Positions 1 to 64,000 of a stretch of DNA of 64,000 nucleotides are shown here, one piece after another (position 1 is the stretch's first letter; each line of letters starts with the position of its first letter). The notes beneath the pieces are model-generated. The model had not been told where the DNA came from and did no database searches. It was given only the letters and a program-made list of their open reading frames with translations. This DNA comes from Betaproteobacteria bacterium (GTDB lineage Bacteria > Pseudomonadota > Gammaproteobacteria > Burkholderiales > Usitatibacteraceae). Location of the stretch: positions 1 through 64,000 of the forward strand of contig JAEUMZ010000125.1 of the NCBI GenBank assembly GCA_016790765.1, read 5' to 3'. A program made the translations under genes and the position numbers.

Positions 1-468
1 CACGGATTCGAGCGTGTCGCCATCCTGGATTTCGACGTGCACCACGGCAACGGCACGGAGGACATCTTCCACGACGACGAGCGCGTGTTGCTGTGTTCGA
101 GCTTCCAGCACCCCTATTACCCGGGCACCGGCGCCAATTCAGGCAACGACCACATCATCCCCACGCCGCTGCCCGCGCGCACCGGCAGCGCAGCGTTCCG
201 GCGTGCGATCGAATCGACCTGGTTCCCGGCCATCGAGCGGTTCCGGCCGGAGTTTTTCATCATTTCGGCCGGCTTCGATGCACATGCGGACGACCCGCTC
301 GCCTACCTTGAACTGCACGAAGATGACTACACCTGGATCACCAAACGCATCGCGGGGTATGCCCGCGAATATGCCGGCGGGCGCATCGTGTCGGCGCTCG
401 AGGGGGGCTACAACCTCACCGCCCTGGGCCGCAGTGCCGTCGCGCACGTCGAGGTTCTGGCATCCTGA
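1..468 (+). CDS. histone deacetylase / acetoin utilisation (AcuC/AphA-like) family protein, 5' truncated by the window
   Basis: Zn-dependent amidohydrolase of the histone deacetylase fold. In bacteria these enzymes deacetylate acetyl-polyamines, acetylated proteins or other acetyl-amides, and the substrate cannot be told here. The frame is open from base 1 and shows the metal/catalytic signature DFDVHHGNGTED, then the SAGFDAHADDPL motif carrying a metal-ligand Asp, and the C-terminal EGGYNL motif. About 155 residues remain, so roughly the first half of a ~310-residue protein lies outside the window. The GTG at 37 is an internal Val codon within the DVHHGNGT motif and not the start. It is followed by a lepA promoter/hairpin region on the same strand. 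The family call is firm and the substrate is unknown. Confidence 0.9.
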   Translation, partial: HGFERVAILDFDVHHGNGTEDIFHDDERVLLCSSFQHPYYPGTGANSGNDHIIPTPLPARTGSAAFRRAIESTWFPAIERFRPEFFIISAGFDAHADDPLAYLELHEDDYTWITKRIAGYAREYAGGRIVSALEGGYNLTALGRSAVAHVEVLAS

Positions 469-502
469 TCGCGGGCATGATTGGCGGAAATCCCTGATTT
501 AT

Positions 503-532
503 TTGGATTTTTGGCTGCCGTTGGCGTAGAAT
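503..532 (+). promoter_or_regulatory. putative sigma-70 promoter for lepA
   Basis: TTGGAT (503-508) and TAGAAT (527-532) are separated by 18 bp, which fits a vegetative promoter. The start point would be near 539, giving a leader of about 50 nt before the lepA ATG that contains the hairpin at 555-582. Inferred from sequence only. Confidence 0.4.
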
Positions 533-554
533 TTCGGGTTGTTCGATCACCTCC

Positions 555-582
555 CAAGGGCACGCAAGGTGCCCTTGTTTTT
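555..582 (+). terminator. intrinsic-terminator-like hairpin in the lepA leader
   Basis: A perfect 9-bp stem, CAAGGGCAC (555-563) with GTGCCCTTG (569-577), encloses a 5-nt loop and is followed by five T (578-582). It ends only 9 nt before the lepA ATG and lies downstream of the candidate promoter. It could terminate the upstream deacetylase transcript, attenuate lepA, or both. The same eight-base arm AAGGGCAC recurs in the terminator after efp. Confidence 0.65.
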
Positions 583-591
583 GCCCGCCGC

Positions 592-2385
592 ATGAGCCTC
601 ATTCGCAACTTTTCCATCATCGCCCATATCGACCACGGCAAGTCCACGCTGGCCGATCGCATCATCGAACGCTGCGGGGGATTGAGTTCCCGCGAAATGG
701 AAGCCCAGGTGCTCGATTCGATGGACCTGGAGCGTGAACGCGGCATCACCATCAAGGCGCAGACCGCCGCCTTGACGTACAAAGCGCGCGACGGCCAGAC
801 CTATTCGTTGAACCTGATCGACACCCCCGGGCACGTGGATTTCTCCTACGAGGTCTCGCGATCGCTGTCCGCCTGCGAAGGCGCCCTGCTGGTGGTTGAT
901 GTCTCGCAAGGCGTGGAAGCCCAGACGGTGGCCAACTGCTATACCGCCATCGACGTCGGCGTGGAAGTGTTCCCGGTCCTGAACAAGATCGACCTTCCGC
1001 AGGCCGAGCCCGAGCGTGTCAAGGCCGAGATCGAGGACATCGTCGGCATCGACGCCTCGAATGCCGTCACTTGCAGCGCCAAGACGGGGCAGGGCATCGA
1101 CGACGTGATCGAGGCCGTGATCGCGCGGGTGCCGCCGCCGCGCGGCTCGCGCGACGCCCCGCTGAAGGCGCTCATCATCGATTCGTGGTTCGACAACTAC
1201 GTGGGCGTGGTGATGCTGGTTCGCGTGGTGGACGGCGTACTCAAGCCCAAGGACAACGTCCTGCTCATGGCCACCGGCGCCAAGCACCTGGTGGAGCAGG
1301 TGGGCGTATTCACGCCACGATCGGCGGCGCGCGAGGAGCTGGCGGCCGGCGGCGTCGGATTCGTGATCGCCGGCATCAAGGAATTGAAGGACGCCAAGGT
1401 CGGTGACACGATCACCATGGCCGACAAGCCGGCCGCCGAGGCATTGCCGGGCTTCAAGGAAATCAAGCCGCAGGTATTTGCCGGCCTGTACCCGGTGGAG
1501 TCGAACCAATATGAATCGCTGCGCGATGCGCTGACCAAGTTGCAGCTCAACGACGCCTCCCTGCGATTCGAGCCGGAGACCTCGCAGGCCCTCGGATTCG
1601 GGTTCCGTTGTGGCTTCCTGGGGCTGCTCCACATGGAGATCGTGCAGGAACGCCTGGAGCGCGAGTTCGACCAGGACCTGATCACCACGGCACCGACGGT
1701 GATCTACCAGGTGGTCATGAAGGATGGCTCGGTGATCGACATCGAGAACCCGTCGCGCCTGCCCGATCAATCCAAGATCGAGGAAATCCGCGAGCCGATC
1801 ATCACCGCCACCATGCTCATGCCGCAAGAGTACGTCGGGCCGGTGATGACGTTGTGCAACCAGAAGCGCGGCACCCAGATCAACATGGAGTACCACGGCC
1901 GCCAGGTGATCCTGAAATACGACATGCCGATGAACGAAGTGGTGATGGATTTCTTCGACAAGCTGAAGTCCATCTCGCGCGGCTACGCGTCGCTTGACTA
2001 CGACTTCAAGGAGTACCGCGCCGACGACCTGGTCAAGCTCGACGTCTTGATCAACGGCGACAAGGTTGATGCGCTGTCGCTGATCGTCCACCGTGCCAGC
2101 AGCCAGTACCGCGGCCGCGAACTGGCGGCGAAGATGCGCACGCTGATCCCGCGGCAGATGTTCGACGTGGCGGTGCAGGCGGCGATCGGCTCGGCCATCA
2201 TCGCGCGCGAGAACATCAAGGCGCTGCGGAAGAACGTGCTGGCCAAGTGCTACGGCGGCGACATCACCCGCAAGCGCAAGCTCCTGGAAAAGCAGAAGGC
2301 CGGCAAAAAGCGCATGAAGCAGGTCGGCAACGTGGAGATCCCGCAGGAGGCCTTTCTGGCCATCCTGCAGGTGGACAACAAGTAA
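592..2385 (+). CDS. lepA: elongation factor 4 (LepA), back-translocating ribosomal GTPase
   Basis: Ribosome-associated GTPase that can remobilise stalled or wrongly translocated ribosomes and influences initiation. The 597-residue product begins [19 protein letters not shown], with the P-loop at residues 11-19, the DTPGHVDF G3 motif and the NKIDL G4 motif. EF-G-like domains and the LepA-specific C-terminal domain follow. Length matches the family (~600). The ATG at 592 was chosen because family members start just before the [15 protein letters not shown] block, although the frame stays open upstream to 481. No good Shine-Dalgarno sequence precedes it, and a terminator-like hairpin ends 9 nt upstream. 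The lepA-lepB neighbourhood is typical of betaproteobacteria. Confidence 0.97.
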
Positions 2386-2492
2386 GGCGGGGTATCCGTG
2401 CCGCCAAACCGGGGATTCGTCTCGCGGGGGCGGAAACCAGTTCCGGCAGCAGGCAGAATCCGGCAATCCGTTTCAATGGGAAGACGATCGTC

Positions 2493-3503
2493 ATGAATTG
2501 GGAAAGCATTGGCTGGTGGGCGTTGGCGATCTCGGCTGCGGTCATTGTCGCGAGCTTCTTCGTGGCACGGCCTGCAACGTCGCCGCAAGGGGCGGCCGGT
2601 GCGACCGCCACCGAGCAGCCGCATCCAGTGCATGCCTGGCTGGAGTTCGCCTGGCCGGTGTTCTTCATCGCCTGCATGGGCATGTTGACGCTCAAGGAAG
2701 TGATGAGCTTTGCCGCCGTCCTGTTGCTGGCCACGGTGCTGACCGGCGTTATCTGGGCGATCGACCATTGGCTGTTGCGCAAGCGGCGCCAGTCCGCCGT
2801 CGAGCCGGTGCTGGTCGAGATGGCACGCAGCTTTTTCCCGGTGCTCGCCATCGTGTTCCTGCTGCGTTCGTTCCTGTACGAGCCGTTCAAGATTCCGTCC
2901 GAATCGATGCTGCCGACACTGGAAGCGGGCGATTTCATCCTGGTCAACAAATTCACCTATGGCATCCGCATCCCGGTGCTCAACGAAAAAGTCTCGGAAG
3001 GAACGCCCCCGAAGCGCGGAGACGTCATGGTGTTCCGCTATCCGGTGGACGCACGCAAGGATTTCATCAAGCGCATCGTCGGCATCCCGGGCGACACCGT
3101 CACTTACAAGAACAAGCGGCTTTCGATCAACGGCAACCCGCTTCCGGTTGCGGTGAAGGGCACGCAGACCCGCGCGGATTCAAACCTGCTGCTGAGGCAA
3201 TTCGAGGTCCTCGAGGAAAAGCTCGGCGACAAGCCGCACCTCGCATACGCGGATCCGGTGGTGCCGAGCGTCAACCTGGCCGGTGTCCGCGCCTTTCCCA
3301 ATGTGGAGAATTGCGAATACAATAATGAGGGCGTGACTTGCAGGGTCCCTGAAGGCCATTTCTTCATGATGGGCGACAATCGCGACAACAGCGACGACAG
3401 CCGTTATTGGGGTTTTGTGCCGGAGAAGAACATCGTCGGCAAGGCAGTCCTGATCTGGATGAATTTCGGTGCCTGGAAGCGCGTTGGAACCCGCATCGAG
3501 TAG
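2493..3503 (+). CDS. lepB: signal peptidase I
   Basis: Inner-membrane serine protease that removes signal peptides from exported proteins. The 336-residue product has N-terminal hydrophobic segments at about residues 7-24, 50-65 and 68-90, then the periplasmic catalytic domain. The nucleophile is Ser138 in PSESMLPTL and the general-base Lys is Lys193 in DFIKRIVGIPGD. The GDNRDNSDDSR box is near the C-terminus. The ATG at 2493 was preferred over earlier in-frame codons because it begins a plausible membrane-anchor sequence and has GGGAAG upstream. It follows lepA after about 107 nt and precedes a DUF4845 gene, a standard betaproteobacterial order. Confidence 0.96.
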   Translation: MNWESIGWWALAISAAVIVASFFVARPATSPQGAAGATATEQPHPVHAWLEFAWPVFFIACMGMLTLKEVMSFAAVLLLATVLTGVIWAIDHWLLRKRRQSAVEPVLVEMARSFFPVLAIVFLLRSFLYEPFKIPSESMLPTLEAGDFILVNKFTYGIRIPVLNEKVSEGTPPKRGDVMVFRYPVDARKDFIKRIVGIPGDTVTYKNKRLSINGNPLPVAVKGTQTRADSNLLLRQFEVLEEKLGDKPHLAYADPVVPSVNLAGVRAFPNVENCEYNNEGVTCRVPEGHFFMMGDNRDNSDDSRYWGFVPEKNIVGKAVLIWMNFGAWKRVGTRIE

Positions 3504-3540
3504 GCCCGTTGAACCGGATTTGTTTCCAACAAGGATGAAC

Positions 3541-3921
3541 ATGAGATCGCATTCACTTGGACCGAAGCGCCAGCGCGGCGTCAGTTTCATCATGTTGATG
3601 GTGTACTTCGCCATGGCGGGCGCGTTGGCGCTGCTGGGCATGAAGGTCGTTCCGGCCTACCTCGACTACCTGACGGTGAAAAAGATCTTCGCCAGCATGT
3701 CCAACAGCGAGGAAGTCCGGTCGGGAACGGTGCAGGAGATCCGCAAGAGTTTCGACCGCCGCGCAACGATCGACTACCAGAAGTCGGTCACCATGGACGA
3801 TCTGGAGATCACCAAGGAAGGCAACGAGACCGTGGTCTCCGCCACGTGGCAGGCCAAGATCCCGTTGTTCATCGGATGGACCCTGTTGATCGATTTCACC
3901 GCGAGCACCTCGGAAAAGTAG
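3541..3921 (+). CDS. DUF4845 domain-containing small membrane protein
   Basis: 126-residue protein of unknown function. An RQRGVSFIMLMVYFAMAGALALLGMKVVPAY segment near the N-terminus resembles a type IV pilin-like membrane anchor, and a short periplasmic domain with a second hydrophobic patch (IPLFIGWTLLIDF) follows. This family is found almost always between lepB and rnc in beta- and gammaproteobacteria. Of two in-frame ATGs (3535 and 3541) the second is preferred because AAGG at 3531-3534 is then six bases upstream. No catalytic motif is visible, so the function is open. Confidence 0.85.
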   Translation: MRSHSLGPKRQRGVSFIMLMVYFAMAGALALLGMKVVPAYLDYLTVKKIFASMSNSEEVRSGTVQEIRKSFDRRATIDYQKSVTMDDLEITKEGNETVVSATWQAKIPLFIGWTLLIDFTASTSEK

Positions 3922-3946
3922 GGGTGCTTGTCGCGGCGATCGCCCG

Positions 3947-4627
3947 ATGAAACCGGTCGGCTTGGAAAGCACGATCGGCCACCCATTTGCCCAGCCGGAG
4001 CACCTCGTTCAGGCGCTGACGCATCGCAGCTTTGGTTCGCCCCACAACGAACGGCTGGAATTCCTCGGCGACAGCGTGCTGAATTGCCGGGTGGCGTCGC
4101 TGCTGTTCGAGCGGTTCGCGACCATGCCGGAAGGTGATCTGAGCCGGATTCGCGCCAACCTGGTGAACCAGGCCACATTGGCACGCCTGGCCAATGACCT
4201 CGGCCTGGGGGACCATTTGCGGCTGGGAGAGGGCGAATTGAAATCGGGCGGCGCGTTCCGCGCCTCCATCCTTGCGGACGCCTACGAGGCGGTACTCGGC
4301 GCGATCTTCCTCGATGCCGGCTTCGAGGCCGCCGGACGCGTGATCGACCGGCACTTCCATCCGCTGATCAACGACCCGGCCGGCATCATCCAGGGGAAGG
4401 ACCCCAAGACCCAGTTGCAGGAGTGGCTGCAAGGCCGGCGCCAGGCGCTGCCGGAGTATCGCGTGCTGCGCATCGAAGGCGCGCATCACCAGCAGCACTT
4501 CGTTGTGGAATGCCGGGTCGCGTCGAAAAATCTGGCCAGCGAAGGCGGCGGCACCAGCCGGCGGGTCGCGGAACAGCAGGCCGCCAGCGCCATGCTCGCC
4601 AAACTGGCGCAAGGCGCGGGAGCCTGA
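3947..4627 (+). CDS. rnc: ribonuclease III
   Basis: Double-strand-specific endoribonuclease that processes rRNA precursors and structured mRNAs. The 226-residue product has the signature NERLEFLGDSVL at residues 34-45 (Glu38 and Asp42 catalytic) and the second metal site DAYEAVLGAIF (Asp111, Glu114). The C-terminal dsRNA-binding domain begins around residue 150 (DPKTQLQEWLQ) and ends with RVAEQQAASAMLAKL. It is separated by one base from era, which suggests a transcriptional unit with era and recO as in many proteobacteria. Confidence 0.97.
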   Translation: MKPVGLESTIGHPFAQPEHLVQALTHRSFGSPHNERLEFLGDSVLNCRVASLLFERFATMPEGDLSRIRANLVNQATLARLANDLGLGDHLRLGEGELKSGGAFRASILADAYEAVLGAIFLDAGFEAAGRVIDRHFHPLINDPAGIIQGKDPKTQLQEWLQGRRQALPEYRVLRIEGAHHQQHFVVECRVASKNLASEGGGTSRRVAEQQAASAMLAKLAQGAGA

Positions 4628-4628
4628 C

Positions 4629-5510
4629 ATGTCGTTTCGATGTGGCGCCATCGCGATTGCCGGCCGGCCCAACGTCGGCAAGTCGACGCTGCTCAACCAT
4701 TTGGTGGGTCAAAAGGTCAGCATCACCTCGCGCCGCTCGCAGACCACGCGCCATCGCGTGGCCGGCATCCTGACCGAGGACCAGGCCCAGTTCGTGTTTC
4801 TCGATACCCCCGGCTTGCAGAACACGCAACGCAATGCCCTGAACCGGGTGCTCAACCGGACGGCGGCGCAAACCGCGCGGGATGCAGACGTGGTGCTGTT
4901 CCTGGTCGAGGCGGGACGCTTCCGCGACGAGGACAATACCGCGCTGCGCCATGTCGTCACGCCGGCCCCGCTGGTGCTGGTCGTGACCAAGTGCGACTTG
5001 GTCAAGGATCGCGCCAAGTTGATGGACTTCCTGTCGATGATGTCGGCCATGCGGGAGTTCGCGGCCATCGTCCCGGTCAGCGTGAAGGAACCGAAGTCCG
5101 TGGCGGCATTGAAGTCCGCCGTACGCAACCTGCTGCCGGAGGACGGTCCACGATACGACGGTGAGGCATTCACCGACCGCTCGGAGCGTTTCATGGCCGC
5201 GGAGTTCGTGCGCGAAAAGGTATTCCGCCAACTGGGCGACGAATTGCCGTACGCAACGAGCGTGGTGATCGAGAAATTCGAAACCGAGGGCAACTTGCGC
5301 CGCATCGCGGCGACCATCGTGGTGGAGAAGCCCAGCCAGCGCGCGATCCTGATCGGTGAAAAGGGCGAACGCCTGAAACGCATCGGGACCGATGCGCGCA
5401 AGGACATGGAGGCCACGTTCGGATCCAAGGTGTTCCTCGAACTCTGGGTACGGGTCAAGAAGGGTTGGTCGGATGACGCCGCACTGGTGCGGCAGTACGG
5501 CTATGAATGA
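4629..5510 (+). CDS. era: GTPase Era, 16S rRNA/30S assembly factor
   Basis: GTPase needed for 30S maturation that binds the 3' end of 16S rRNA through a C-terminal KH domain. The 293-residue protein has G1 GRPNVGKS (12-19), G3 DTPG (59-62) and a KH segment around EKPSQRAILIGEKGERLKRIG. The G4 motif reads TKCD (120-123) where NKxD is usual, so Thr replaces the guanine-contacting Asn. The ATG at 4629 follows the rnc stop by one base. The earlier in-frame start inside rnc would add unrelated residues. The 3' end overlaps recO by 8 bases. Confidence 0.96.
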   Translation: MSFRCGAIAIAGRPNVGKSTLLNHLVGQKVSITSRRSQTTRHRVAGILTEDQAQFVFLDTPGLQNTQRNALNRVLNRTAAQTARDADVVLFLVEAGRFRDEDNTALRHVVTPAPLVLVVTKCDLVKDRAKLMDFLSMMSAMREFAAIVPVSVKEPKSVAALKSAVRNLLPEDGPRYDGEAFTDRSERFMAAEFVREKVFRQLGDELPYATSVVIEKFETEGNLRRIAATIVVEKPSQRAILIGEKGERLKRIGTDARKDMEATFGSKVFLELWVRVKKGWSDDAALVRQYGYE

Positions 5511-6294
5511 CCTTGCCGCCGGGCGGCGCGCCGGCCTGGTGGAAAAGCCGGCCAAGTCCAGTTCGCAGGTCACGGATCGCGCGTTCGTATTGCATGCGTG
5601 GCCCTGGCGGGAAACCAGTGCCATCGTCGAGGCATTCACGCCGGCGCACGGAAGGATCGGGCTGGTGGCCAAGGGCGCCAAGCGGCCGAAAAGCGCAATT
5701 CGCGGCGTCTTGCAACTGTTTCAACCCTTGCACCTGCAATGGTTCGGCCGGTCGGAGATGAAGACACTCAAGTCAGCGGAACACGACCGGTTTCTTCCCC
5801 AAATGGCCGGCCCGGCGCTGGTCTCTGCGTTCTATCTGAACGAACTGGTGATGAAATTGACGCACCGGGAAGTGCCGAACGAAGGATTGTTCGAAGCGTA
5901 TGCGGCAGCACTGGAGGCGCTGTCGGCCATCAGCCTGGAGAGGGGACGGCGCGGGGATGTCGCCGCCGTGCTGCGGCGGTTCGAAGTCGCACTCATGCGC
6001 GAACTGGGGTACGGCCTGCGCCTTGAACAAGAGGCGGATTCGCATCAGCCGGTCAGCGCCGCGGAGCGCTATTGGTACGTGGCCGACCGCGGGGCTGTGA
6101 GGGTCGCGCACACGGCGATGCAACAGGGCGATGTCCTAGAATTGAGTGGCAAGACCTTGGTGGACATGGCCGACGATGATTATCGAGATCCGCAGACGCT
6201 CGCGGAAGCCAAGTTCCTGATGCGCCACCTGATCGGCCGTCTGCTGGGCGACAAGGTCATTTTTTCCCGGACCCTGATGCGCGAAATGAAATGA
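5503..6294 (+). CDS. recO: DNA repair protein RecO
   Basis: Recombination mediator that works with RecR and RecA at single-strand gaps and anneals SSB-coated DNA. The 263-residue product has an N-terminal OB fold (about residues 24-95, from [39 protein letters not shown]) followed by the helical RecO_C domain. No zinc-binding cysteine cluster is seen, as in many proteobacterial RecO proteins. The ATG at 5503 overlaps the era stop, and the stop overlaps the pdxJ ATG in an ATGA junction. Tight translational coupling with era and pdxJ is implied. Confidence 0.93.
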
Positions 6295-7064
6295 TCGAAC
6301 TCGGCGTCAATATCGACCACGTCGCCACCTTGCGCCAGGCACGGCGCACCTACGAGCCGGACCCCGTCTGGGCCGCCGTAGAGGCGCACCTGGGCGGCGC
6401 GGATGGCATCACGGTGCATTTGCGCGAGGACCGTCGCCATATCCAGGACGCCGACGTGCGCCGCCTCCGGGAGCTCACGCACATCAAGCTCAACCTGGAG
6501 ATGGCGGCCACTTCCGAGATGGTCGGCATTGCCGTGGACCTGAAGCCGGAAATGGCGATGCTGGTGCCGGAAGGCCGCCATGAAGTCACCACCGAAGGCG
6601 GCCTCGACATCGTGGCGCAGGAAGCCCGGCTGGCGGACGTGGTGTCGCGCCTGGCCGGCGCCGGCATTGTCGTCAGCGTGTTCATCGACGCGGACCTGCG
6701 CCAGGTGGAGGCGGCCCAGCGCATCGGCGCCAAGGTGTGCGAGATCCACACCGGACCGTATGCCCATGCGTTCTATGGCAAGGGGCGGGATGCCGAGTCC
6801 GCCGCCGTCGTGGCCGAATTGGACCAGATCCGCGCGGCGGGACAGGCCATTCGCAGCCTCGGCATGCGGTTCAATGCCGGTCATGCGCTCAACTACGCCA
6901 ATGTCAAACCGGTGGCCGCCATTCCCGGCGTGCGCGAACTGCACATCGGCCATGCCATCGTCAGCCGTGCCGTATTCGTGGGCCTGCGTGAAGCCGTGCG
7001 CGAAATGAAGCGCCTGATGGTGGAGGCGCGCACCGAGCGCGGGTTGGACGGCGCACGGCCATGA
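6291..7064 (+). CDS. pdxJ: pyridoxine 5'-phosphate synthase
   Basis: Last ring-closing step of the DXP-dependent vitamin B6 pathway: condenses 1-deoxy-D-xylulose 5-phosphate with 3-amino-2-oxopropyl phosphate to give pyridoxine 5'-phosphate. The 257-residue TIM-barrel protein opens with [18 protein letters not shown] and contains [13 protein letters not shown], the EIHTGPYA region and the C-terminal [14 protein letters not shown]. Length is close to the family norm (~245). It overlaps recO and acpS by four bases each (ATGA junctions), the conserved recO-pdxJ-acpS order. Confidence 0.96.
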
Positions 7065-7438
7065 TTCACGGCATCGGTACCGACCTGGCCAACGTGAAGC
7101 GCATCGAGGAGGCGCTGTTCAGGCACGGCGACCGGTTCCTGCACCGGATCCTGACCGAGGAAGAGGTCCGGGAATACGCCGGCAGTGCGCAGCCTGCGCG
7201 CTTCCTGGCCAAGCGCTTTGCCGCGAAGGAGGCTTTTTCCAAGGCCTGGGGCAGCGGCATAGGCGCGGAAGTGGGATGGCACGACATCTCGGTGAGCCAC
7301 GACGCCAAGGGCCGCCCGTTGATCGTTCCGGGAAAGCGCATGGCCACGGATATGCGCGACCGCGCCCTCACCGCGCACCTGACTTTGACAGACGAAGGCG
7401 ATCACGCGATGGCCTTTGTGGTTTTGGAGACGCCATGA
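7061..7438 (+). CDS. acpS: holo-[acyl-carrier-protein] synthase
   Basis: Transfers 4'-phosphopantetheine from CoA to apo-ACP, activating fatty acid synthesis. The 125-residue protein has the characteristic [16 protein letters not shown] start with the Mg-binding Asp, and the second motif [21 protein letters not shown] containing KRFAAKEA. Length is typical of the AcpS type. The four-base overlaps with pdxJ and nagZ indicate an operon. Confidence 0.96.
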
Positions 7439-8463
7439 CTTTGCACCTGCCCCTGGGCCCGGTAATGACCGACGTCGCGGGATTGGACCTGACTGCCGAC
7501 GACATCCGCCGCCTGTCCCACCCCCTGGTGGGGGGCGCGATCCTGTTTGCGCGCAACTACCGCGACCCGGAACAGTTGCGCATACTGACTGCGGCGATTC
7601 ACGATCTGCGCTCGCCGTCGCTGCCGATCTGCGTGGACCACGAAGGAGGGCGCGTGCAGCGTTTCCGGGACGGATTCACTCCCATCCCGCCCATGCGAGA
7701 GCTGGGCAGGCTGTGGGATCGATCGCCCGTCGATGCGCTTGCCTTGGCACGCGCCATCGGCGTCATCATCGGTCACGAACTGGCGAGCCACGGCGTAGAT
7801 TTCAGCTTCACGCCGGTGCTCGACATCGACTATGGCGAGTCCGCGGTGATCGGCCATCGCGCTTTTCACGCCGACCCGGCCGCCATTGCGGCCCTGGCGC
7901 GCGCGTTGATGCTGGGGCTCAACGAAGCGGGCATGACCAACGTGGGCAAGCATTTTCCCGGGCACGGCTATGTACGCGCGGATTCGCACCACGAAATCCC
8001 GGTCGACGAGCGAGAATTTGCCGACATCTGGGAGAAGGACTTGTTGCCGTTTCGCGCGCTGTCCGACGGCACGATGGGGGGTGTGATGCCGGCGCATGTG
8101 ACCTACCCGAAGTTCGACCGCCATCCCGCCGGCTTCTCCGAAAAGTGGCTGAAGGATGTGCTGCGAGGGCGGCTGGGGTTCGACGGCGTGATCTTCAGCG
8201 ACGACTTGTCCATGGAAGGCGCGAGTGCGGCCGGCAACGTGGTCGAGCGCGCACTGGCGGCCCTGGGTGCGGGCTGCGACGTGGTGCTGATCTGCAATGA
8301 CCCGGTCAAGGCCGACGAACTCCTGGCCGGTCTGTCGGCGGCCGGCACCGGCATCGCCCCCGAACTGGCCCGCCGGCTCGACACCTTGCGCGCGAAATCG
8401 CGCGACGCGCAATACGCAGATGCGCGCCAGCGCCTTGCGCATGCCGGGCTGGCCCCCGCCTGA
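7435..8463 (+). CDS. nagZ: beta-N-acetylhexosaminidase NagZ (GH3)
   Basis: Cytoplasmic glycosidase of peptidoglycan recycling that removes GlcNAc from GlcNAc-anhydroMurNAc muropeptides. The 342-residue GH3 protein contains CVDHEGGRVQRF, the KHFPGHG motif and DSHHEIPVD loop that supply the acid/base His-Asp pair, and the SDDLSMEGA nucleophile motif. The ATG at 7435 overlaps the acpS end. The open frame upstream to 7276 lies inside acpS and was discarded. No signal peptide is present, in keeping with a cytoplasmic role. Confidence 0.96.
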   Translation: MTLHLPLGPVMTDVAGLDLTADDIRRLSHPLVGGAILFARNYRDPEQLRILTAAIHDLRSPSLPICVDHEGGRVQRFRDGFTPIPPMRELGRLWDRSPVDALALARAIGVIIGHELASHGVDFSFTPVLDIDYGESAVIGHRAFHADPAAIAALARALMLGLNEAGMTNVGKHFPGHGYVRADSHHEIPVDEREFADIWEKDLLPFRALSDGTMGGVMPAHVTYPKFDRHPAGFSEKWLKDVLRGRLGFDGVIFSDDLSMEGASAAGNVVERALAALGAGCDVVLICNDPVKADELLAGLSAAGTGIAPELARRLDTLRAKSRDAQYADARQRLAHAGLAPA

Positions 8464-8471
8464 AGCCCCTC

Positions 8472-9563
8472 ATGGCGGCGAGGCCGTCGAGCGTCGATCT
8501 GTTCTGCCGGGTCGTCGACAACCTCGGCGACATCGGGGTGTGCTGGCGTCTGGCGCGCCAGCTGGTGGCGGAAGCCGGGATCCCGGTGCGCCTGGTGGTG
8601 GACCGGCTCGACGTCGCACAAACGCTGGTTCCGGCAATTGACCCGCAACTGGACCAACAGGATGTGGAGGGCATCCGGCTGGTACGCTGGCGCGACGGCG
8701 AGTTGCTTTGCGAGGCAGACCTGGTCATCGAGGCCTTTGCCTGCGAGCTGCCGCCCGGCTACCTGCTCAGCATGGCCCAGCGAAAACCAGTACCGGCCTG
8801 GGTCAACCTTGAATACCTGTCTGCGGAAGCCTGGGTCCCAAGCCATCATGGCTTGCCCTCCCCGCATCCCCGCCTGCCGCTGTCCAAGCACTTCTTCTTT
8901 CCCGGGTTCGTGGCGGGTACCGGAGGCCTGCTGCGCGAAAATTCGATCAAACCGTCGCCTACCCCTGTCACCGTACCCAAAGTGCCACGGATCTTCGCGT
9001 TCACCTACGACGCCGGGCCGATTGATATGCTCACGGCGGCCATAGCCTCCGATGGCCGTCCTGCCTCCATTTGCGTCCCGGCGATGGAACCGCGGGGCGA
9101 TCTCGAGCGCTGGCGGGCCTCCCAAGCCAAAACCGGCCTGAATGCCGCGCCCATGCTGGAGTTTGTTCCGTTTGTCCCACAGTCTTCATTCGATGAATTG
9201 CTGGCGTCTCACGACCTGTTGCTCGTGCGCGGCGAGGATTCCCTGGTGCGCGCACTGTGGTCAGGAAAGCCGTTCGCGTGGCAGTTGTATCGCCAGGAGG
9301 GCGATGCACACCTGCCCAAGCTGGAGGCCTTCCTGGCCTGGTATGCGCGCGACATGCCGGAACAGCTGCGCAAGGCCTGGCAAGATTTTTCGCGTGCATG
9401 GAATGGCGTGCCCGGATTTGAAATCGCCGCGGAGTGGCCCCGCTTGAGGAACCAGTTGGATGGGTGGGGCGCATATGCATCCGGCCAGGCCGCCAACCTG
9501 ATGCGCCAAGCCGATCTCATGTCTAACTTATTGAGTTTCTTCGGGAAATTGGCTAGAATCTAG
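8472..9563 (+). CDS. earP: EF-P arginine rhamnosyltransferase EarP
   Basis: Inverting glycosyltransferase that attaches rhamnose from dTDP-rhamnose to Arg32 of elongation factor P, which is needed for EF-P rescue of polyproline-stalled ribosomes. The 363-residue product has the N-terminal VVDNLGDIG motif with the two functional Asp residues (Asp16, Asp20 here) and the nucleotide-sugar site LVRGEDSLVRALWSGKPFAWQLY with Glu255. It sits directly upstream of efp, which has Arg at position 32, and this strongly supports the assignment. The dTDP-rhamnose synthesis genes are not in this window. Confidence 0.95.
   Translation: MAARPSSVDLFCRVVDNLGDIGVCWRLARQLVAEAGIPVRLVVDRLDVAQTLVPAIDPQLDQQDVEGIRLVRWRDGELLCEADLVIEAFACELPPGYLLSMAQRKPVPAWVNLEYLSAEAWVPSHHGLPSPHPRLPLSKHFFFPGFVAGTGGLLRENSIKPSPTPVTVPKVPRIFAFTYDAGPIDMLTAAIASDGRPASICVPAMEPRGDLERWRASQAKTGLNAAPMLEFVPFVPQSSFDELLASHDLLLVRGEDSLVRALWSGKPFAWQLYRQEGDAHLPKLEAFLAWYARDMPEQLRKAWQDFSRAWNGVPGFEIAAEWPRLRNQLDGWGAYASGQAANLMRQADLMSNLLSFFGKLARI
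9531..9559 (+). promoter_or_regulatory. putative sigma-70 promoter for efp
   Basis: TTGAGT (9531-9536) and TAGAAT (9554-9559) are spaced by 17 bp at the very 3' end of earP. Transcription would start near 9566, about 70 nt before the efp ATG. This would let efp be transcribed at a higher level than earP. Confidence 0.55.
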
Positions 9564-9635
9564 GGCTTTGTTGCGGCGCACCAACCCGGTTGGGATGGCC
9601 GGCAACGCCAATTTCAACATCACCGAGTCTCACGA

Positions 9636-10190
9636 ATGAAAATCGCACAAGATTTGCGCGCCGGCAATGTGGTCATGGTCGGCAAGGATCCGATGGTGAT
9701 CCTGAAGGCCGAGTACAACAAGTCCGGCCGCAACGCCGCCGTGGTCAAGATGAAGATGAAGAATCTTCTGTCCAACTCCGGGACCGAAACGGTATACAAG
9801 GCCGACGACAAGTTCGATGTCGTGCAACTGGAGAAAAAGGAATGCACCTATTCCTATTTTTCCGACCCGATGTACGTGTTCATGGACGCCGAATACAACC
9901 AGTTCGAAGTGGAAGCCGAGAACATGGGCGACGCGTTGAACTACCTCGACGACGGCATGGCGTGCGAAGTGGTGTTCTATGAGGGCCGCGCGATTTCGGT
10001 GGAAATGCCGACCAGCGTCGAACGTGAAATCGAGACCGAACCCGCAGTGCGCGGCGACACGTCCGGCAAGGTCATGAAGCCGGCCCGCATCAAGCCGACC
10101 AACCACGAAGTGCTGGTGCCGTTGTTCTGCGAAACCGGCAACCGCATCGAGATCGACACGCGCACCAACGAATACCGCCGCCGCGTCTGA
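9636..10190 (+). CDS. efp: elongation factor P, Arg32 type
   Basis: Translation factor that stimulates peptide-bond formation at polyproline stretches. The 184-residue protein has the three beta-barrel domains of bacterial EF-P. The loop tip of domain I reads YNKSGRNAA, with Arg32 in place of the lysine modified by EpmA/EpmB. This is the signature of the rhamnosylated class, and earP is immediately upstream. The C-terminal domain ends [17 protein letters not shown] as expected. The gene is followed by a strong intrinsic terminator. Confidence 0.97.
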
Positions 10191-10211
10191 TTCCCGGATC
10201 GGCCACACACC

Positions 10212-10237
10212 AAAGGGCACCGCAGCGTGCCCTTTTT
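10212..10237 (+). terminator. intrinsic terminator after efp
   Basis: A 9-bp stem, AAAGGGCAC (212-220) with GTGCCCTTT (227-235) in the 10.2-kb region, encloses a six-base loop and runs into a T tract up to 10237. It ends 12 nt before the next gene's ATG. Confidence 0.85.
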
Positions 10238-10249
10238 CATTTGACGCCC

Positions 10250-10894
10250 ATGTCCAAACTCCCCCTGCACGACCCCGGATGCCACGCATGCCCGCGGCTG
10301 GCCGCGTTCCTGGACGACACCCTGCGCGCGAACCCGGGGTACTTTTGCAGGCCCGTGCCGCCCTTCGGGCCCCTGGCCCCCCGGCTGTTGATCGTGGGCC
10401 TGGCCCCCGGAATGCACGGTGCGAACCGGACCGGGCGCCCGTTCACCGGCGACTATGCGGGCCTCCTGCTGTATGAAACGCTGCATGCTTTCGGGTTCTC
10501 CAGTGCCGCGCAATCGGAATCCGCCACGGACGGCTTGAAGCTCATCGACGCGCGCATCACCAATGCCGTGAAGTGCCTGCCGCCACAGAACAAGCCCGCG
10601 ACCGCCGAAGTGCGCAACTGCAACGGCTTCCTGGCCGCCGAGCTTGCCGCGCTCCGGCCGGGCGCGGCCGTCCTGGCACTGGGCGCCGTTTCGCACGGCG
10701 CGGTCCTGCGCGCGCTGGACCTCAAGGCGGGCGCGGCCCGCTTCGCGCACGGCGCACGCCACGCCCTCCCGAACGGGTGCACGCTGTTCGATAGCTACCA
10801 CTGCTCTCGCTACAATACCAACACGCGCCGCCTGACCCCCCAGATGTTCCGCGACGTGTTCCACGCCATTCGCGCCCACCTCGGCCCCGCTTGA
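10250..10894 (+). CDS. uracil-DNA glycosylase, family 5 (UDGb)-like
   Basis: Base-excision-repair enzyme predicted to remove uracil and possibly other deaminated bases from DNA. The 214-residue protein has the family-5 active-site block GLAPGMHGANRTGRPFTGD, where families 1 and 4 have a catalytic Asp or Glu and UDGb proteins have Ala/Gly. It also has Cys residues in CHACPRL, GYFCRP and KCLPP that probably hold a 4Fe-4S cluster. The C-terminal loop reads SYHCSRYNTNT, while SxHPSxxNT is commoner in the family. The ATG at 10250 has a poor Shine-Dalgarno sequence and lies just behind the efp terminator. uvrC follows after 10 bases, so a DNA-repair pair is possible. Confidence 0.85.
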   Translation: MSKLPLHDPGCHACPRLAAFLDDTLRANPGYFCRPVPPFGPLAPRLLIVGLAPGMHGANRTGRPFTGDYAGLLLYETLHAFGFSSAAQSESATDGLKLIDARITNAVKCLPPQNKPATAEVRNCNGFLAAELAALRPGAAVLALGAVSHGAVLRALDLKAGAARFAHGARHALPNGCTLFDSYHCSRYNTNTRRLTPQMFRDVFHAIRAHLGPA

Positions 10895-10904
10895 CCGGGA
10901 GCGC

Positions 10905-12740
10905 ATGGCAACGACGGACGCCATGCCCTTCGACCCGAAACCGATCCTCGCCCGCCTGCCCGAATTGCCGGGCGTCTACCGCATGAAGGATGCGGCCGGC
11001 GACGTGATCTACGTGGGCAAGGCGCGCGACCTGAAGAAGCGCGTCACCTCCTACTTCACCAAGCAGCACGACAGCCCGCGCACCGCGCTGATGGTGTCGC
11101 AGATCGACGGGCTCGAGACGACGGTGGTGCGCAGCGAGGCCGAGGCGCTGATCCTCGAAAACAACCTGATCAAGTCGCTGCAGCCGAAGTACAACGTCGT
11201 GTTCCGCGACGACAAGAGCTACGCGTACATCATGATCACGGACCACGCGTTTCCGCAACTGCGCTTTCACCGCGGGGCCCATGTCAAGCCGAACCGCTAT
11301 TTTGGGCCGTTTCCGTCCGCCTGGGCGATTCGCGAAACGATCCAGCACCTGCAGAAGGTGTTCAGGCTGCGCACCTGCGACAACGCGGTGTTCTCCAATC
11401 GATCGCGTCCCTGCCTGTTGCATCAGATCGGCCGTTGCTCGGCACCCTGCGTGGGCCTCGTCTCCAAGTCCGACTACGCGCGCGACATCGACAACGCCGC
11501 ACTGTTCCTGCAGGGCAAGGAGAGCGAGGTCATCGATGCATTGACGGCCAAGATGGAACAGGCCGCCGCGGAACAACGCTATGAAGCCGCCGCGGCCAGC
11601 CGCGACCAGGTCCGCACGTTGCAGAAGATCGTCGCGACGCAGTTCGTCGAAACCCGGCACTCGCGCGATGCGGACATCATCGTGGCCGTCGAGGCAGCGG
11701 GCATGTGGTGCGTCAACCTGGCGATGGTGCGCGGCGGGCGGCACCTTGGTGACAAGAGCTTCTTTCCCGGCAACGCTGCGCAGGCCGAGCGGGATGCCGT
11801 GCTGGAGGCCTTCTTCGACCAGCACTATGGCGAACAGACACCCCCGCCCCGCATCGTGGTCGAAAGCGGCCTGGATCTTTCGCTGTATGCGGCGGCGCTG
11901 GGCGAATTCGCCGGCCGTGAAGTCCGCTTCATCGACCACCCCGCGGGCGAGGAGCGCGTCTGGCTCGACATGGCCGCCAAAAACGCGCGCTTCGCGATCG
12001 AGCAGCGGCTTGCCGATCGCGCGTCGCAGGAAAAGAAGCTGACCGCGATGCAGGATGCCCTGGGCATGCCGGCGCTGCAACGGGTGGAGTGCTTCGACAT
12101 CAGCCACACGATGGGCGAGGCGACCGTCGGCTCGTGCGTCGTGTTCGATCGCGGCGCAATGCAGAAAGGGGAGTACCGGCGTTTCAATGTGCAAGGGATC
12201 ACGGCCGGCGACGACTACGCGGCCATGCGCGACGTGTTGTCCCGGCGCTATGCCGTGCTGACGGAGCCGCCGGAGGAGGGCGCCGAAGCCCGCTCGCGGC
12301 CGGACCTGGTGCTGATCGACGGCGGAAAGGGGCAGCTGGGCGTGGGGGAGGAGGTGATGACGTCGCTCGGCCTCACCGACATCCCGCTCATCGGTGTGGC
12401 GAAAGGCGAGGATCGCAAGCCCGGGCTGGAGACGCTGATCTTCGGCTACTCGCGGACGGAACTGCACTTGCCGGTGGACAACATCGGTTTTCACCTGATC
12501 CAGCAGATTCGCGACGAGGCCCATCGCTTCGCCATCACCGGGCATCGGGCGCGGCGCGGCAAGAACCGCAAGTCCTCGCGCCTGGATGACGTGCCCGGCA
12601 TCGGGCCGAAGAAGAAAAAGGCCCTGCTTGCGCGATTCGGCGGGCTGCAGGGCGTCAAAGATGCCAGCCTCGAGGACCTGATGCGTGTGGAGGGCATCAG
12701 CCGTACGCTGGCGCAGACCCTGCGCGACAACCTTGCGTAG
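10905..12740 (+). CDS. uvrC: excinuclease ABC subunit C
   Basis: Makes the two incisions in nucleotide excision repair after UvrAB damage recognition. The 611-residue protein has the GIY-YIG nuclease domain at about residues 18-95 (LPGVYRMKDAAGDVIYVGKA), a UVR motif around 200-235, the RNase H-like 5'-incision domain containing VECFDISHTMGEATVGSCVVFD, and a C-terminal helix-hairpin-helix pair (DDVPGIGPKKKKALL). GGGAG precedes the ATG at 10905. It is followed by pgsA, the usual uvrC-pgsA pairing of proteobacteria. Confidence 0.97.
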   Translation: MATTDAMPFDPKPILARLPELPGVYRMKDAAGDVIYVGKARDLKKRVTSYFTKQHDSPRTALMVSQIDGLETTVVRSEAEALILENNLIKSLQPKYNVVFRDDKSYAYIMITDHAFPQLRFHRGAHVKPNRYFGPFPSAWAIRETIQHLQKVFRLRTCDNAVFSNRSRPCLLHQIGRCSAPCVGLVSKSDYARDIDNAALFLQGKESEVIDALTAKMEQAAAEQRYEAAAASRDQVRTLQKIVATQFVETRHSRDADIIVAVEAAGMWCVNLAMVRGGRHLGDKSFFPGNAAQAERDAVLEAFFDQHYGEQTPPPRIVVESGLDLSLYAAALGEFAGREVRFIDHPAGEERVWLDMAAKNARFAIEQRLADRASQEKKLTAMQDALGMPALQRVECFDISHTMGEATVGSCVVFDRGAMQKGEYRRFNVQGITAGDDYAAMRDVLSRRYAVLTEPPEEGAEARSRPDLVLIDGGKGQLGVGEEVMTSLGLTDIPLIGVAKGEDRKPGLETLIFGYSRTELHLPVDNIGFHLIQQIRDEAHRFAITGHRARRGKNRKSSRLDDVPGIGPKKKKALLARFGGLQGVKDASLEDLMRVEGISRTLAQTLRDNLA

Positions 12741-12772
12741 GCTTGGCCGCCGCCGTTGGGTAAACTGCGTCC

Positions 12773-13360
12773 GTGATCTTCAACATTCCCATCCTGCTCA
12801 CTTGGCTGCGCATTGCCGCCATCCCGCTGTTTGTGGCGGTCCTGTACATCGACGAGCCTTGGCTCACCCAGCGCCAGGCGAACCTCATTTCGATGTGGAT
12901 CTTCATTGCTGCTGCCGTCACCGACTGGTTTGATGGTTACCTTGCGCGCAGGTTGAACCAGACCTCGGCTTTCGGCGCGTTCCTCGACCCGGTGGCGGAC
13001 AAGCTGATGGTGGCCGCGGCCCTGATCGTGCTGGTGGAGCTGGGCCGCACCGATGCCATCGTCGCACTGGTCATCATCGGCCGCGAGATCACGATTTCGG
13101 CGTTGCGGGAGTGGATGGCGCAACTGGGGCAATCGAAGAGTGTCGCCGTATCCATGCTGGGCAAGATCAAGACGGTCGCCCAGCTGGTGGCCATCCCGTT
13201 CCTGCTGTTCGATGGCGACCTGTTCGGCCTGGTTGACACGCGCATTGCCGGCCGCATCTTCATTTGGGCCGCAGCAATATTGACCTTGTGGTCGATGGTC
13301 TACTACCTGAAAGCTGCGTTCCAGGATGAGCGTGCACGCAAGCCGGGCGGCGGTCCCTAG
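12773..13360 (+). CDS. pgsA: CDP-diacylglycerol--glycerol-3-phosphate 3-phosphatidyltransferase
   Basis: Integral membrane enzyme making phosphatidylglycerophosphate from CDP-diacylglycerol and glycerol 3-phosphate, the committed step to phosphatidylglycerol. The 195-residue protein starts at GTG 12773 with FNIPILLTWLRI. It carries the CDP-alcohol phosphotransferase motif D-G-x2-A-R-x8-G-x3-D-x3-D as DGYLARRLNQTSAFGAFLDPVAD at about residues 47-69. Several membrane segments follow. The final four bases overlap the convergent GGDEF-EAL gene on the other strand. Confidence 0.95.
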   Translation: MIFNIPILLTWLRIAAIPLFVAVLYIDEPWLTQRQANLISMWIFIAAAVTDWFDGYLARRLNQTSAFGAFLDPVADKLMVAAALIVLVELGRTDAIVALVIIGREITISALREWMAQLGQSKSVAVSMLGKIKTVAQLVAIPFLLFDGDLFGLVDTRIAGRIFIWAAAILTLWSMVYYLKAAFQDERARKPGGGP

Positions 13361-16300
13361 CCGGTGGCCCGCTTCGCGATGGCCTCGAACTCGGGCGCGC
13401 GCACCGGCCGGCTGAACAGGAATCCCTGATAGGCGTCGCAACCGAGTTCGCGCAACGACGCCAGTTGCGCCTCCGTCTCCACCCCTTCGGCGACGGCGGT
13501 GATCTCGAGGGCCCGCGCCAAGGCGATCACGGCCGCCACGATGGCATGGTCGCCGCGGTCGACGTCGATGCCGGCCACGAAGGTCTTGTCCACCTTCAGG
13601 GTATCGATGGGGAAGCGCTTGAGGTGCGACAGGCTCGAGTAACCGGTACCGAAGTCGTCGATGGCCACGCGCACGCCAAATTCCCGCAACTCGGCCAAGG
13701 TGCGTCCGACGCCTTCCGGATCGCGCAGCATGCCGGTTTCGGTGATTTCCAATTCGAGAAACCGCGGATCGCAGCGCTCGCGCAGGACGCGCTCCTTGAC
13801 GCGCGGCGCCAACTGGCTGGCACGAAACTGGCCTGCGGCCAGGTTGACCGCCAGCGTCAGGTCGCCGAGGCCGCTCGATTGCCAGTGACGAAGCGTGACA
13901 CACGCGGCATCGATGACCCAGTCGCCGATTTCGTGGATCAGGCCGGTCTCCTCGGCCAGGGGCATGAATTCGGCCGGCGAGATCAGGCCGCGGGTAGGAT
14001 GGTGCCAGCGCAGCAGGGCCTCGGCCCCGATCACCTTGCCCGAGGCCAGCGCCACCTTGGGTTGCAGGTAGAGCTCGAATTCACTGCGGACGACCGCTGA
14101 GCGCAACGCGTTCTCCATCACCCGCATGGCGGTGCCGCGCGCGGCCAGGTCCGCCGAGAACACCTGGAACGTGTTCTTGCCCTGCTCCTTGGCGCGGTAC
14201 ATCGCCATGTCGGCGTTTTTCATCAGGCTCTCGGCGTCTTCCGCGTCGTCCGGGAACAGGCTGATGCCGACCGAACCGGATATATGAATGTCGTGCCCCT
14301 CGATGCGCGAGGGCTTGCGCACCTCGTCCAGCAGCTTGGAGGCCACCACGCGCGGCGCCTCCAAGTCCTCGATCTGCTCGAGCACCACCATGAATTCGTC
14401 CCCCGACAGCCGCACCAGGAGATCGGTGTCGCGCACCACGCGCGCCAGGCGCTGGGCCATTTCCCGCAGCAGTTCATCGCCGATGCGATGGCCCAGCGTG
14501 TCGTTGACGTCCTTGAAGCGGTCCAGGTCGATGAACATGGCCGCCACGCGCTGCCCGCCGCGGCGCGCGCGCGAGATCGACAGGCGCAGGCGGTCCTGCA
14601 GCATGGCACGGTTGGGGAGCCCGGTCAGGCTGTCATGCGTGGCCTGGTGCACCAGCCGCTCCTCGGCCAGCACCCGCGTGGTGACATCCTGTGCCAGAGA
14701 CAACACCGAGACCAGCTGGCCGCGCTCGTCGCGCAGGCAGGAGTTGTACCACTCGCACCAGATCACGCGGCCATCCTTGCGGTAGTTCCGGTGCAGGCTT
14801 GACGCGCGCGGATCACCGTGCTTGATGAGCCGCTCCATCACGGCGGTTGCCTGTTCGCAATCGCCTTCGACGGTGAAGCGCCAGCCGTCGATCCGCTTGC
14901 CAAGAAGCTCCGATTCCGACCAGCCAAAAATCCGCTCCGCCTGCGGTGACCAGCGCCGCAGCGCCAGTTGTTCGTCCCACTCGATCACGGCGAGGGGCGT
15001 ATTTTCAAAGTGGGACGACAGCAGCCAGTTGGCATGCCGCAGGCTGATTTCCGTCTTCTTCAGGTCGTCGATGTCGGTTCCCGCGACATACAGGCCGACT
15101 GCCTTGCCGTCCGGACCGAAGCGCGGGGTATAGCGAGTCAGCATCCAGCGTTGGGTGGCCGGGTCGGTGCCCAGTTGCCGCTCAACGGTGACGGTTTCGC
15201 CGGCCATGGCGCGATCCCAATACGGCTTGGCATCGCTGTAGCGGCGCTCGCCGAACACCTCCTTGAGGTCGCGATTGACCAGCTGTTCGCGGGTGAGGCC
15301 GAACATCTCTTCCACGCGCTTGTTGATGAGTTGGTAGCGATAGGACGCGTCGATGTACACCATCGGGTGCGGCAGGCTATCCATCGCAATGCGCAGCTCC
15401 GCCTCCCGTGCCTGCAGCGCCTCCTGCGCGGTCTTGATGTCGGTGATGTCGATGGAAAGCATGTACAGGCCGGCCTGCCTGCCTTCCCGGTCGCGGTCGG
15501 GAACCAGGACGACGCGATACCAGCGCAGGTCCCCCACGCGGGTGGCTGCCTGACGCTCGTAGGTGACTTTCTCGCCGGCCAATGCGCGCATCAGGAAAGC
15601 ATCGTCGACCGCAAGCTCCGGCGCCGGGATGACATCGCGGTAGTGACTGCCAATGACCTGGTGGCGGGCCATGCCGCGCCGTTCGAGAAACGTGTTGTTG
15701 ACGAACTTGAAGGTCCCCGAACCGTCGGTGTAGGCAATCGACTCCGGGATGTTGTCGGTGAACAGTCGCAGCTGGCGTTCTTGCGCCAGCAGGCTCTCGC
15801 GCATCAGCACGTCGTCGTGAATGTCGGTCAGGACGCTGTAGACACCGCGGACTTTGCCGCGCTCGTCGCGGTCCGGGATCAAGGTGCCACGGATCCAGCG
15901 TGCGTCGCGGCCGTGGAGTTCGGCCAGCCTCTCGTAGGTGGAGCGCACACCTGAGAACGCATTCTCGAGGTGCGGCAGGATCGTTTCCAGCGCCTCTGGC
16001 GGGTACAGCTCTTCAATCGTCTTTCCCAGCCGCAGGCCCTGGGCATCGCCAAACCACTCCTCGCTGGTCTTGTTGGCAAACACGATGCGGCGCCGCGCAT
16101 CGATGTAGCCCAGCGGCAGGCCGATATTGTCCGTGATCAACCGCAGCTGGCGCTCCCGCTCCTCGAGTACCGCCTGTACCTGGAAGTCCTTCTCGACGTC
16201 AGCAATGGTGACAAACAGCCCCACAACTTCACCCGAGGGACCCACCTCGGGAAACATGTTGACGCGAATCATCACCGAAGGCCGGTTGGCAAAACTGCCG

Positions 16301-17016
16301 CGCCGCACGTAGGACACCTCGCGCCCGGCCAGGGCCTCGCGCGCATGCGGCTCCACCTGGCGGAACTGATCGGTGCCGATCACCTCTTCCCACGTGCGGC
16401 CGATGATGTCGCTCTCACTGACACCGAACCACTCGCAGGCGACCCGGTTGGCATAGCGGTATCTCAGGTTGCGGTCGCTTCTCGACAGCGGCATGGCGAT
16501 GTTGTCCGCCAGGCGGCGCAAGTCGGCCTCCTTGGCGATCAGTTGCTGGCGCAACTGGAAATCCTCCTCGGTGTCCTGGACCAGGACATAGGTTCCGACC
16601 GGCCGCCCGTCGTCGAGGATGTCGGGGTGGAACGCCACGCGGATGTGCCGCTCCGCGCGCACTTTTGAAAGGGTCTCCGCCTCGCAAATCTCACCGGCTT
16701 CGGCACGCAGCAGGTATGGCCGGTAGAAGGCGTAAGTCTCGTCGCCAAACAATCGACGCGCGTGGGAACCCACCGCGGTCGCTTCGTCGCAGCCGACCCA
16801 GTTCAGGAATGCGACATTGGCGAAACGGATGATGTGACCGGTGTCGAGGTAGAGCAGCGGTCTGCCGGCGTTGTCGGCCAGCGTCTTGAGCATGCGGTCG
16901 CGCTCGGTGAGGTCGCGCAGGATGGCATCAATTTGCTGCTTCGCGTCCTGCTCATCGGAATTCGCGATTCCCTGCCGTTCGGCAACACTCTGCGGATTCG
17001 GGCTCGGTGGAGGCAT
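13357..17016 (-). CDS. multi-PAS diguanylate cyclase/phosphodiesterase (six PAS, GGDEF, EAL)
   Basis: Predicted cyclic-di-GMP signalling protein of 1219 residues. Six PAS-like sensor repeats fill roughly residues 40-790. Five repeat the pattern LR-x-(I/L/F)-x-DN-(x)-P near their starts (for example LRRLADNIAMPL, LRLITDNIGLPL, LRLFTDNIPESI). A GGDEF domain follows with the active site SGDEF at 871-875 (Ser for the first Gly), then an EAL domain with EAL at 999-1001 and an intact DDFGTGYSS. No transmembrane segment or signal peptide is seen, so a cytosolic sensor is inferred. The ATG at 17016 starts just before the helical segment leading into PAS1. Upstream in-frame sequence runs through tRNA genes and is not coding. 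Phosphodiesterase residues look complete, while cyclase activity is uncertain. Confidence 0.93.
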   Translation of the reverse strand: MPPPSPNPQSVAERQGIANSDEQDAKQQIDAILRDLTERDRMLKTLADNAGRPLLYLDTGHIIRFANVAFLNWVGCDEATAVGSHARRLFGDETYAFYRPYLLRAEAGEICEAETLSKVRAERHIRVAFHPDILDDGRPVGTYVLVQDTEEDFQLRQQLIAKEADLRRLADNIAMPLSRSDRNLRYRYANRVACEWFGVSESDIIGRTWEEVIGTDQFRQVEPHAREALAGREVSYVRRGSFANRPSVMIRVNMFPEVGPSGEVVGLFVTIADVEKDFQVQAVLEERERQLRLITDNIGLPLGYIDARRRIVFANKTSEEWFGDAQGLRLGKTIEELYPPEALETILPHLENAFSGVRSTYERLAELHGRDARWIRGTLIPDRDERGKVRGVYSVLTDIHDDVLMRESLLAQERQLRLFTDNIPESIAYTDGSGTFKFVNNTFLERRGMARHQVIGSHYRDVIPAPELAVDDAFLMRALAGEKVTYERQAATRVGDLRWYRVVLVPDRDREGRQAGLYMLSIDITDIKTAQEALQAREAELRIAMDSLPHPMVYIDASYRYQLINKRVEEMFGLTREQLVNRDLKEVFGERRYSDAKPYWDRAMAGETVTVERQLGTDPATQRWMLTRYTPRFGPDGKAVGLYVAGTDIDDLKKTEISLRHANWLLSSHFENTPLAVIEWDEQLALRRWSPQAERIFGWSESELLGKRIDGWRFTVEGDCEQATAVMERLIKHGDPRASSLHRNYRKDGRVIWCEWYNSCLRDERGQLVSVLSLAQDVTTRVLAEERLVHQATHDSLTGLPNRAMLQDRLRLSISRARRGGQRVAAMFIDLDRFKDVNDTLGHRIGDELLREMAQRLARVVRDTDLLVRLSGDEFMVVLEQIEDLEAPRVVASKLLDEVRKPSRIEGHDIHISGSVGISLFPDDAEDAESLMKNADMAMYRAKEQGKNTFQVFSADLAARGTAMRVMENALRSAVVRSEFELYLQPKVALASGKVIGAEALLRWHHPTRGLISPAEFMPLAEETGLIHEIGDWVIDAACVTLRHWQSSGLGDLTLAVNLAAGQFRASQLAPRVKERVLRERCDPRFLELEITETGMLRDPEGVGRTLAELREFGVRVAIDDFGTGYSSLSHLKRFPIDTLKVDKTFVAGIDVDRGDHAIVAAVIALARALEITAVAEGVETEAQLASLRELGCDAYQGFLFSRPVRAPEFEAIAKRATG

Positions 17017-17090
17017 TGAGGGATTGGCGGCAGGCTGTGGGGCGGGCACCGCTTGGTGTGCAAAGCGTCCTAGCTTACGCCTGCGTGACC

Positions 17091-17120
17091 TTGTACGGGA
17101 CCCGTCGACTGTGCCATAAT
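17091..17120 (+). promoter_or_regulatory. putative promoter of the tRNA-Gly/Cys/Leu cluster
   Basis: TTGTAC (17091-17096) and CATAAT (17115-17120) are separated by 18 bp. The expected start point, about 17127, is three bases before the first mature tRNA base. The three tRNAs follow without an obvious second promoter. Confidence 0.55.
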
Positions 17121-17129
17121 ATCGGCTGC

Positions 17130-17205
17130 GCGGGAATAGCTCAGTTGGTAGAGCGCAACCTTGCCAAGGTTGAGGTCGCGAGTTCGAGACTCGTTTCCCG
17201 CTCCA
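17130..17205 (+). tRNA. tRNA-Gly (GCC)
   Basis: Complete 76-nt cloverleaf including an encoded CCA at 17203-17205. The acceptor stem GCGGGAA/TTCCCGC pairs fully. The anticodon loop TTGCCAA places GCC at 17163-17165, and the T loop contains GTTCGAGAC. First gene of a Gly-Cys-Leu cluster common in betaproteobacteria. Confidence 0.97.
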
Positions 17206-17211
17206 ATTTTT

Positions 17212-17235
17212 CGGGGAAGGTGCCAGCCTTCCCCG
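17212..17235 (+). other. GC-rich hairpin in the tRNA-Gly/tRNA-Cys spacer
   Basis: A perfect 9-bp stem, CGGGGAAGG (17212-17220) with CCTTCCCCG (17227-17235), encloses a six-base loop. Only a short TTTT lies four bases downstream, so termination would be weak. It may be a processing signal or a partial terminator within the tRNA precursor. Confidence 0.6.
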
Positions 17236-17264
17236 CGTCGTTTTGGCCCTGTTGGAACCCCCAA

Positions 17265-17338
17265 GGCGGGTTAGCAAAGTGGCTATGCAGCGGATTGCAA
17301 ATCCGTCTACGTCGGTTCGATTCCGGCACCCGCCTCCA
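17265..17338 (+). tRNA. tRNA-Cys (GCA)
   Basis: 74-nt cloverleaf with acceptor stem GGCGGGT/ACCCGCC, anticodon GCA at 17297-17299 in the loop of stem CGGAT/ATCCG, T loop GTTCGATTC, discriminator T and encoded CCA at 17336-17338. Second gene of the cluster. Confidence 0.96.
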
Positions 17339-17452
17339 ACCCCGCATCGATGTACATCGGCACCCGGCTCGTCGAAGGCATGACGAAAACGGATGCAGTC
17401 CGTTGTGTCGCCGCCGAAGCTACAATCTCCGCCTGCTGCAACGGCAATCGTT

Positions 17453-17543
17453 GCCCGGATGGTGAAATTGGTAGACACAACGGACTTAAAATCCGTCGGC
17501 GGGTCAAGCCGCCGTACCGGTTCGATTCCGGTTCCGGGCACCA
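17453..17543 (+). tRNA. tRNA-Leu (TAA)
   Basis: 91-nt class II tRNA with a long variable arm. Acceptor stem GCCCGGA/TCCGGGC, anticodon loop CTTAAAA giving TAA at 17487-17489, variable-arm hairpin CGGCGGG...CCGCCG, T loop GTTCGATTC, and encoded CCA at 17541-17543. Third gene of the cluster. The transporter ATG follows 15 nt later. Confidence 0.97.
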
Positions 17544-17558
17544 ATCAACTGGGTTTCA

Positions 17559-18461
17559 ATGACTTTGGGCGTTTCGCGGGCAGCCGTCGCTGTTCTGGCC
17601 ATCGGCATCCTGGCCATTTCCGTCTCCTCCATCCTTGTTCGTTTCGCACAGGCCGAAGGCGTGCCATCATTGGCCATCGCGTTCTGGCGAGTCGCCCTGG
17701 CCGCATTGCTCATGCTGCCTTCGTGGTGGTTTCACCGGCGCAAGAGCCAGTCCAAAGAAGCAGTGAAGTCAGCCGGTGTCGAACTCCTGGCAGGGGGCCT
17801 CCTGGCGGGTCACTTTGGCTTTTGGATCGTGTCATTGGAAGGGCTTCCAGTGGCCGTTTCCGCCGCGCTGCTGGCGACCAGTCCGGTCTGGGTGGGCCTG
17901 GCATCCGCGATGTTCCTTGGCGAGCGCAGCGGCATCAAGACATGGATCGGCGCAAGCGTCACCATCCTGTCCAGCATCGTCCTTGCCGCGGGCCATCACG
18001 ACCTTCGGCAGACGCCGGTTTCATCAGTCGGCCCCTGGCTCGCGCTCTTGAGTGCGGCGGCATTTGGTGGATACCTGTTGTGCGGCAGGGGACTTCGCCA
18101 TCAGGTGGATTTCTCCGACTACTTCTTCAAGGTGACGGCCATTGCCGCACTGTGGCTGGCCCTGCTGGCCTGGGTCGTCGGTCCGCAGATGATTGGATAT
18201 ACACACGCTGCGTGGGTCTGCCTCTTGGGGCTGGCCGTGCTTCCCCACCTGGTGGGACACGGCGCATTGAATTGGGTGGCTCGCCGTTTACCCGCGTTTC
18301 CCGTGGCGGCGGTCTCCTTGGCCGAGCCGGTGTGTGCTGCCGCGCTGGCGTGGGCATTGCTGGATGAGGCCGTGGGCGGGCGCGAATTCTGGTGTTTGGC
18401 GGGAATCCTGGCCGGAGTTGCGCTGGTTCTGCGCGCCGAAGCGCGCCAAGGACCGGGTTGA
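17559..18461 (+). CDS. EamA/DMT-superfamily transporter
   Basis: Predicted ten-helix inner-membrane exporter of the drug/metabolite transporter superfamily. The 300-residue protein shows two EamA repeats: residues ~10-140 (starting VSSILVRFAQAEGVPSLAIAFWRVALAALLMLP) and ~155-292 (ending AEPVCAAALAWALLDEAVGGREFWCLAGILAGVALVL). Substrate cannot be predicted. Other members export amino acids, nucleosides or metabolites. It starts 15 nt after tRNA-Leu, so it may be expressed by read-through from the tRNA promoter. The next gene begins 50 nt after its stop. Confidence 0.88.
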   Translation: MTLGVSRAAVAVLAIGILAISVSSILVRFAQAEGVPSLAIAFWRVALAALLMLPSWWFHRRKSQSKEAVKSAGVELLAGGLLAGHFGFWIVSLEGLPVAVSAALLATSPVWVGLASAMFLGERSGIKTWIGASVTILSSIVLAAGHHDLRQTPVSSVGPWLALLSAAAFGGYLLCGRGLRHQVDFSDYFFKVTAIAALWLALLAWVVGPQMIGYTHAAWVCLLGLAVLPHLVGHGALNWVARRLPAFPVAAVSLAEPVCAAALAWALLDEAVGGREFWCLAGILAGVALVLRAEARQGPG

Positions 18462-18469
18462 CCGTCGCA

Positions 18470-18475
18470 TATAAT
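18470..18475 (+). promoter_or_regulatory. candidate -10 element upstream of the multi-domain glycosyltransferase
   Basis: A perfect TATAAT lies 36 nt before the GTG start, in the gap after the transporter gene. No matching -35 hexamer is found at 16-18 bp, so only the -10 is supported. Confidence 0.3.
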
Positions 18476-18511
18476 TCGCCCTCGCCAACGAACCGCTCCC
18501 ACTGGCCGCGC

Positions 18512-21500
18512 GTGCCCCCCATCGACGTCATCATTCCCGTCTTCCGGGGCTATTCACAAACACGCTCCTGCATCGAAAGTGTCCTCGCGGCGCCATGTGC
18601 TTCGTCACGCCACGTGGTCGTGGTCGATGACGCAAGCCCCGAGCCGGCCATTTCATCCTGGCTGGATCAGTTGGCGTCTGAGGGGCGAATCGAGTTGCTG
18701 CGCAATCCCGCCAATGCCGGATTCGTGGCGAGCGTCAATCGCGCAATGTCCATGCATCCCGGGCGTGACGCGGTCCTGCTCAACAGCGACACCGAGGTCT
18801 CCGCAGGCTGGCTCGACCGCATCGTGGCATGCGCAACAAGGCACCCGGATGCCGCATCCGTATGCCCGCTTTCAAACAACGCCACCTTGGCGAGTTACCC
18901 GAGGATCGGCGAGTCGAATCCCCTTCCGCCGGGCGTCTCGGTTGCGGAACTCGCCGGGGTCATGGCTGAGGCCAACGCCGGCCGTGACGTTGCGATTCCG
19001 ACCTCCGTCGGATTCTGCATGTGGATTGCCCGGAGCGCGTGGGAGGAAATCGGCGGGTTCGACGCTGCGAGTTTCGGCCGCGGGTATGGTGAGGAGAACG
19101 ACTGGTGCCTGCGCGCGTCCGCCGCCGGCTATGCCCATTACCTGGCCGCTGATGCCTTCGTGTTTCACGAAGGCGAAGTCTCGTTCGGCGCGGACGCCAT
19201 CGCGGGCCGGCGGCACGCCCAGTCCGTGATCAGCCAGCGCGATCCGGCGTATGCCGCGCGGATCGCGAAATTTTTCCAGGATGATCCGTTGCGCGTCCTG
19301 CGCCGACGGGCGGATTTGTTGCGGTTGACCGCGTCCAAGCTCCCCAAACTCCTGTTCGTGTCCCACCAGTGGGGCGGCGGAACCGAGCAACACCTGTTGG
19401 ACATGGCGCAATTGCTGGACGGCCGTGCGCAGGTGTTGGTCATGAAGCCGCGCGGCGCGCATGCCGTTGAAATCCGCTGGGTCACCGGACACCGCAACCG
19501 CGAAGAATTCTGCGTTTACTTCAATTGGATTTCGGACGGCCCGGCCATTGCCGACTTCCTGCGCAGCCTCGCCGTGGCACGCGTGCACGTCCATCACATC
19601 CACGGCCACGCGCAGGAAGTCCTCGACCTGGCCGCGCACTTGGGCGTGCCGCTGGACATCACCTTGCACGACTATTTCCCCCTGACACCGCAGTACCACC
19701 TGGACCCCGGGGGGGCGTTGCCGGCTGGCGTTGCAAACGCCTGGGGATGGTCTGACAGCGAATGGCGTTCCCGCATGGGCACCTTCCTCGCCGGCGCCAG
19801 CCGGGTGATTGCGCCGAGCCAGGACCTTGCAGGTCGCGTGCGGGCGCACCTGCCGGGAGTCCCCATCGAGGTGTGGCCGCATCCATCGCTGGGTGCGCCA
19901 CCGGTTGCCCGGCCCGCCAAGGTCCTCGTGCTGGGCGGCTTGACGAACGACAAGGGCCTGCAAGTGCTGCTCGCTTGCGCCCGGGATGCGAAACAACGCC
20001 GGCTGCCGCTGCACTTTGAGATCCTCGGGCATACACAGGATCCGGTTCCGACCTTTCCGGATTTGCCGGTCACCCTGCTCGGCAGCTATCCGCAGGATGC
20101 CGTCGACCTGCTGGTGTCCCTGACACGCGCGGATGTCGCGCTGTTCCCGGCGCAGATTCCCGAAAGTTTCTCGTTCACATTGGGCACGGCCCTGCGGGCG
20201 GGCCTGCCGATCGTGGCTTCGCGCCTCGGCGCCTTCCCGGAGCGCCTCGCCAATTGGCCCGGCGTGGAACTGGTGGAATGGGATGCACTGCCCGAGACCT
20301 GGAACGCCGCCTTGACACGGCTTTCCGGTGAAAGGCCGCCGCTCCCCGGTGAGATGTCCGCGGAGGTCGCCGCAGCGTACATCGCGCGCTATCTGGCCCC
20401 GGTGGCGGCGAAGACCCGTGACTGCGATTGCACCGATGTTGCCGAGCACCGGTACTTTGCGCCGCGGGAACTTCCGAAGGACGCGGAACTGACACTGGAG
20501 CACCTGTATCGCGGTGGCGTGCTGTGCGGGCACCGCCCGGCACGGAGCGAACTCGAAGCGCGGATTGCGAAATTCGACAACCAACTGCGCATGGCCCGCG
20601 AGTCTGCCGATGCCGCACATGAGGTGGCACGCCAAACCGGTGAGCGGGAGACCGCCAACGCCGAACGCTTCAGGACCGCGTATGAGGAACAAGAGCGCAA
20701 TGCACGGGCGTGGCGCGAGGAGTACGAGAAAGTCATCCGCAGCCGATCCTGGCGCCTGACCGCGCCGCTACGCAAGGCAGTTCGGCTCGTCCAGTATGCA
20801 GCCGGCCTGGTTGGCCACTGGCGCCGCGGGCTGCGCGTGCTGCCGTTGCAGATGGCCGTGGCGTACCGGATCCTTCGAACGCAGGGCCCGCATGCGCTGT
20901 GGATGCGCTTGCGCCAGAAGTTCGCCCGCAGCCGGGAGCAGGCAGCGCTGCCGGCGCAATCATTCAAGGTGGAGGACACGCTGTTGCCCCTGGCGCTGCC
21001 GCAGAGTGACGCGCCGCGCTGGTCGATCCTGGTGCCGGTGCACGGGCAACATGCACTGACCTACACCTGCCTGAAGAGCCTTGCGGAAACGTGCGCCGGA
21101 CAGGCGGTCGAGATCATCGTGGCGGACGACGCCTCACCGGAGCCTGTGACTGCGGCGCTGGCCATGGTGACCGGAATGCGCGTGCTCCGCAATCCGTCCA
21201 ACCTCGGATTCCTGCGCACCTGCAACGCGGCCGCACAACATGCGCGGGGCGAGTACCTCGTGCTGCTCAACAATGACACCATCGTGCTGGGCGATTGGCT
21301 GCAACAGCTGAGCGCTGTGTTTGAACAAGACCCGGCGGCAGGCCTGGCGGGCGCCAAGCTCCTGTTTCCCGATGGCAAGCTGCAGGAGGCTGGCGGCATC
21401 GTCTGGCGAGACGGGTCGGCGTCCAACTACGGGCGTGGATTCGATCCGCGCCGGCCGGAGTTCAACTACCGCCGCGAGGCCGACTACTGTTCGGGGGCAT

Positions 21501-22894
21501 GCATCATGCTGCCGATGGACCTGTGGCGGGCGCTGGGCGGGTTCGACGAGCGCTATCTTCCCGCGTACTACGAGGACACCGACCTGGCGTTCCGCGTGCG
21601 GGAGGCCGGGCGCAAGGTCATCTACCAGCCGCATGCGGAAGTCGTGCATTTCGAGGGGCAGTCGTCCGGCACGGATATCACGCAGGGCGTCAAGCGGCAC
21701 CAGGCCGTCAACCAATCGGTGTTCGAAACGCGCTGGCGAAAAGTGCTGCAGGTCCACCGTGCGCACGGCGTTGCGCCGCAGCGCGAGCGCGACCGCACGG
21801 CAAAGCGCCGCGTGCTGGTCTTCGATGTGTGCATCCCGCGGCCGGACCGCGACTCCGGTTCGCTGCGGATGTTCGAGATGCTGCGCGCCATGCGCGCACT
21901 TGGCTGCCGCATCGCCTTTGTCGCCGACAACGGTTACCTGCCGGCCAACTATGTGCGCGACCTGCAATCCCTCGGCGTGGAGGTGTTGCATGCGCCGTAC
22001 ATCGATCCGCTGAGCGAAGCCATCGAACGCAACGCCCACGAGTTCGACACGGTGATCCTGTCGCGCGCCGCGGTGGCCGCCAAGTACGTCGACCTGGTGC
22101 GTGCGCGGATGCCCGAGGCCAAGCTCGTTTACGACACCGTGGACCTGCACTTCCTGCGCATGACGCGCGAAGCCGCGCTGGATGGCGGCGGGATCGAACA
22201 GGCGGCCGCCAAGGGCATGAAAGCCGTGGAGCTCTCGATCATCGCCAAGGCGGACCTGACACTGGTGGTGAGCGACTTCGAGCGTGCGTTGCTCGAAACC
22301 GAGGCCCCGCGCGCCCATGTGCAGGTGCTGAGCAACATCCACGATCCCGAGCCGGGCGAGGCCGCGTTCTCCCAGCGCAGCGGTGCCGTGTTCATCGGCG
22401 GCTTCCTGCATCCGCCCAACGTCGATGCGGTGCAGTGGTACGCGGAGCAAGTCTTGCCGATCCTGCGCCGGCGCGCACCGGGCTTCACCACCACCATCAT
22501 CGGCGGCGATGTGCCCGAGTCCCTGAAGCGACTCGGCGCCGCCGACCTCGTTTTCGCCGGTTTCGTGCCGGACGTGAAGCCGTTGTTCAATGCCGCGCGC
22601 GTCGCCATCTCCCCGCTGCGCTATGGCGCCGGCGTGAAGGGCAAGGTCAATCTGGCCATGCAGTATGGCGTGCCGGTGGTCGCGACGCCGTGTTCGGTCG
22701 AAGGCATGCATCTGGCGCATGGCCGGGATGTGTGGATCGCGCAGGACGCGGAGGCGTTTGCCGAGGCGATCCTTTCGCTCTGCAACGACGAAGGGACATG
22801 GCAACGATTGCGCGACGGCGGGGTTGCCAACATCCGGCGGCATTTTTCGCGCGATCACGCCAAGACCGTGCTCAAGGACATCCTGGATCTATAG
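18512..22894 (+). CDS. four-module glycosyltransferase (GT2-GT4-coil-GT2-GT4)
   Basis: Very large (1460-residue) predicted polysaccharide glycosyltransferase. Module 1 (about 1-265) is GT2 with IDVIIPVFRGY, VVVDDASPEP and LLNSDTEV. Module 2 (about 275-640) is GT4-like with LLFVSHQWGGGTEQHL and the donor-site stretch IPESFSFTLGTALRAGLPIVASRLGAF. A charged coil (about 670-745) ends in the RSRSWRLTAPLR motif often found in capsule glycosyltransferases. Module 3 (about 835-1075) is a second GT2 with ILVPVHGQ, VADDASPEP, LLNNDTIV and YYEDTDLAFRVREAG. Module 4 (about 1098-1460) is GT4 with FIGGFLHPPNVDAVQW and a PLRYGAGVKGK loop. GTG 18512 was chosen because it directly precedes the first GT2 strand. 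No signal peptide. Its position beside WbsX and XrtA genes suggests exopolysaccharide or O-antigen assembly; the sugars are unknown. Confidence 0.88.
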   Translation: MPPIDVIIPVFRGYSQTRSCIESVLAAPCASSRHVVVVDDASPEPAISSWLDQLASEGRIELLRNPANAGFVASVNRAMSMHPGRDAVLLNSDTEVSAGWLDRIVACATRHPDAASVCPLSNNATLASYPRIGESNPLPPGVSVAELAGVMAEANAGRDVAIPTSVGFCMWIARSAWEEIGGFDAASFGRGYGEENDWCLRASAAGYAHYLAADAFVFHEGEVSFGADAIAGRRHAQSVISQRDPAYAARIAKFFQDDPLRVLRRRADLLRLTASKLPKLLFVSHQWGGGTEQHLLDMAQLLDGRAQVLVMKPRGAHAVEIRWVTGHRNREEFCVYFNWISDGPAIADFLRSLAVARVHVHHIHGHAQEVLDLAAHLGVPLDITLHDYFPLTPQYHLDPGGALPAGVANAWGWSDSEWRSRMGTFLAGASRVIAPSQDLAGRVRAHLPGVPIEVWPHPSLGAPPVARPAKVLVLGGLTNDKGLQVLLACARDAKQRRLPLHFEILGHTQDPVPTFPDLPVTLLGSYPQDAVDLLVSLTRADVALFPAQIPESFSFTLGTALRAGLPIVASRLGAFPERLANWPGVELVEWDALPETWNAALTRLSGERPPLPGEMSAEVAAAYIARYLAPVAAKTRDCDCTDVAEHRYFAPRELPKDAELTLEHLYRGGVLCGHRPARSELEARIAKFDNQLRMARESADAAHEVARQTGERETANAERFRTAYEEQERNARAWREEYEKVIRSRSWRLTAPLRKAVRLVQYAAGLVGHWRRGLRVLPLQMAVAYRILRTQGPHALWMRLRQKFARSREQAALPAQSFKVEDTLLPLALPQSDAPRWSILVPVHGQHALTYTCLKSLAETCAGQAVEIIVADDASPEPVTAALAMVTGMRVLRNPSNLGFLRTCNAAAQHARGEYLVLLNNDTIVLGDWLQQLSAVFEQDPAAGLAGAKLLFPDGKLQEAGGIVWRDGSASNYGRGFDPRRPEFNYRREADYCSGACIMLPMDLWRALGGFDERYLPAYYEDTDLAFRVREAGRKVIYQPHAEVVHFEGQSSGTDITQGVKRHQAVNQSVFETRWRKVLQVHRAHGVAPQRERDRTAKRRVLVFDVCIPRPDRDSGSLRMFEMLRAMRALGCRIAFVADNGYLPANYVRDLQSLGVEVLHAPYIDPLSEAIERNAHEFDTVILSRAAVAAKYVDLVRARMPEAKLVYDTVDLHFLRMTREAALDGGGIEQAAAKGMKAVELSIIAKADLTLVVSDFERALLETEAPRAHVQVLSNIHDPEPGEAAFSQRSGAVFIGGFLHPPNVDAVQWYAEQVLPILRRRAPGFTTTIIGGDVPESLKRLGAADLVFAGFVPDVKPLFNAARVAISPLRYGAGVKGKVNLAMQYGVPVVATPCSVEGMHLAHGRDVWIAQDAEAFAEAILSLCNDEGTWQRLRDGGVANIRRHFSRDHAKTVLKDILDL

Positions 22895-22930
22895 GTAACC
22901 ACTCGACAAACCCAAGTACTGGTGCGGCTG

Positions 22931-22950
22931 TTGGGGCACTTTTGGCCCAA
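22931..22950 (+). repeat. 20-bp intergenic motif, copy 1 (upstream of the wbsX-like gene)
   Basis: TTGGGGCACTTTTGGCCCAA recurs at 58641-58660 with two C-to-T differences. Its ends, TTGGG and CCCAA, are complementary. It can also be read as a weak sigma-54 site (GG, ten bases, GC) about 35 nt upstream of the wbsX-like ATG. Twelve bases of it, CACTTTTGGCCC, also occur upstream of the amidotransferase on the minus strand (26211-26222). Confidence 0.4.
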
Positions 22951-22985
22951 GTCCCGCGTCCTTGCTTGAGTTTGCGTTTCCATAC

Positions 22986-24359
22986 ATGAATCCGACCCAA
23001 CCCGTCCGGCTGATTGCACTGTACTTTCCGCAATTCCATCCCATTCCAGAGAACGACCGCTGGTGGGGCAGGGGCTTCACGGATTGGACCAATGTGCGGA
23101 AGGCTGAGCCGCAGTTTCCCGGCCATTACCAGCCGCGGGTACCGTTGGACGGTCGCTACTACGACCAGTCGCAGTTGGAGACGATTCGCTGGCAGGTCGA
23201 CTTGGCGAAGGCGCATGGCGTGCATGGCTTCTGCCACTACCACTACTGGTTCGACGGCAAGCAGTTGCTCGAAGCACCGACCAACGCGATGCTCGATCAC
23301 CCGGACATCGATTTTCCCTTCTGCCTGGCCTGGGCGAACGAAACGTGGTCGCGCCGCTGGGACGGTCGGGAAGAAGACATCCTGATTGCCCAAACGCACG
23401 TCCCCGAGGTGGAGCGTTGGGAAAAACACTTCCAATACTTGATCCGCGCATGGACCGACCCGCGTGCGATCCGCATCGATGGCCGCCCGGTGTTCATGAT
23501 CTATCGCCCGCACCTGGTGGCCGAACTCGGCCGCATGCTCGACTATTGGACCGCACGCGCCAAGGAATACGGCCTGACCGGCCTGTTCTTCGTCGCCATG
23601 CGCCAATACGAGTATCCAAAGCCGGAGCTGTTGAAGCATTTCCATGGCTCGATGCAGTTCCAGCCGTTCGAAGCCATGGCCTCGCCCGACTACCGGCCCT
23701 TGCAGCCGAAACCGGACGCGCCGGAGCCTGCGCCGGTGCAGCAGGTGCCCGACGTGTCGCGGCAACCCCCGGTGACCGAGCCCGGGCCGGTGAGGCTGCT
23801 GTGGCGACGGTTGCCCATGCCCCTGCGGCACTCGATCGGTGTCCTGAAATGGCGTACCGGGCAACTGCTGCTGGTGTGGCCGCGCAAGGCCTTTTCGATG
23901 CTGTCGCAATCCCTGCGCGACCGCCTGTCCGCATGGTCGGCCAGGCGCGCGCCGAAACTGGTGATATGGGACTACGACTCGGTCTGGAACCAGATCATCA
24001 AAGTGGAGAACGACTACGGACTGGTGACGTTCCCGGGGGCCTTCGTCGATTGGGACAATACGCCCCGATACGGCAAGCGCGCGCGCTTGTTCCGCGGTGC
24101 ATCGCCGGAGCGGTTCCGCTACTGGTTCACAAAACTGGTCGCGGCAACCGCCACCCGCCCACCGGACGAGCGCTACATCATCCTGAATGCCTGGAACGAA
24201 TGGGCGGAGGGCACGTATCTCGAACCGGACGAGCGCTACGGATTGCAGCACCTGGAAATCGTGCGCGATGTGCTCGCGCGGCAAGGCATGCCAGACGGTG
24301 CCATCGCTACAGGCGAAACGCCGGCGCATGGCGCGCGAACCAGCGCTCCAGGACCGTAA
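22986..24359 (+). CDS. glycoside hydrolase family 99-like / WbsX-domain protein
   Basis: 457-residue protein of the WbsX family, found in O-antigen and exopolysaccharide clusters and related to family 99 glycosyl hydrolases. Visible family blocks are LIALYFPQFHPIPENDRWWGRGFTDWTNV near the N-terminus, GFCHYHYWFDGKQLLEAP, FCLAWANETWSRRWDG, and C-terminal YIILNAWNEWAEGTYLEPD. A Pro-rich, basic insertion (about residues 238-320) separates the two halves. ATG 22986 is preferred over TTG 22962. The last 53 bases overlap the convergent amidotransferase gene. It probably acts on the polysaccharide made by this locus; whether it is transferase or hydrolase is unsettled. Confidence 0.85.
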   Translation: MNPTQPVRLIALYFPQFHPIPENDRWWGRGFTDWTNVRKAEPQFPGHYQPRVPLDGRYYDQSQLETIRWQVDLAKAHGVHGFCHYHYWFDGKQLLEAPTNAMLDHPDIDFPFCLAWANETWSRRWDGREEDILIAQTHVPEVERWEKHFQYLIRAWTDPRAIRIDGRPVFMIYRPHLVAELGRMLDYWTARAKEYGLTGLFFVAMRQYEYPKPELLKHFHGSMQFQPFEAMASPDYRPLQPKPDAPEPAPVQQVPDVSRQPPVTEPGPVRLLWRRLPMPLRHSIGVLKWRTGQLLLVWPRKAFSMLSQSLRDRLSAWSARRAPKLVIWDYDSVWNQIIKVENDYGLVTFPGAFVDWDNTPRYGKRARLFRGASPERFRYWFTKLVAATATRPPDERYIILNAWNEWAEGTYLEPDERYGLQHLEIVRDVLARQGMPDGAIATGETPAHGARTSAPGP

Positions 24360-26181
24360 GCGCCCAAATCCGTCCGGCGTGATTGCGCCGCCCGCTGCGG
24401 TGCTCGTGCACCACCTTGTCCAGGGCCCCGGGGCGAAACAGCCCGCGTGCCGGCAGCGCGGCGGGTGCCAAGGCGGCGTCCATGGCCGGGCGCAAGCCGC
24501 CTTGCAGCCAGTCGCTCAACGGCATCACGAAGCCCTGCTTGTTGCGGTAGATGATGTCCGCGGGCAGGTAGCGTTCCGCGACCTTTTTGAGGATGTACTT
24601 CGTGGCCCGGCCCTTTTGCTTGAGGCCGATGGGCAAGGTCGCGGCAAATTCGACGAATCGGTGATCCAGATAGGGTACCCGGGCCTCGAGCGAATGCGCC
24701 ATGGAGGCGCGGTCGACCTTGGTCAGCAAGTCGTCCGGTAGCCACAGGTGCAGGTCCACATCCATGATGCGCTCGTGGTAGTCCGCCGCATTGCACTGGT
24801 CGAAGAACCGCCGCGCGCAATCCTTGATCGACGTGCGCTGCGCATCGAGCATGGGGCGCGAAAGCAGGTTGGGGTGGAGCAAGCGGTCGAACAGCATCGG
24901 TATTGTTGCGTACCGCTCCGCCAGGGGGAGGGCGGCCGCGCGCAGGATGCGGTCCTTGGCCAAGGACGCGGACAGACGCGGCACCAGCCAGCGGACCGGC
25001 GAGGCCCGGTGGCCGAGCACGCGGGTGATGCGTTCCTCGGACACGCGCTTGCGATAGTTCGGGTAACCGGAAAACACCTCGTCCGCGCCCTCTCCGGTCA
25101 GGGCCACCGTGACATGCCGGCGCGTCAGACGCGAAAGCAGCAAGGTGGGCAGCGCGGCCTGGTCGCCAAAGGGCTCATCGAACACGTCCACCCAGCCGTC
25201 GAAGGCCGCCAGCACGTCGTCCGGCGTGACCATCAGTGCATGATGCCGCGCGCCGATGTGCCGGGCGACGCGTTCGGCATGCTCGTGTTCGCTTTGCGTG
25301 CGATCGTTGGCGAAGCCCAGGTTGAAGGTTTCCACCGGCTTGCCGCCCACGTCGGTCATGATCGCCGCCACCAGGGAGGAGTCGATGCCGCCGCTCACGA
25401 ACGCGCCCAGGGGCACGTCCGCCACCAGCATGCCTTCCACGCTCTGGCGCAGGGCCTGGTCGAGCGCCGCCACGTGCTCCGCTTCGGTGCGTTGCACCTT
25501 GCGGCGGTAATCGAGTTGCCAGAAGCGGCGTATCGACAGGCCCGCTCGCGTCAGGCGCAGGCAATGGCCGGGTTCGAGCTTGCGGACATCCCGGTAAATC
25601 GACTGCGGACCCGGAATGTACTGGCATTCAAGATAGGTGCCCAGGGCATCGAGGTCGATCTCGTTGGATACGGCGGGATGCACGGCAATCGACTTCAGCT
25701 CCGAACCGAACGCGAACGATGGGCCGGCATGGAAGTAATAAAAAGGCTTCACGCCGAAGTGGTCGCGCGCAGCGAACAGGACTTGTTCCTCGGCATCCCA
25801 GCAGGCGAACGCGAACATGCCCTGCAGGCGGTCCAGCGCACCTTCGCCCCAATGCGCCAGGGCCTGCAACACCACTTCGGTATCCCCGCGCGTGTGAAAC
25901 CTGCAACCCTGTGACTCCAGCTCAGCGCGAAGCGCGCGGAAGTTGTAGATTTCGCCGTTGAACACCAGCGTATGACGTCCGTCGGTGCTGGTCATCGGCT
26001 GAAGGCTGGACGCGAGATCGATGACCGAGAGTCGGCGATGGCCCAAGAACGCGGGGGCGGATTCGAAATAGCCTTCGGCATCCGGCCCGCGATGCGTCAA
26101 CATGCGATTCATGCGCCGGATGAGTCCGCCCCGATCGTGAACTTGTCCGCCGTAATCGACGAATCCGCTAATGCCACACAT
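24307..26181 (-). CDS. XrtA/PEP-CTERM system amidotransferase (asparagine synthase B-like)
   Basis: Class II glutamine amidotransferase fused to an ATP-pyrophosphatase synthetase domain, 624 residues. Cys2 in MCGISGF is the glutaminase nucleophile, so the ATG at 26181 is fixed by the need for an N-terminal Cys. NGEIYNF and the RGDTEVV region follow. The synthetase domain has the PP-loop SGGIDSSL and ALTGEGADEVFSGY. The exosortase-A-associated amidotransferase subfamily sits beside prsT/prsR/prsK as here, so modification of a polysaccharide or precursor is more likely than asparagine supply. A free-standing AsnB cannot be excluded from sequence alone. Confidence 0.9.
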   Translation of the reverse strand: MCGISGFVDYGGQVHDRGGLIRRMNRMLTHRGPDAEGYFESAPAFLGHRRLSVIDLASSLQPMTSTDGRHTLVFNGEIYNFRALRAELESQGCRFHTRGDTEVVLQALAHWGEGALDRLQGMFAFACWDAEEQVLFAARDHFGVKPFYYFHAGPSFAFGSELKSIAVHPAVSNEIDLDALGTYLECQYIPGPQSIYRDVRKLEPGHCLRLTRAGLSIRRFWQLDYRRKVQRTEAEHVAALDQALRQSVEGMLVADVPLGAFVSGGIDSSLVAAIMTDVGGKPVETFNLGFANDRTQSEHEHAERVARHIGARHHALMVTPDDVLAAFDGWVDVFDEPFGDQAALPTLLLSRLTRRHVTVALTGEGADEVFSGYPNYRKRVSEERITRVLGHRASPVRWLVPRLSASLAKDRILRAAALPLAERYATIPMLFDRLLHPNLLSRPMLDAQRTSIKDCARRFFDQCNAADYHERIMDVDLHLWLPDDLLTKVDRASMAHSLEARVPYLDHRFVEFAATLPIGLKQKGRATKYILKKVAERYLPADIIYRNKQGFVMPLSDWLQGGLRPAMDAALAPAALPARGLFRPGALDKVVHEHRSGRRNHAGRIWALTVLERWFARHAPAFRL

Positions 26182-26286
26182 CGGCAAACTCCAGAGTGGG
26201 CGAGGCTCCCGGGCCAAAAGTGTCTGAAACTCCGCGCCAGACAAGGACTTTGGCGCGCCAACACTCAATTCGCGGATTGCAAAGCA

Positions 26287-29082
26287 TCACGGCGCTCGAA
26301 GGAGCTGCTCGATCTCCGCTTTTGTCGCGCCACTGGCGCCCTTGAGCGCCGATTCAAGTTCAGTGCGACCGGCAGCCTTGTCGCCCGAGGCGATCAATGC
26401 CTTGCCCAGGCGCAGGCGAATATCAGCGGAACCTGGAGACTGTGCGGCCGCCTGGCGAAGCAGGTCGAGGCCGCGCTTGGCTTCACCGCTTTGAACCAAC
26501 AGCCAGCCATACGTATCGAGCACCTCCGGCATGGTCGGCGCCTGCTGGAATGCGCGTTCGGCAAAGCCGAGCGCGGCGGGATCCCTGGCCTCCGCCAGCA
26601 CCCACGCGGTGTTGTTCAGGAGCGCCAGATTGTCCGGCTGCTGGGCCAGCAACTCCTTGAATCGGATCGCCGCAGCCGCGTAGTCCTTTCCCTGCGCCAG
26701 TTCGTTCGCAAGGTAAAAGCGGAACACACCGTCCTTCGGATGCTCTTTGAGCCAGCGGTTTGCCAGTTGGCCGGCTTCCGCAGTCTTGCCGGCGGCGATC
26801 AGGAACTGGTGCTGCTTGACGACCAGTTGGGGGTCGCTCTGGCGCTTCATGCCCTCCGCGTAGGCCGTGGCAGCGTCAGCGAACTTCTTCTGCGCTGCCA
26901 GTACTTCTCCTTCCAGCACGAAACCGGCGGCACTCTTCGGATGCAGGCGCTGCACCGAGCGGGACTCCTTGATGGCATCGTCGATGCGTCCGGCCGCGAC
27001 TTGGACGGCGACGATGTCGCGATGCGCGTCGAGCAGGTCCGGTTTCAGGCTCAACGCCTTGCGCAGGGCCTGGATCGGTGCGTCCACCTGCTTGGCTGCG
27101 TATTGGGCGGAGGCCAGCCGCATGAGGGGCAACGGGGCATCCGGCTGGGCGTCGACCATGCGCTTGTAGGTTTCGATCGCCTTGTCCGCCTCGCCGGCGG
27201 CCATCTGTGCAAGGCCGAGCGTGTCGGCGACACGTGCATCGTTCGGGATGGCGCGAGCCGCCTCCTGTGCCGCGGTCAGGGCGGCCCTGGCATCCTTGGC
27301 CCGGGTGTGAAACTTGACCAGGGCGATGCGCGCACCGACCGAGGCAGGGTTGACCTTGATGGCGCGCTCGATCGGGGCCAAGACATCTCGCGGCAGCGCC
27401 GCCATGCCGGCGAGGAAATCGGCGTAGGCGATGAGCGCCGCGTCATTGTTTGGTTCGCGTGCGAGGACCGAGTCATACCGGGCGCGGGCGTTTTCGGGCT
27501 TGCGATCGGCCAAGTCGAGGTTGGCGAGAATGCGCACGGCAGGCAGGTAGTTGAATTGCAGGTCCAGCGCCTTGTCGAGGCTCGCGCGCGCCTTGACCGG
27601 GTCATGCTGCGCCACCAGGATGGTGGCGCGGACGGTGTGCGTCAGCGGGTTGTCAGGCTGCTTTTTTTCCAGTTGGTCCGCCGCCTTGAGGGCCTTGTCG
27701 TAGGCGCGCTGGTTCAGCAACGTGGCGATCAGCGCAAGGTCGGCTTGGAACTGGCGCGCGTCCAGGCCGGAGGCTTGTTCAAGCTCCTCGATCGCGCGCG
27801 AGGATTCGCCGCCAGCCAGGCGGATTTGCGCCAGTCGTGTGCGGGTCGCGACACTGTCGCGTTCGAGGGCCAATGCACGCTCGTAATAGCGCGCCGCCTC
27901 CGAGTACTGCTGGTTCGCGAACGCCACCTCGCCGGCGCTGCGCAGGACGGCGGGGTCGTTGGGGGCGCTCTGCAGTGCGGGGGCCAGCACATCCTCAGCC
28001 TTGCCCGGTTGGCCTTTGCGCAAATAGGTCGCGACCAGGACGTTGCGCGCGTAGGTGCTATTCGGAAACTGCTTGATCACGCGGCGCAGGTAGTCTTCAG
28101 CGGTGGCGAACGCGCCCAGCGTGTAGGCAGTGGCCCCGGCCAGCAGCATGGACGGCGCATGGTCCGGGACGATGCGCAACACCTGCTGAATCGATTCCTG
28201 CGCACGGACGGGCGCGCCGTTGCGGAAGGCCAGAACGGCCTCGAGGTACTGTCCGCGGATGTCGCCGGGCAGCGCCTTTTTCATCGCGTCAATGCCGGTT
28301 GCCGCCGCGGCCAAGTCGTTGGTGGCCATTTGCAGCGTAATCAGCGCAAACCGCGCGTGGGCGTTGCGGGGTTGGCGTGCAATCAGGTCGGTGAAGCTCG
28401 CTTTGGCCGCGTCCAGCTTGCCCTGCAGGACCAGCAGGTCTCCCTGGAGCGCGACAGCCGGGGAATAGCCGGCGTTGCCCGCGAGGATCGCCTCATTGGC
28501 GGCCACGGCCTCGGGAAGTTTCCCGGTCGCCGCCAGCAATCGCGCGTCCATGACCCGAACGCGCAGCGCGCCGGGCTGGTCCCGATGCGCAGCCTCCAGA
28601 ACGCGCTGCGCCTCGCCGGGCTGGCCGAGAGCCAAGTAGGCTTCAGCCAGGATGGCACGAAACTCGGCGCGCGAAACGGGGTCCTCCGGCGTTGCATTGC
28701 CGAACTCCTCCACCAGCCGCTTTGAGTTTCCGGTAACGTGAAGACAGGTGGCGACGACGGGCAACAGTCGCGATTGTGATCCGCCGCTGGCCAATGCGCG
28801 ACGTGCATGGGTTTCGGCCGCGGTGAACTGGCCCAGTTCCAGAAGCGCCACGGCAAGCAGTTCGTGCACCTCGGTGCGCTCGCCCTGCTGGAGCGCGTTC
28901 TTGAGCTGTATGGCGGCGGTCGAATAGTCTTGCCGCGCCATGGCGTCGCGGCCGGCCTGCAGGGCGGCATCGGGCCCCCGGGGCCCTCCGCAGGCCGCCA
29001 AGGCAAGCGCCAGCGCTGCGCCGGTCCACACGACCCTGAGCATCGAGCGGCCATGCAGGCTGAACGACTCCGTCATTGTCAT
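26287..29082 (-). CDS. prsT: PEP-CTERM/XrtA system TPR-repeat lipoprotein PrsT
   Basis: 931-residue protein consisting almost wholly of tetratricopeptide-like repeats (about residues 40-925, each with A/G-x-A-E-x-A packing). The N-terminus has a lipoprotein signal ending LALALAACGG, with the lipid-modified Cys about 30 residues in, so it should be anchored in the envelope. PrsT proteins accompany XrtA systems and the PrsK/PrsR pair and are thought to scaffold exopolysaccharide export. The start at 29082 overlaps the prsR stop by four bases. Internal ATGs at 29076 and 29043 are alternatives. Confidence 0.92.
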   Translation of the reverse strand: MTMTESFSLHGRSMLRVVWTGAALALALAACGGPRGPDAALQAGRDAMARQDYSTAAIQLKNALQQGERTEVHELLAVALLELGQFTAAETHARRALASGGSQSRLLPVVATCLHVTGNSKRLVEEFGNATPEDPVSRAEFRAILAEAYLALGQPGEAQRVLEAAHRDQPGALRVRVMDARLLAATGKLPEAVAANEAILAGNAGYSPAVALQGDLLVLQGKLDAAKASFTDLIARQPRNAHARFALITLQMATNDLAAAATGIDAMKKALPGDIRGQYLEAVLAFRNGAPVRAQESIQQVLRIVPDHAPSMLLAGATAYTLGAFATAEDYLRRVIKQFPNSTYARNVLVATYLRKGQPGKAEDVLAPALQSAPNDPAVLRSAGEVAFANQQYSEAARYYERALALERDSVATRTRLAQIRLAGGESSRAIEELEQASGLDARQFQADLALIATLLNQRAYDKALKAADQLEKKQPDNPLTHTVRATILVAQHDPVKARASLDKALDLQFNYLPAVRILANLDLADRKPENARARYDSVLAREPNNDAALIAYADFLAGMAALPRDVLAPIERAIKVNPASVGARIALVKFHTRAKDARAALTAAQEAARAIPNDARVADTLGLAQMAAGEADKAIETYKRMVDAQPDAPLPLMRLASAQYAAKQVDAPIQALRKALSLKPDLLDAHRDIVAVQVAAGRIDDAIKESRSVQRLHPKSAAGFVLEGEVLAAQKKFADAATAYAEGMKRQSDPQLVVKQHQFLIAAGKTAEAGQLANRWLKEHPKDGVFRFYLANELAQGKDYAAAAIRFKELLAQQPDNLALLNNTAWVLAEARDPAALGFAERAFQQAPTMPEVLDTYGWLLVQSGEAKRGLDLLRQAAAQSPGSADIRLRLGKALIASGDKAAGRTELESALKGASGATKAEIEQLLRAP

Positions 29083-30422
29083 TTGCGCATTCCGAATCGA
29101 TCGAGGAGCTCATACAGGGTGGGGCGGCTGATCCCCAGTGCCTCCGCGGCCCGGCTCAGATTGCCGCCCGATATCGCCACCGCGCGGCCAACCGCCTCCC
29201 GCTCGGCCTCATCCCGGACCTGGCGCAGGTTGAGTACCCTGCCGGAGGCGTCGGGAACCAGGCCCAAATGGGATTCGCCGATGACGTCCCCATCCGACAG
29301 GATGAGGGCACGTCGCAGTGTACTCTCGAGCTCTCGCACGTTGCCGGTCCAGGGTTGGCGCTCGATGGCAGCCAGCGCGTCAGTGCCCAGCTTGCGCGCG
29401 GCGACGCGTTGCTCTGCGGCAAGCCGCCGGATCAGGGATTGGGCAATCAATGCGGCGTCCCCCGGCCGTGCGCGGAGTGGGGGAATGGAGATGACGATCT
29501 CGGCAAGCCGGTAGTACAAGTCCTCGCGGAACAGCCCCTTGGAAATCAGGGCCTTGAGGTCCTGATGCGTGGCACAAACGACCCGGACATCGACACGGAT
29601 CTCCTCGCGTCCGCCAACGCGCTCGATGACGCGCTCCTGCAAGAAGCGCAGCAACTTGACCTGCAATGGCAGGGGCATGTCGCCGATTTCGTCTAGGAAC
29701 AGGGTCCCTCGGTTTGCGGTTTCGATCTTGCCGGGCGTCTGGCGGGTCGCCCCGGTAAAGGCTCCCCGTTCAAATCCGAACAGCTCGCTTTCAAGCAGGT
29801 TTTCTGGAATGGCGGCGCAATTGATGGCCACGAAACGCGCATCGCGGCGCGCCGAGAGCTGGTGGCACGCGCGCGCAATGAGTTCTTTTCCGGTCCCCGA
29901 TTCTCCGAGGATCATCACGGTCACATCCGAAGGTGCAATCTTTTCCGCCAGTGCGCATGCCCGCAGGGTTTCAGGATCCTGGGTGATGAGGCCGGCAATC
30001 CGTTCCTGCGGCTGGTGGGTGTCGTGAAGGCGGCGGTTTTCGACCTGCAACGCGTGCATGCGGAATGCACGGTCGATGATCACGCGCAACAGATCCGGCT
30101 CGAAGGGCTTGGCGTGGAAGTCGAACGCTCCGAGGGCAATCGCCTCCAGCGCGTTGGCGCGGTCGCTTTGACCGGTCAGGACGATCACTTTGGCATCCGG
30201 CGTGAGCTCGAGGATCGTCCGCAGCAGCTTCAATCCTTCCGTCGGATCATCTGGACGCGGTGGAAGGCCGAGGTCGAGTGTGATGACGGCGGGCTCGTGG
30301 CGGCGAATCTGAGCAATCGCACTTTCAGCGTCGTGCGCGGTGATCGTCTCGATCGCATCGAATGCCCAGCGCATCTGTTTTTGCAGCGCCGGGTCGTCTT
30401 CGATGAGGAGAAGCTTCTCCAT
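29079..30422 (-). CDS. prsR: PEP-CTERM-box response regulator PrsR, sigma-54 activator
   Basis: NtrC-type response regulator, 447 residues from ATG 30422. The receiver domain has acidic residues at 8-10, phospho-acceptor Asp50 and Lys105. The AAA+ domain has Walker A GESGTGKE (173-180) and the sigma-54 contact loop GAFTGA (220-225). A Fis-type helix-turn-helix ends the protein (LSRAAEALGISRPTLYELLDRFG). It would be phosphorylated by PrsK, encoded just upstream, and activate RpoN promoters such as the one found upstream of the PEP-CTERM gene. A GTG at 30437 overlapping the prsK stop is the alternative start. Confidence 0.95.
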   Translation of the reverse strand: MEKLLLIEDDPALQKQMRWAFDAIETITAHDAESAIAQIRRHEPAVITLDLGLPPRPDDPTEGLKLLRTILELTPDAKVIVLTGQSDRANALEAIALGAFDFHAKPFEPDLLRVIIDRAFRMHALQVENRRLHDTHQPQERIAGLITQDPETLRACALAEKIAPSDVTVMILGESGTGKELIARACHQLSARRDARFVAINCAAIPENLLESELFGFERGAFTGATRQTPGKIETANRGTLFLDEIGDMPLPLQVKLLRFLQERVIERVGGREEIRVDVRVVCATHQDLKALISKGLFREDLYYRLAEIVISIPPLRARPGDAALIAQSLIRRLAAEQRVAARKLGTDALAAIERQPWTGNVRELESTLRRALILSDGDVIGESHLGLVPDASGRVLNLRQVRDEAEREAVGRAVAISGGNLSRAAEALGISRPTLYELLDRFGMRK

Positions 30423-30433
30423 GTGCCCCGTGC

Positions 30434-32500
30434 TCACGTCGGGGCGCCTTCGGCTCCACTCAGCAAAGGAAACTCGACGCGAAACGTCGAACCGGCGAAC
30501 GGCACGCTGCGCACCTCGATCCGGCCGTTGATCGATTTCAGGTACTGCGCGCTCTCGTACATGCCGATGCCCATGCCGTTGGGTTTGGTGGTCTGGAAAG
30601 GGTGAAACAACTTTTCGCGCACAAACGTTTCGCTCATGCCGACGCCGCTGTCCGAGACCTCCAGGACTGCGCGACCATCCGCCACAGTGAGGCGCACACC
30701 GATTGTAGACGAAGGCGAGGTGGAGGCTTCCATCGCGTTCTGGATCAGGTGACCCGCGACGCGCTCGACGCGGTCGGGATGCCCCGCCACGATCACGTCC
30801 GGACGAATGGATTGATCGACGGCCGCACCGATGGCGGCCTTTCCCTCCACCACCTTGCGGAGGATCGACGACAGATCGATGCGGCGCGCCGGGTCCGCCG
30901 GTACTGAGCCGCTGCGCAGCTGCAGCATGAGCTGCTGCATGCGCGATACCGCATGTTGCACGGTTTCGAGCATGTCGGACTGGAATTCGGGATTCTGGCG
31001 ATGGCGCTCTGCATTGCGGACCAGGAGGTCAAGCTGCGCGACGAGGTTCTTGAGGTCATGAACGACATAGGCCGACATGCGGTTGAATGCATCGAATCGC
31101 TCGGCCTCAACCAATTGCGCCTTCACGCGCAGTTCCGAGAGGTGGACTGCAAGTTGTGTGCCGGCCATTTTGAGGATGTCGCGGACCTCCCAGCCAATTT
31201 CGACCTTGGTCAGTGCATGATGCAGGATGACAAACCCGGTCAACTCGCTTCCGGTCGCCAGCGGCACGACGATCCATGCCTCGTCATAGTTGAGCAGCCA
31301 TGCGGGCAACTCGAGACCAGCGTATTTGGCCTTGCGTGCGCGGAACTCGTCGAGGTCGATGACCCAATGTGTTCGGTCGAGAAACGATACCAGCGAGGAT
31401 CCGAATGGCTCTGCACAACTGACGCTTGGGGCCTCCAGTCCGTCGATTGCACAGTATTCATGGTCGAGGCGGATCCAAAGCTGCCCGCCGGGGCTCTCCA
31501 CGAGTGAACCCAGGGCGCGAATCATCCGCTGGTGATCTGTGTCGCCTAGCGAGCGGCTTGCAAGTTGCTCGGTGAAGCGTGACCATTCGGTTCGGTAATC
31601 GTACCGGTAGGTGAACAGGTTCTTTGCGATCGACACACGCAGTGCGGCGCGCCACTGTCCCGACAGCGCGATGCCCACCAGGGCCAGCAACGCCGCAAAG
31701 ACGAAGGCCACCTTGAGCGTTCCGCCCCAATCGCCGCCAAAGTACACCACCCAATAGGCGCCCGCAGAGATCAGGACGAGGTAGATGCCGGCGAGGACGA
31801 TCGAGGTCACTCGAAAGGCGGCAACATGTGACAACTGCAGCTCATCGCGCCAGCCGCGCGAACGGGCCGCAGAAATCGCCACAATGAGAGCGGCAAGAGC
31901 ATGCACGATTCCGCGCGCACTCCAGAGTTGTGGATCCGGCTCGCGATACAGCACGCCACTCGAGTAGTAAATCAAATCAAAGACCAACAACGCGCCAAGT
32001 CCCAGAACAAACGGCTTGATGACCCACCAGCGTGGCGTGCCGGCTTGCGCGAGGAACTGTTCCGTCATGACCAGGCCGGCAATGGTGAGCGCCAAGGCAA
32101 GGTAATAGCCGGTGGTGCTGTCCTCCGAGGGCTGCAGCAGGGCCGTGAAGAGCACGCCCACGGCAATGGCCGCCGTCAACCACCTGCGACCCGCAACCCC
32201 CGAGGTCACCGCAACAGTCGCGGGACTTCTGGCACGCAACAACACCACGATGAACAGGAGCCACACCCCCAGGCGAAAGGTGTCGAGCTGCCAATGCCAA
32301 GTCGCAAGAATTGGGGCAGGGTCGTATGCGAGCCATGCGGCAGAAGCAGTCCATAGCGCCGAAGCCACGGAGGCTCCTACATGCAACCAATGTCCTGTAC
32401 CGCGATGCTGACGGAAGATGAAGACCGCGGAATGGCCTGCAAAAAACAGACTCGCCAGCAAATAGCACCAAAAGGCGGGCTGCAGGGAGGTATTGGACAT
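30434..32500 (-). CDS. prsK: PEP-CTERM system histidine kinase PrsK
   Basis: Membrane histidine kinase of 688 residues. The N-terminal ~290 residues hold about eight hydrophobic helices, a GAF-like domain follows (about 320-470), and the kinase core has its phospho-acceptor His481 in AYVVHDLKNLVAQ. The ATPase domain contains LIQNAMEAS (N box), DSGVGM and GMGIGMY (G boxes). Partner of PrsR, with the genes adjacent or slightly overlapping. ATG 32500 begins MSNTSLQPAFWCYLLASLFF, placing a membrane helix right at the N-terminus as in the family. It is separated from the upstream PEP-CTERM gene by a strong terminator, so prsK needs its own promoter in 32501-32637; I could not identify one. Confidence 0.94.
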   Translation of the reverse strand: MSNTSLQPAFWCYLLASLFFAGHSAVFIFRQHRGTGHWLHVGASVASALWTASAAWLAYDPAPILATWHWQLDTFRLGVWLLFIVVLLRARSPATVAVTSGVAGRRWLTAAIAVGVLFTALLQPSEDSTTGYYLALALTIAGLVMTEQFLAQAGTPRWWVIKPFVLGLGALLVFDLIYYSSGVLYREPDPQLWSARGIVHALAALIVAISAARSRGWRDELQLSHVAAFRVTSIVLAGIYLVLISAGAYWVVYFGGDWGGTLKVAFVFAALLALVGIALSGQWRAALRVSIAKNLFTYRYDYRTEWSRFTEQLASRSLGDTDHQRMIRALGSLVESPGGQLWIRLDHEYCAIDGLEAPSVSCAEPFGSSLVSFLDRTHWVIDLDEFRARKAKYAGLELPAWLLNYDEAWIVVPLATGSELTGFVILHHALTKVEIGWEVRDILKMAGTQLAVHLSELRVKAQLVEAERFDAFNRMSAYVVHDLKNLVAQLDLLVRNAERHRQNPEFQSDMLETVQHAVSRMQQLMLQLRSGSVPADPARRIDLSSILRKVVEGKAAIGAAVDQSIRPDVIVAGHPDRVERVAGHLIQNAMEASTSPSSTIGVRLTVADGRAVLEVSDSGVGMSETFVREKLFHPFQTTKPNGMGIGMYESAQYLKSINGRIEVRSVPFAGSTFRVEFPLLSGAEGAPT

Positions 32501-32640
32501 GAAGTGCAGGTTCCCCGCCGGCACGGCGGATTCGGCGATGGGTCAGTTGCCGGGATTATCCCGTGTATTGGCCACACCCGGCAGACACCCAACAGGTCGC
32601 ATCGGACCTGCAATCAAATGACCGTCCAGCAACGGGTAAA

Positions 32641-32669
32641 AAAAAACCCCGGAAACCGGGGTTTTTTTT
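32641..32669 (-). terminator. bidirectional intrinsic terminator after the PEP-CTERM gene
   Basis: CCCCGG (32647-32652) pairs with CCGGGG (32656-32661) around an AAA loop, flanked by an A tract on the left and eight T on the right, so it works from either side. On the minus strand it ends the PEP-CTERM gene, whose stop is 19 nt away. Confidence 0.9.
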
Positions 32670-32687
32670 ATGAACACAGTGCTTGGA

Positions 32688-33338
32688 TTAATGGCCCTTC
32701 CGCGTCCGCGCAACCCAACCCAAAGCCACCAACCCGATTCCAAACAGTGCCAGAGTACCGGGCTCAGGAACGTTGGTCACCATGCTGAACCCTGTTGATC
32801 CGGCATTTGAATGGGAGATGGTCGCAACGTGGGTCAACGTAAAGCCGCCCGTGGTGTCGACCGTAGCATGGGTTGTACCGTTGAACGCACCGGTATACGG
32901 ACCGAACGAACCCGATGCCACATTGTTGAAAAGTGACGTGAATTGGGCCGTTCCGCTCGTGCTGCCAGTCACCGATGTCGACGCCAGCATGCTCGGTCCG
33001 GCGGGCTGCGTCAGGCCGGTTTCCATGAGCGAAATGGTCAGCGTCCCGCCCCGGCGCGAGGTTGCATTGAACGAAACCAGATTCAGGATTGCCGGTCCAG
33101 ACAAGGCTGGACTGTTGGAAATCCCCGCCGTGAAATTGAAGATCCATGACCCCAAGCTTCCGAACCAGGATACAGCTCCAGACGACGAGTCGAGATCACC
33201 TACACCACCATCTGTGATCGTGACGCTGTTACCGCCCCCGGCGTCGAGCTTGAGAATCAGCGCGGCATGTGCGGGTGTCCCCGTACAAAATACCAATGCA
33301 AATGCGGCGGAAGCAGTAATTTGCTTGAGCATTTTCAT
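32688..33338 (-). CDS. PEP-CTERM sorting domain-containing protein, XrtA substrate
   Basis: 216-residue exported protein. The N-terminus MKMLKQITASAAFALVFCTGTPAHA is a classic Sec signal peptide with an AHA cleavage site. The C-terminus has the full PEP-CTERM signal: NVPEPGT, a hydrophobic helix (LALFGIGLVALGWVA) and a basic tail RTRKGH. The central part is rich in Thr, Ser and Gly with no catalytic motif, as in many exopolysaccharide-associated PEP-CTERM proteins, so only sorting can be predicted. Exosortase A encoded in the same window should process it. A near-perfect sigma-54 promoter lies 60-75 bp upstream. Confidence 0.93.
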   Translation of the reverse strand: MKMLKQITASAAFALVFCTGTPAHAALILKLDAGGGNSVTITDGGVGDLDSSSGAVSWFGSLGSWIFNFTAGISNSPALSGPAILNLVSFNATSRRGGTLTISLMETGLTQPAGPSMLASTSVTGSTSGTAQFTSLFNNVASGSFGPYTGAFNGTTHATVDTTGGFTLTHVATISHSNAGSTGFSMVTNVPEPGTLALFGIGLVALGWVARTRKGH

Positions 33339-33397
33339 GGTTGACTCCTTTTGTGGTCTTTTCCCAGCTTCGGGATGTACTTGTCCACCCGAATGAG

Positions 33398-33413
33398 AGC
33401 AATACCGGTGCCA
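33398..33413 (-). promoter_or_regulatory. sigma-54 (RpoN) promoter of the PEP-CTERM gene
   Basis: On the minus strand TGGCAC (33413-33408), five bases, then TTGCT (33402-33398) matches the RpoN consensus TGGCAC-N5-TTGC exactly. The predicted start is near 33387, about 50 nt before the ATG. PrsR in the same window is a sigma-54 activator of the PEP-CTERM-box class. Confidence 0.85.
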
Positions 33414-33452
33414 ATCATTTTTTCTCCATAATAAACAATTACATATGTATAG

Positions 33453-33462
33453 AATACCGGTG
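33453..33462 (-). repeat. second copy of the CACCGGTATT decamer upstream of the sigma-54 promoter
   Basis: The minus-strand decamer CACCGGTATT at 33462-33453 repeats the core of the sigma-54 promoter (33410-33401), 52 bp further upstream. Here the flanking bases lack the essential GG (-24) and GC (-12), so it is not a functional promoter by consensus. Confidence 0.6.
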
Positions 33463-33731
33463 TCAGGGCGACATGCTGGGAAGATGTTGTAACGTTTTCC
33501 GACGAGTTTTGGGTCGATCCTTCAGTTTCCTGCTGATCGTGGGAGGTGACGCGTGACAACTGGGCCACCGGACGTGGAATTCTCCTGCCAGTGCGCCATA
33601 GGTGTAAGAAATCCTGACAATCCGGTAACGGCTGGTATGTGAAGCCTGAAAAAGCATGCTGCAATGCACAATGTGCTAGAGTCATTCGTGACTCGGCATT
33701 TTGGGTGGGGCGCACTCCTTGGACCTGCAAA

Positions 33732-33806
33732 ATGACAATTCACCAAACTCGGGCAACCATGAATCCAGGAACTTCTAAGGCGACCGGATCCTTTCCAATG
33801 CAATAG
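33732..33806 (+). CDS. putative threonine-rich leader peptide of thrS
   Basis: A 24-codon ORF from ATG 33732 to TAG 33804-33806 contains five Thr codons (33735, 33747, 33756, 33771, 33783), about 21% of the peptide. It lies directly upstream of the hairpins at 33809-33864 and of thrS. Its stop codon is two bases before the segment that can form an antiterminator. Base 33784, inside the last Thr codon, begins CCGGAT, which can pair with ATCCGG at 33815-33820. The Shine-Dalgarno sequence is weak (TGGA about 9 nt upstream). Function is inferred from arrangement and composition, and the peptide has no recognised homologue. Confidence 0.5.
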   Translation: MTIHQTRATMNPGTSKATGSFPMQ

Positions 33807-33808
33807 TT

Positions 33809-33864
33809 CCGCGCATCCGGCAGACCAGTTAGGTTCAGAAAGCGCGGCAAATCCGCGCTTTTTT
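33809..33864 (+). promoter_or_regulatory. putative transcription attenuator of the thrS operon (antiterminator/terminator)
   Basis: Segment 2 CCGCGC (33809-33814), segment 3 GCGCGG (33842-33847) and segment 4 CCGCGC (33853-33858) can pair as 2:3 or 3:4. The 3:4 hairpin extends to a 9-bp stem (33839-33847 with 33853-33861), a five-base loop and six T (33859-33864), a good intrinsic terminator 25 nt before the thrS GTG. Segment 2 starts two bases after the leader stop codon. A ribosome reaching the stop would cover segment 2 and allow termination, while one stalled at Thr codons would leave it free for 2:3 pairing. The rest of the gap 33414-33731 shows the decamer copy and a possible extended -10 (TG-C-TAGAGT, 33674-33682) but no gene. 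Confidence 0.6.
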
Positions 33865-33889
33865 CATTCCATTACTCGAAGAGACTTCC

Positions 33890-35809
33890 GTGATATCCAT
33901 AACGCTCCCCGACCAGAGCCGAAAACAATTTGTCGGTCCGCTCACCGTGCGGGACGTCGCGACCGCCATTGGGCCGGGCCTGGCAAAGGCTGCTATCGCG
34001 GGCAAGGTCAATGGCAAATTGGTCGACTTGGACCATTTGCTGACATGTGACGCGTCAGTTGCGATCGTGACGGAACGCGACACCGATGGGCTGACCATCA
34101 TTCGGCATTCGACCGCACACCTGCTGGCCTATGCGGTCAAAGAGCTGTTTCCGGAAGCGCAAGTGACCATCGGCCCCGTCATCGAGAACGGGTTTTACTA
34201 CGACTTCTCGTATAGCCGCCCATTTACGCCCGAAGACTTGAAGGCGATCGAGGCCAGGATGGGCGAGATCGCAAAACGGGACCTTCCGGTGACCCGGAAA
34301 GTAGTGCCTCGAGATGAAGCGGTGGCATATTTCAGCGGCATTGGTGAGCACTACAAGGCCGAAATCATCGCGTCGATCCCGGCCGGTGAAGAGGTCTCTC
34401 TCTACACGGAAGGTGAATTCACGGACCTGTGCCGCGGGCCCCATGTGCCATCAACCGGGAAGATCAAAATCTTCAAGTTGATGAAGGTGGCCGGCGCCTA
34501 TTGGCGTGGGGACTCCAAGAACGAGATGCTTCAGCGCATCTATGGTACTGCGTGGACGAGAAAGGAGGACCAAGACGCGTACTTGCACATGCTTGAGGAG
34601 GCCGAAAAGCGCGATCACCGCAAGCTCGGCAAGCAACTGGATCTGTTTCACCTCCAAGAAGAGGCGCCGGGAATGGTGTTTTGGCATCCAAAGGGATGGG
34701 CGCTTTGGCAACAAGTGGAACAGTACATGCGACGCGTGTACCAGGACAACGGATATCAGGAAATTCGATGCCCGCAAATCCTCGACAAGTCCCTTTGGGT
34801 TCGCTCCGGCCACTGGGAGAACTACAAGGACAACATGTTCACAACGGAATCGGAAAAGCACGATTTCGCGATCAAGCCGATGAACTGCCCGGGCCATGTC
34901 CAGGTTTTCAATTCTGACCTTCGCTCATACCGAGACTTGCCGTTGCGTTACGGGGAGTTTGGCGTTTGCCATCGCAACGAACCTTCCGGTGCCCTGCATG
35001 GCGTCATGCGGGTGCGGGGTTTCGTTCAGGACGATGGACACATCTTCTGCCGCGAGGAGCAGATCAAAGATGAATGTGTGTCTTTCAATCGACTCGCAAT
35101 GTCGGTGTATGAGGACTTTGGGTTCAAGGACATTGCGATCAAGATTGCACTGCGGCCAGAAAAGCGGATTGGCACAGACGACGATTGGGACAAGGCGGAA
35201 GGCGCATTGAGGGAGGCGTTGCGGGCATGTGGCGCAGAGTGGGTTGAGTTGCCCGGGGAAGGAGCCTTCTATGGACCAAAAATCGAGTACCACATGAAGG
35301 ACTCCATTGGCCGAAACTGGCAGTGTGGAACCATGCAGGTCGACTTCTTCATGCCTGGGAGGTTGGGTGCGGAATTTGTCGACGAACACAGCGGCCGACA
35401 AACTCCAGTCATGCTGCACCGCGCAATCGTCGGCTCCCTGGAACGCTTCCTTGGCATCTTGATTGAGAACTATGCAGGTGCACTGCCCCTATGGCTGGCC
35501 CCGGTCCAAATAGTTGCGATGAACGTGACTTCGGAGCAAGTCACGTTTGTTGATAGTGTGGTCAAGGCATTGAAAACACATGGATTTCGCGTTCAGGCCG
35601 ATTTGCGAAACGAGAAGATTTCCTATAAAATTCGTGAACATAGCCTGCAAAAGATTCCATACCAGCTCATTTTGGGCGACAAGGAAATGCAGGCGAATTT
35701 CGTCACGGCTCGAATCCGGGATGGCAAAGGCGGGGGTACGAATCTTTCGCCAATGTCCTTGGACGAGTTCGTTTCGCATTTGCAAGTCGAGTTGGCGGCC
35801 AAGAGATAG
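33890..35809 (+). CDS. thrS: threonine--tRNA ligase
   Basis: Charges tRNA-Thr and edits mis-acylated Ser-tRNA. The 639-residue protein has an N-terminal TGS domain (1-62), the editing domain with [16 protein letters not shown] and the catalytic core. Class II motifs and zinc ligands are visible in [51 protein letters not shown] and [17 protein letters not shown]. The anticodon-binding domain closes the protein. GTG 33890 is preceded by GAAGAG. First gene of thrS-infC-rpmI-rplT-pheST-ihfA, and the upstream leader suggests control by threonine supply. Confidence 0.97.
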
Positions 35810-35882
35810 TTGCCATCCTTGATAAGGGCCTTGCGGCGGCCGATGGGTTGCCCAAGTTTCGATCAATTTCTGGGAGCGTGTT

Positions 35883-36407
35883 ATAGCTACTGACAAATCC
35901 GTCCGGATCAATGCAGAAATTGCCGGTATTCCCGAGGTCCGCTTGCTTGGACCTGAAGGGGAGCAAATCGGTATCGTTACTCTGGGCGAAGCAAATCGGC
36001 ACGCAGAAGAGCTGGAATTGGATTTGGTCGAAATCGCACCGACCGCCAAGCCTCCCGTGTGCCGAATCATGGACTTCGGCAAATACAAGTACCGTGAGGC
36101 AAAGAAAGCCCACGAAGCCAAGCTGAAGCAGAAGCAGATCCAAGTCAAGGAAGTGAAGTTTCGGCCCGGCACCGATGATGGCGACTACAACATCAAGGTT
36201 CGAAATCTTCGACGTTTCCTTGAAGAAGGTGACAAGACCAAGATTACGCTGCGCTTTCGTGGACGTGAAATGGCGCATCAGGAGTTGGGAGTTGCGCTCC
36301 TGAAACGCGTGGAAGCGGACTTGGCGGAATATGGCCAGGTCGAACAGTTTCCAAAGATGGAGGGTCGCCAAATGATCATGATGGTCGGCCCAAAGAAGAA
36401 GCACTGA
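35883..36407 (+). CDS. infC: translation initiation factor IF-3, AUA start codon
   Basis: IF-3 binds 30S, prevents premature 50S joining and rejects non-canonical start codons. The 174-residue product reads (M)[22 protein letters not shown], matching betaproteobacterial IF-3 N-termini, and continues with [23 protein letters not shown] and [17 protein letters not shown]. No ATG, GTG or TTG lies at the homologous start. ATA 35883 is six bases after GGGAG (35872-35876). Non-standard initiation (AUU in E. coli) is how IF-3 represses its own mRNA. The first standard codon, TTG 35943, would lose 20 conserved residues. Confidence 0.94.
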
Positions 36408-36525
36408 GGTGCTGAAGCAAGGGTGCATCAACCCGGATTCATGAACGATGCCGATAAGCCGACTTCAGGTTCAAAGTGTGGAATCGTTCCACCACCTGCT
36501 GCGGTCAACCAAAGAGTCACATAAC

Positions 36526-36723
36526 ATGCCCAAGATGAAGACCAAGAGCGGGGCCGCAAAGCGCTTCAAAGCGCGCGCAAGCGGATCCATCAAACGCTCG
36601 ATGGCGTTCAAGCGCCATATCCTGACCAAGAAGACGACAAAGAACAAGCGGCAGCTTCGAGGTACAGCAGAAATCCATTCCACCAACATGGGGCACGTTC
36701 GCGCCATGTTGCCGTACGCGTAA
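36526..36723 (+). CDS. rpmI: 50S ribosomal protein L35
   Basis: 65-residue basic ribosomal protein beginning [33 protein letters not shown], a near-canonical L35. Start ATG 36526 has AAAGAG upstream. An earlier in-frame start at 36451 would add a non-conserved extension. The 118-nt gap after infC could hold the L20-binding operator known in E. coli; I did not resolve a fold. Confidence 0.96.
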
Positions 36724-36734
36724 GGGAGCGAAGC

Positions 36735-37094
36735 ATGCCAAGAGTCAAACGTGGTGTGACGGCACGCGCGCGTCACAAGAAAGTTCTGAATGCGGCCAAG
36801 GGTTTTCGCGGTCGTCGTAGTTCTGCCTTTCGAATTGCCAAAGAAGCGGTAATGAAGGCTGGGCAATATGCGTACCGCGATCGTCGCAACAAGAAGAGGG
36901 TATTTCGTGCACTTTGGATTGCCCGGATCAATGCAGCCGTTCGCGAGGGCGGCATGACGTACTCGGCTTTCATGAACGGACTGAAAAAGGCGGCGATCGA
37001 TGTCGATCGCAAGGTACTGGCGGATCTGGCCGTCATGGACAAGCCCGCCTTTGCACGATTTATGGAGCAAGCGAAAGCCGGGCTTGCGGCATAG
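36735..37094 (+). CDS. rplT: 50S ribosomal protein L20
   Basis: 119-residue primary 23S rRNA-binding protein. It begins [55 protein letters not shown], which is strongly conserved. L20 commonly represses rpmI-rplT translation. It lies 11 nt after rpmI and ends 23 nt before an intrinsic terminator. Confidence 0.97.
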
Positions 37095-37117
37095 TTACTT
37101 GCGCCGTCGTACCAGAA

Positions 37118-37148
37118 AGCCCGCTACAGAACAGCGGGCTTTTTTTTT
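37118..37148 (+). terminator. intrinsic terminator between rplT and pheS
   Basis: AGCCCGCT (37118-37125) pairs with AGCGGGCT (37133-37140) around a seven-base loop, followed by eight T (37141-37148). It separates thrS-infC-rpmI-rplT from pheST-ihfA. The 23 nt between rplT and the hairpin leave no room for a pheM-type leader peptide. Confidence 0.85.
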
Positions 37149-37169
37149 AGTGACTACATTCACGGGGGC

Positions 37170-37197
37170 TTGCACTTGGCCTTCCTCAGTCCACAAT
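37170..37197 (+). promoter_or_regulatory. putative promoter for pheST-ihfA
   Basis: TTGCAC (37170-37175) and CACAAT (37192-37197) are spaced 16 bp, just after the rplT terminator. The expected start lies only about 10 nt before the pheS ATG, giving a very short leader, so the call is tentative. Confidence 0.35.
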
Positions 37198-37214
37198 TCT
37201 TCAAACCAATTCCC

Positions 37215-38228
37215 ATGTCCTCACTCGAACAGATACTTATGGACGCACGCTTGTCGATGTCAAAGGCAAGCAGTCTTCCTGAGTTGGAACAAGCCAAGGC
37301 CCGTTTCCTGGGCAAGAACGGGATCGTCACTGCACAGCTCAAAGGGCTGTCCTTGCTTGACGTGGAAGCCAGAAAACTCGCCGGCGCAGCCGTCAACCGT
37401 TGCAAGGCCGAGATCGAATTGCTGGTGGAATCGGCAAAAGAACGAATCGCCGAGGCGGATCTTCAGGCCAAGCTGGCTGAGGAGTCCATTGACGTCACAT
37501 TGCCAGGTCGAAACCCCGGCATGGGCAGCCTTCACCCAGTATCCCTTGCGCTCGAACGCATCGAGAAGTTGTTTGCAAGCGTGGGGTTTTCCGTTGCAGA
37601 CGGACCGGAGATCGAAACGGACGAGAACAACTTCGCCATGCTCAACATGCCCGTGGACCATCCTGCCCGATCAATGCAGGATACCTTCTACCTGAAGGGC
37701 ACATCGAATGTCTTGCGGACTCACACTTCGCCGGTCCAGATTCGCTACATGCAGGAGCATTCCAAGAAGTGTGGACCTCCCTATCGAATCATTTGCCCCG
37801 GGCGGGTCTATCGATGCGACCACGATGCCACTCATTCCCCGATGTTCCACCAAATAGAGGGACTGTGGGTGGACACCGGAATTAGCCTCGCAGACCTCAA
37901 GGCGACATTGACTCAGCTCTTTCGCATGTTCTTTGAACGCGAGTCCATCAACATTCGCTTCAGGCCGTCGTACTTTCCATTTGTGGAACCCGGTGTTGAA
38001 GTGGATATGGAGTGGGAGAGCAAAGGGGGTAAGGTGAAATGGCTCGAGATCGGCGGCGCCGGTGTTGTTCATCCGCAGGTGCTTCGTAACGGAGGCGTCG
38101 ATCCGGAAAGGTACTCCGGGTTCGCGTTCGGAATGGGGCTGGATCGGCTGGCGATGCTCAAGTATGGCGTCAACGATTTGCGCCTGTTCTTCGAAAATGA
38201 CATGCGTTTCTTGCGCCAGTTCACTTGA
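37215..38228 (+). CDS. pheS: phenylalanine--tRNA ligase alpha subunit
   Basis: Catalytic subunit of the (alpha-beta)2 phenylalanyl-tRNA synthetase, 337 residues. An N-terminal coiled coil (about 1-85, with LEQAKARFLGKNGIVTAQLKGL) precedes the class II core: TDENNFAMLNMPVDHPARSMQDTFYLK, RTHTSPVQIRYM, PGRVYRCDHDATHSPMFHQIEGLWVD and GGAGVVHPQVLRNGGVDPERYSGFAFGMGLDRLAMLKYG. ATG 37215 gives the usual MS-x-LEQI start; TTG 37170 would add non-conserved residues. Shine-Dalgarno complementarity is poor. pheT follows after 12 nt. Confidence 0.97.
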   Translation: MSSLEQILMDARLSMSKASSLPELEQAKARFLGKNGIVTAQLKGLSLLDVEARKLAGAAVNRCKAEIELLVESAKERIAEADLQAKLAEESIDVTLPGRNPGMGSLHPVSLALERIEKLFASVGFSVADGPEIETDENNFAMLNMPVDHPARSMQDTFYLKGTSNVLRTHTSPVQIRYMQEHSKKCGPPYRIICPGRVYRCDHDATHSPMFHQIEGLWVDTGISLADLKATLTQLFRMFFERESINIRFRPSYFPFVEPGVEVDMEWESKGGKVKWLEIGGAGVVHPQVLRNGGVDPERYSGFAFGMGLDRLAMLKYGVNDLRLFFENDMRFLRQFT

Positions 38229-38240
38229 GGAGCGAACGAC

Positions 38241-40622
38241 ATGAAAATTTCAGTCAATCGACTCAGGGAACTGGTACCGACCACGATGTCGACTGAGGAG
38301 CTCGCGCAGTCCCTCACCATGGCGGGATTGGAAGTAGAGGCAATAGACACATTGGCGCCTCAGTTTTCCAAAGTCTGTGTAGCCAGGATTGTCAGCGCAG
38401 ACCCGCACCCCAATGCGGAAAAACTCAGGGTTTGCCGTGTCGAAGTAGGAGGCAAGGACCTGCTGCAGATCGTTTGCGGCGCACCAAATGCACGCGTGGG
38501 CTTGACGGTCCCGTGCGCGAGGGTGGGCGCGAAATTGCCGGGATTGGAAATCAGGGCCGCAAAGCTGCGTGGCGTTGAGTCCTTCGGAATGCTCTGCTCA
38601 GCAGCTGAACTGGGACTGTCATCTGACCAATCAGGCCTGATGGAGCTTGCCCCTGAGGCGGAGCCCGGAGTGGACATCCGGCAATGGCTTGGCCTTGACG
38701 ATGAAATCTTGACCTTGAAGGTCACGCCAAATCGCGGAGATTGCCTGTCCTACATCGGTGTGGCGCGCGATTTTGCCGCGGTGACGGGTTTGGCAACTGC
38801 ATTTGATGTCTCGAATCCAGTTGAGCCCACCGACCTCACGTTGACCGTCCCTGTCACCATTTCCAATCGTGAGGCATGCGGACAGTATTTCGGACGCGTA
38901 TTGACCGGACTTGACATCAATGCAAGCAGCCCCGAATGGTTGCGCCGCAGGCTGGAGCAGGCTGGCCTGAGGCCGATTTCGCCGTTGGTCGACATTACCA
39001 ACCTGGTCATGATCGAGATCGGCCAGCCGATGCATGCCTTTGATTTCTCGAAGCTGAAGGGAGGAATTGACGTTAGATTTGCGCGGGCCGGTGAACAACT
39101 CAAGTTGTTGACGGGCGTTGAAGCGGCGCTAGACAAAGACATCTTGGCGATATCTGACGAAACCGGCCCGATCGCTGCTGGCGGTGTAATGGGCGGCGAG
39201 TCGACCATGTGTTCGGTCACGACATCCAACGTGTTTTTCGAGGCGGCATGGTTTTCGCCCGAAGCCATTCGCGGCAAGGCAAAGGTGCTGGGCGTACATT
39301 CAGATGCGGCATATCGATTCGAACGTGGCGTGGATCCGAGTTTGGCCCGGCGAGCCATCGAATGGGCGACTCAACTCGCGCGTGACATTTGCGGCACTTC
39401 CACGACACAAATCGGTCCCATCATTGCCGCAAGAGGTTCCCTGCCTCAAAACCAAGTCACGCAAGTCCGCTACAAGCGCGTGGAGCACCTGATCGGCATG
39501 CCGATCGAAGTGCGTACCCAGATTGAGACCTTGAAGAGGGTCGGCTGCCAAGTCGATGCAATGGAAGCGGCAATGCAAGTTGTGGCGCCGAGCCATCGTT
39601 TCGATCTTGGGATAGAAGAAGACTTCATCGAGGAAATTGCGCGAATTCACGGATACGATCGAATTCCGGAACGCTTGCCCGAATCCACTCTCGCCATGTT
39701 GCCGGTTCCTTCCAGCTATACCGATCCATCAACGATCAAGCGGATGGTGGCTAGACTGGGCTACCACGAGGTGATCAACTACAGTTTCGTCGATCCTGAG
39801 TGGGAAATGGATCTGTGCAGCAACACGGGCGCCGTGAGTTTGGAAAACCCAATTTCTTCCAACATGACGGTGATGCGTTCAAGCCTCGTTGGCGGGCTCA
39901 TTGCAAGTCTGCGTTACAACCTGGATCAAGGTGAATCGCGAGTCAGGTTGTTTGAAGTAGGGCGGTGCTTTGTCGGCTCGGCTGCGGATGCAACTGTTCA
40001 ACCCGAGCGCTTGGGATTGGTCGCCTATGGGCCGAGGGTGCCTGAACAGTGGGGGGAGGGCGGACAGAAAGGGCCCCGGGCGGAATTTTTCTCTGTCAAG
40101 GGTGACTTGGAACTCTTGCTGGGTCAACGTCGAATCGAGTTCGAGCCTGCCATACACCCGGCTTTCCACCCTGGCAGGTCTGCATCGATTCGAATTGAGG
40201 GACATGTTGCCGGCGTCATCGGAGAACTGCATCCGCGATGGGTCCAAAAGTACTCACTCAGGACGGCTCCAATCTTGGCGGAGATTGGTACCGGGGTCAT
40301 CAGTCAAGGATCGAAGTTTCGTTTCGCTGACTTTTCACGCATGCAGCGCGTTAGGCGAGACATCGCATTGAATTTCTCCGAGTCCTGTTCATTTGCGTCG
40401 ATCAGATCTGCGGTATGGGGCATGAACATCCCGGTTCTATGCGAGTTTGAGCCATTCGATATTTATCGCGGACCGAGCCTTCCTTCCGGACAAAAAAGTG
40501 TTGCGTTTCGGGTAGTTATGCAGGATACTGAGAGAACTTTGACAGATATCGACGCCGACTTGATAGTGTCGAAAATTATTGATGTCTTAGGTGAGAAGTT
40601 TGGCGCAACTATCAGAAAATAA
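38241..40622 (+). CDS. pheT: phenylalanine--tRNA ligase beta subunit
   Basis: 793-residue beta subunit with tRNA-binding and editing domains. Recognisable parts are the N-terminal MKISVNRLRELVP, an EMAP-type tRNA-binding domain (about 40-150, GKDLLQIVCGAPNARVGLTVPCARVGAKLPG), the B3/B4 editing domain, B5 (HRFDLGIEEDFIEEIARIHGYDRIPE), the catalytic-like domain with NPISSNMTVMRSSLVGGL, and a C-terminal ferredoxin-fold anticodon-binding domain (FSRMQRVRRDIAL). GAGGAG precedes the ATG. Codon use is noticeably more AT-rich than in the flanking 1-20 kb genes. Confidence 0.97.
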   Translation: MKISVNRLRELVPTTMSTEELAQSLTMAGLEVEAIDTLAPQFSKVCVARIVSADPHPNAEKLRVCRVEVGGKDLLQIVCGAPNARVGLTVPCARVGAKLPGLEIRAAKLRGVESFGMLCSAAELGLSSDQSGLMELAPEAEPGVDIRQWLGLDDEILTLKVTPNRGDCLSYIGVARDFAAVTGLATAFDVSNPVEPTDLTLTVPVTISNREACGQYFGRVLTGLDINASSPEWLRRRLEQAGLRPISPLVDITNLVMIEIGQPMHAFDFSKLKGGIDVRFARAGEQLKLLTGVEAALDKDILAISDETGPIAAGGVMGGESTMCSVTTSNVFFEAAWFSPEAIRGKAKVLGVHSDAAYRFERGVDPSLARRAIEWATQLARDICGTSTTQIGPIIAARGSLPQNQVTQVRYKRVEHLIGMPIEVRTQIETLKRVGCQVDAMEAAMQVVAPSHRFDLGIEEDFIEEIARIHGYDRIPERLPESTLAMLPVPSSYTDPSTIKRMVARLGYHEVINYSFVDPEWEMDLCSNTGAVSLENPISSNMTVMRSSLVGGLIASLRYNLDQGESRVRLFEVGRCFVGSAADATVQPERLGLVAYGPRVPEQWGEGGQKGPRAEFFSVKGDLELLLGQRRIEFEPAIHPAFHPGRSASIRIEGHVAGVIGELHPRWVQKYSLRTAPILAEIGTGVISQGSKFRFADFSRMQRVRRDIALNFSESCSFASIRSAVWGMNIPVLCEFEPFDIYRGPSLPSGQKSVAFRVVMQDTERTLTDIDADLIVSKIIDVLGEKFGATIRK

Positions 40623-40634
40623 ACAATTTTATTG

Positions 40635-40940
40635 ATGACTCTCACCAAAGCAGAGCTCGCGGACCTTATGTTCGAAAAAGTGGGGCTCAATAAGAGGGAA
40701 GCAAAGGACATGGTTGAGTCCTTTTTCGAGGAAATTCGCTTGGCGCTCGAGAATGGGGATTGCGTGAAGCTTTCCGGTTTCGGCAACTTCCAGCTACGAA
40801 ACAAACCCCAGCGTCCTGGGCGCAATCCCAAGACGGGCGAGGAAATCCCGATCACTGCCCGACGGGTTGTCACTTTTCATGCGAGTCAAAAGCTGAAGAG
40901 CCTTGTGGAGAAGGCGCATGGACCAAGCAGCAACCAATAG
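40635..40940 (+). CDS. ihfA: integration host factor subunit alpha
   Basis: 101-residue HU/IHF-family DNA-bending protein that pairs with IHF-beta. The sequence [42 protein letters not shown] and the beta-arm [41 protein letters not shown] are diagnostic of the alpha subunit. ATG 40635 is chosen over the adjacent TTG 40632. IHF often helps sigma-54 activators, which is relevant to the PrsR promoter. It overlaps the following merR-family gene by 23 bases. Confidence 0.96.
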
Positions 40941-41280
40941 CCTGCCAACCATACCAAACAAGCGCTATTTCACCATTGGTGAAGTCAGCGAGCTTTGTGG
41001 CGTCAAGCCTCATGTACTTCGGTATTGGGAGCAAGAATTCACGCAACTGAAACCCTTGAAGCGGCGTGGTAACCGACGGTACTACCAACACCATGAAGTC
41101 ATTTTGATTCGGCGTATCCGGGAACTGTTGTATGAGCATGGATTTACGATCAATGGAGCGAGAAATCGATTGGACGATCCTGCTGGATCTGCTATCCCGA
41201 GACTTGAAATGCCGCCACTGACCGGAAATGCTGAGCTCAAGAGCGAGCTTTGGGCTTTGGTAGGAATCCTGTCCCGATAG
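40918..41280 (+). CDS. MerR-family transcriptional regulator (ihfA-linked)
   Basis: 120-residue regulator with an N-terminal MerR winged helix ([71 protein letters not shown], about residues 14-83). The remaining ~37 residues are short and lack metal-binding Cys motifs, so it is not a metal sensor. ATG 40918 has GGAGAAGG upstream. This MerR-type gene follows ihfA in many beta- and gammaproteobacteria and its target is generally unknown. Confidence 0.9.
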
Positions 41281-41307
41281 TGATTACTGATAAAATTTGA
41301 GGATCGG

Positions 41308-41385
<78 letters not shown>

Positions 41386-41390
41386 AATTG

Positions 41391-41409
41391 AGGGAGCAGT
41401 CCCTTTTTT
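41391..41409 (+). terminator. terminator after tRNA-Pro
   Basis: Short hairpin AGGGA (41391-41395) with TCCCT (41400-41404), four-base loop, followed by a T run to 41409. It begins six bases after the tRNA CCA. The stem is only 5 bp, so efficiency may be moderate. Confidence 0.65.
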
Positions 41410-41586
41410 GGGCGATTACAATGGCGTCTAATGTATATTATGTCAACTATTTATGATTGTGAGTCTTTCCCACAAGTGGCAGGCTGAATCAAACCCGCTG
41501 CCTGTCCACCTTCACATCTGAAACCAATCCGACCGCGTAAACCTTGCAGCCACAACACGACCAAACCACAAACTGTGGAGACTTAA

Positions 41587-42459
41587 ATGGGATTGCGCAC
41601 CAAATTCAACCTCGTCTTGCTTCTGGTCTTCACCTTGGGGCTGGCGGTTACTGGATACGTTTCCTACAATCTCCTTCAGCAAAATGCCAAAGACGAGGTT
41701 CTCCGGAATGCCGGTGTCATCATGGAAGCAGCACTTTCCATGCGTCACTACACCCAAAAGCACGTCTCTCCGAAGCTCGATTACCAGCCCGATACTTTCC
41801 TGCCAGAGTCTGTCCCAGCATTTGCGGCCACGGAAATGATGAATCAACTCCGCAAGAAATACGACAGCTACCACTACAAGGAAGCGGCCCTCAATCCTAC
41901 CAATCCCCGCGACCGAGCAGTGGAATGGGAAGCCGACATCGTCAATGAATTTCGCAACAACGCGGGCAAGCAAGAAATCATGGGAATGCGCATGGCGGCA
42001 TCTGGACCGGCACTTTACTTGGCCCGGCCGTTGCGCATCTCCGAAGAAGGCTGCCTCGCTTGCCACAGCACGGCGGATCGCGCACCTGCGCCGCTGGTTG
42101 CACAATACGGGGCCAACAACGGTTTTGGCTGGAAGCTCAACGAGACCATTGGGGCGCAAATCGTCTCGGTGCCAATGACTGTGCCGATCGCCAACGCTGA
42201 TCGCGCCTTCATTACGTTCATGGGCTCGATCACTGGAGTATTTGTCCTTCTCTTTATCATCCTGAATGTGATGTTGTCGTTCCTCATCGTACGGCCCATC
42301 ACGCGCTTGTCCGAGGCCGCCAACGAAATCAGCACTGGAAACATGGATATTCCCGAGTTTTCCGACCGCGGGAATGACGAAATGGCGCTCTTGTCCAAAT
42401 CCTTCAATCGCATGCGCCGAAGCCTCCAAAAGGCCATTTCCCTCATCGATGAGGGTTGA
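41587..42459 (+). CDS. Tll0287-like (DUF3365) c-type haem sensor with HAMP domain
   Basis: 290-residue membrane protein. TM1 lies at about residues 8-28. A periplasmic Tll0287-like/DUF3365 domain follows, with one c-type haem site CLACH (Cys156, Cys159, His160). TM2 is at about 208-235, and a HAMP domain (about 236-285, IVRPITRLSEAANEISTGNMDIPEFSDRGNDEMALLSKSFNRM) ends the protein. There is no output domain after HAMP. The Ser/Thr kinase gene begins nine bases after the stop, so the sensor probably signals to a separate cytosolic kinase. A redox, NO or CO signal is plausible but inferred. Confidence 0.88.
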   Translation: MGLRTKFNLVLLLVFTLGLAVTGYVSYNLLQQNAKDEVLRNAGVIMEAALSMRHYTQKHVSPKLDYQPDTFLPESVPAFAATEMMNQLRKKYDSYHYKEAALNPTNPRDRAVEWEADIVNEFRNNAGKQEIMGMRMAASGPALYLARPLRISEEGCLACHSTADRAPAPLVAQYGANNGFGWKLNETIGAQIVSVPMTVPIANADRAFITFMGSITGVFVLLFIILNVMLSFLIVRPITRLSEAANEISTGNMDIPEFSDRGNDEMALLSKSFNRMRRSLQKAISLIDEG

Positions 42460-42468
42460 TCCGTCGTT

Positions 42469-43908
42469 ATGCCAAGCATTCAGTCGCTAGCGCGCGGACA
42501 TGTTTTGCAGGAGTACCGCTTTGACCAGTTGCTGGGAGTGGGCGGTTTCGGACTGACCTACCTCGCCACGGACGAGAATCTCAACCTGCCTGTTGCCATC
42601 AAGGAGTATCTGCCTTCTGACATTGCACGCCGCGACGAAGATTCATCTGTCAGGCCGGCCCATGAATCAGTCAAGGAGAACTTTGAGTGGGGCCTTCGGC
42701 GCTTTCTCGATGAAGCGCGCACGCTGGCCGCATTCCATCACCCAAACATTGTTCGCGTCATGCGCTATTTCCAGGCTAATTCCACGGCGTACATGGTCAT
42801 GGAATTTGTCGAAGGCGCACCCCTCTCCGAGTGGGTCAAGACCCGGCGCCCTCTTTCACAACGCGCCATCGAAACATTGATACGGCCGCTGGTGCACGGC
42901 TTGCAAGTCGTCCACAAGGCAGGCTATCTTCATCGCGACATCAAGCCTGGCAACATTTACGTCCGTGCAGATGGGAGTCCGGTCTTGCTGGACTTCGGTG
43001 CCGCACGCTCGACTTTGGGGCGATCGGAGTTGACCGCGGTCGTTAGCCCCGGCTATGCACCTGTTGAACAGTACAGCGAGTCCAGCCCACAAGGACCATG
43101 GAGCGACCTCTACGCCTTGGGGGGCGTGATGTATTGGCTGGTCACTGGAAACAAGCCGGTAGATGCGACCGCACGATTGCGGGATGATCCGCAACCCAAG
43201 GCCGCGACGATTGGCGATTCGAGACTCTATACACCAGGGTTTCTGAACGCCATTGATTGGGCACTGGAGCCAGACGATCGAAAGCGACCACGTCACGGAG
43301 ACGACTTCCTGGCGATGCTGCTGACAGTGGCGCAGCCGGGGGATGTCGCAGCACAGGACGACAGGACTCTTACATTGCCGGTCGCGAATATTCCATACAT
43401 GGACGACGCGCCCACTCAACCTGCATCTGTGTCGATTGATGCCGCCCAATTGAAAGACATCGAGTCGGAACTTGCGAAGCGAATCGGTCCGCTGGCATCG
43501 GTTCTGCTGAAGAAGGCCGTCAGGGCACAGCCAACCATCGATGGCGTCATTGCGCAGGTCGCCAGAGAAATCGACGACGACAACGAGCGCACGCTATTCA
43601 CAAAGAAAGTCCGCGGCAATACGCAGCCTCCCTCTTTGCCATCCGGTCGCTCAAGCAATACGGAAATTGCGACCCAAATCGCGGCAACGCGATTTGACCT
43701 TTCGGTGCTTGAACGCGCCGAGCGGCGGCTCGCACAGCACATAGGCGCCATCGCGCGGGTGATTGTCAAGAAGGCGGCAATGAAAGCGCGTGACGAAGGA
43801 GAGCTCTACCTGATCATTGCTGACGAAATCAACGACCCGGTGGATCGCAAAGCCTTTATCAAGAAAGCCATTTCAGCCTCTGGAAAGTCCGGCCCGCAAA
43901 TTAGTTGA
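42469..43908 (+). CDS. serine/threonine protein kinase with duplicated C-terminal module
   Basis: 479-residue Hanks-type kinase. The glycine loop LGVGGFGLTYLA (22-33), Lys45 (VAIKEYLP), catalytic HRDIKPGN (His155-Asn162), metal-binding DFG at Asp175-Gly177 and APVEQY are all intact, so it should be active. No transmembrane helix is seen. After a linker, two related ~55-residue helical units occur at about 328-383 and 411-470, each reading E-x2-L-(A)-(K/Q)-x-I-G-(P/A)-(L/I)-A-x-V-(L/I)-(L/V)-KKA and ending in a KAFIKKA-like helix. They may bind the upstream HAMP protein or substrates. Translationally close to the haem sensor (9-nt gap). Confidence 0.92.
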   Translation: MPSIQSLARGHVLQEYRFDQLLGVGGFGLTYLATDENLNLPVAIKEYLPSDIARRDEDSSVRPAHESVKENFEWGLRRFLDEARTLAAFHHPNIVRVMRYFQANSTAYMVMEFVEGAPLSEWVKTRRPLSQRAIETLIRPLVHGLQVVHKAGYLHRDIKPGNIYVRADGSPVLLDFGAARSTLGRSELTAVVSPGYAPVEQYSESSPQGPWSDLYALGGVMYWLVTGNKPVDATARLRDDPQPKAATIGDSRLYTPGFLNAIDWALEPDDRKRPRHGDDFLAMLLTVAQPGDVAAQDDRTLTLPVANIPYMDDAPTQPASVSIDAAQLKDIESELAKRIGPLASVLLKKAVRAQPTIDGVIAQVAREIDDDNERTLFTKKVRGNTQPPSLPSGRSSNTEIATQIAATRFDLSVLERAERRLAQHIGAIARVIVKKAAMKARDEGELYLIIADEINDPVDRKAFIKKAISASGKSGPQIS

Positions 43909-43985
43909 ACCCCCCGATTGCGGGATGACATCGCCAGGAGAATCAGTGGATTGCGCCTCTGTGACTGGTCAGCGTGGTGAGCATG

Positions 43986-45110
43986 CTAAGGCTTGACAAT
44001 GATCCTGACCGCTTCTCCAAAGTGCAGGCGGTCGAATCCTTCGTTGATTTCTGCCAACGGCAGAATGCCACTGCGAAGTCGATCAACCGGCAGCCTCCCC
44101 TGACGAAACAATGAAATGCATCTCGCAATGTCTCGTTGCGGTACTGCCGTGCCGATATAACTTCCCTTCAAGGTACGCTCCTCGGCGACCAGATTGACCG
44201 GCGGAAGGCGAAACACCTGATCCGGCGCTGGTAGTCCGGCAGTGGTAGTCGTTCCGCCTCGCCGCGTCACCTTGAACGCGAGTTCCAAGGCGGCTACGGC
44301 ACCCGCCGTCTCAATGGCATGATCCACACCGCCTGATGTGAGTCCACGAACCTGTTCTGCACAGTCCGGATCACTGGCATCCACTACCTCCGTGGCGCCC
44401 AGTTGCCCAGCGAGGTCCAATTTTGAAGTCATTCGATCGATCGCAACGATCCGCTGGGCGCCAGCGCACCTGGCGGCGAGCAGCGCCGCCAGTCCAACTC
44501 CGCCGAGACCCACAATTGCGACGGACTGCCCGGCTCGAATGGACGCTGTGTTGACCACGGCGCCGAAGCCGGTCAAGACCGCGCACCCAAACAGTGCGGC
44601 ATCTTCATAGGACAATGTCGAGTCCACTTTCACCAGCGATCGCCTCGACACGACGGCATACTCGGAAAATGCCGAACAACCCAAGTGATGATTCAGCGAA
44701 CCGTCCCGGTTCGAAATTCGCCGCTTGCCGCCCAATAGGGTTCCTGCACCGTTGGCTGCGGCACCCGGCTCGCACAATGCAGGCCTTCCTTCGGCACATG
44801 GCGGGCAGTGACCACAACTGGGCATGAACACCAAGACCACCCGTTCGCCGATCTGCAGGTCTTCAACGCCCGGCCCGAACTCGCAGACTTCGCCCGCCGC
44901 CTCATGACCCAAGAGCATGGGCATGGGCCTTGGTCGCTTGCCTTCAATGACCGACAAATCTGAGTGGCACAGCCCCGCGGCATGAATTCGGACCAAGACT
45001 TCCCCTGGCCCGGGCGCATCAAGCTCCACCCACTCGATCGAGAGGGGTTTGGAGGCCGAGAACGGCGGTGCTGCCCCCATGTTTCGCAAAACGGCGCCCA
45101 AGCACTTCAT
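43986..45110 (-). CDS. zinc-dependent alcohol dehydrogenase (medium-chain)
   Basis: 374-residue MDR-family oxidoreductase. Catalytic zinc ligands lie in AAGLCHSDL and LLGHEAAGEV. The structural zinc site is CGHCPPCAEGRPALC, and the NAD(P)-binding motif is GLGGVGL. It resembles class III-type alcohol dehydrogenases, but no glutathione-specific feature is evident. ATG 45110 overlaps the galE stop in an ATGA junction, so the two genes form an operon. A role in sugar or alcohol metabolism for the polysaccharide locus is inferred only from position. Confidence 0.88.
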   Translation of the reverse strand: MKCLGAVLRNMGAAPPFSASKPLSIEWVELDAPGPGEVLVRIHAAGLCHSDLSVIEGKRPRPMPMLLGHEAAGEVCEFGPGVEDLQIGERVVLVFMPSCGHCPPCAEGRPALCEPGAAANGAGTLLGGKRRISNRDGSLNHHLGCSAFSEYAVVSRRSLVKVDSTLSYEDAALFGCAVLTGFGAVVNTASIRAGQSVAIVGLGGVGLAALLAARCAGAQRIVAIDRMTSKLDLAGQLGATEVVDASDPDCAEQVRGLTSGGVDHAIETAGAVAALELAFKVTRRGGTTTTAGLPAPDQVFRLPPVNLVAEERTLKGSYIGTAVPQRDIARCISLFRQGRLPVDRLRSGILPLAEINEGFDRLHFGEAVRIIVKP

Positions 45111-46129
45111 GATCCAAAACCATCCGGGTTCATGGACTGCCAGCGCCAATGGTCAGCGCACATGCGGTCTATGTCGTACTCGGCCGTCCACCCGAGAAGC
45201 GTCCTGGCAAGCGACGGGTCCGCATAGCATGCGGCCACATCACCAGGCCTGCGCGGCGCAATGCGATACGGTACGGGGCGCCCTGAAGCCCGCTCGAATG
45301 CCTTTACGATATCCAGGACGGAATATCCCTTGCCAGTGCCGAGATTGACGGTCAACAGCCTGTCGCCACGTTCCAGGACATCCAGCGCCTTCAAGTGTCC
45401 GCGCGCCAAGTCAACCACATGGATATAGTCGCGCACGCCGGTTCCGTCCGTCGTTGGGTAGTCGTCTCCGAATATGGACAACTGCGGCAGTTTGCCGACG
45501 GCTACTTGGGCAACATATGGCATCAGGTTGTTGGGAACGCCTGCCGGATCCTCACCAATCAATCCGCTCTCATGCGCGCCGACTGGATTGAAGTACCTGA
45601 GCAGCGCAAATCTCCAACGTGGGTCCGATTTCGAGAGATCCCTCAGAATGTCGCACACCATCAACTTGCTGCGACCATATGGATTGGTCACCTTTAGTGG
45701 AAAGTCCTCGCGGATTGGAACCCGTTCAGGGTCCCCATAGACGGTTGCAGAAGAACTGAACACAAGTGTCCGCACTCCTGCCCGTTCCATGGCGCGCAAC
45801 AAGGCAAGTGTGCCCTGGACGTTGTTCTCATAGTAGTCAATCGGTCGCTCGACCGACTCACCGACCGCCTTGAGTCCTGCAAAGTGGATGACCGCATCGA
45901 ACTTGCGGCTGGAAAAGACCGCGTCCAGCAACACTTGGTCGCGTACATCGGCGCGAACGAAGTCGACACTCCGGCCCGTGATGCGCTGTACCCGCCGCAG
46001 ACTCTCCTGGTTGCTGTTGCAAAGGTTGTCCACCACCGCAACGTGGTCCCCCCTGGACAGGAGTTCGACGCACATGTGCGATCCAATGAACCCTGCACCG
46101 CCCGTCACCAAAACGGAACGCAGTGTCAT
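45107..46129 (-). CDS. galE: UDP-glucose 4-epimerase
   Basis: Interconverts UDP-glucose and UDP-galactose, and possibly the N-acetyl forms, to feed exopolysaccharide synthesis. The 340-residue short-chain dehydrogenase-fold protein has the NAD motif TGGAGFIGSH at its N-terminus, catalytic S-x24-YGRSK and the GalE-typical RYFNPVGAHESGLIGEDP and DGTGVRDYIHVVDLARGH. ATG 46129 was chosen because it directly precedes LRSVLVTGGAGFIG. It is divergent from the XrtA block B genes, with a 244-nt control region between them. Confidence 0.95.
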   Translation of the reverse strand: MTLRSVLVTGGAGFIGSHMCVELLSRGDHVAVVDNLCNSNQESLRRVQRITGRSVDFVRADVRDQVLLDAVFSSRKFDAVIHFAGLKAVGESVERPIDYYENNVQGTLALLRAMERAGVRTLVFSSSATVYGDPERVPIREDFPLKVTNPYGRSKLMVCDILRDLSKSDPRWRFALLRYFNPVGAHESGLIGEDPAGVPNNLMPYVAQVAVGKLPQLSIFGDDYPTTDGTGVRDYIHVVDLARGHLKALDVLERGDRLLTVNLGTGKGYSVLDIVKAFERASGRPVPYRIAPRRPGDVAACYADPSLARTLLGWTAEYDIDRMCADHWRWQSMNPDGFGS

Positions 46130-46373
46130 GGCCGATCTCTCTGACCAGGGCACAGATCACGGGTGCTGCGGACCGTGGATGCCATCGAATATCGTAGATA
46201 ATAGGATTGTGGGTAGTTGTGCTGCGACATGGGGTGCGCCAAAACGTTGTCGTCCGCGGAACCAGTGGTGCCGATTGTTGTTGTTGGAACGATCCGGACA
46301 GCGGCCTCAGACTACGGCAGCGCTCACAGGATCCGTTCCGGTTTGGGCCATCCAACCGACCTTGGGGGAGATT

Positions 46374-47012
46374 ATGTCATTGCGAACCAAAGATCGAAAT
46401 GCAGTGCGCGCAGGCGCTTGCCTCTGCGCGACCTTCCTGTTCATGGGATTGTTGGCCGGATGTGGGATGAATCGCTTTCCGCCTGCTCCTGCCCTAGCAG
46501 CGTCGCCCGACTATCGATATGTCATCGGTCCGGGTGATACGCTGAATATCGTGGTTTGGCGTAATCCGGAATTGAGCACCACGATTCCCGTGCGGCCGGA
46601 TGGAAAGATTGCGGCGCCGCTGGTTGAGGACCTCGTGGCGATCGGCAAGGACCCGACCACACTTGCGCGCGATGTTGAAAAGGCCTTGTCCAAGGTGATT
46701 CGCGATCCGGTTGTTACTGTGGTTGTGACCAATTTCGTCGGGCCCTACAGCGAGCAAATTCGTGTCATCGGAGAGGCCGCACGTCCGCAGGTGCTGCCGT
46801 ACCGTCAGAAGATGACCTTGCTTGATGTCATGATTGCAGTAGGTGGCGTCACGGAGTTTGCGGATGGAAATGGCGCCTCGATCCTTCGGACGGTGGAAGG
46901 CAACAAGCAGTACTCCGTGCGCATACGGGACTTGGTCAAGAAGGGGGATGTCAGTGCCAATGTGGAAATGAGGCCTGGAGATGTCGTCATCATTCCCCAG
47001 AGCTGGTTCTAA
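46374..47012 (+). CDS. XrtA/PEP-CTERM system exopolysaccharide export protein (Wza-like)
   Basis: 212-residue outer-membrane polysaccharide export lipoprotein. The signal sequence ends GLLAGC, with the lipidated Cys at about residue 30. A Poly_export domain follows (YVIGPGDTLNIVVWRNPELSTTIPVRPDGKIAAPLVEDLVAIG) and a SLBB domain (VRVIGEAARPQVLPYRQKMTLLDVMIAVGG) ends with RPGDVVIIPQSWF. GGGGGAG precedes ATG 46374. The open frame upstream is non-coding. First gene of XrtA block B, followed by the chain-length determinant. Confidence 0.93.
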   Translation: MSLRTKDRNAVRAGACLCATFLFMGLLAGCGMNRFPPAPALAASPDYRYVIGPGDTLNIVVWRNPELSTTIPVRPDGKIAAPLVEDLVAIGKDPTTLARDVEKALSKVIRDPVVTVVVTNFVGPYSEQIRVIGEAARPQVLPYRQKMTLLDVMIAVGGVTEFADGNGASILRTVEGNKQYSVRIRDLVKKGDVSANVEMRPGDVVIIPQSWF

Positions 47013-47060
47013 CGGACTGTCACCATGGATTTCACCACACGAGGGTAGAGCGAGAGTCGA

Positions 47061-48617
47061 ATGGAGGAGATCTATCGCCAGGCGATGATCAAGCTGCGCG
47101 GCATGTGGCAATTCCGCTGGCTCGGTCTTACGACCGCGTGGTTGGTCGGGGCGGCCGGTGTCGTGGGCGTGATCCTGATGCCAGACCGATATGAAGCATC
47201 GGCACGCATTTTCGTCAATACCGCGTCGATCCTGAAGCCGTTGATGACCGGTCTGACGGTCATGCAGAACGAGGACCAGCAGATCGCCATGCTGAGTCGC
47301 GTGGTGATCAGCCGGCCCAATGTAGAAAAGCTCGTCCAACTGGCGGGCATGGATGCCGAAACCAAGTCGAAAGACCAGTTTGACAGCTTGGTCGACACTG
47401 TGTCCACCAAGCTCAAAATCATGGGTAGCGGTCGTGACAACATTTACACGCTGAGTTTCCGGGACACAAATCCGGAGCGTGCGAAGCGCGTTGTCCAGCT
47501 GTTTTCCACCATGTTCATCGAATCCGGACATGGAGGAAAGGCCACCGATACCGACGCGGCAAAGAAATTCATCGACGAGCAAATCGCAATCTACGAGAAG
47601 AAACTCCAGGAGGCCGAAAACCGGCTCAAGGAGTTCAAGTTGAGGTCCCTCAGCCAGGGCAGCGGAGAGATCAGCAGTCATTTCGCCAGAATGGCGGAGA
47701 CCAGCGGCCTGATGGAACGAGCGCAATTGGACTTGCGTGAAGCTGAAAATATGCGGGATACATACCGTCGACAACTCGCAGCCGAAGAGTCTGCCCCTCT
47801 CGCGCCCGGCATGGCGGCGCCGTCCGCAGTCTTGTCGGAATTGGATGGCCGTATTGATGCCATGCGCCGCAACCTAGATGGCTTGCTGCAACGCTATACC
47901 GAAAGCCACCCTGATGTCGTCGGTGCGCAGCGGGTAATCCGCGAACTCGAGGAGCAACGCGCACAGGCGGCATCGTCTCAGCGTCGACCCGGTGGCGGGG
48001 TTCCCGTATTCGGCGCGCCTCGCGCCACGGAGCAGCTCAAAGTCTCGCTGGCGACTTCGGAAGCCGCGGTCGCATCGCTTCGCGCCAGGGTTGCCGAGTA
48101 CTCCAATCGATATGCAAAGTTGAAAGCTGCGGCTGGACAAATGCCCCAGCTTGAGGCGGAGTTGGCGCAGCTGAACCGCGACTATGAGGTGAACAAGAAG
48201 AATTACGAAACCCTGGTATCCCGACGCGAGTCGGCGACAATTTCCGGTGACATGCAGGCCGTTTCAGGCGTGGCGGATTTCAGGCTGATCGACCCGCCGC
48301 GCGTCTCGCCCAAACCTGTCGCACCGAACAGGGTCTTGCTGATTCCGGTCGCACTGCTGGCTGCGTTGGCGGCGGGGCTTGGCGCCGCATACTTGGCGAG
48401 AGAAATCCGGCCGGCGTTTTTTGACGCTCGCTCTTTGGCAGAGGCAACCGGACTTCCCATCCTAGGCTCAGTCAGTATGGTCATCAATGATGACCGAAAG
48501 ACAGTTGAAAGGCGTAGCCTGATTCGCTTTTTGGGTGGCGTCGGGGCACTCGTTGGAACATATGTCGTGGGATTTGCTGCCGTGGCCTGGTATGCCGCGA
48601 ATCGGTCGCTAGGGTAG
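47061..48617 (+). CDS. XrtA system polysaccharide chain-length determinant (Wzz-type)
   Basis: 518-residue inner-membrane co-polymerase. TM1 lies at about residues 20-40 and TM2-3 at about 428-450 and 490-510. The periplasmic part between them is largely coiled coil (for example EKKLQEAENRLKEFKLRSLSQG and the AEYSNRYAKLKAAAGQMPQLEAELAQLNRDYEVNKKNYETL stretch). Wzz proteins set polysaccharide chain length and partner with the tyrosine autokinase encoded next. GAGGAG-like sequence precedes ATG 47061. The gene ends two bases before the kinase gene. Confidence 0.92.
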   Translation: MEEIYRQAMIKLRGMWQFRWLGLTTAWLVGAAGVVGVILMPDRYEASARIFVNTASILKPLMTGLTVMQNEDQQIAMLSRVVISRPNVEKLVQLAGMDAETKSKDQFDSLVDTVSTKLKIMGSGRDNIYTLSFRDTNPERAKRVVQLFSTMFIESGHGGKATDTDAAKKFIDEQIAIYEKKLQEAENRLKEFKLRSLSQGSGEISSHFARMAETSGLMERAQLDLREAENMRDTYRRQLAAEESAPLAPGMAAPSAVLSELDGRIDAMRRNLDGLLQRYTESHPDVVGAQRVIRELEEQRAQAASSQRRPGGGVPVFGAPRATEQLKVSLATSEAAVASLRARVAEYSNRYAKLKAAAGQMPQLEAELAQLNRDYEVNKKNYETLVSRRESATISGDMQAVSGVADFRLIDPPRVSPKPVAPNRVLLIPVALLAALAAGLGAAYLAREIRPAFFDARSLAEATGLPILGSVSMVINDDRKTVERRSLIRFLGGVGALVGTYVVGFAAVAWYAANRSLG

Positions 48618-48619
48618 CC

Positions 48620-49528
48620 ATGAGCCTGATCGAAAGGGCTGCGCAGCGCCTTGAAGAATTGCGAAGGACGGGCGCAGCACTGAAGCCGCGCGCCCATATC
48701 GCTTCCGCAAGTCCGGAGTTGTCCACGCACGCACCGGCCGAGGTTGCTCCCGAACATTTGAAGGCCTCCCCGGAACAGCCGGCGAAAACGACACAGCGAC
48801 ACTTTGATCTCGACTTCACCGAGTTGGCGCGGCGCGCTTTCGTGACTCCTGATCTGCAGAGGTCGCGCGTGGCAGAGGAGTTCAGGATCATCAAGCGTCC
48901 GCTGATTCAGAACGCCGTGAACCGCCCGGGCAGGCCGCTCAAGAACGGCAATCTCATCATGGTGACCAGTGCCGTGCCGGGTGAAGGAAAGACCTTCACT
49001 TCTGTAAACCTTGCAATGAGCATCGTTTCCGAGTTGAACAAGACCGTCCTGCTCGTCGATGCCGACGTTGCGCGGCCATCGCTGCCGAACGTGCTCGGCA
49101 TTCCCACCGGGCCCGGTTTGATGGACTTGCTCGACAACCCGGCCACGGAAATGGCCGACGTGCTGATCCGCACGAATGTCGAAAACCTGAGCCTGCTTTC
49201 CAGCGGAAATCCGCATGCAAGAGCGACAGAACTGTTGGCCAGTGATGCCATGAGCCGGTTGCTCGATGACATGGCCCAGCGCTACCCGGATCGCATCGTC
49301 ATATTCGATTCCCCTCCCCTGCTGGTCACGACAGAATCACGCGAGCTTGCGCGCCATGCGGGCCAGGTGGTGGTGGTGGTCCACGCGGAGTCTACCCTGC
49401 AAGCTGACGTGCAGCGTGCCTTGTCGACCATCGAGCAATGCCCCGTCAAGTTGCTGGTGCTCAACCAGGCGCGAACTTTGGCCCAAGGCGCCTATGGCTA
49501 TGGTTACGGATACGGCTACGGTCGGTAG
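48620..49528 (+). CDS. XrtA-associated tyrosine autokinase (BY-kinase)
   Basis: 302-residue bacterial tyrosine kinase. The core has Walker A SAVPGEGKTF (about 117-126), Walker A' LLVDADVARPS and Walker B VIFDSPPLL. The C-terminus ends in a tyrosine cluster, five Tyr alternating with Gly before a final Arg, the autophosphorylation tail. Unlike Gram-negative Wzc the membrane part is a separate protein, the Wzz-like product upstream. Phosphorylation cycling should control polymer export. Its last 29 bases, coding the Tyr tail, overlap the start of the next gene in another frame. Confidence 0.93.
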   Translation: MSLIERAAQRLEELRRTGAALKPRAHIASASPELSTHAPAEVAPEHLKASPEQPAKTTQRHFDLDFTELARRAFVTPDLQRSRVAEEFRIIKRPLIQNAVNRPGRPLKNGNLIMVTSAVPGEGKTFTSVNLAMSIVSELNKTVLLVDADVARPSLPNVLGIPTGPGLMDLLDNPATEMADVLIRTNVENLSLLSSGNPHARATELLASDAMSRLLDDMAQRYPDRIVIFDSPPLLVTTESRELARHAGQVVVVVHAESTLQADVQRALSTIEQCPVKLLVLNQARTLAQGAYGYGYGYGYGR

Positions 49529-51044
49529 GCTGTTGGCCGCCGCCGTGGTCCTTGTGTGGCCGGCGAGTGCAGCCTCACAGGTCCAGTCACAGGAAGCGGC
49601 ACGTCAGGGCACCACCCTGTCGCCTGCGCTTGCGGTCGCCGAACGCTATTCGTCGAATGCGTTTCCGGAAGAGGCCGATCCGCGCAGGACCGCGTGGATC
49701 ACGGACCTCAGTGGTCGTCTCGTGCTCGTGCACCGAAGTGCCAGCGCCGAGGTCAGTGCGGACATGCGCTGGCAGCGCTTGTTCTATTCCAGCCTGAGTA
49801 CGCGCAACAGCACCCGAAGGTCCCTTAACGCCAGCGCGCGGATGGAACTGCTCGATGATCTTCTCGACGTGAGAGCCCGCGGCGCCGTGACGCAGCAAGG
49901 CCGCAGCGCCTTTTCGGCGTCGCTACCCGATGCATCGCAGGCCACCAACGATGGGGACCGCGTCCAGTCCCGCACCTGGACGGTGCGGCCGGACTTTCAT
50001 TCGCGCCTGGGCTCACAGGTCGTGACGCGTGCGTGGATCGATGCAATTGACAGCCGAACTGAGGAAGCAAATGCAAGAGTGCAGCGCTCCATCACCTCGG
50101 TTGCCTCGCTGGGAAGCGACCAATCGTCCGGAAATCCAATTGGCTGGTCCATTTCCGGACAGCAGCAGCGCTTTGATGCTGACGACTCAGACCGAGAAAT
50201 CAGGCGTGCTCAAGCCACGGTCCAGTGGAATCCGGGCGGCGCGTTCGGTGGATCGCTGTTCGCGGGACGCGAGACCAGCGACTTGCGGAACGGGCAAAGC
50301 AATTCCACATCGATCGTGGGGGGGGGCGTTCGCTGGATACCCAGCGAGCGGGTTGCCCTCGCCGCAACGGCAGGCAAGCGGTTCTTTGGCACGGAGTATG
50401 CGGCTGCGCTGGCGTACCGGCGCGCACTCACCGCGTTGCGCCTGACGGCGGCGCGTGACGTGGCGTACCTGGAGTCCCGTTCAGAAACCGGCGCGGCGTC
50501 TCCGTTCCTGTCGATGTTGGCAGACCTGCTGCGCGCATCGATTCCGGATCAAGGACCGCGCCAGGACGCAGCGCAAAGACGACTCCAGGACGCGGGAATC
50601 CCTGTTGCGTTGGGCGCCCCGGTGGATGCCCTGAACGCTCGCCCGTTCCTCAACCAGAGGCTCGATCTGTCGTTTCTATACACCAGCCCGCGGGACAACC
50701 TAACCTTGTCGGCTGGCTATCGAAAGCAGACGGAACTGGAGGCGAACCCGTCCGCACTGCCCAGTCCGTTCGATCCGATCCGCCAGCAAAGTGCCGGCCT
50801 CGCATGGTCGCACCGGCTGGACAGATCCATGACGCTCAACTACAGCTTCTCTTACCTGCAAACGGAGGGGATTCGGGACGGCAACCGTGAAACGACGCAG
50901 CGCCAGCATTCCCTCAGCACGTCCAAGCGCCTGGGTCCACGGTTGACCCTGTCGTTCCTCGCGCGCCACCTGGACATCAAGAGCAGTGTGATTCGTACGT
51001 ACGTTGAGAATTCCGTGGGCTGCAACCTGGACGTGCGATTCTGA
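49500..51044 (+). CDS. TIGR03016-type PEP-CTERM system-associated outer-membrane protein
   Basis: 514-residue predicted outer-membrane beta-barrel. The start MVTDTATVGRLLAAAVVLVWPASAASQ is a signal peptide. The remainder consists of alternating amphipathic strands (for example VSADMRWQRLFYSS, LTLSAGYRKQTELEA, LTLSFLARHLDIKSS) and ends in a terminal aromatic residue (CNLDVRF), as barrels do. Proteins of this family lie between the tyrosine autokinase and the ATPase in XrtA loci. The ATG at 49500 lies inside the Tyr-tail codons of the kinase gene; later in-frame starts would cut into the signal peptide. Confidence 0.85.
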   Translation: MVTDTATVGRLLAAAVVLVWPASAASQVQSQEAARQGTTLSPALAVAERYSSNAFPEEADPRRTAWITDLSGRLVLVHRSASAEVSADMRWQRLFYSSLSTRNSTRRSLNASARMELLDDLLDVRARGAVTQQGRSAFSASLPDASQATNDGDRVQSRTWTVRPDFHSRLGSQVVTRAWIDAIDSRTEEANARVQRSITSVASLGSDQSSGNPIGWSISGQQQRFDADDSDREIRRAQATVQWNPGGAFGGSLFAGRETSDLRNGQSNSTSIVGGGVRWIPSERVALAATAGKRFFGTEYAAALAYRRALTALRLTAARDVAYLESRSETGAASPFLSMLADLLRASIPDQGPRQDAAQRRLQDAGIPVALGAPVDALNARPFLNQRLDLSFLYTSPRDNLTLSAGYRKQTELEANPSALPSPFDPIRQQSAGLAWSHRLDRSMTLNYSFSYLQTEGIRDGNRETTQRQHSLSTSKRLGPRLTLSFLARHLDIKSSVIRTYVENSVGCNLDVRF

Positions 51045-51054
51045 GGAACCGGTC

Positions 51055-52107
51055 ATGTACGAGTCCTTTTACGGGCTGAGCGACAAGCCCTTCCAACTCA
51101 ACCCCGACCCGAGCTTCTATTTCGGCAGCCAACAGCATCGCCGCGCCATGTCGTACCTGGAGTACGGCATTCATCAAAGCGAGGGATTCATCGTCATCAC
51201 CGGAGAAATTGGAGCTGGAAAAACGACACTGGTGCGCAGCCTGTTTGAAAAACTTGACTCCACCAAGGTCCTCGCAGCGCACATGGTCACGACGCAACTG
51301 GATGCTTCGGACACACTGCGCATCGTAGCGGCCGCATTCGGCCTTGAGTCGGCCCGCAAGGACAAGGCCGAGCTGTTGCTGGGCCTCGAAGCATTCTTTG
51401 TCGCGACCGCCGCCGAGGGAAAACGCTGCCTGCTGGTGGTCGACGAGGCCCAGAACCTCACGCCGGCTGCCGTCGAGGAACTGCGCATGCTGTCCAATTT
51501 TCAGCTGGAAACGCACGCTTTGCTGCAAACGTTCCTGGTCGGGCAGCCGGAGTTTCGCAATACGCTGCAAAGTCCGACCATGGAACAGTTGCGGCAACGC
51601 ATCATTGCCACAGCCCACATTGGTGCGATGAGCGCGACGGAAACCCAGGGATACATCGAGCACCGCCTCGGCCACGTCGGGTGGAGTGGCATTCCCCGGT
51701 TTGCGCCCGACGCCTTTCTGGCCATCCACGAGCACAGCGGGGGCATTCCGCGCCGCATCAATGCCATTTGCGACCGGTTGCTTTGGTACGGTTTTCTGGG
51801 CGACAAGAAGGCGTTTGCGCGTAACGAAGTATTAGAGGTTGCGGAGGAAATGCGCAGCGAATTCAAGGGGCAGCCCACCGTGGTGATCGGTTCGGGCGAG
51901 TCCCCTGCCGGCTCATCGCCTTCGCAGCTCGATTTGCCGATGTCCGCTGTCGCCGGCAGCGGGGTTCACGACCAGCTTGCGCTGCTGGACCGCGATTTGC
52001 TTCGCCTGGAATCCACCCTGCTGCGCATCGAGCGCAACCACCTCGAGTCCACCAAGCTCTCCCGGCGCATGGTCAAGGCGCTGGAGCAGGGACGCGATGA
52101 AACCTGA
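51055..52107 (+). CDS. XrtA/PEP-CTERM system-associated ATPase (ExeA/GspA-like)
   Basis: 350-residue AAA-type ATPase beginning MYESFYGLSDKPFQLNPDPSFYFGSQQHRRAMSYLEYGI. Walker A is GEIGAGKTT (about 50-58), Walker B is CLLVVDEAQN, and sensor-like RQRI and GGIPRRIN follow. The C-terminal ~80 residues are predicted helical. Related ExeA proteins assist assembly of secretion machinery. Here it is thought to support the XrtA exopolysaccharide/protein export system. It starts ten bases after the outer-membrane protein gene and ends 24 bases before xrtA. Confidence 0.92.
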   Translation: MYESFYGLSDKPFQLNPDPSFYFGSQQHRRAMSYLEYGIHQSEGFIVITGEIGAGKTTLVRSLFEKLDSTKVLAAHMVTTQLDASDTLRIVAAAFGLESARKDKAELLLGLEAFFVATAAEGKRCLLVVDEAQNLTPAAVEELRMLSNFQLETHALLQTFLVGQPEFRNTLQSPTMEQLRQRIIATAHIGAMSATETQGYIEHRLGHVGWSGIPRFAPDAFLAIHEHSGGIPRRINAICDRLLWYGFLGDKKAFARNEVLEVAEEMRSEFKGQPTVVIGSGESPAGSSPSQLDLPMSAVAGSGVHDQLALLDRDLLRLESTLLRIERNHLESTKLSRRMVKALEQGRDET

Positions 52108-52131
52108 GCCTGCCTGGGTCAGCTCCGCCGC

Positions 52132-53649
52132 ATGAGGGCAACGGGGCGCCTTCTCGCGCCGGTGGCAGTGGCTGCGCTCGTCGTGTCGGTGATTGCCGCG
52201 TACTTGGCGACATTTCGCAACTTGTTTGCCGTTGGCGTCGTGGAATCGGAGTTGACGCATCGCGTCTTTGCCTTGCCGGTCTTTCTGGTACTCCTGTGGC
52301 ATTCGAGGGACTCTCTGCAATGGCCGGAAGCCCGGCCCCGAATCGCCGGCCTGGTGCTGCTGTGCGCTGCCGGCACGCTGTGGATGCTGGGCGAGTTGAT
52401 GCTGATCCGTGCGTTTTCCGAGATCGCCGTCCTGCTCATGATTCCGTCGGCCGTACTCGCCGTCTTTGGCTGGGAATGGCTGAAGGCGCTGATGTTCCCG
52501 CTGTTCTTCCTGATGTTTGCGGTGCCGTTGCGGGGTCCGCTGGTCGATTGGCAAGTCGCGCTGACCGCAGATTTCGTGCATCTTGCACTGCGCGGCACAG
52601 GCATCCCGGTACATCGCGACGGCGCGTTTTTCGAGTTACCCGGGCGTTCCTGGTCGGTGGCGGACGAATGCAGCGGCGTCGAGTACCTGAGCGCATGCCT
52701 CATGTTTTCCGCCTTGTTTGCGTGGATGATGTATGCAGGAACGCGGAAACGGCTGGTGTTCCTTGCGGGCGCGGTCCTGATCGGCCTAGCCGGCAATTGG
52801 CTGCGGGCCTACCTCACGATTGCATTGGCCCATGCATCGGGAAACAGGCTGTTCGCCCATGGGCATGGGACCTTTGGATGGCTGCTCTTTGCGGCCATCC
52901 TGTTCTTGTTCTGTTGGGCCGGTTGGCGCTTTCGGGATTCCATCGTGGCCCCGGCACGTGCCCATGCCTCCGCCACGAGCGGATTCGGGCCTTTCTCTTG
53001 GCGCGGCACAAGGGCATCCGCATGGATCGTTGCGGGCACCGTATTCCTGATCCTGGCCTGGCCCGCATTGATCAAGCTCGCCACGCCGGCCGAGGCCAGT
53101 GCTTTACCGTCGTTTGTTGCTCCGAGCCTGCCCCCGCCATGGGTTCCGGCAGAAGCTTCACGTTGCCCATGGCGCCCGCAGATGAAAAACCCGGTCTGGA
53201 CAGAAAGCGCGTGTTACGCCTCAACGGCGGCTGGCAGCGCTCCTGCCACCGCCCAACTGTTCGTCGCGGCCTTTGCCAACCAGAATTGGAACTCGAAGCT
53301 GGTGTCGTCCATTCACGGACTCGCGCCTGAGGGGTGGTCGCTCGTCAAACGCGAAAGCGTTTCGATGAACCTCGGCGAACAACCCGTCACTGGCCGCGCG
53401 TTCGTGGTCCGCCGGGCGGGTGAGCGCTTCCGCGTCTGGCAATGGTACGCAGTAGACGGGCAATACGCGGGGTCTGACATTCGCGCCAAGCTCCTGCAAC
53501 TCCGATCCAGGTTGGCCGGCAAGCCCGACGTCTCCTTCTGGCTGGCGGCAGCCACTCCAGTGGTGTCGGACGTCGATGCCGCGGATCGGGTGCTTCAGGA
53601 GTTCGTCCTGATGGGCGGCAACGCGATCCGCACGTCAATTTTCCGGTAG
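52132..53649 (+). CDS. xrtA: exosortase A with fused EpsI-type domain
   Basis: Membrane cysteine transpeptidase/protease that cleaves PEP-CTERM proteins, 505 residues. About eight transmembrane helices occupy residues 1-320. The catalytic Cys180 is in ADECSGVEYLSACL, Arg225 in GNWLRAYLTIALAH and the His in FAHGHGTFGW (243-245), the exosortase triad. After the last helix, a periplasmic EpsI-like domain (about 330-505) is fused, as is usual for the XrtA type. The next gene is not an exosortase partner but moaE, which overlaps the last 15 bases on the other strand. Confidence 0.95.
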   Translation: MRATGRLLAPVAVAALVVSVIAAYLATFRNLFAVGVVESELTHRVFALPVFLVLLWHSRDSLQWPEARPRIAGLVLLCAAGTLWMLGELMLIRAFSEIAVLLMIPSAVLAVFGWEWLKALMFPLFFLMFAVPLRGPLVDWQVALTADFVHLALRGTGIPVHRDGAFFELPGRSWSVADECSGVEYLSACLMFSALFAWMMYAGTRKRLVFLAGAVLIGLAGNWLRAYLTIALAHASGNRLFAHGHGTFGWLLFAAILFLFCWAGWRFRDSIVAPARAHASATSGFGPFSWRGTRASAWIVAGTVFLILAWPALIKLATPAEASALPSFVAPSLPPPWVPAEASRCPWRPQMKNPVWTESACYASTAAGSAPATAQLFVAAFANQNWNSKLVSSIHGLAPEGWSLVKRESVSMNLGEQPVTGRAFVVRRAGERFRVWQWYAVDGQYAGSDIRAKLLQLRSRLAGKPDVSFWLAAATPVVSDVDAADRVLQEFVLMGGNAIRTSIFR

Positions 53650-54108
53650 ACGCGGTGACTGCCAGCGGTCACGTGCCTGGTCATCGCTGGCGCGCGCCTC
53701 CACCCAACGCATGCCTGCCGGCGTCCCCTCCTTTTTCCAGAAGGGCGCATCCGTCTTCAGGTAGTCCATGATGAACTCGCAGGCACGGAAAGCATCTCCG
53801 CGATGCGCGCTTGCCACAATCACCAGCACAATCTGATCCAGCGGCTTCAGTTCGCCAATGCGATGAATGACGAGCGCGTCAATCAGGTTCCAGCGGTCCA
53901 TGGCCTCCCGGGTGATCCGGTCGAGGGAGCGCTCGGTCATGCCCGGATAATGCTCTAGCACCATCGCGGCAACGCCTTCGCCTTGGTTGAGGTCGCGCAC
54001 CAGGCCAATGAAGGTCGCAATCGCGCCTATGCGAGGGTTCCGGGCGCGCAGTTGCGCCACTTCGCACGAAATGTCGAAATCTTCGGTCTGGACTCGGATG
54101 GTGGGCAT
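53635..54108 (-). CDS. moaE: molybdopterin synthase catalytic subunit
   Basis: Converts cyclic pyranopterin monophosphate to molybdopterin with sulfur from MoaD. The 157-residue protein has the MoaE motifs GAIATFIGLVRDLNQGE, LEHYPGMTE, IHRIGELKPLD, ASAHRGDAFRACEFIMDYLKTDAPFWKKE and a final basic segment. It is the last gene of a mobB-moaD-moaE run on the minus strand. The 3' end overlaps xrtA by 15 bases. moeA, often present in this cluster, is not seen. Confidence 0.95.
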   Translation of the reverse strand: MPTIRVQTEDFDISCEVAQLRARNPRIGAIATFIGLVRDLNQGEGVAAMVLEHYPGMTERSLDRITREAMDRWNLIDALVIHRIGELKPLDQIVLVIVASAHRGDAFRACEFIMDYLKTDAPFWKKEGTPAGMRWVEARASDDQARDRWQSPRLPEN

Positions 54109-54162
54109 TTTCAGGGTCGACCAGCCCTTCCCGGTTTCCGCGAGAAGTGCCAGCAGGGAAGT

Positions 54163-54414
54163 TCAACCACCTGTCACGGGTGGAAAAAAGGCCACCTCGT
54201 CGCCGTCGGCAAGGACTTGATCGAGGGGGCTCATCTCGTGGTTGACTGCCACGCGCCAACGCCGCCCGGGGGCGAGGCTGTCACTCCACGGAGTCCCGCG
54301 CTGGCGCAGTTGGTCGATCAATTGCGTCACCGTCGGCGGGGCCGGCAGCGCCATATCTTCGACCTCGATGCCGAAAGTCTCGCGCAGCCCGGCAAAGTAC
54401 AGGATGCGGATCAT
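54163..54414 (-). CDS. moaD: molybdopterin synthase sulfur carrier subunit
   Basis: 83-residue ubiquitin-like protein whose C-terminal Gly-Gly (FFPPVTGG) is thiocarboxylated to donate sulfur to MoaE. The start MIRILYFAGLRETFG is typical. ATG 54414 is one base after the mobB stop and fits the usual ~81-residue size. The longer open frame to 54642 lies within mobB. Confidence 0.94.
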   Translation of the reverse strand: MIRILYFAGLRETFGIEVEDMALPAPPTVTQLIDQLRQRGTPWSDSLAPGRRWRVAVNHEMSPLDQVLADGDEVAFFPPVTGG

Positions 54415-54415
54415 G

Positions 54416-54934
54416 TCACCTGACCGCGTGAAGGTGACCCTTCCGAAGGCCCAGGTGCTGGACGATAAACTTGGACACACCCTCGGCGTCGTCGAGCGCG
54501 AACTGCGGCAGGTCGGTGGCCAGCGACTCATCCGTGGCCACTGCCACGACGGCAGGATCATTTGGAAACAGCAAGGGCTTGTCGTTGAGCCTTCGGTGCA
54601 CTTCGATCTTTGGCAGGGCATGGAACTTCCACCCCTCGACAATCACCAGATCGCAGGGCGACAGGCGCGTCAACTGTTCTTCCAGCGTCGGTTCCGAGGC
54701 ACCGCGCAATTCATGCATCAGCACCCAGCGGTTGGACGAACTCACCAAAACCTCACTGGCGCCCGCCTCCCGATGGCGGTGCGAGTCCTTGCCGGGGCGG
54801 TCGATGTCGAACTCATGATGCGCATGCTTGATGAGGGAGACCCGGAATCCCTCCATTACCAGCTGCGGAATCACCCTTTCGATCAGCGTGGTCTTGCCTG
54901 AGCCGGAGTACCCGGCAATACCGATGATCTTCAT
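54416..54934 (-). CDS. mobB: molybdopterin-guanine dinucleotide biosynthesis protein MobB
   Basis: GTP-binding accessory protein in Mo-bis-MGD formation, helping MobA. The 172-residue protein starts MKIIGIAGYSGSGKTTLIERVIPQL, with the P-loop at residues 8-16, then KHAHHEFDIDRPGKDSHRHREAGA and VIVEGWK, both family hallmarks. ATG 54934 fits the conserved N-terminus; the upstream frame adds only six residues. First gene of mobB-moaD-moaE. Confidence 0.94.
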   Translation of the reverse strand: MKIIGIAGYSGSGKTTLIERVIPQLVMEGFRVSLIKHAHHEFDIDRPGKDSHRHREAGASEVLVSSSNRWVLMHELRGASEPTLEEQLTRLSPCDLVIVEGWKFHALPKIEVHRRLNDKPLLFPNDPAVVAVATDESLATDLPQFALDDAEGVSKFIVQHLGLRKGHLHAVR

Positions 54935-55025
54935 GCTGCGGCGGCTGTCCAAATGAAAAGCACGCGTCAGGATACCTCAGCTTCCGCAACATGCCTTGCC
55001 GGACGTCAAGCCGGCTGACGGCCGG

Positions 55026-57170
55026 TCAACGCACCTCCAGGCCCACCGCATGGGCAGCAAAGGCCAGGATATCGCTGCGCTCGGCAATGATCATGGACGT
55101 CGGCTTGCCGGCGCCATGGCCGGCGCGGGTCTCGATCCTGGCCAGCACCGGGCCCGTAACCTTTCCGGACTTGGAGAATTCGATCGCGGCAGCCTGCATC
55201 TCGGCGGTGTACTTGAAACTGTGCGCAGGCACCACGCGGTCGTCGTGATCGGCGGTGGTCACCAGTACCGGCGGGTAGGCCTTGTCGCGATTCACGTTGT
55301 GCAGCGGCGAATACGCGTACAGCGCCTTGAATTCATCGGCCTTGTCGACCGTGCCGTAGTCAGAGGCCCAGGCCCACCCGATGGTGAACTTGTGGTACCT
55401 GAGCATGTCCATCACCCCCACTGCCGGTATGGCTGCGCCAAACAGCTCCGGTCGCTGATTCAGCACCGCGCCGACCAGCAGGCCACCGTTTGAGCCGCCA
55501 TTGATGGCGAGGCGCTTCGCCGACGTATATTGATTGGCAATCAACCACTCGGCGCTGGCAATGAAGTCGTCAAAGACATTTTGTTTCTTGAGCTTGGTGC
55601 CGGCATCGTGCCACTCGGCGCCGTACTCGCCGCCGCCGCGCAAAGCGGCCTGCACATACACCCCTCCCATCTTCAGCCAGGTGGCAAAAGTGACGGAAAA
55701 GCCGGGGGTCATCGGCACGTTGAATCCGCCGTAACCATACAGCAGCGCCGCATGGTTGCCGTCGCGCTTCAGACCCTTGCGGTGAGCGATGAAGATCGGC
55801 ACCTGGGTGCCATCTTTGCTCGTGACGAACTCGCGCTTGACTTCAAAGTCGTCCGGGTTGAGCGCCGTCTTGGGCCGCTTGAACAGCGTGGCCTTGCCGG
55901 TTGCGATGTCGTAGCGCCAGATCTCCGACGGCGTGGTCAGACTGGTATAGCTGAAAAAGGTCTCGTTGTCCTTGAACTTGCCGCCGAATCCGGAGGCGGT
56001 ACCGATCCCCGGCAGCGCCACGTCGCGGACTTTCTTGCCATCCAGCGCGTAGACCTCTACGGCGCTTGAGGCGTCCTGAAGGTACTCGGCGATGATCTTG
56101 CCGCCGGTGAGGTTTGCGCCGGTCATCGCATGGCGGCCAGTTGGCACCACGGTGCGCCACTTGTCCGGCGCCGGATGCTTGATGTCGATGGCGATGATGC
56201 GGCCACGCGGTGCATCTTTATCGGTGCGCACAAACAGCTTGCCCTTTTCGATGCCCAGCGGCGCGTACTCTGCGTCAAAAGTGAGCGTGAGCGGCGACGG
56301 CGCGCCTCCCTTGTACGCGCCCTTCGGCAACGCAAGGTGAAGCAACCCGTTCTTCCGCCCGGAGCCCTTCCAGACAAAGATCGTCAGGTGTTCACCGTCG
56401 TCGCTGACACTGGTCCCAAATCCCCACTCCTTCTCCATGCGGTTTTCGGCCACCAGCACATCCTTGGACTGGTCCTCGCCGACGCGGTGGTAGTACAGCT
56501 TCTGGAACACGTTGGCGCCGGTGAGTTTCTCGCCGTCCTTCGGCGCGTCATACCGTGAATAGAAGAAGCCCTTGCCATCGGCGGTCCAGGTGGCAGATGA
56601 GAACTTCACCCACTTGAGCTTGTCCTGAAGGTCTTGGCCGGTCTTGAGGTCGCGGATCTGCCACTCCTGCCAGTCCGATCCGCCACCGGACGTGCCGTAC
56701 GCCAGATACCGGCCATCGCGGCTCACCGCGGTGCCCGTCAAAGCCACCGTGCCATCCTTGGAGAACCCATTCGGGTCCAGCACCATTTGCGGTACGTCGT
56801 CCAGCTTTTTCACCGAATACAGGACGGCGTGCTGCTGAAGGCCGTCGTTGCGGGTAAAGAAATAGCGGCCCCCCTCCTTGAAGGGAATGCCGAACTTCTC
56901 GAAGTTGTAGAGCTCGGTGTAGAGCCTCTTGGTCGGCTCGCGCTGCGGCATGGCCGCAAGGTACTTGTCAGTGATGATGTTCTGCGCCTTCACCCAGGCC
57001 TTGGTTTCTGCGCTATTGTCGTCCTCGAGCCATCGATACGGATCCGCCACCGTCACGCCGTGGTAGGTATCGGACTGGTCGACTTTTCGGGTCTCAGGGT
57101 AGGTCATTTGGGCGTGGGCCTGGGCGGTCAGCGTCGCGGCCACAACCAGCAGTGCAGTCTTGCGGTTCAT
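55026..57170 (-). CDS. prolyl oligopeptidase family serine peptidase (S9A), exported
   Basis: Cleaves short peptides after proline. The 714-residue precursor starts MNRKTALLVVAATLTAQAHA, a Sec signal peptide, so it acts in the periplasm or outside. The N-terminal segment PYRWLEDDNSAETKAWVKAQN leads into a seven-bladed propeller (about 85-430). The hydrolase domain carries the Ser nucleophile in NGGSNGGLL, Asp in TADHDDRVVPAHSFKY and His in ETRAGHGAGKP. ATG 57170 is preferred over 57176 because AAGGA is then five bases upstream. Start of a minus-strand run without obvious functional links to its neighbours. Confidence 0.95.
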   Translation of the reverse strand: MNRKTALLVVAATLTAQAHAQMTYPETRKVDQSDTYHGVTVADPYRWLEDDNSAETKAWVKAQNIITDKYLAAMPQREPTKRLYTELYNFEKFGIPFKEGGRYFFTRNDGLQQHAVLYSVKKLDDVPQMVLDPNGFSKDGTVALTGTAVSRDGRYLAYGTSGGGSDWQEWQIRDLKTGQDLQDKLKWVKFSSATWTADGKGFFYSRYDAPKDGEKLTGANVFQKLYYHRVGEDQSKDVLVAENRMEKEWGFGTSVSDDGEHLTIFVWKGSGRKNGLLHLALPKGAYKGGAPSPLTLTFDAEYAPLGIEKGKLFVRTDKDAPRGRIIAIDIKHPAPDKWRTVVPTGRHAMTGANLTGGKIIAEYLQDASSAVEVYALDGKKVRDVALPGIGTASGFGGKFKDNETFFSYTSLTTPSEIWRYDIATGKATLFKRPKTALNPDDFEVKREFVTSKDGTQVPIFIAHRKGLKRDGNHAALLYGYGGFNVPMTPGFSVTFATWLKMGGVYVQAALRGGGEYGAEWHDAGTKLKKQNVFDDFIASAEWLIANQYTSAKRLAINGGSNGGLLVGAVLNQRPELFGAAIPAVGVMDMLRYHKFTIGWAWASDYGTVDKADEFKALYAYSPLHNVNRDKAYPPVLVTTADHDDRVVPAHSFKYTAEMQAAAIEFSKSGKVTGPVLARIETRAGHGAGKPTSMIIAERSDILAFAAHAVGLEVR

Positions 57171-57233
57171 GGGCATCCTTGGGGCGGTGTTCGGTGAGCA
57201 GCTCTAAAACGCCGCATTATGCCCAATGCCGGT

Positions 57234-58604
57234 TCAACCGTTCTCGCCAGTTTGTATCAGCTTCATGGCCGGATTTTGAGCCGGCTCCGGAAGTGCGGGA
57301 TCGTCCAATTCGGCTTTCTCGATCGCGGCAAACCGGTCGCTGATCTTCTTCGAGGTGATGGCCACGTCATCCACGTCCTTGTTGGCCTGGCGAATATGTT
57401 CGGCCAGCTTGCGCATGCGCTCGTCGAAGCGCCCAAACTCGCGGCCGAGCTTGCCCAGCTCGTCCTTGATGATGTGGATCTGTCTGCGGGTTTCGACGTC
57501 CTTGAGCACCGCACGGGCGGTGTTGAGCACCGCCATCAGGGTGGTGGGGGAGACAATCCACACGCGGCGCGTCTGCGCGTATTCCACCACGTCGCGGTGG
57601 TGCGCATGGATTTCGGCAAACACCGCCTCGGCGGGCACGAACATCATCGCGCCATCGCTGGTCACGCCCGGAACGATGTACTTGCCGGCAATGTCGCTGA
57701 CGTGCTTCCTGACGTCGGCCTTGAACGCGGCCGACGTGGCCCCCTCGTTGACCATGCGCTCGTAGTTTTCCAGCGGGAACTTCGCGTCGATGGCAATCAG
57801 CCCGACCGGCTCCGGCAACTTCAGGACGCAATCGGCGATCACCTTGGTCCCCGCCTGCGAAATGCCGAACTGGAACTCGAACGAGGTCTCCGGCAGCACA
57901 TTGCGCACGATCTGCTCGAGCTGCATTTCTCCGAACGCGCCGCGCGACTTCTTGTCGCCCAGCAGTTGCTGCAGGCTCACCACGTTGCTGGTCAATCCAT
58001 CAATCTTTTTTTGCGCCTCGTCGATGGTGGCCAGCCTGGCCATCACGTTTGCAAAGGTCTCGTTGGTTTTCTTGAATCCCTCGTCGAGGCGCTCATTGAC
58101 CTTGCCGCCGATCTCGTTCAGGCGCGTGTCGGTGGTCTTGGTCAGGCCTTCGATGGCCGTGGTGATCTGCCTGGTAACCAACTGCATGGTGCTGTCGATC
58201 TGTTTCTGCGTGACCAGCGCCTGCTCGTTGATCTTGTCGAGCGTGCCCATCAACATGGCCGACTTCAAGGCATCCTGGCGCTGCTGCAAATCGAGCTTCA
58301 AGTGCCCGAGCTGGCGCACGATCTCCTCGCGTTGCGTCGCCAGGCCGCTGGTCTGCTCGCTTTGCAGGGCGGCCAGCGCAGCGCGGGTGCGCTCGGCCGC
58401 ATCGGTCTGGTTGGCACTGATGCGATCGCCCTGCTTCGCGAGCCCGTCGTGCAGGTCGGTGAGCATGGCGCGGTGCCGCGCCTCGCCCGATTGATCGATG
58501 AGCGCCGGGTCGTTTTTCCTGACCGCAAAGCCGACCCAAGCCACGATGCAGATCAGCACCGCCACCAGAACGGCAAGAATCATCAGGATCAGACCGGCGT
58601 CCAT
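57234..58604 (-). CDS. rmuC: DNA recombination protein RmuC
   Basis: 456-residue membrane-anchored protein. One N-terminal helix (LILMILAVLVAVLICIVAWVGFAV) is followed by a long coiled coil (about 40-220) and the RmuC nuclease-like core (about 215-400: LLGDKKSRGAFGEMQLEQIVRNVLPE, IDAKFPLENYERMV, VSPTTLMAVLNTARAVLKDVE). RmuC limits recombination at inverted repeats and restricts foreign DNA in some bacteria. It lies between prolyl oligopeptidase and typA on the same strand. Confidence 0.94.
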   Translation of the reverse strand: MDAGLILMILAVLVAVLICIVAWVGFAVRKNDPALIDQSGEARHRAMLTDLHDGLAKQGDRISANQTDAAERTRAALAALQSEQTSGLATQREEIVRQLGHLKLDLQQRQDALKSAMLMGTLDKINEQALVTQKQIDSTMQLVTRQITTAIEGLTKTTDTRLNEIGGKVNERLDEGFKKTNETFANVMARLATIDEAQKKIDGLTSNVVSLQQLLGDKKSRGAFGEMQLEQIVRNVLPETSFEFQFGISQAGTKVIADCVLKLPEPVGLIAIDAKFPLENYERMVNEGATSAAFKADVRKHVSDIAGKYIVPGVTSDGAMMFVPAEAVFAEIHAHHRDVVEYAQTRRVWIVSPTTLMAVLNTARAVLKDVETRRQIHIIKDELGKLGREFGRFDERMRKLAEHIRQANKDVDDVAITSKKISDRFAAIEKAELDDPALPEPAQNPAMKLIQTGENG

Positions 58605-58640
58605 CGCTCAGGGCATCAAAGTCAATGACTGGCGCGGCCC

Positions 58641-58660
58641 TTGGGGCATTTTTGGCTCAA
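58641..58660 (+). repeat. 20-bp intergenic motif, copy 2 (between rmuC and typA)
   Basis: TTGGGGCATTTTTGGCTCAA differs from the copy at 22931-22950 at two positions, both C to T. It lies in the 144-nt gap between rmuC and typA and precedes no plus-strand gene, so a promoter role here is doubtful. Confidence 0.4.
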
Positions 58661-58748
58661 ACGGCGCACCAATGCTAGGGTTCAGAATATTTTACCCACC
58701 ACGCCTTCCACAAGATGCAGGGCGGCAGGGTTGAACTTCGGTACGACT

Positions 58749-60560
58749 CTACGCCGCTTCGCGCATCGCCCGCTTGCGCTCATGCTCCAGCAGGAAGCGC
58801 TTGCGGATGCGGATGCACTTGGGCGTGATCTCCACCAGTTCGTCGTCCTCGATGAACTCGATCGCGGATTCGAGCGTGAGCTTGATCGGCGGCGTGAGCG
58901 TCACCGCTTCATCCGTGCCGGAGGCGCGCACGTTGGTGAGCTTCTTGCCCTTGATCGGGTTCACCACGAGATCGTTGTCCCGGCTGTGCACACCGATGAT
59001 CATGCCCTCGTAGAGCCGCTCGCCCGGCGAGACGAACATGCGGCCACGATCCTCCAGGTTCCACAACGCGTAGGCGACCGCCTCGCCCTGCTCCCCGGAA
59101 ATGAGGACCCCGTTGCGTCGCGCCGGCAGGTCGCCCTTCACGGGGGCATACTCGTCGAACACATGGCTTTTCAGGCCCGTGCCGCGCGTCATGTTCATGA
59201 AATCGGTCTGGAAGCCAATCAGGCCACGGGCCGGGATGCGGTAGTCGAGGCGCACACGGCCGCGACCGTCCGGCACCATGTCGAGCAGGTCGGCTTTGCG
59301 CTGGCCGAGCGCTTCCATGACCGCACCCTGGTGGGACTCCTCGACATCCACGGTGAGGTTCTCATAGGGTTCGCACTTCACGCCGTCGATTTCCTTGAGG
59401 ACCACGCGCGGCTTGCCGACAGCCAGTTCGTAGCCTTCGCGGCGCATGTTTTCCAACAGGATGGTCAGGTGCAGCTCACCGCGCCCCGAGACCAGGAAGA
59501 CGTCAGTGTCCTGGGTTTCCTCGACCCGCAGTGCCACGTTGACCAACAGTTCCTTGGCCAGGCGGTCGCGGATCTGCCGCGTGGTGACGAACTTGCCTTC
59601 CTGTCCGGCGAACGGCGAGGTGTTGACCTGGAAATTCATGGTCAGCGTGGGTTCGTCCACGCCCAGCAGGGGCAGCGCTTCGGGCTGGTCGACTGCAGCC
59701 AGCGTGCAGCCGATCGACAGGTCCTCCACGCCGGTAATGGACACGATCTCGCCGGCTTCTGCCAACGGCAGGTCGACCTTGTTCAGCCCGGCGAAACCCT
59801 GCACCTGATTGATGCGCGCTTTCTTTTGCCCGCCCGCGGCCATGACCATCACTTCCTGGCCGGGCTTGATCGCGCCGCGGCGGATGCGCCCGATGCCAAT
59901 GCGGCCGACATAGCTTGAATAGTCGAGCGCGGAAATCTGCAGCTGAAGCGGACCAGCCACGTCCGCGGCAGGCTCCGGGACATGCTTGAGCACGGTTTCA
60001 AACAGCGGGCGCATGTCCGGCCCCGGATGCTTCCAGTCCAGCGTGGCCCAGCCGTTCAACGCTGAGGCGTACACGATGGGGAAGTCAAGTTGCGCCTCGT
60101 TGGCACCCAGCTTGTCCATCAACTCGAAAGTCTGGTTGATGACCCAATCGGGCCGCGCGCCATCGCGGTCGATCTTGTTCACGACCACGATCGGCCGCAG
60201 GCCCAGCGCCAGTGCTTTCTTGGTGACGAAGCGCGTCTGCGGCATCGGCCCCTCGACGGCGTCCACCAACAGCAATACGCTGTCCACCATCGACAGAACG
60301 CGCTCCACCTCGCCACCGAAATCCGCGTGCCCCGGGGTGTCGACGATATTGATGTGGACGCCTTCGTAATCGATGGCGGTGTTCTTGGCCAGGATGGTGA
60401 TGCCGCGTTCCTTCTCCAGGTCGTTGGAGTCCATCACCCGTTCGGCGATGTGCTGGTGCGCGGCAAACGTGCCGGCCTGGTGCAGGAGCTTGTCGACCAG
60501 CGTGGTTTTTCCGTGGTCGACGTGGGCGATGATGGCGATGTTGCGTAACGGGCGAGGCAT
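58749..60560 (-). CDS. typA: translational GTPase TypA/BipA
   Basis: Ribosome-binding GTPase for stress and low-temperature growth and 50S assembly. The 603-residue product starts [26 protein letters not shown] (P-loop about 13-20), with [16 protein letters not shown] (G3) and [12 protein letters not shown] (G4). It continues with EF-G-like domains and the BipA-specific C-terminal domain ([25 protein letters not shown]). Length and ends match the family. Divergently transcribed from the BaeSR-like pair across 248 nt. Confidence 0.97.
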
Positions 60561-60808
60561 GAAAGGGTCTCGATCTTCAATCAGCGATGACAGCCTGAAA
60601 TTCTACCCGCTGCACCGCACAATGGCCAGAAAAATCGTCAATTTTTCATATATTTAGCTGATGGAAGCGGCACAACAACCCGTGAGTCGGACTGTGGAGA
60701 TTCAGTGGATTGCCGGCCGCTGCCGCACACCGGCCGGCAGATTTCCGATACTGTCGGGGCCATGGATGAAGGCTTCCCGAATCGAATTTCCGCTGACCGA
60801 TGGTCGCG

Positions 60809-62314
60809 ATGAAGCTCCGGCTCTGGCAGCGCTTGTTTCTCGCGCTCGCCGCGCTTGCCGTGGCGGCGGTCGGCACCATGTTTGCCGTGCAGCAGCGTAC
60901 CTTCCGCCAGGATTTCCTCGAGTATTCGGACCGGCTGATCCTGGTCCGCCTGCAAGGCGTTGCGACCAGGATGGGCGACCGGTATGCCGAGGCTGGCGGA
61001 TGGGATTTCATTGTCCGCAGGCCGCAGGTGTTCAACGACCTGCTCGACGGCGGTGATGGACGTGCGGCAAGCCGGCGACCGGAACCGGGTTATGGCCCTG
61101 GGCCGCCGCCCGGACGGATCACGCCGGAGTCCGCCAGAGGGGGCCCGCCGGATCGCGACGGCCCCGCCGCCCGACCCGCGCCGGAAAAAGGGCCGCCCAG
61201 GAAGGAACTCGACCCGCTCAACTATCGCTCGCGGGTCAAGCTTGTCTCAGCGGAAGGCCATCACCTGATCGGCAATCCGGCGGTGCTTGACGGCGGGCCG
61301 GCCATTCCCGTGGTGTCCGGCGGGCAACAGGTCGGCCGCCTGATTTTCTCGCCCGCGCAGGGCCTGGCCAGCGACGCCGACCTCGCGTTCGTGGCCAAGC
61401 AGGCGCGCCATGCCCTGGGGGCTGCGCTTGGCGTGCTTGCCGTGGCCCTGCTCGTCGCCTGGGCCTTGGCGCGCTGGATCCGCAGGCCCCTGTCCGCCTT
61501 GGCCGACGGCGCCAACCGGTTGGCCGCAGGTGAGTATGCGATGCGTATCGATGCGCGTCGCCAGGACGAACTGGGCGACCTCGCCCGTGACTTCAACCGC
61601 CTGGCCGAAACCCTGGAGCAAAGCCGGCAGGCGCGCCGCCGCTGGGGCGCAGACATCGCGCATGAATTGCGTACGCCGCTCGCGATCCTGCGCGGCGAGA
61701 TCCAGGCGATGCAGGATGGCGTGCGCCCGCTCGACGCCAGGGGCCTTGCTTCGCTGCAAGCCGAGTGCGACCGGCTGGCGCGGCTGGTGGAGGACCTCTA
61801 CCAGTTGTCGGTCGCGGAAGCCGGGGGGCTCGAGTACCGGTGGGAGCGCATCGACCTCGCAGCCCTGTTGCGCGAGGTCCACGAGGATCATGCACCGCGC
61901 CTGGCCCTGCAGGGGCTCGAATTCCAACTTGAGCAAATGGGAGGCGTTTCGGCGCACATCCGCGGCGACGAACGGCGGTTGATGCAACTGTTCGCAAATC
62001 TTCTGACCAATGTCCAGCGTTACACGGACGCGCCAGGACAGGTCGTCATGCGAATCATGCGGGCCGGCGATGCCTGGCGCGTGGAGCTCGATGACTCCCC
62101 GCCGGGTGTTGCACCCGAGCACCTGCCGCACCTTTTCGATCGCCTGTACCGCGTGGAAGGTTCCCGCAACCGCGCGGAGGGCGGTGCCGGCCTTGGCTTG
62201 TCGATCTGCCGGAGCATCATGGAGGCGCATGGCGGCAGCATCGAGGCCGCGTCGTCACCGCTCGGCGGCCTGCGCATCTGTTTGTCGTTTCCCGTTCCGG
62301 ACTCCAAGGCATGA
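60809..62314 (+). CDS. sensor histidine kinase, BaeS-like
   Basis: 501-residue envelope-stress-type histidine kinase. TM1 is at about 10-30 and TM2 at about 200-222. A HAMP domain follows, then DHp with His285 in DIAHELRTPLA and the ATPase domain (LLTNVQRYT, DDSPPGV, GGAGLGLSICRSIMEAHGG). The periplasmic loop contains a Pro/Gly/Arg-rich stretch of about 50 residues (about 88-138) unlike BaeS. An upstream ATG at 60800 is possible, and neither start has a clear ribosome-binding site. It pairs with the next gene via an ATGA overlap. Confidence 0.9.
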   Translation: MKLRLWQRLFLALAALAVAAVGTMFAVQQRTFRQDFLEYSDRLILVRLQGVATRMGDRYAEAGGWDFIVRRPQVFNDLLDGGDGRAASRRPEPGYGPGPPPGRITPESARGGPPDRDGPAARPAPEKGPPRKELDPLNYRSRVKLVSAEGHHLIGNPAVLDGGPAIPVVSGGQQVGRLIFSPAQGLASDADLAFVAKQARHALGAALGVLAVALLVAWALARWIRRPLSALADGANRLAAGEYAMRIDARRQDELGDLARDFNRLAETLEQSRQARRRWGADIAHELRTPLAILRGEIQAMQDGVRPLDARGLASLQAECDRLARLVEDLYQLSVAEAGGLEYRWERIDLAALLREVHEDHAPRLALQGLEFQLEQMGGVSAHIRGDERRLMQLFANLLTNVQRYTDAPGQVVMRIMRAGDAWRVELDDSPPGVAPEHLPHLFDRLYRVEGSRNRAEGGAGLGLSICRSIMEAHGGSIEAASSPLGGLRICLSFPVPDSKA

Positions 62315-62985
62315 AGCTGATCGCCATCGTCGAAGACGAACCGAAGATCGCCGCACTTCTCACGGATTACCTGGTCCGTGAGGGATTTGCCACGCGCCAC
62401 CACGCGGAAGGGCTGGGGGTGGTCGAAGCGGTGCGCCGGGAACCCCCGGATCTGTTGATCCTCGACATCATGCTTCCCGGCAAGGATGGGCTTGCGATCG
62501 CCCGCGAAATTCGCGCGTTTTCGGACCTGCCGATCATCCTGTTGACTGCGCGCGTCGAGGAAATCGACCGGCTGCTCGGCCTGGAAATCGGCGCTGACGA
62601 CTACATCTGCAAGCCGTTCAGTCCGCGCGAAGTGGTCGCGCGCGCCAAGGCCATCCTCCGGCGCACCGCACGCACTGCAGGCCTTGCGCCGGCGCAACCC
62701 GACCCGATCCACCTGGACGAGGCGCGCTACGCGGTCGAGGTCCGGGGCACGCCCGTGACGCTGACGCCGGTGGAGTTCCGATTGCTGGCCACGCTGATGG
62801 GGCGTCCCGGGCAGGTGCTTTCGCGCACCCAGCTCATGGATTCGCTCTACCTCGACCACCGCGTGGTCAGCGATCGTACCGTCGACAGCCACGTGAAGAA
62901 CCTGCGCAAGAAGCTCGTCGATGCCGGCGGCGACGAGGAGTGGCTGCGTTCGATCTACGGGGTCGGATACAAGATCGATTGGTAG
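62311..62985 (+). CDS. OmpR-family response regulator, BaeR-like
   Basis: 224-residue regulator. The receiver domain has acidic pocket Glu8-Asp9, phospho-acceptor Asp52 (LLILDIMLPG) and the conserved Lys in YICKPFSP. The winged-helix DNA-binding domain (about 130-222) has LTPVEFRLLATLMGRPGQVLSRTQLMDSLY, DRTVDSHVKNLRKKL and VGYKIDW. The ATG overlaps the kinase stop. By analogy with BaeSR it may control efflux or envelope stress genes; no target is visible in the window. Confidence 0.92.
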   Translation: MKLIAIVEDEPKIAALLTDYLVREGFATRHHAEGLGVVEAVRREPPDLLILDIMLPGKDGLAIAREIRAFSDLPIILLTARVEEIDRLLGLEIGADDYICKPFSPREVVARAKAILRRTARTAGLAPAQPDPIHLDEARYAVEVRGTPVTLTPVEFRLLATLMGRPGQVLSRTQLMDSLYLDHRVVSDRTVDSHVKNLRKKLVDAGGDEEWLRSIYGVGYKIDW

Positions 62986-63062
62986 GCCTGCCGGGGCAGC
63001 GCGAAGCCGATAGAATGCCCGCACCCCGCCCGGAGACACGCGGGGACCCTGGAGACCCGCGC

Positions 63063-64000
63063 ATGACGCTCAACGCCCATCGGCCCTGGCTGAAGCACTA
63101 CCCGCCAGGCGTTCCCCCCGAAATCCCGGTCGACACCTATCCGTCGCTGATCGCCCTGGCCGAGGAAAGCTTCGCGCGCTACGCGAACCGGCCGGCCTTC
63201 ACCTGCATGGACAAGACGCTCACCTATGCCGAGACCGACCGGCATTCGCAGGCCCTGGGGGCCTGGCTGCAGTCGCGCGGTTTGCCGAAGGGCGCGCGCG
63301 TGGCGCTGATGATGCCCAACCTCCTGCAGTACCCGGTGGCCATCCTCGGCGTGCTGCGCGCCGGATACGTCGTCGTCAACGTCAACCCGCTCTACACGCC
63401 GCGCGAACTGGAACACCAGCTCAAGGACTCGGGCGCCGAAGCCATCATCGTGCTCGAGAACTTTGCCGCCACGGTGGAGGCAGTGGCCGCGCAGACGCAG
63501 CTCAAGACCATCGTCGTCGCCAGCGTCGGCGACATGCTGGGCTTCTTCAAGGGGATCGCCACCAACTATGTGGTGCGCAACGTGAAAAAGGCGGTCCCGG
63601 CGTTCAACCTGCCGGGCGCGATTCCGTTCAAGTCGGCGCTGGCCGCAGGCCAGGGCATGACCCTCAAAAAGGCCGATTGCGGCCCCGAGGACCTCGCCTT
63701 CCTGCAATACACCGGGGGCACGACGGGGGTGGCCAAGGGCGCCATGCTGGTGCACGCGAACATCACCGGCGGCGTGCTGGTGTCCGAGGCATGGTTGACA
63801 CCGGCCATGACGGATCAAACCAAGGGCCCGATGCCCGAATCGCCGGTGTTCATCTCGGCACTGCCGATGTATCACATCTTCTGCCTGGTGTCCTGCATGT
63901 GGCTGGGCTTCCGCATGGGCGGGCACAACGTGCTGATCCCCAACCCGCGCGACATGGATGGCATGGTGGCGACCCTGGGGAAGTACCGCTTCAATGTCCT
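63063..64000 (+). CDS. fadD: long-chain fatty acid--CoA ligase, 3' truncated by the window
   Basis: Adenylate-forming enzyme that activates fatty acids to acyl-CoA. The frame from ATG 63063 stays open to the end of the window (about 312 residues of an expected ~560). It begins MTLNAHRPWLKHYPPGVPPEI, typical of proteobacterial FadD, and shows LPKGARVALMMPNLLQYPVAILGVLRAGYVVVNVNPLYTPREL and the P-loop-like AMP-binding motif YTGGTTGVAKGAML, followed by ALPMYHIFCL. The 77-nt gap after the response regulator contains TAGAAT at 63010-63015 but no clear -35. Nothing in the visible part looks damaged. Confidence 0.94.
   Translation, partial: MTLNAHRPWLKHYPPGVPPEIPVDTYPSLIALAEESFARYANRPAFTCMDKTLTYAETDRHSQALGAWLQSRGLPKGARVALMMPNLLQYPVAILGVLRAGYVVVNVNPLYTPRELEHQLKDSGAEAIIVLENFAATVEAVAAQTQLKTIVVASVGDMLGFFKGIATNYVVRNVKKAVPAFNLPGAIPFKSALAAGQGMTLKKADCGPEDLAFLQYTGGTTGVAKGAMLVHANITGGVLVSEAWLTPAMTDQTKGPMPESPVFISALPMYHIFCLVSCMWLGFRMGGHNVLIPNPRDMDGMVATLGKYRFNV

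Follow-up and report, generated by a model that had tools for sequence, protein, structure and literature searches.

How is thrS, the gene for threonyl-tRNA synthetase (ThrRS), controlled in this betaproteobacterium? In the window, by which we mean the whole 64,000-nucleotide stretch that was analyzed, thrS is followed on its own strand by three further genes of the thrS-infC-rpmI-rplT operon and then by pheS and pheT. The assignments are as follows:

33890-35809, + strand: thrS, threonyl-tRNA synthetase, with a GTG start (TIGR00418, 697.7 bits)
35943-36407, + strand: infC, translation initiation factor IF-3 (TIGR00168)
36526-36723, + strand: rpmI, ribosomal protein L35 (TIGR00001)
36735-37094, + strand: rplT, ribosomal protein L20 (TIGR01032)
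37218-38228, + strand: pheS, downstream of the operon (TIGR00468)
38241-40622, + strand: pheT, downstream of the operon (TIGR00472)

A first-pass annotation, made from the sequence of the window, had proposed that a short ORF rich in Thr codons and an intrinsic terminator just ahead of thrS form an attenuator that senses the supply of threonyl-tRNA. We read positions 33690-33864 as a predicted threonine attenuator of the ribosome-mediated kind, a diverged copy within a family that stands before betaproteobacterial thrS, with a probability of roughly 0.7.

Leader, terminator, and competing pairings in the window

The elements of the putative attenuator are listed here in order:

33674-33682, + strand: extended -10-like element TGCTAGAGT, a possible leader promoter, seen as a pattern match only
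33732-33806, + strand: leader ORF MTIHQTRATMNPGTSKATGSFPMQ, followed by its stop codon; 24 codons, five of them Thr, from the translated sequence
33783-33785, + strand: ACC, the last Thr codon, six sense codons ahead of the stop
33784-33789, + strand: putative segment 1, CCGGAT, which can pair with ATCCGG at 33815-33820, from the sequence
33809-33820, + strand: putative segment 2, CCGCGC (33809-33814) followed by ATCCGG, from the sequence and by comparison with same-genus leaders
33837-33847, + strand: segment 3, the 5′ arm of the terminator, AGAAAGCGCGG, including GCGCGG at 33842-33847, from sequence, folding, and conservation
33853-33864, + strand: segment 4, CCGCGC (33853-33858), with the T-run TTTTTT (33859-33864); the 3′ half of the intrinsic terminator, whose stem covaries in relatives

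The ORF lies exactly where the first-pass annotation had placed it, with Thr codons at 33735, 33747, 33756, 33771, and 33783 and a stop codon at 33804-33806. Two alternative starts are in frame, GTG 33705 (7 Thr in 33 codons) and ATG 33759 (2 Thr in 15). When 33690-33837 was shuffled with its dinucleotides preserved, 0.42% of the shuffles gave an ATG-initiated ORF that ended 5-75 nt before the hairpin and contained five or more Thr (p about 0.004), and 0.02% gave at least seven Thr from any start codon (p 0.0002), the content of the window frame read from GTG 33705. The leader ORF and segment 2 arose jointly in 2 of 20,000 shuffles, a count for which both features were picked after being seen. 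As these tests were shaped by the observations of the first-pass annotation, they are support for the window ORF and not proof of it. Both doubts that had accompanied the proposal still hold: instead of following one another, the Thr codons are scattered and unclustered, and the ribosome-binding site of the ORF is weak. A promoter scan found no sigma-70 consensus promoter. The regulatory codons of this leader are most likely, from their position, ACT 33771-33773 and ACC 33783-33785.

The CCGCGC, GCGCGG, and CCGCGC segments were likewise recovered at 33809-33814, 33842-33847, and 33853-33858, and either of the two pairings proposed for them can fold. Hairpin 3:4 has an energy of -15.6 kcal/mol and nine pairs, or 11 counting G-U and the U of the tract; the competing 2:3 structure (33807-33848, segment 4 left out) reaches -13.2 kcal/mol. 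The terminator is as it had been described, with a 9-bp stem and six T, and the 25 nt that separate its T-run from the thrS GTG at 33890 are hairpin-free. A simple terminator scan of the window did not list the 3:4 hairpin. Folding of the whole leader was unremarkable against shuffles (z -0.57) and is uninformative. For the spacer, the window antiterminator scored z -2.4 against shuffles, and the 6 nt by which segment 2 matches the terminator arm are weak evidence when taken alone (p about 0.04-0.05). Segment 2 adjoins the leader stop, beginning at 33809 two bases past its last base (33806), a spacing that had been correctly noted. An additional pairing between CCGGAT and ATCCGG had also been suggested; both sequences are present and the last Thr codon, ACC 33783, does overlap CCGGAT, but in the window this 1:2 pairing is no better than chance, with a folding energy of -7.0 kcal/mol for 33776-33822.

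If these elements act together, transcription would start upstream of the leader ORF, and the outcome would depend on where the leader ribosome halts. When charged threonyl-tRNA is plentiful, the ribosome would reach the stop at 33804 and cover CCGCGC 33809-33814; with segment 2 covered, hairpin 3:4 would form and transcription would end near 33864. When threonyl-tRNA is scarce, the ribosome would stall at the last Thr codons (33771/33783) and leave segment 2 free, so that 33809-33814 could pair with 33842-33847, hairpin 3:4 would not form, and RNA polymerase would continue into thrS-infC-rpmI-rplT. The promoter, the translation of the leader, termination, antitermination, and the response to threonine are features of the window leader that we infer. 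The retention of a strong terminator ahead of essential genes speaks for some means of relieving it.

Threonine-rich leaders before thrS in relatives

We sampled the regions upstream of thrS in the window's genus and family, in 80 named genomes, and in further Burkholderiales families. Typical leaders of the window's genus and family begin MTPLTT, MRPPTT, or MVPPTT. The type beginning MTPRTTT occurs in Massilia, Undibacterium, Cupriavidus, Acidovorax, and Comamonas, and MFRTTTEAGN in Azoarcus and Aromatoleum; MFRTRTTT opens another Thr-rich type found before betaproteobacterial thrS. The leaders of Vogesella, Aquitalea, and Deefgea are MFKRTTTTRISR, MKHWRTTTTRHSHAS, and MLLTDTTTSVISG, respectively. 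At 17-64 nt past the relatives' leaders stands a hairpin with arms AAAGCGCGG and CCGCGCTTT, or AAAGTGCGG and CCGCACTTT, with a T-run. From the last Thr to the stop, the relatives have a median of five sense codons, with six as the commonest value, and in many same-genus leaders CCGCGCGG directly follows the stop.

Counted without use of the conserved motif, an ORF with at least three Thr in four residues that ends before the terminator was present at 31 of 84 loci, against 0.93 ± 0.85 in shuffles. The same test on these 84 loci gave at most six for any other residue, and the enrichment is thus seen for Thr only. A rule fitted to short leaders accepted 57 of 91 terminator-bearing loci (2.8 ± 2.0 in shuffles), with qualifying leaders in 20 of the 32 families sampled and at 20 of the 25 loci of the window's own family. 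Of 399 genomes, 33 had the core pattern GGTTATGANACCGCNNACTAC, each a single time, and the reversed pattern used as a control matched once. Among 30 loci of other Gammaproteobacteria, none had a Thr-rich leader with a terminator before thrS. At the level of the betaproteobacterial group, the proposal that threonyl-tRNA supply switches the thrS operon through attenuation is strongly supported by this recurrence across families and by its restriction to Thr; for the window copy the case is less direct.

The terminator stem of the relatives covaries. Counted outward from the loop in 79 hairpins, pair five is C-G 49 times and U-A 25 times, and pair six is G-C 66 times and A-U nine times; such alternation is compensatory change. 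The spacer between the leader stop and the hairpin pairs with the 5′ arm over 7.1 bases, compared with 6.1 in shuffled sequences (p 5e-5). Across the whole set of relatives, the antiterminator energy was no better than in shuffles (mean z -0.18). Pairing between the Thr-codon core and the spacer exceeded that with shuffled spacers, both over 91 leaders (p 5e-4) and in the type of the window's family (p 4e-4), and would fit a 1:2 stem in the relatives. A cross-species permutation of spacers and arms was set aside: own pairs scored z about -5, but reversed-sequence controls were nearly as good at z about -4, so the effect is mostly one of composition and is not counted as proof.

The window copy and alternative explanations

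How the window copy relates to these leaders differs between its two halves. A profile built from 20 same-family leaders matched the window terminator (nhmmer, 25.7 bits, E 4e-10) and gave no match upstream of it. The terminator lies at position -53, and the family type with AAAGCGCGG or AAAGTGCGG sits 37-120 nt before thrS. Aligned pairwise with the relatives' leaders from either ATG 33732 or ATG 33759, the window leader did not beat shuffles. The conserved core (PRT, FRT, or PLT with ACCGCNNACTAC or CGAACTAC) is absent from it, and a search of the window's genome at one mismatch returned no core motif. The one match of the conserved motif elsewhere in the window, CCGCNNACTAC at 21561, is at chance level and was rejected. 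With the core missing and no leader alignment, the window leader is no recognizable descendant of the common leader peptide. The check in relatives suggested in the first-pass annotation thus came out divided: the terminator, its covariation, and the Thr content at this position are conserved, but the sequence of the short ORF is not. Because the window ORF is not recognizably homologous to those of relatives, the lack of ORF conservation that had been named in advance as refuting the proposal is, at the level of sequence, what we found.

These results favor most, among the alternatives, one in which the terminator was conserved but the leader was replaced in the window's lineage, the ORF being no sensor and the hairpin serving as a constitutive partial terminator or under some other control. 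Only the terminator is recognizably conserved, the upstream sequence and upstream neighbors are wholly unlike those of relatives, and even some same-family leaders keep few Thr codons (MIPLTSWGSLLG and MRPPTRGFQDR). Against this, the window reading frame that runs to the stop holds more Thr than chance would give, CCGCGC directly follows the stop much as CCGCGCGG does in leaders of the same genus, and a strong terminator ahead of essential genes would be expected to be lost if nothing regulated it. We regard this alternative as unlikely, at perhaps one chance in five. The window shares with its relatives the terminator, its distance to thrS, and the location of a frame rich in Thr, and the six codons that separate its last Thr from the stop equal their commonest value. 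Moreover, the window ThrRS is only 68-76% identical to those of its genus relatives, which makes a long separate history of this lineage plausible. The window leader is probably a working, diverged, and atypical member of the thrS threonine-attenuator family, as judged from these shared features.

The hairpin could instead end an upstream unit, such as the tRNA-Val of many relatives, or an independent small RNA. At loci L004, L006, L007, L008, L189, L191, L215, and L216, a tRNA gene lies directly 5′ of the thrS leader, which in the same-genus loci is tRNA-Val by sequence context; the window has no tRNA gene there, and none near 33-34 kb. The terminator nevertheless persists in the window and in several relatives that lack the tRNA, the tRNA-bearing relatives have a Thr-rich ORF separating the tRNA from the terminator, and the upstream gene of the window is on the opposite strand. 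With neither a gene nor a tRNA of the + strand ending upstream, the window terminator does not close any visible upstream unit on this strand, and we consider this explanation very unlikely.

Some observations on the neighborhood belong here. The upstream tRNA and the thrS leader of those relatives may be cotranscribed. At L215:49-219, Rfam RF02194 (HPnc0260) scored above threshold on the strand opposite the tRNA and thrS leader, and this match is probably the complement of the tRNA. In L006 (genome G003), repeated GC-rich hairpin-like units of the form AGCGCGGCGGT..TTGTGCCAGCACTTT are inserted between the terminator and thrS. Divergent from thrS in the window, on the minus strand at 29079-33338, are genes for the PEP-CTERM response regulator PrsR, the histidine kinase PrsK, and a PEP-CTERM protein, which were not found beside thrS at the other same-genus loci compared. 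Since upstream neighbors vary among all members of the genus, synteny gives no conclusion on recent rearrangement.

The codons of the conserved core suggest a further alternative, in which the leader acts through arrest by the nascent chain or by slow codons (CGA-ACU, and RPP in part of the family) and not through threonyl-tRNA supply. The core codons are near-invariant, with CCG in 30 of 30, CGA in 45 of 47, and ACU in 42 of 47, a sign that selection may act on the RNA or on certain codons besides the peptide; some leaders, too, have only one or two Thr. Neither motif is present in the window, however, runs of three to five Thr codons, present in many families, speak for Thr, and the core-spacer pairing can also explain the invariance of the codons. 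Arrest of this kind is improbable, at about one in twenty. Two details of these leaders may be recorded. The CGA codon is the Arg codon that precedes the conserved Thr (for example, in L013, L041, L077, and L189), and the core shows hardly any synonymous variation, for which RNA pairing or slow decoding of CGA may be the cause. The MRPPTT and MVPPTT leaders of the window's family (L005, L015, L016, L018-L020, and L024-L029) contain a Pro-Pro pair, a possible site of an EF-P-dependent pause.

In Escherichia coli, likewise a proteobacterium, thrS is controlled by an operator through which ThrRS represses translation, with no leader peptide and no terminator. Translational autorepression of this type, with ThrRS binding a tRNA-like operator before the thrS start, has hardly any likelihood here. 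In its favor, ThrRS is the gene product and the mode is known in E. coli; against it, only 25 nt and no hairpin lie between T-run and start codon, and what is conserved is a Thr-rich ORF with a terminator.

Relation to known regulatory systems

The threonine attenuator that we propose has well-known counterparts. The E. coli pheST attenuator, in which the leader peptide PheM, with its many cognate residues, governs the choice between terminator and antiterminator, likewise precedes an aminoacyl-tRNA synthetase operon; it differs in responding to Phe and not Thr, in controlling pheST, and in belonging to another lineage with an unrelated leader sequence. The E. coli thr operon attenuator (thrL; RF00506, Thr_leader) likewise combines a Thr-codon leader peptide with an intrinsic terminator, but its targets are biosynthesis genes, and its leader is rich in codons for Ile as well as Thr. 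RF00506 matched the leaders of two relatives with 30.5 and 26.4 bits, short of its threshold of 55, and gave no match in the window even at E 1. No Rfam family matched a leader of the window or its relatives above threshold. Systematic predictions of leader-peptide attenuators, synthetase genes included, were reportedly made by Lopatovskaya et al. in 2010 and Vitreschak et al. in 2004.

In Bacillus subtilis, threonyl-tRNA supply sets thrS transcription through termination and antitermination at a T-box (PMC2494555), a system that differs in that the tRNA binds the leader RNA directly and there is no leader peptide. No Rfam match to a T-box was found in the window. Among open full texts, the B. 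subtilis T-box was the only such control of thrS to turn up, and none described an attenuator with a leader peptide for this gene; Lopatovskaya et al. 2010 may contain a prior prediction. The kind of regulation is well known; its combination with thrS in betaproteobacteria appears undescribed as far as checked. We propose tentatively, as somewhat less than an even bet, that these loci make up a widespread and undescribed family of threonine attenuators on thrS, in which the window would have kept the terminator and the logic and rebuilt the leader peptide.

If this is true, thrS would be under three unrelated controls in bacteria (protein operator, T-box, and leader peptide), and threonine supply in betaproteobacteria would also set the levels of IF-3, L35, and L20 through one operon. 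The window would then be a case of an attenuator that keeps its terminator and its amino-acid specificity with a leader peptide altered beyond recognition. Being short and recurrent, the leaders lend themselves to tests in genera that can be cultured, such as Massilia, Cupriavidus, Vogesella, and Azoarcus. Outside the betaproteobacteria, two Lysobacterales/Rhodanobacter loci, L059 and L110, have short ORFs (MSTTSSQR and MATTRFHD) ahead of a terminator upstream of thrS, and these may be further cases of the same control.
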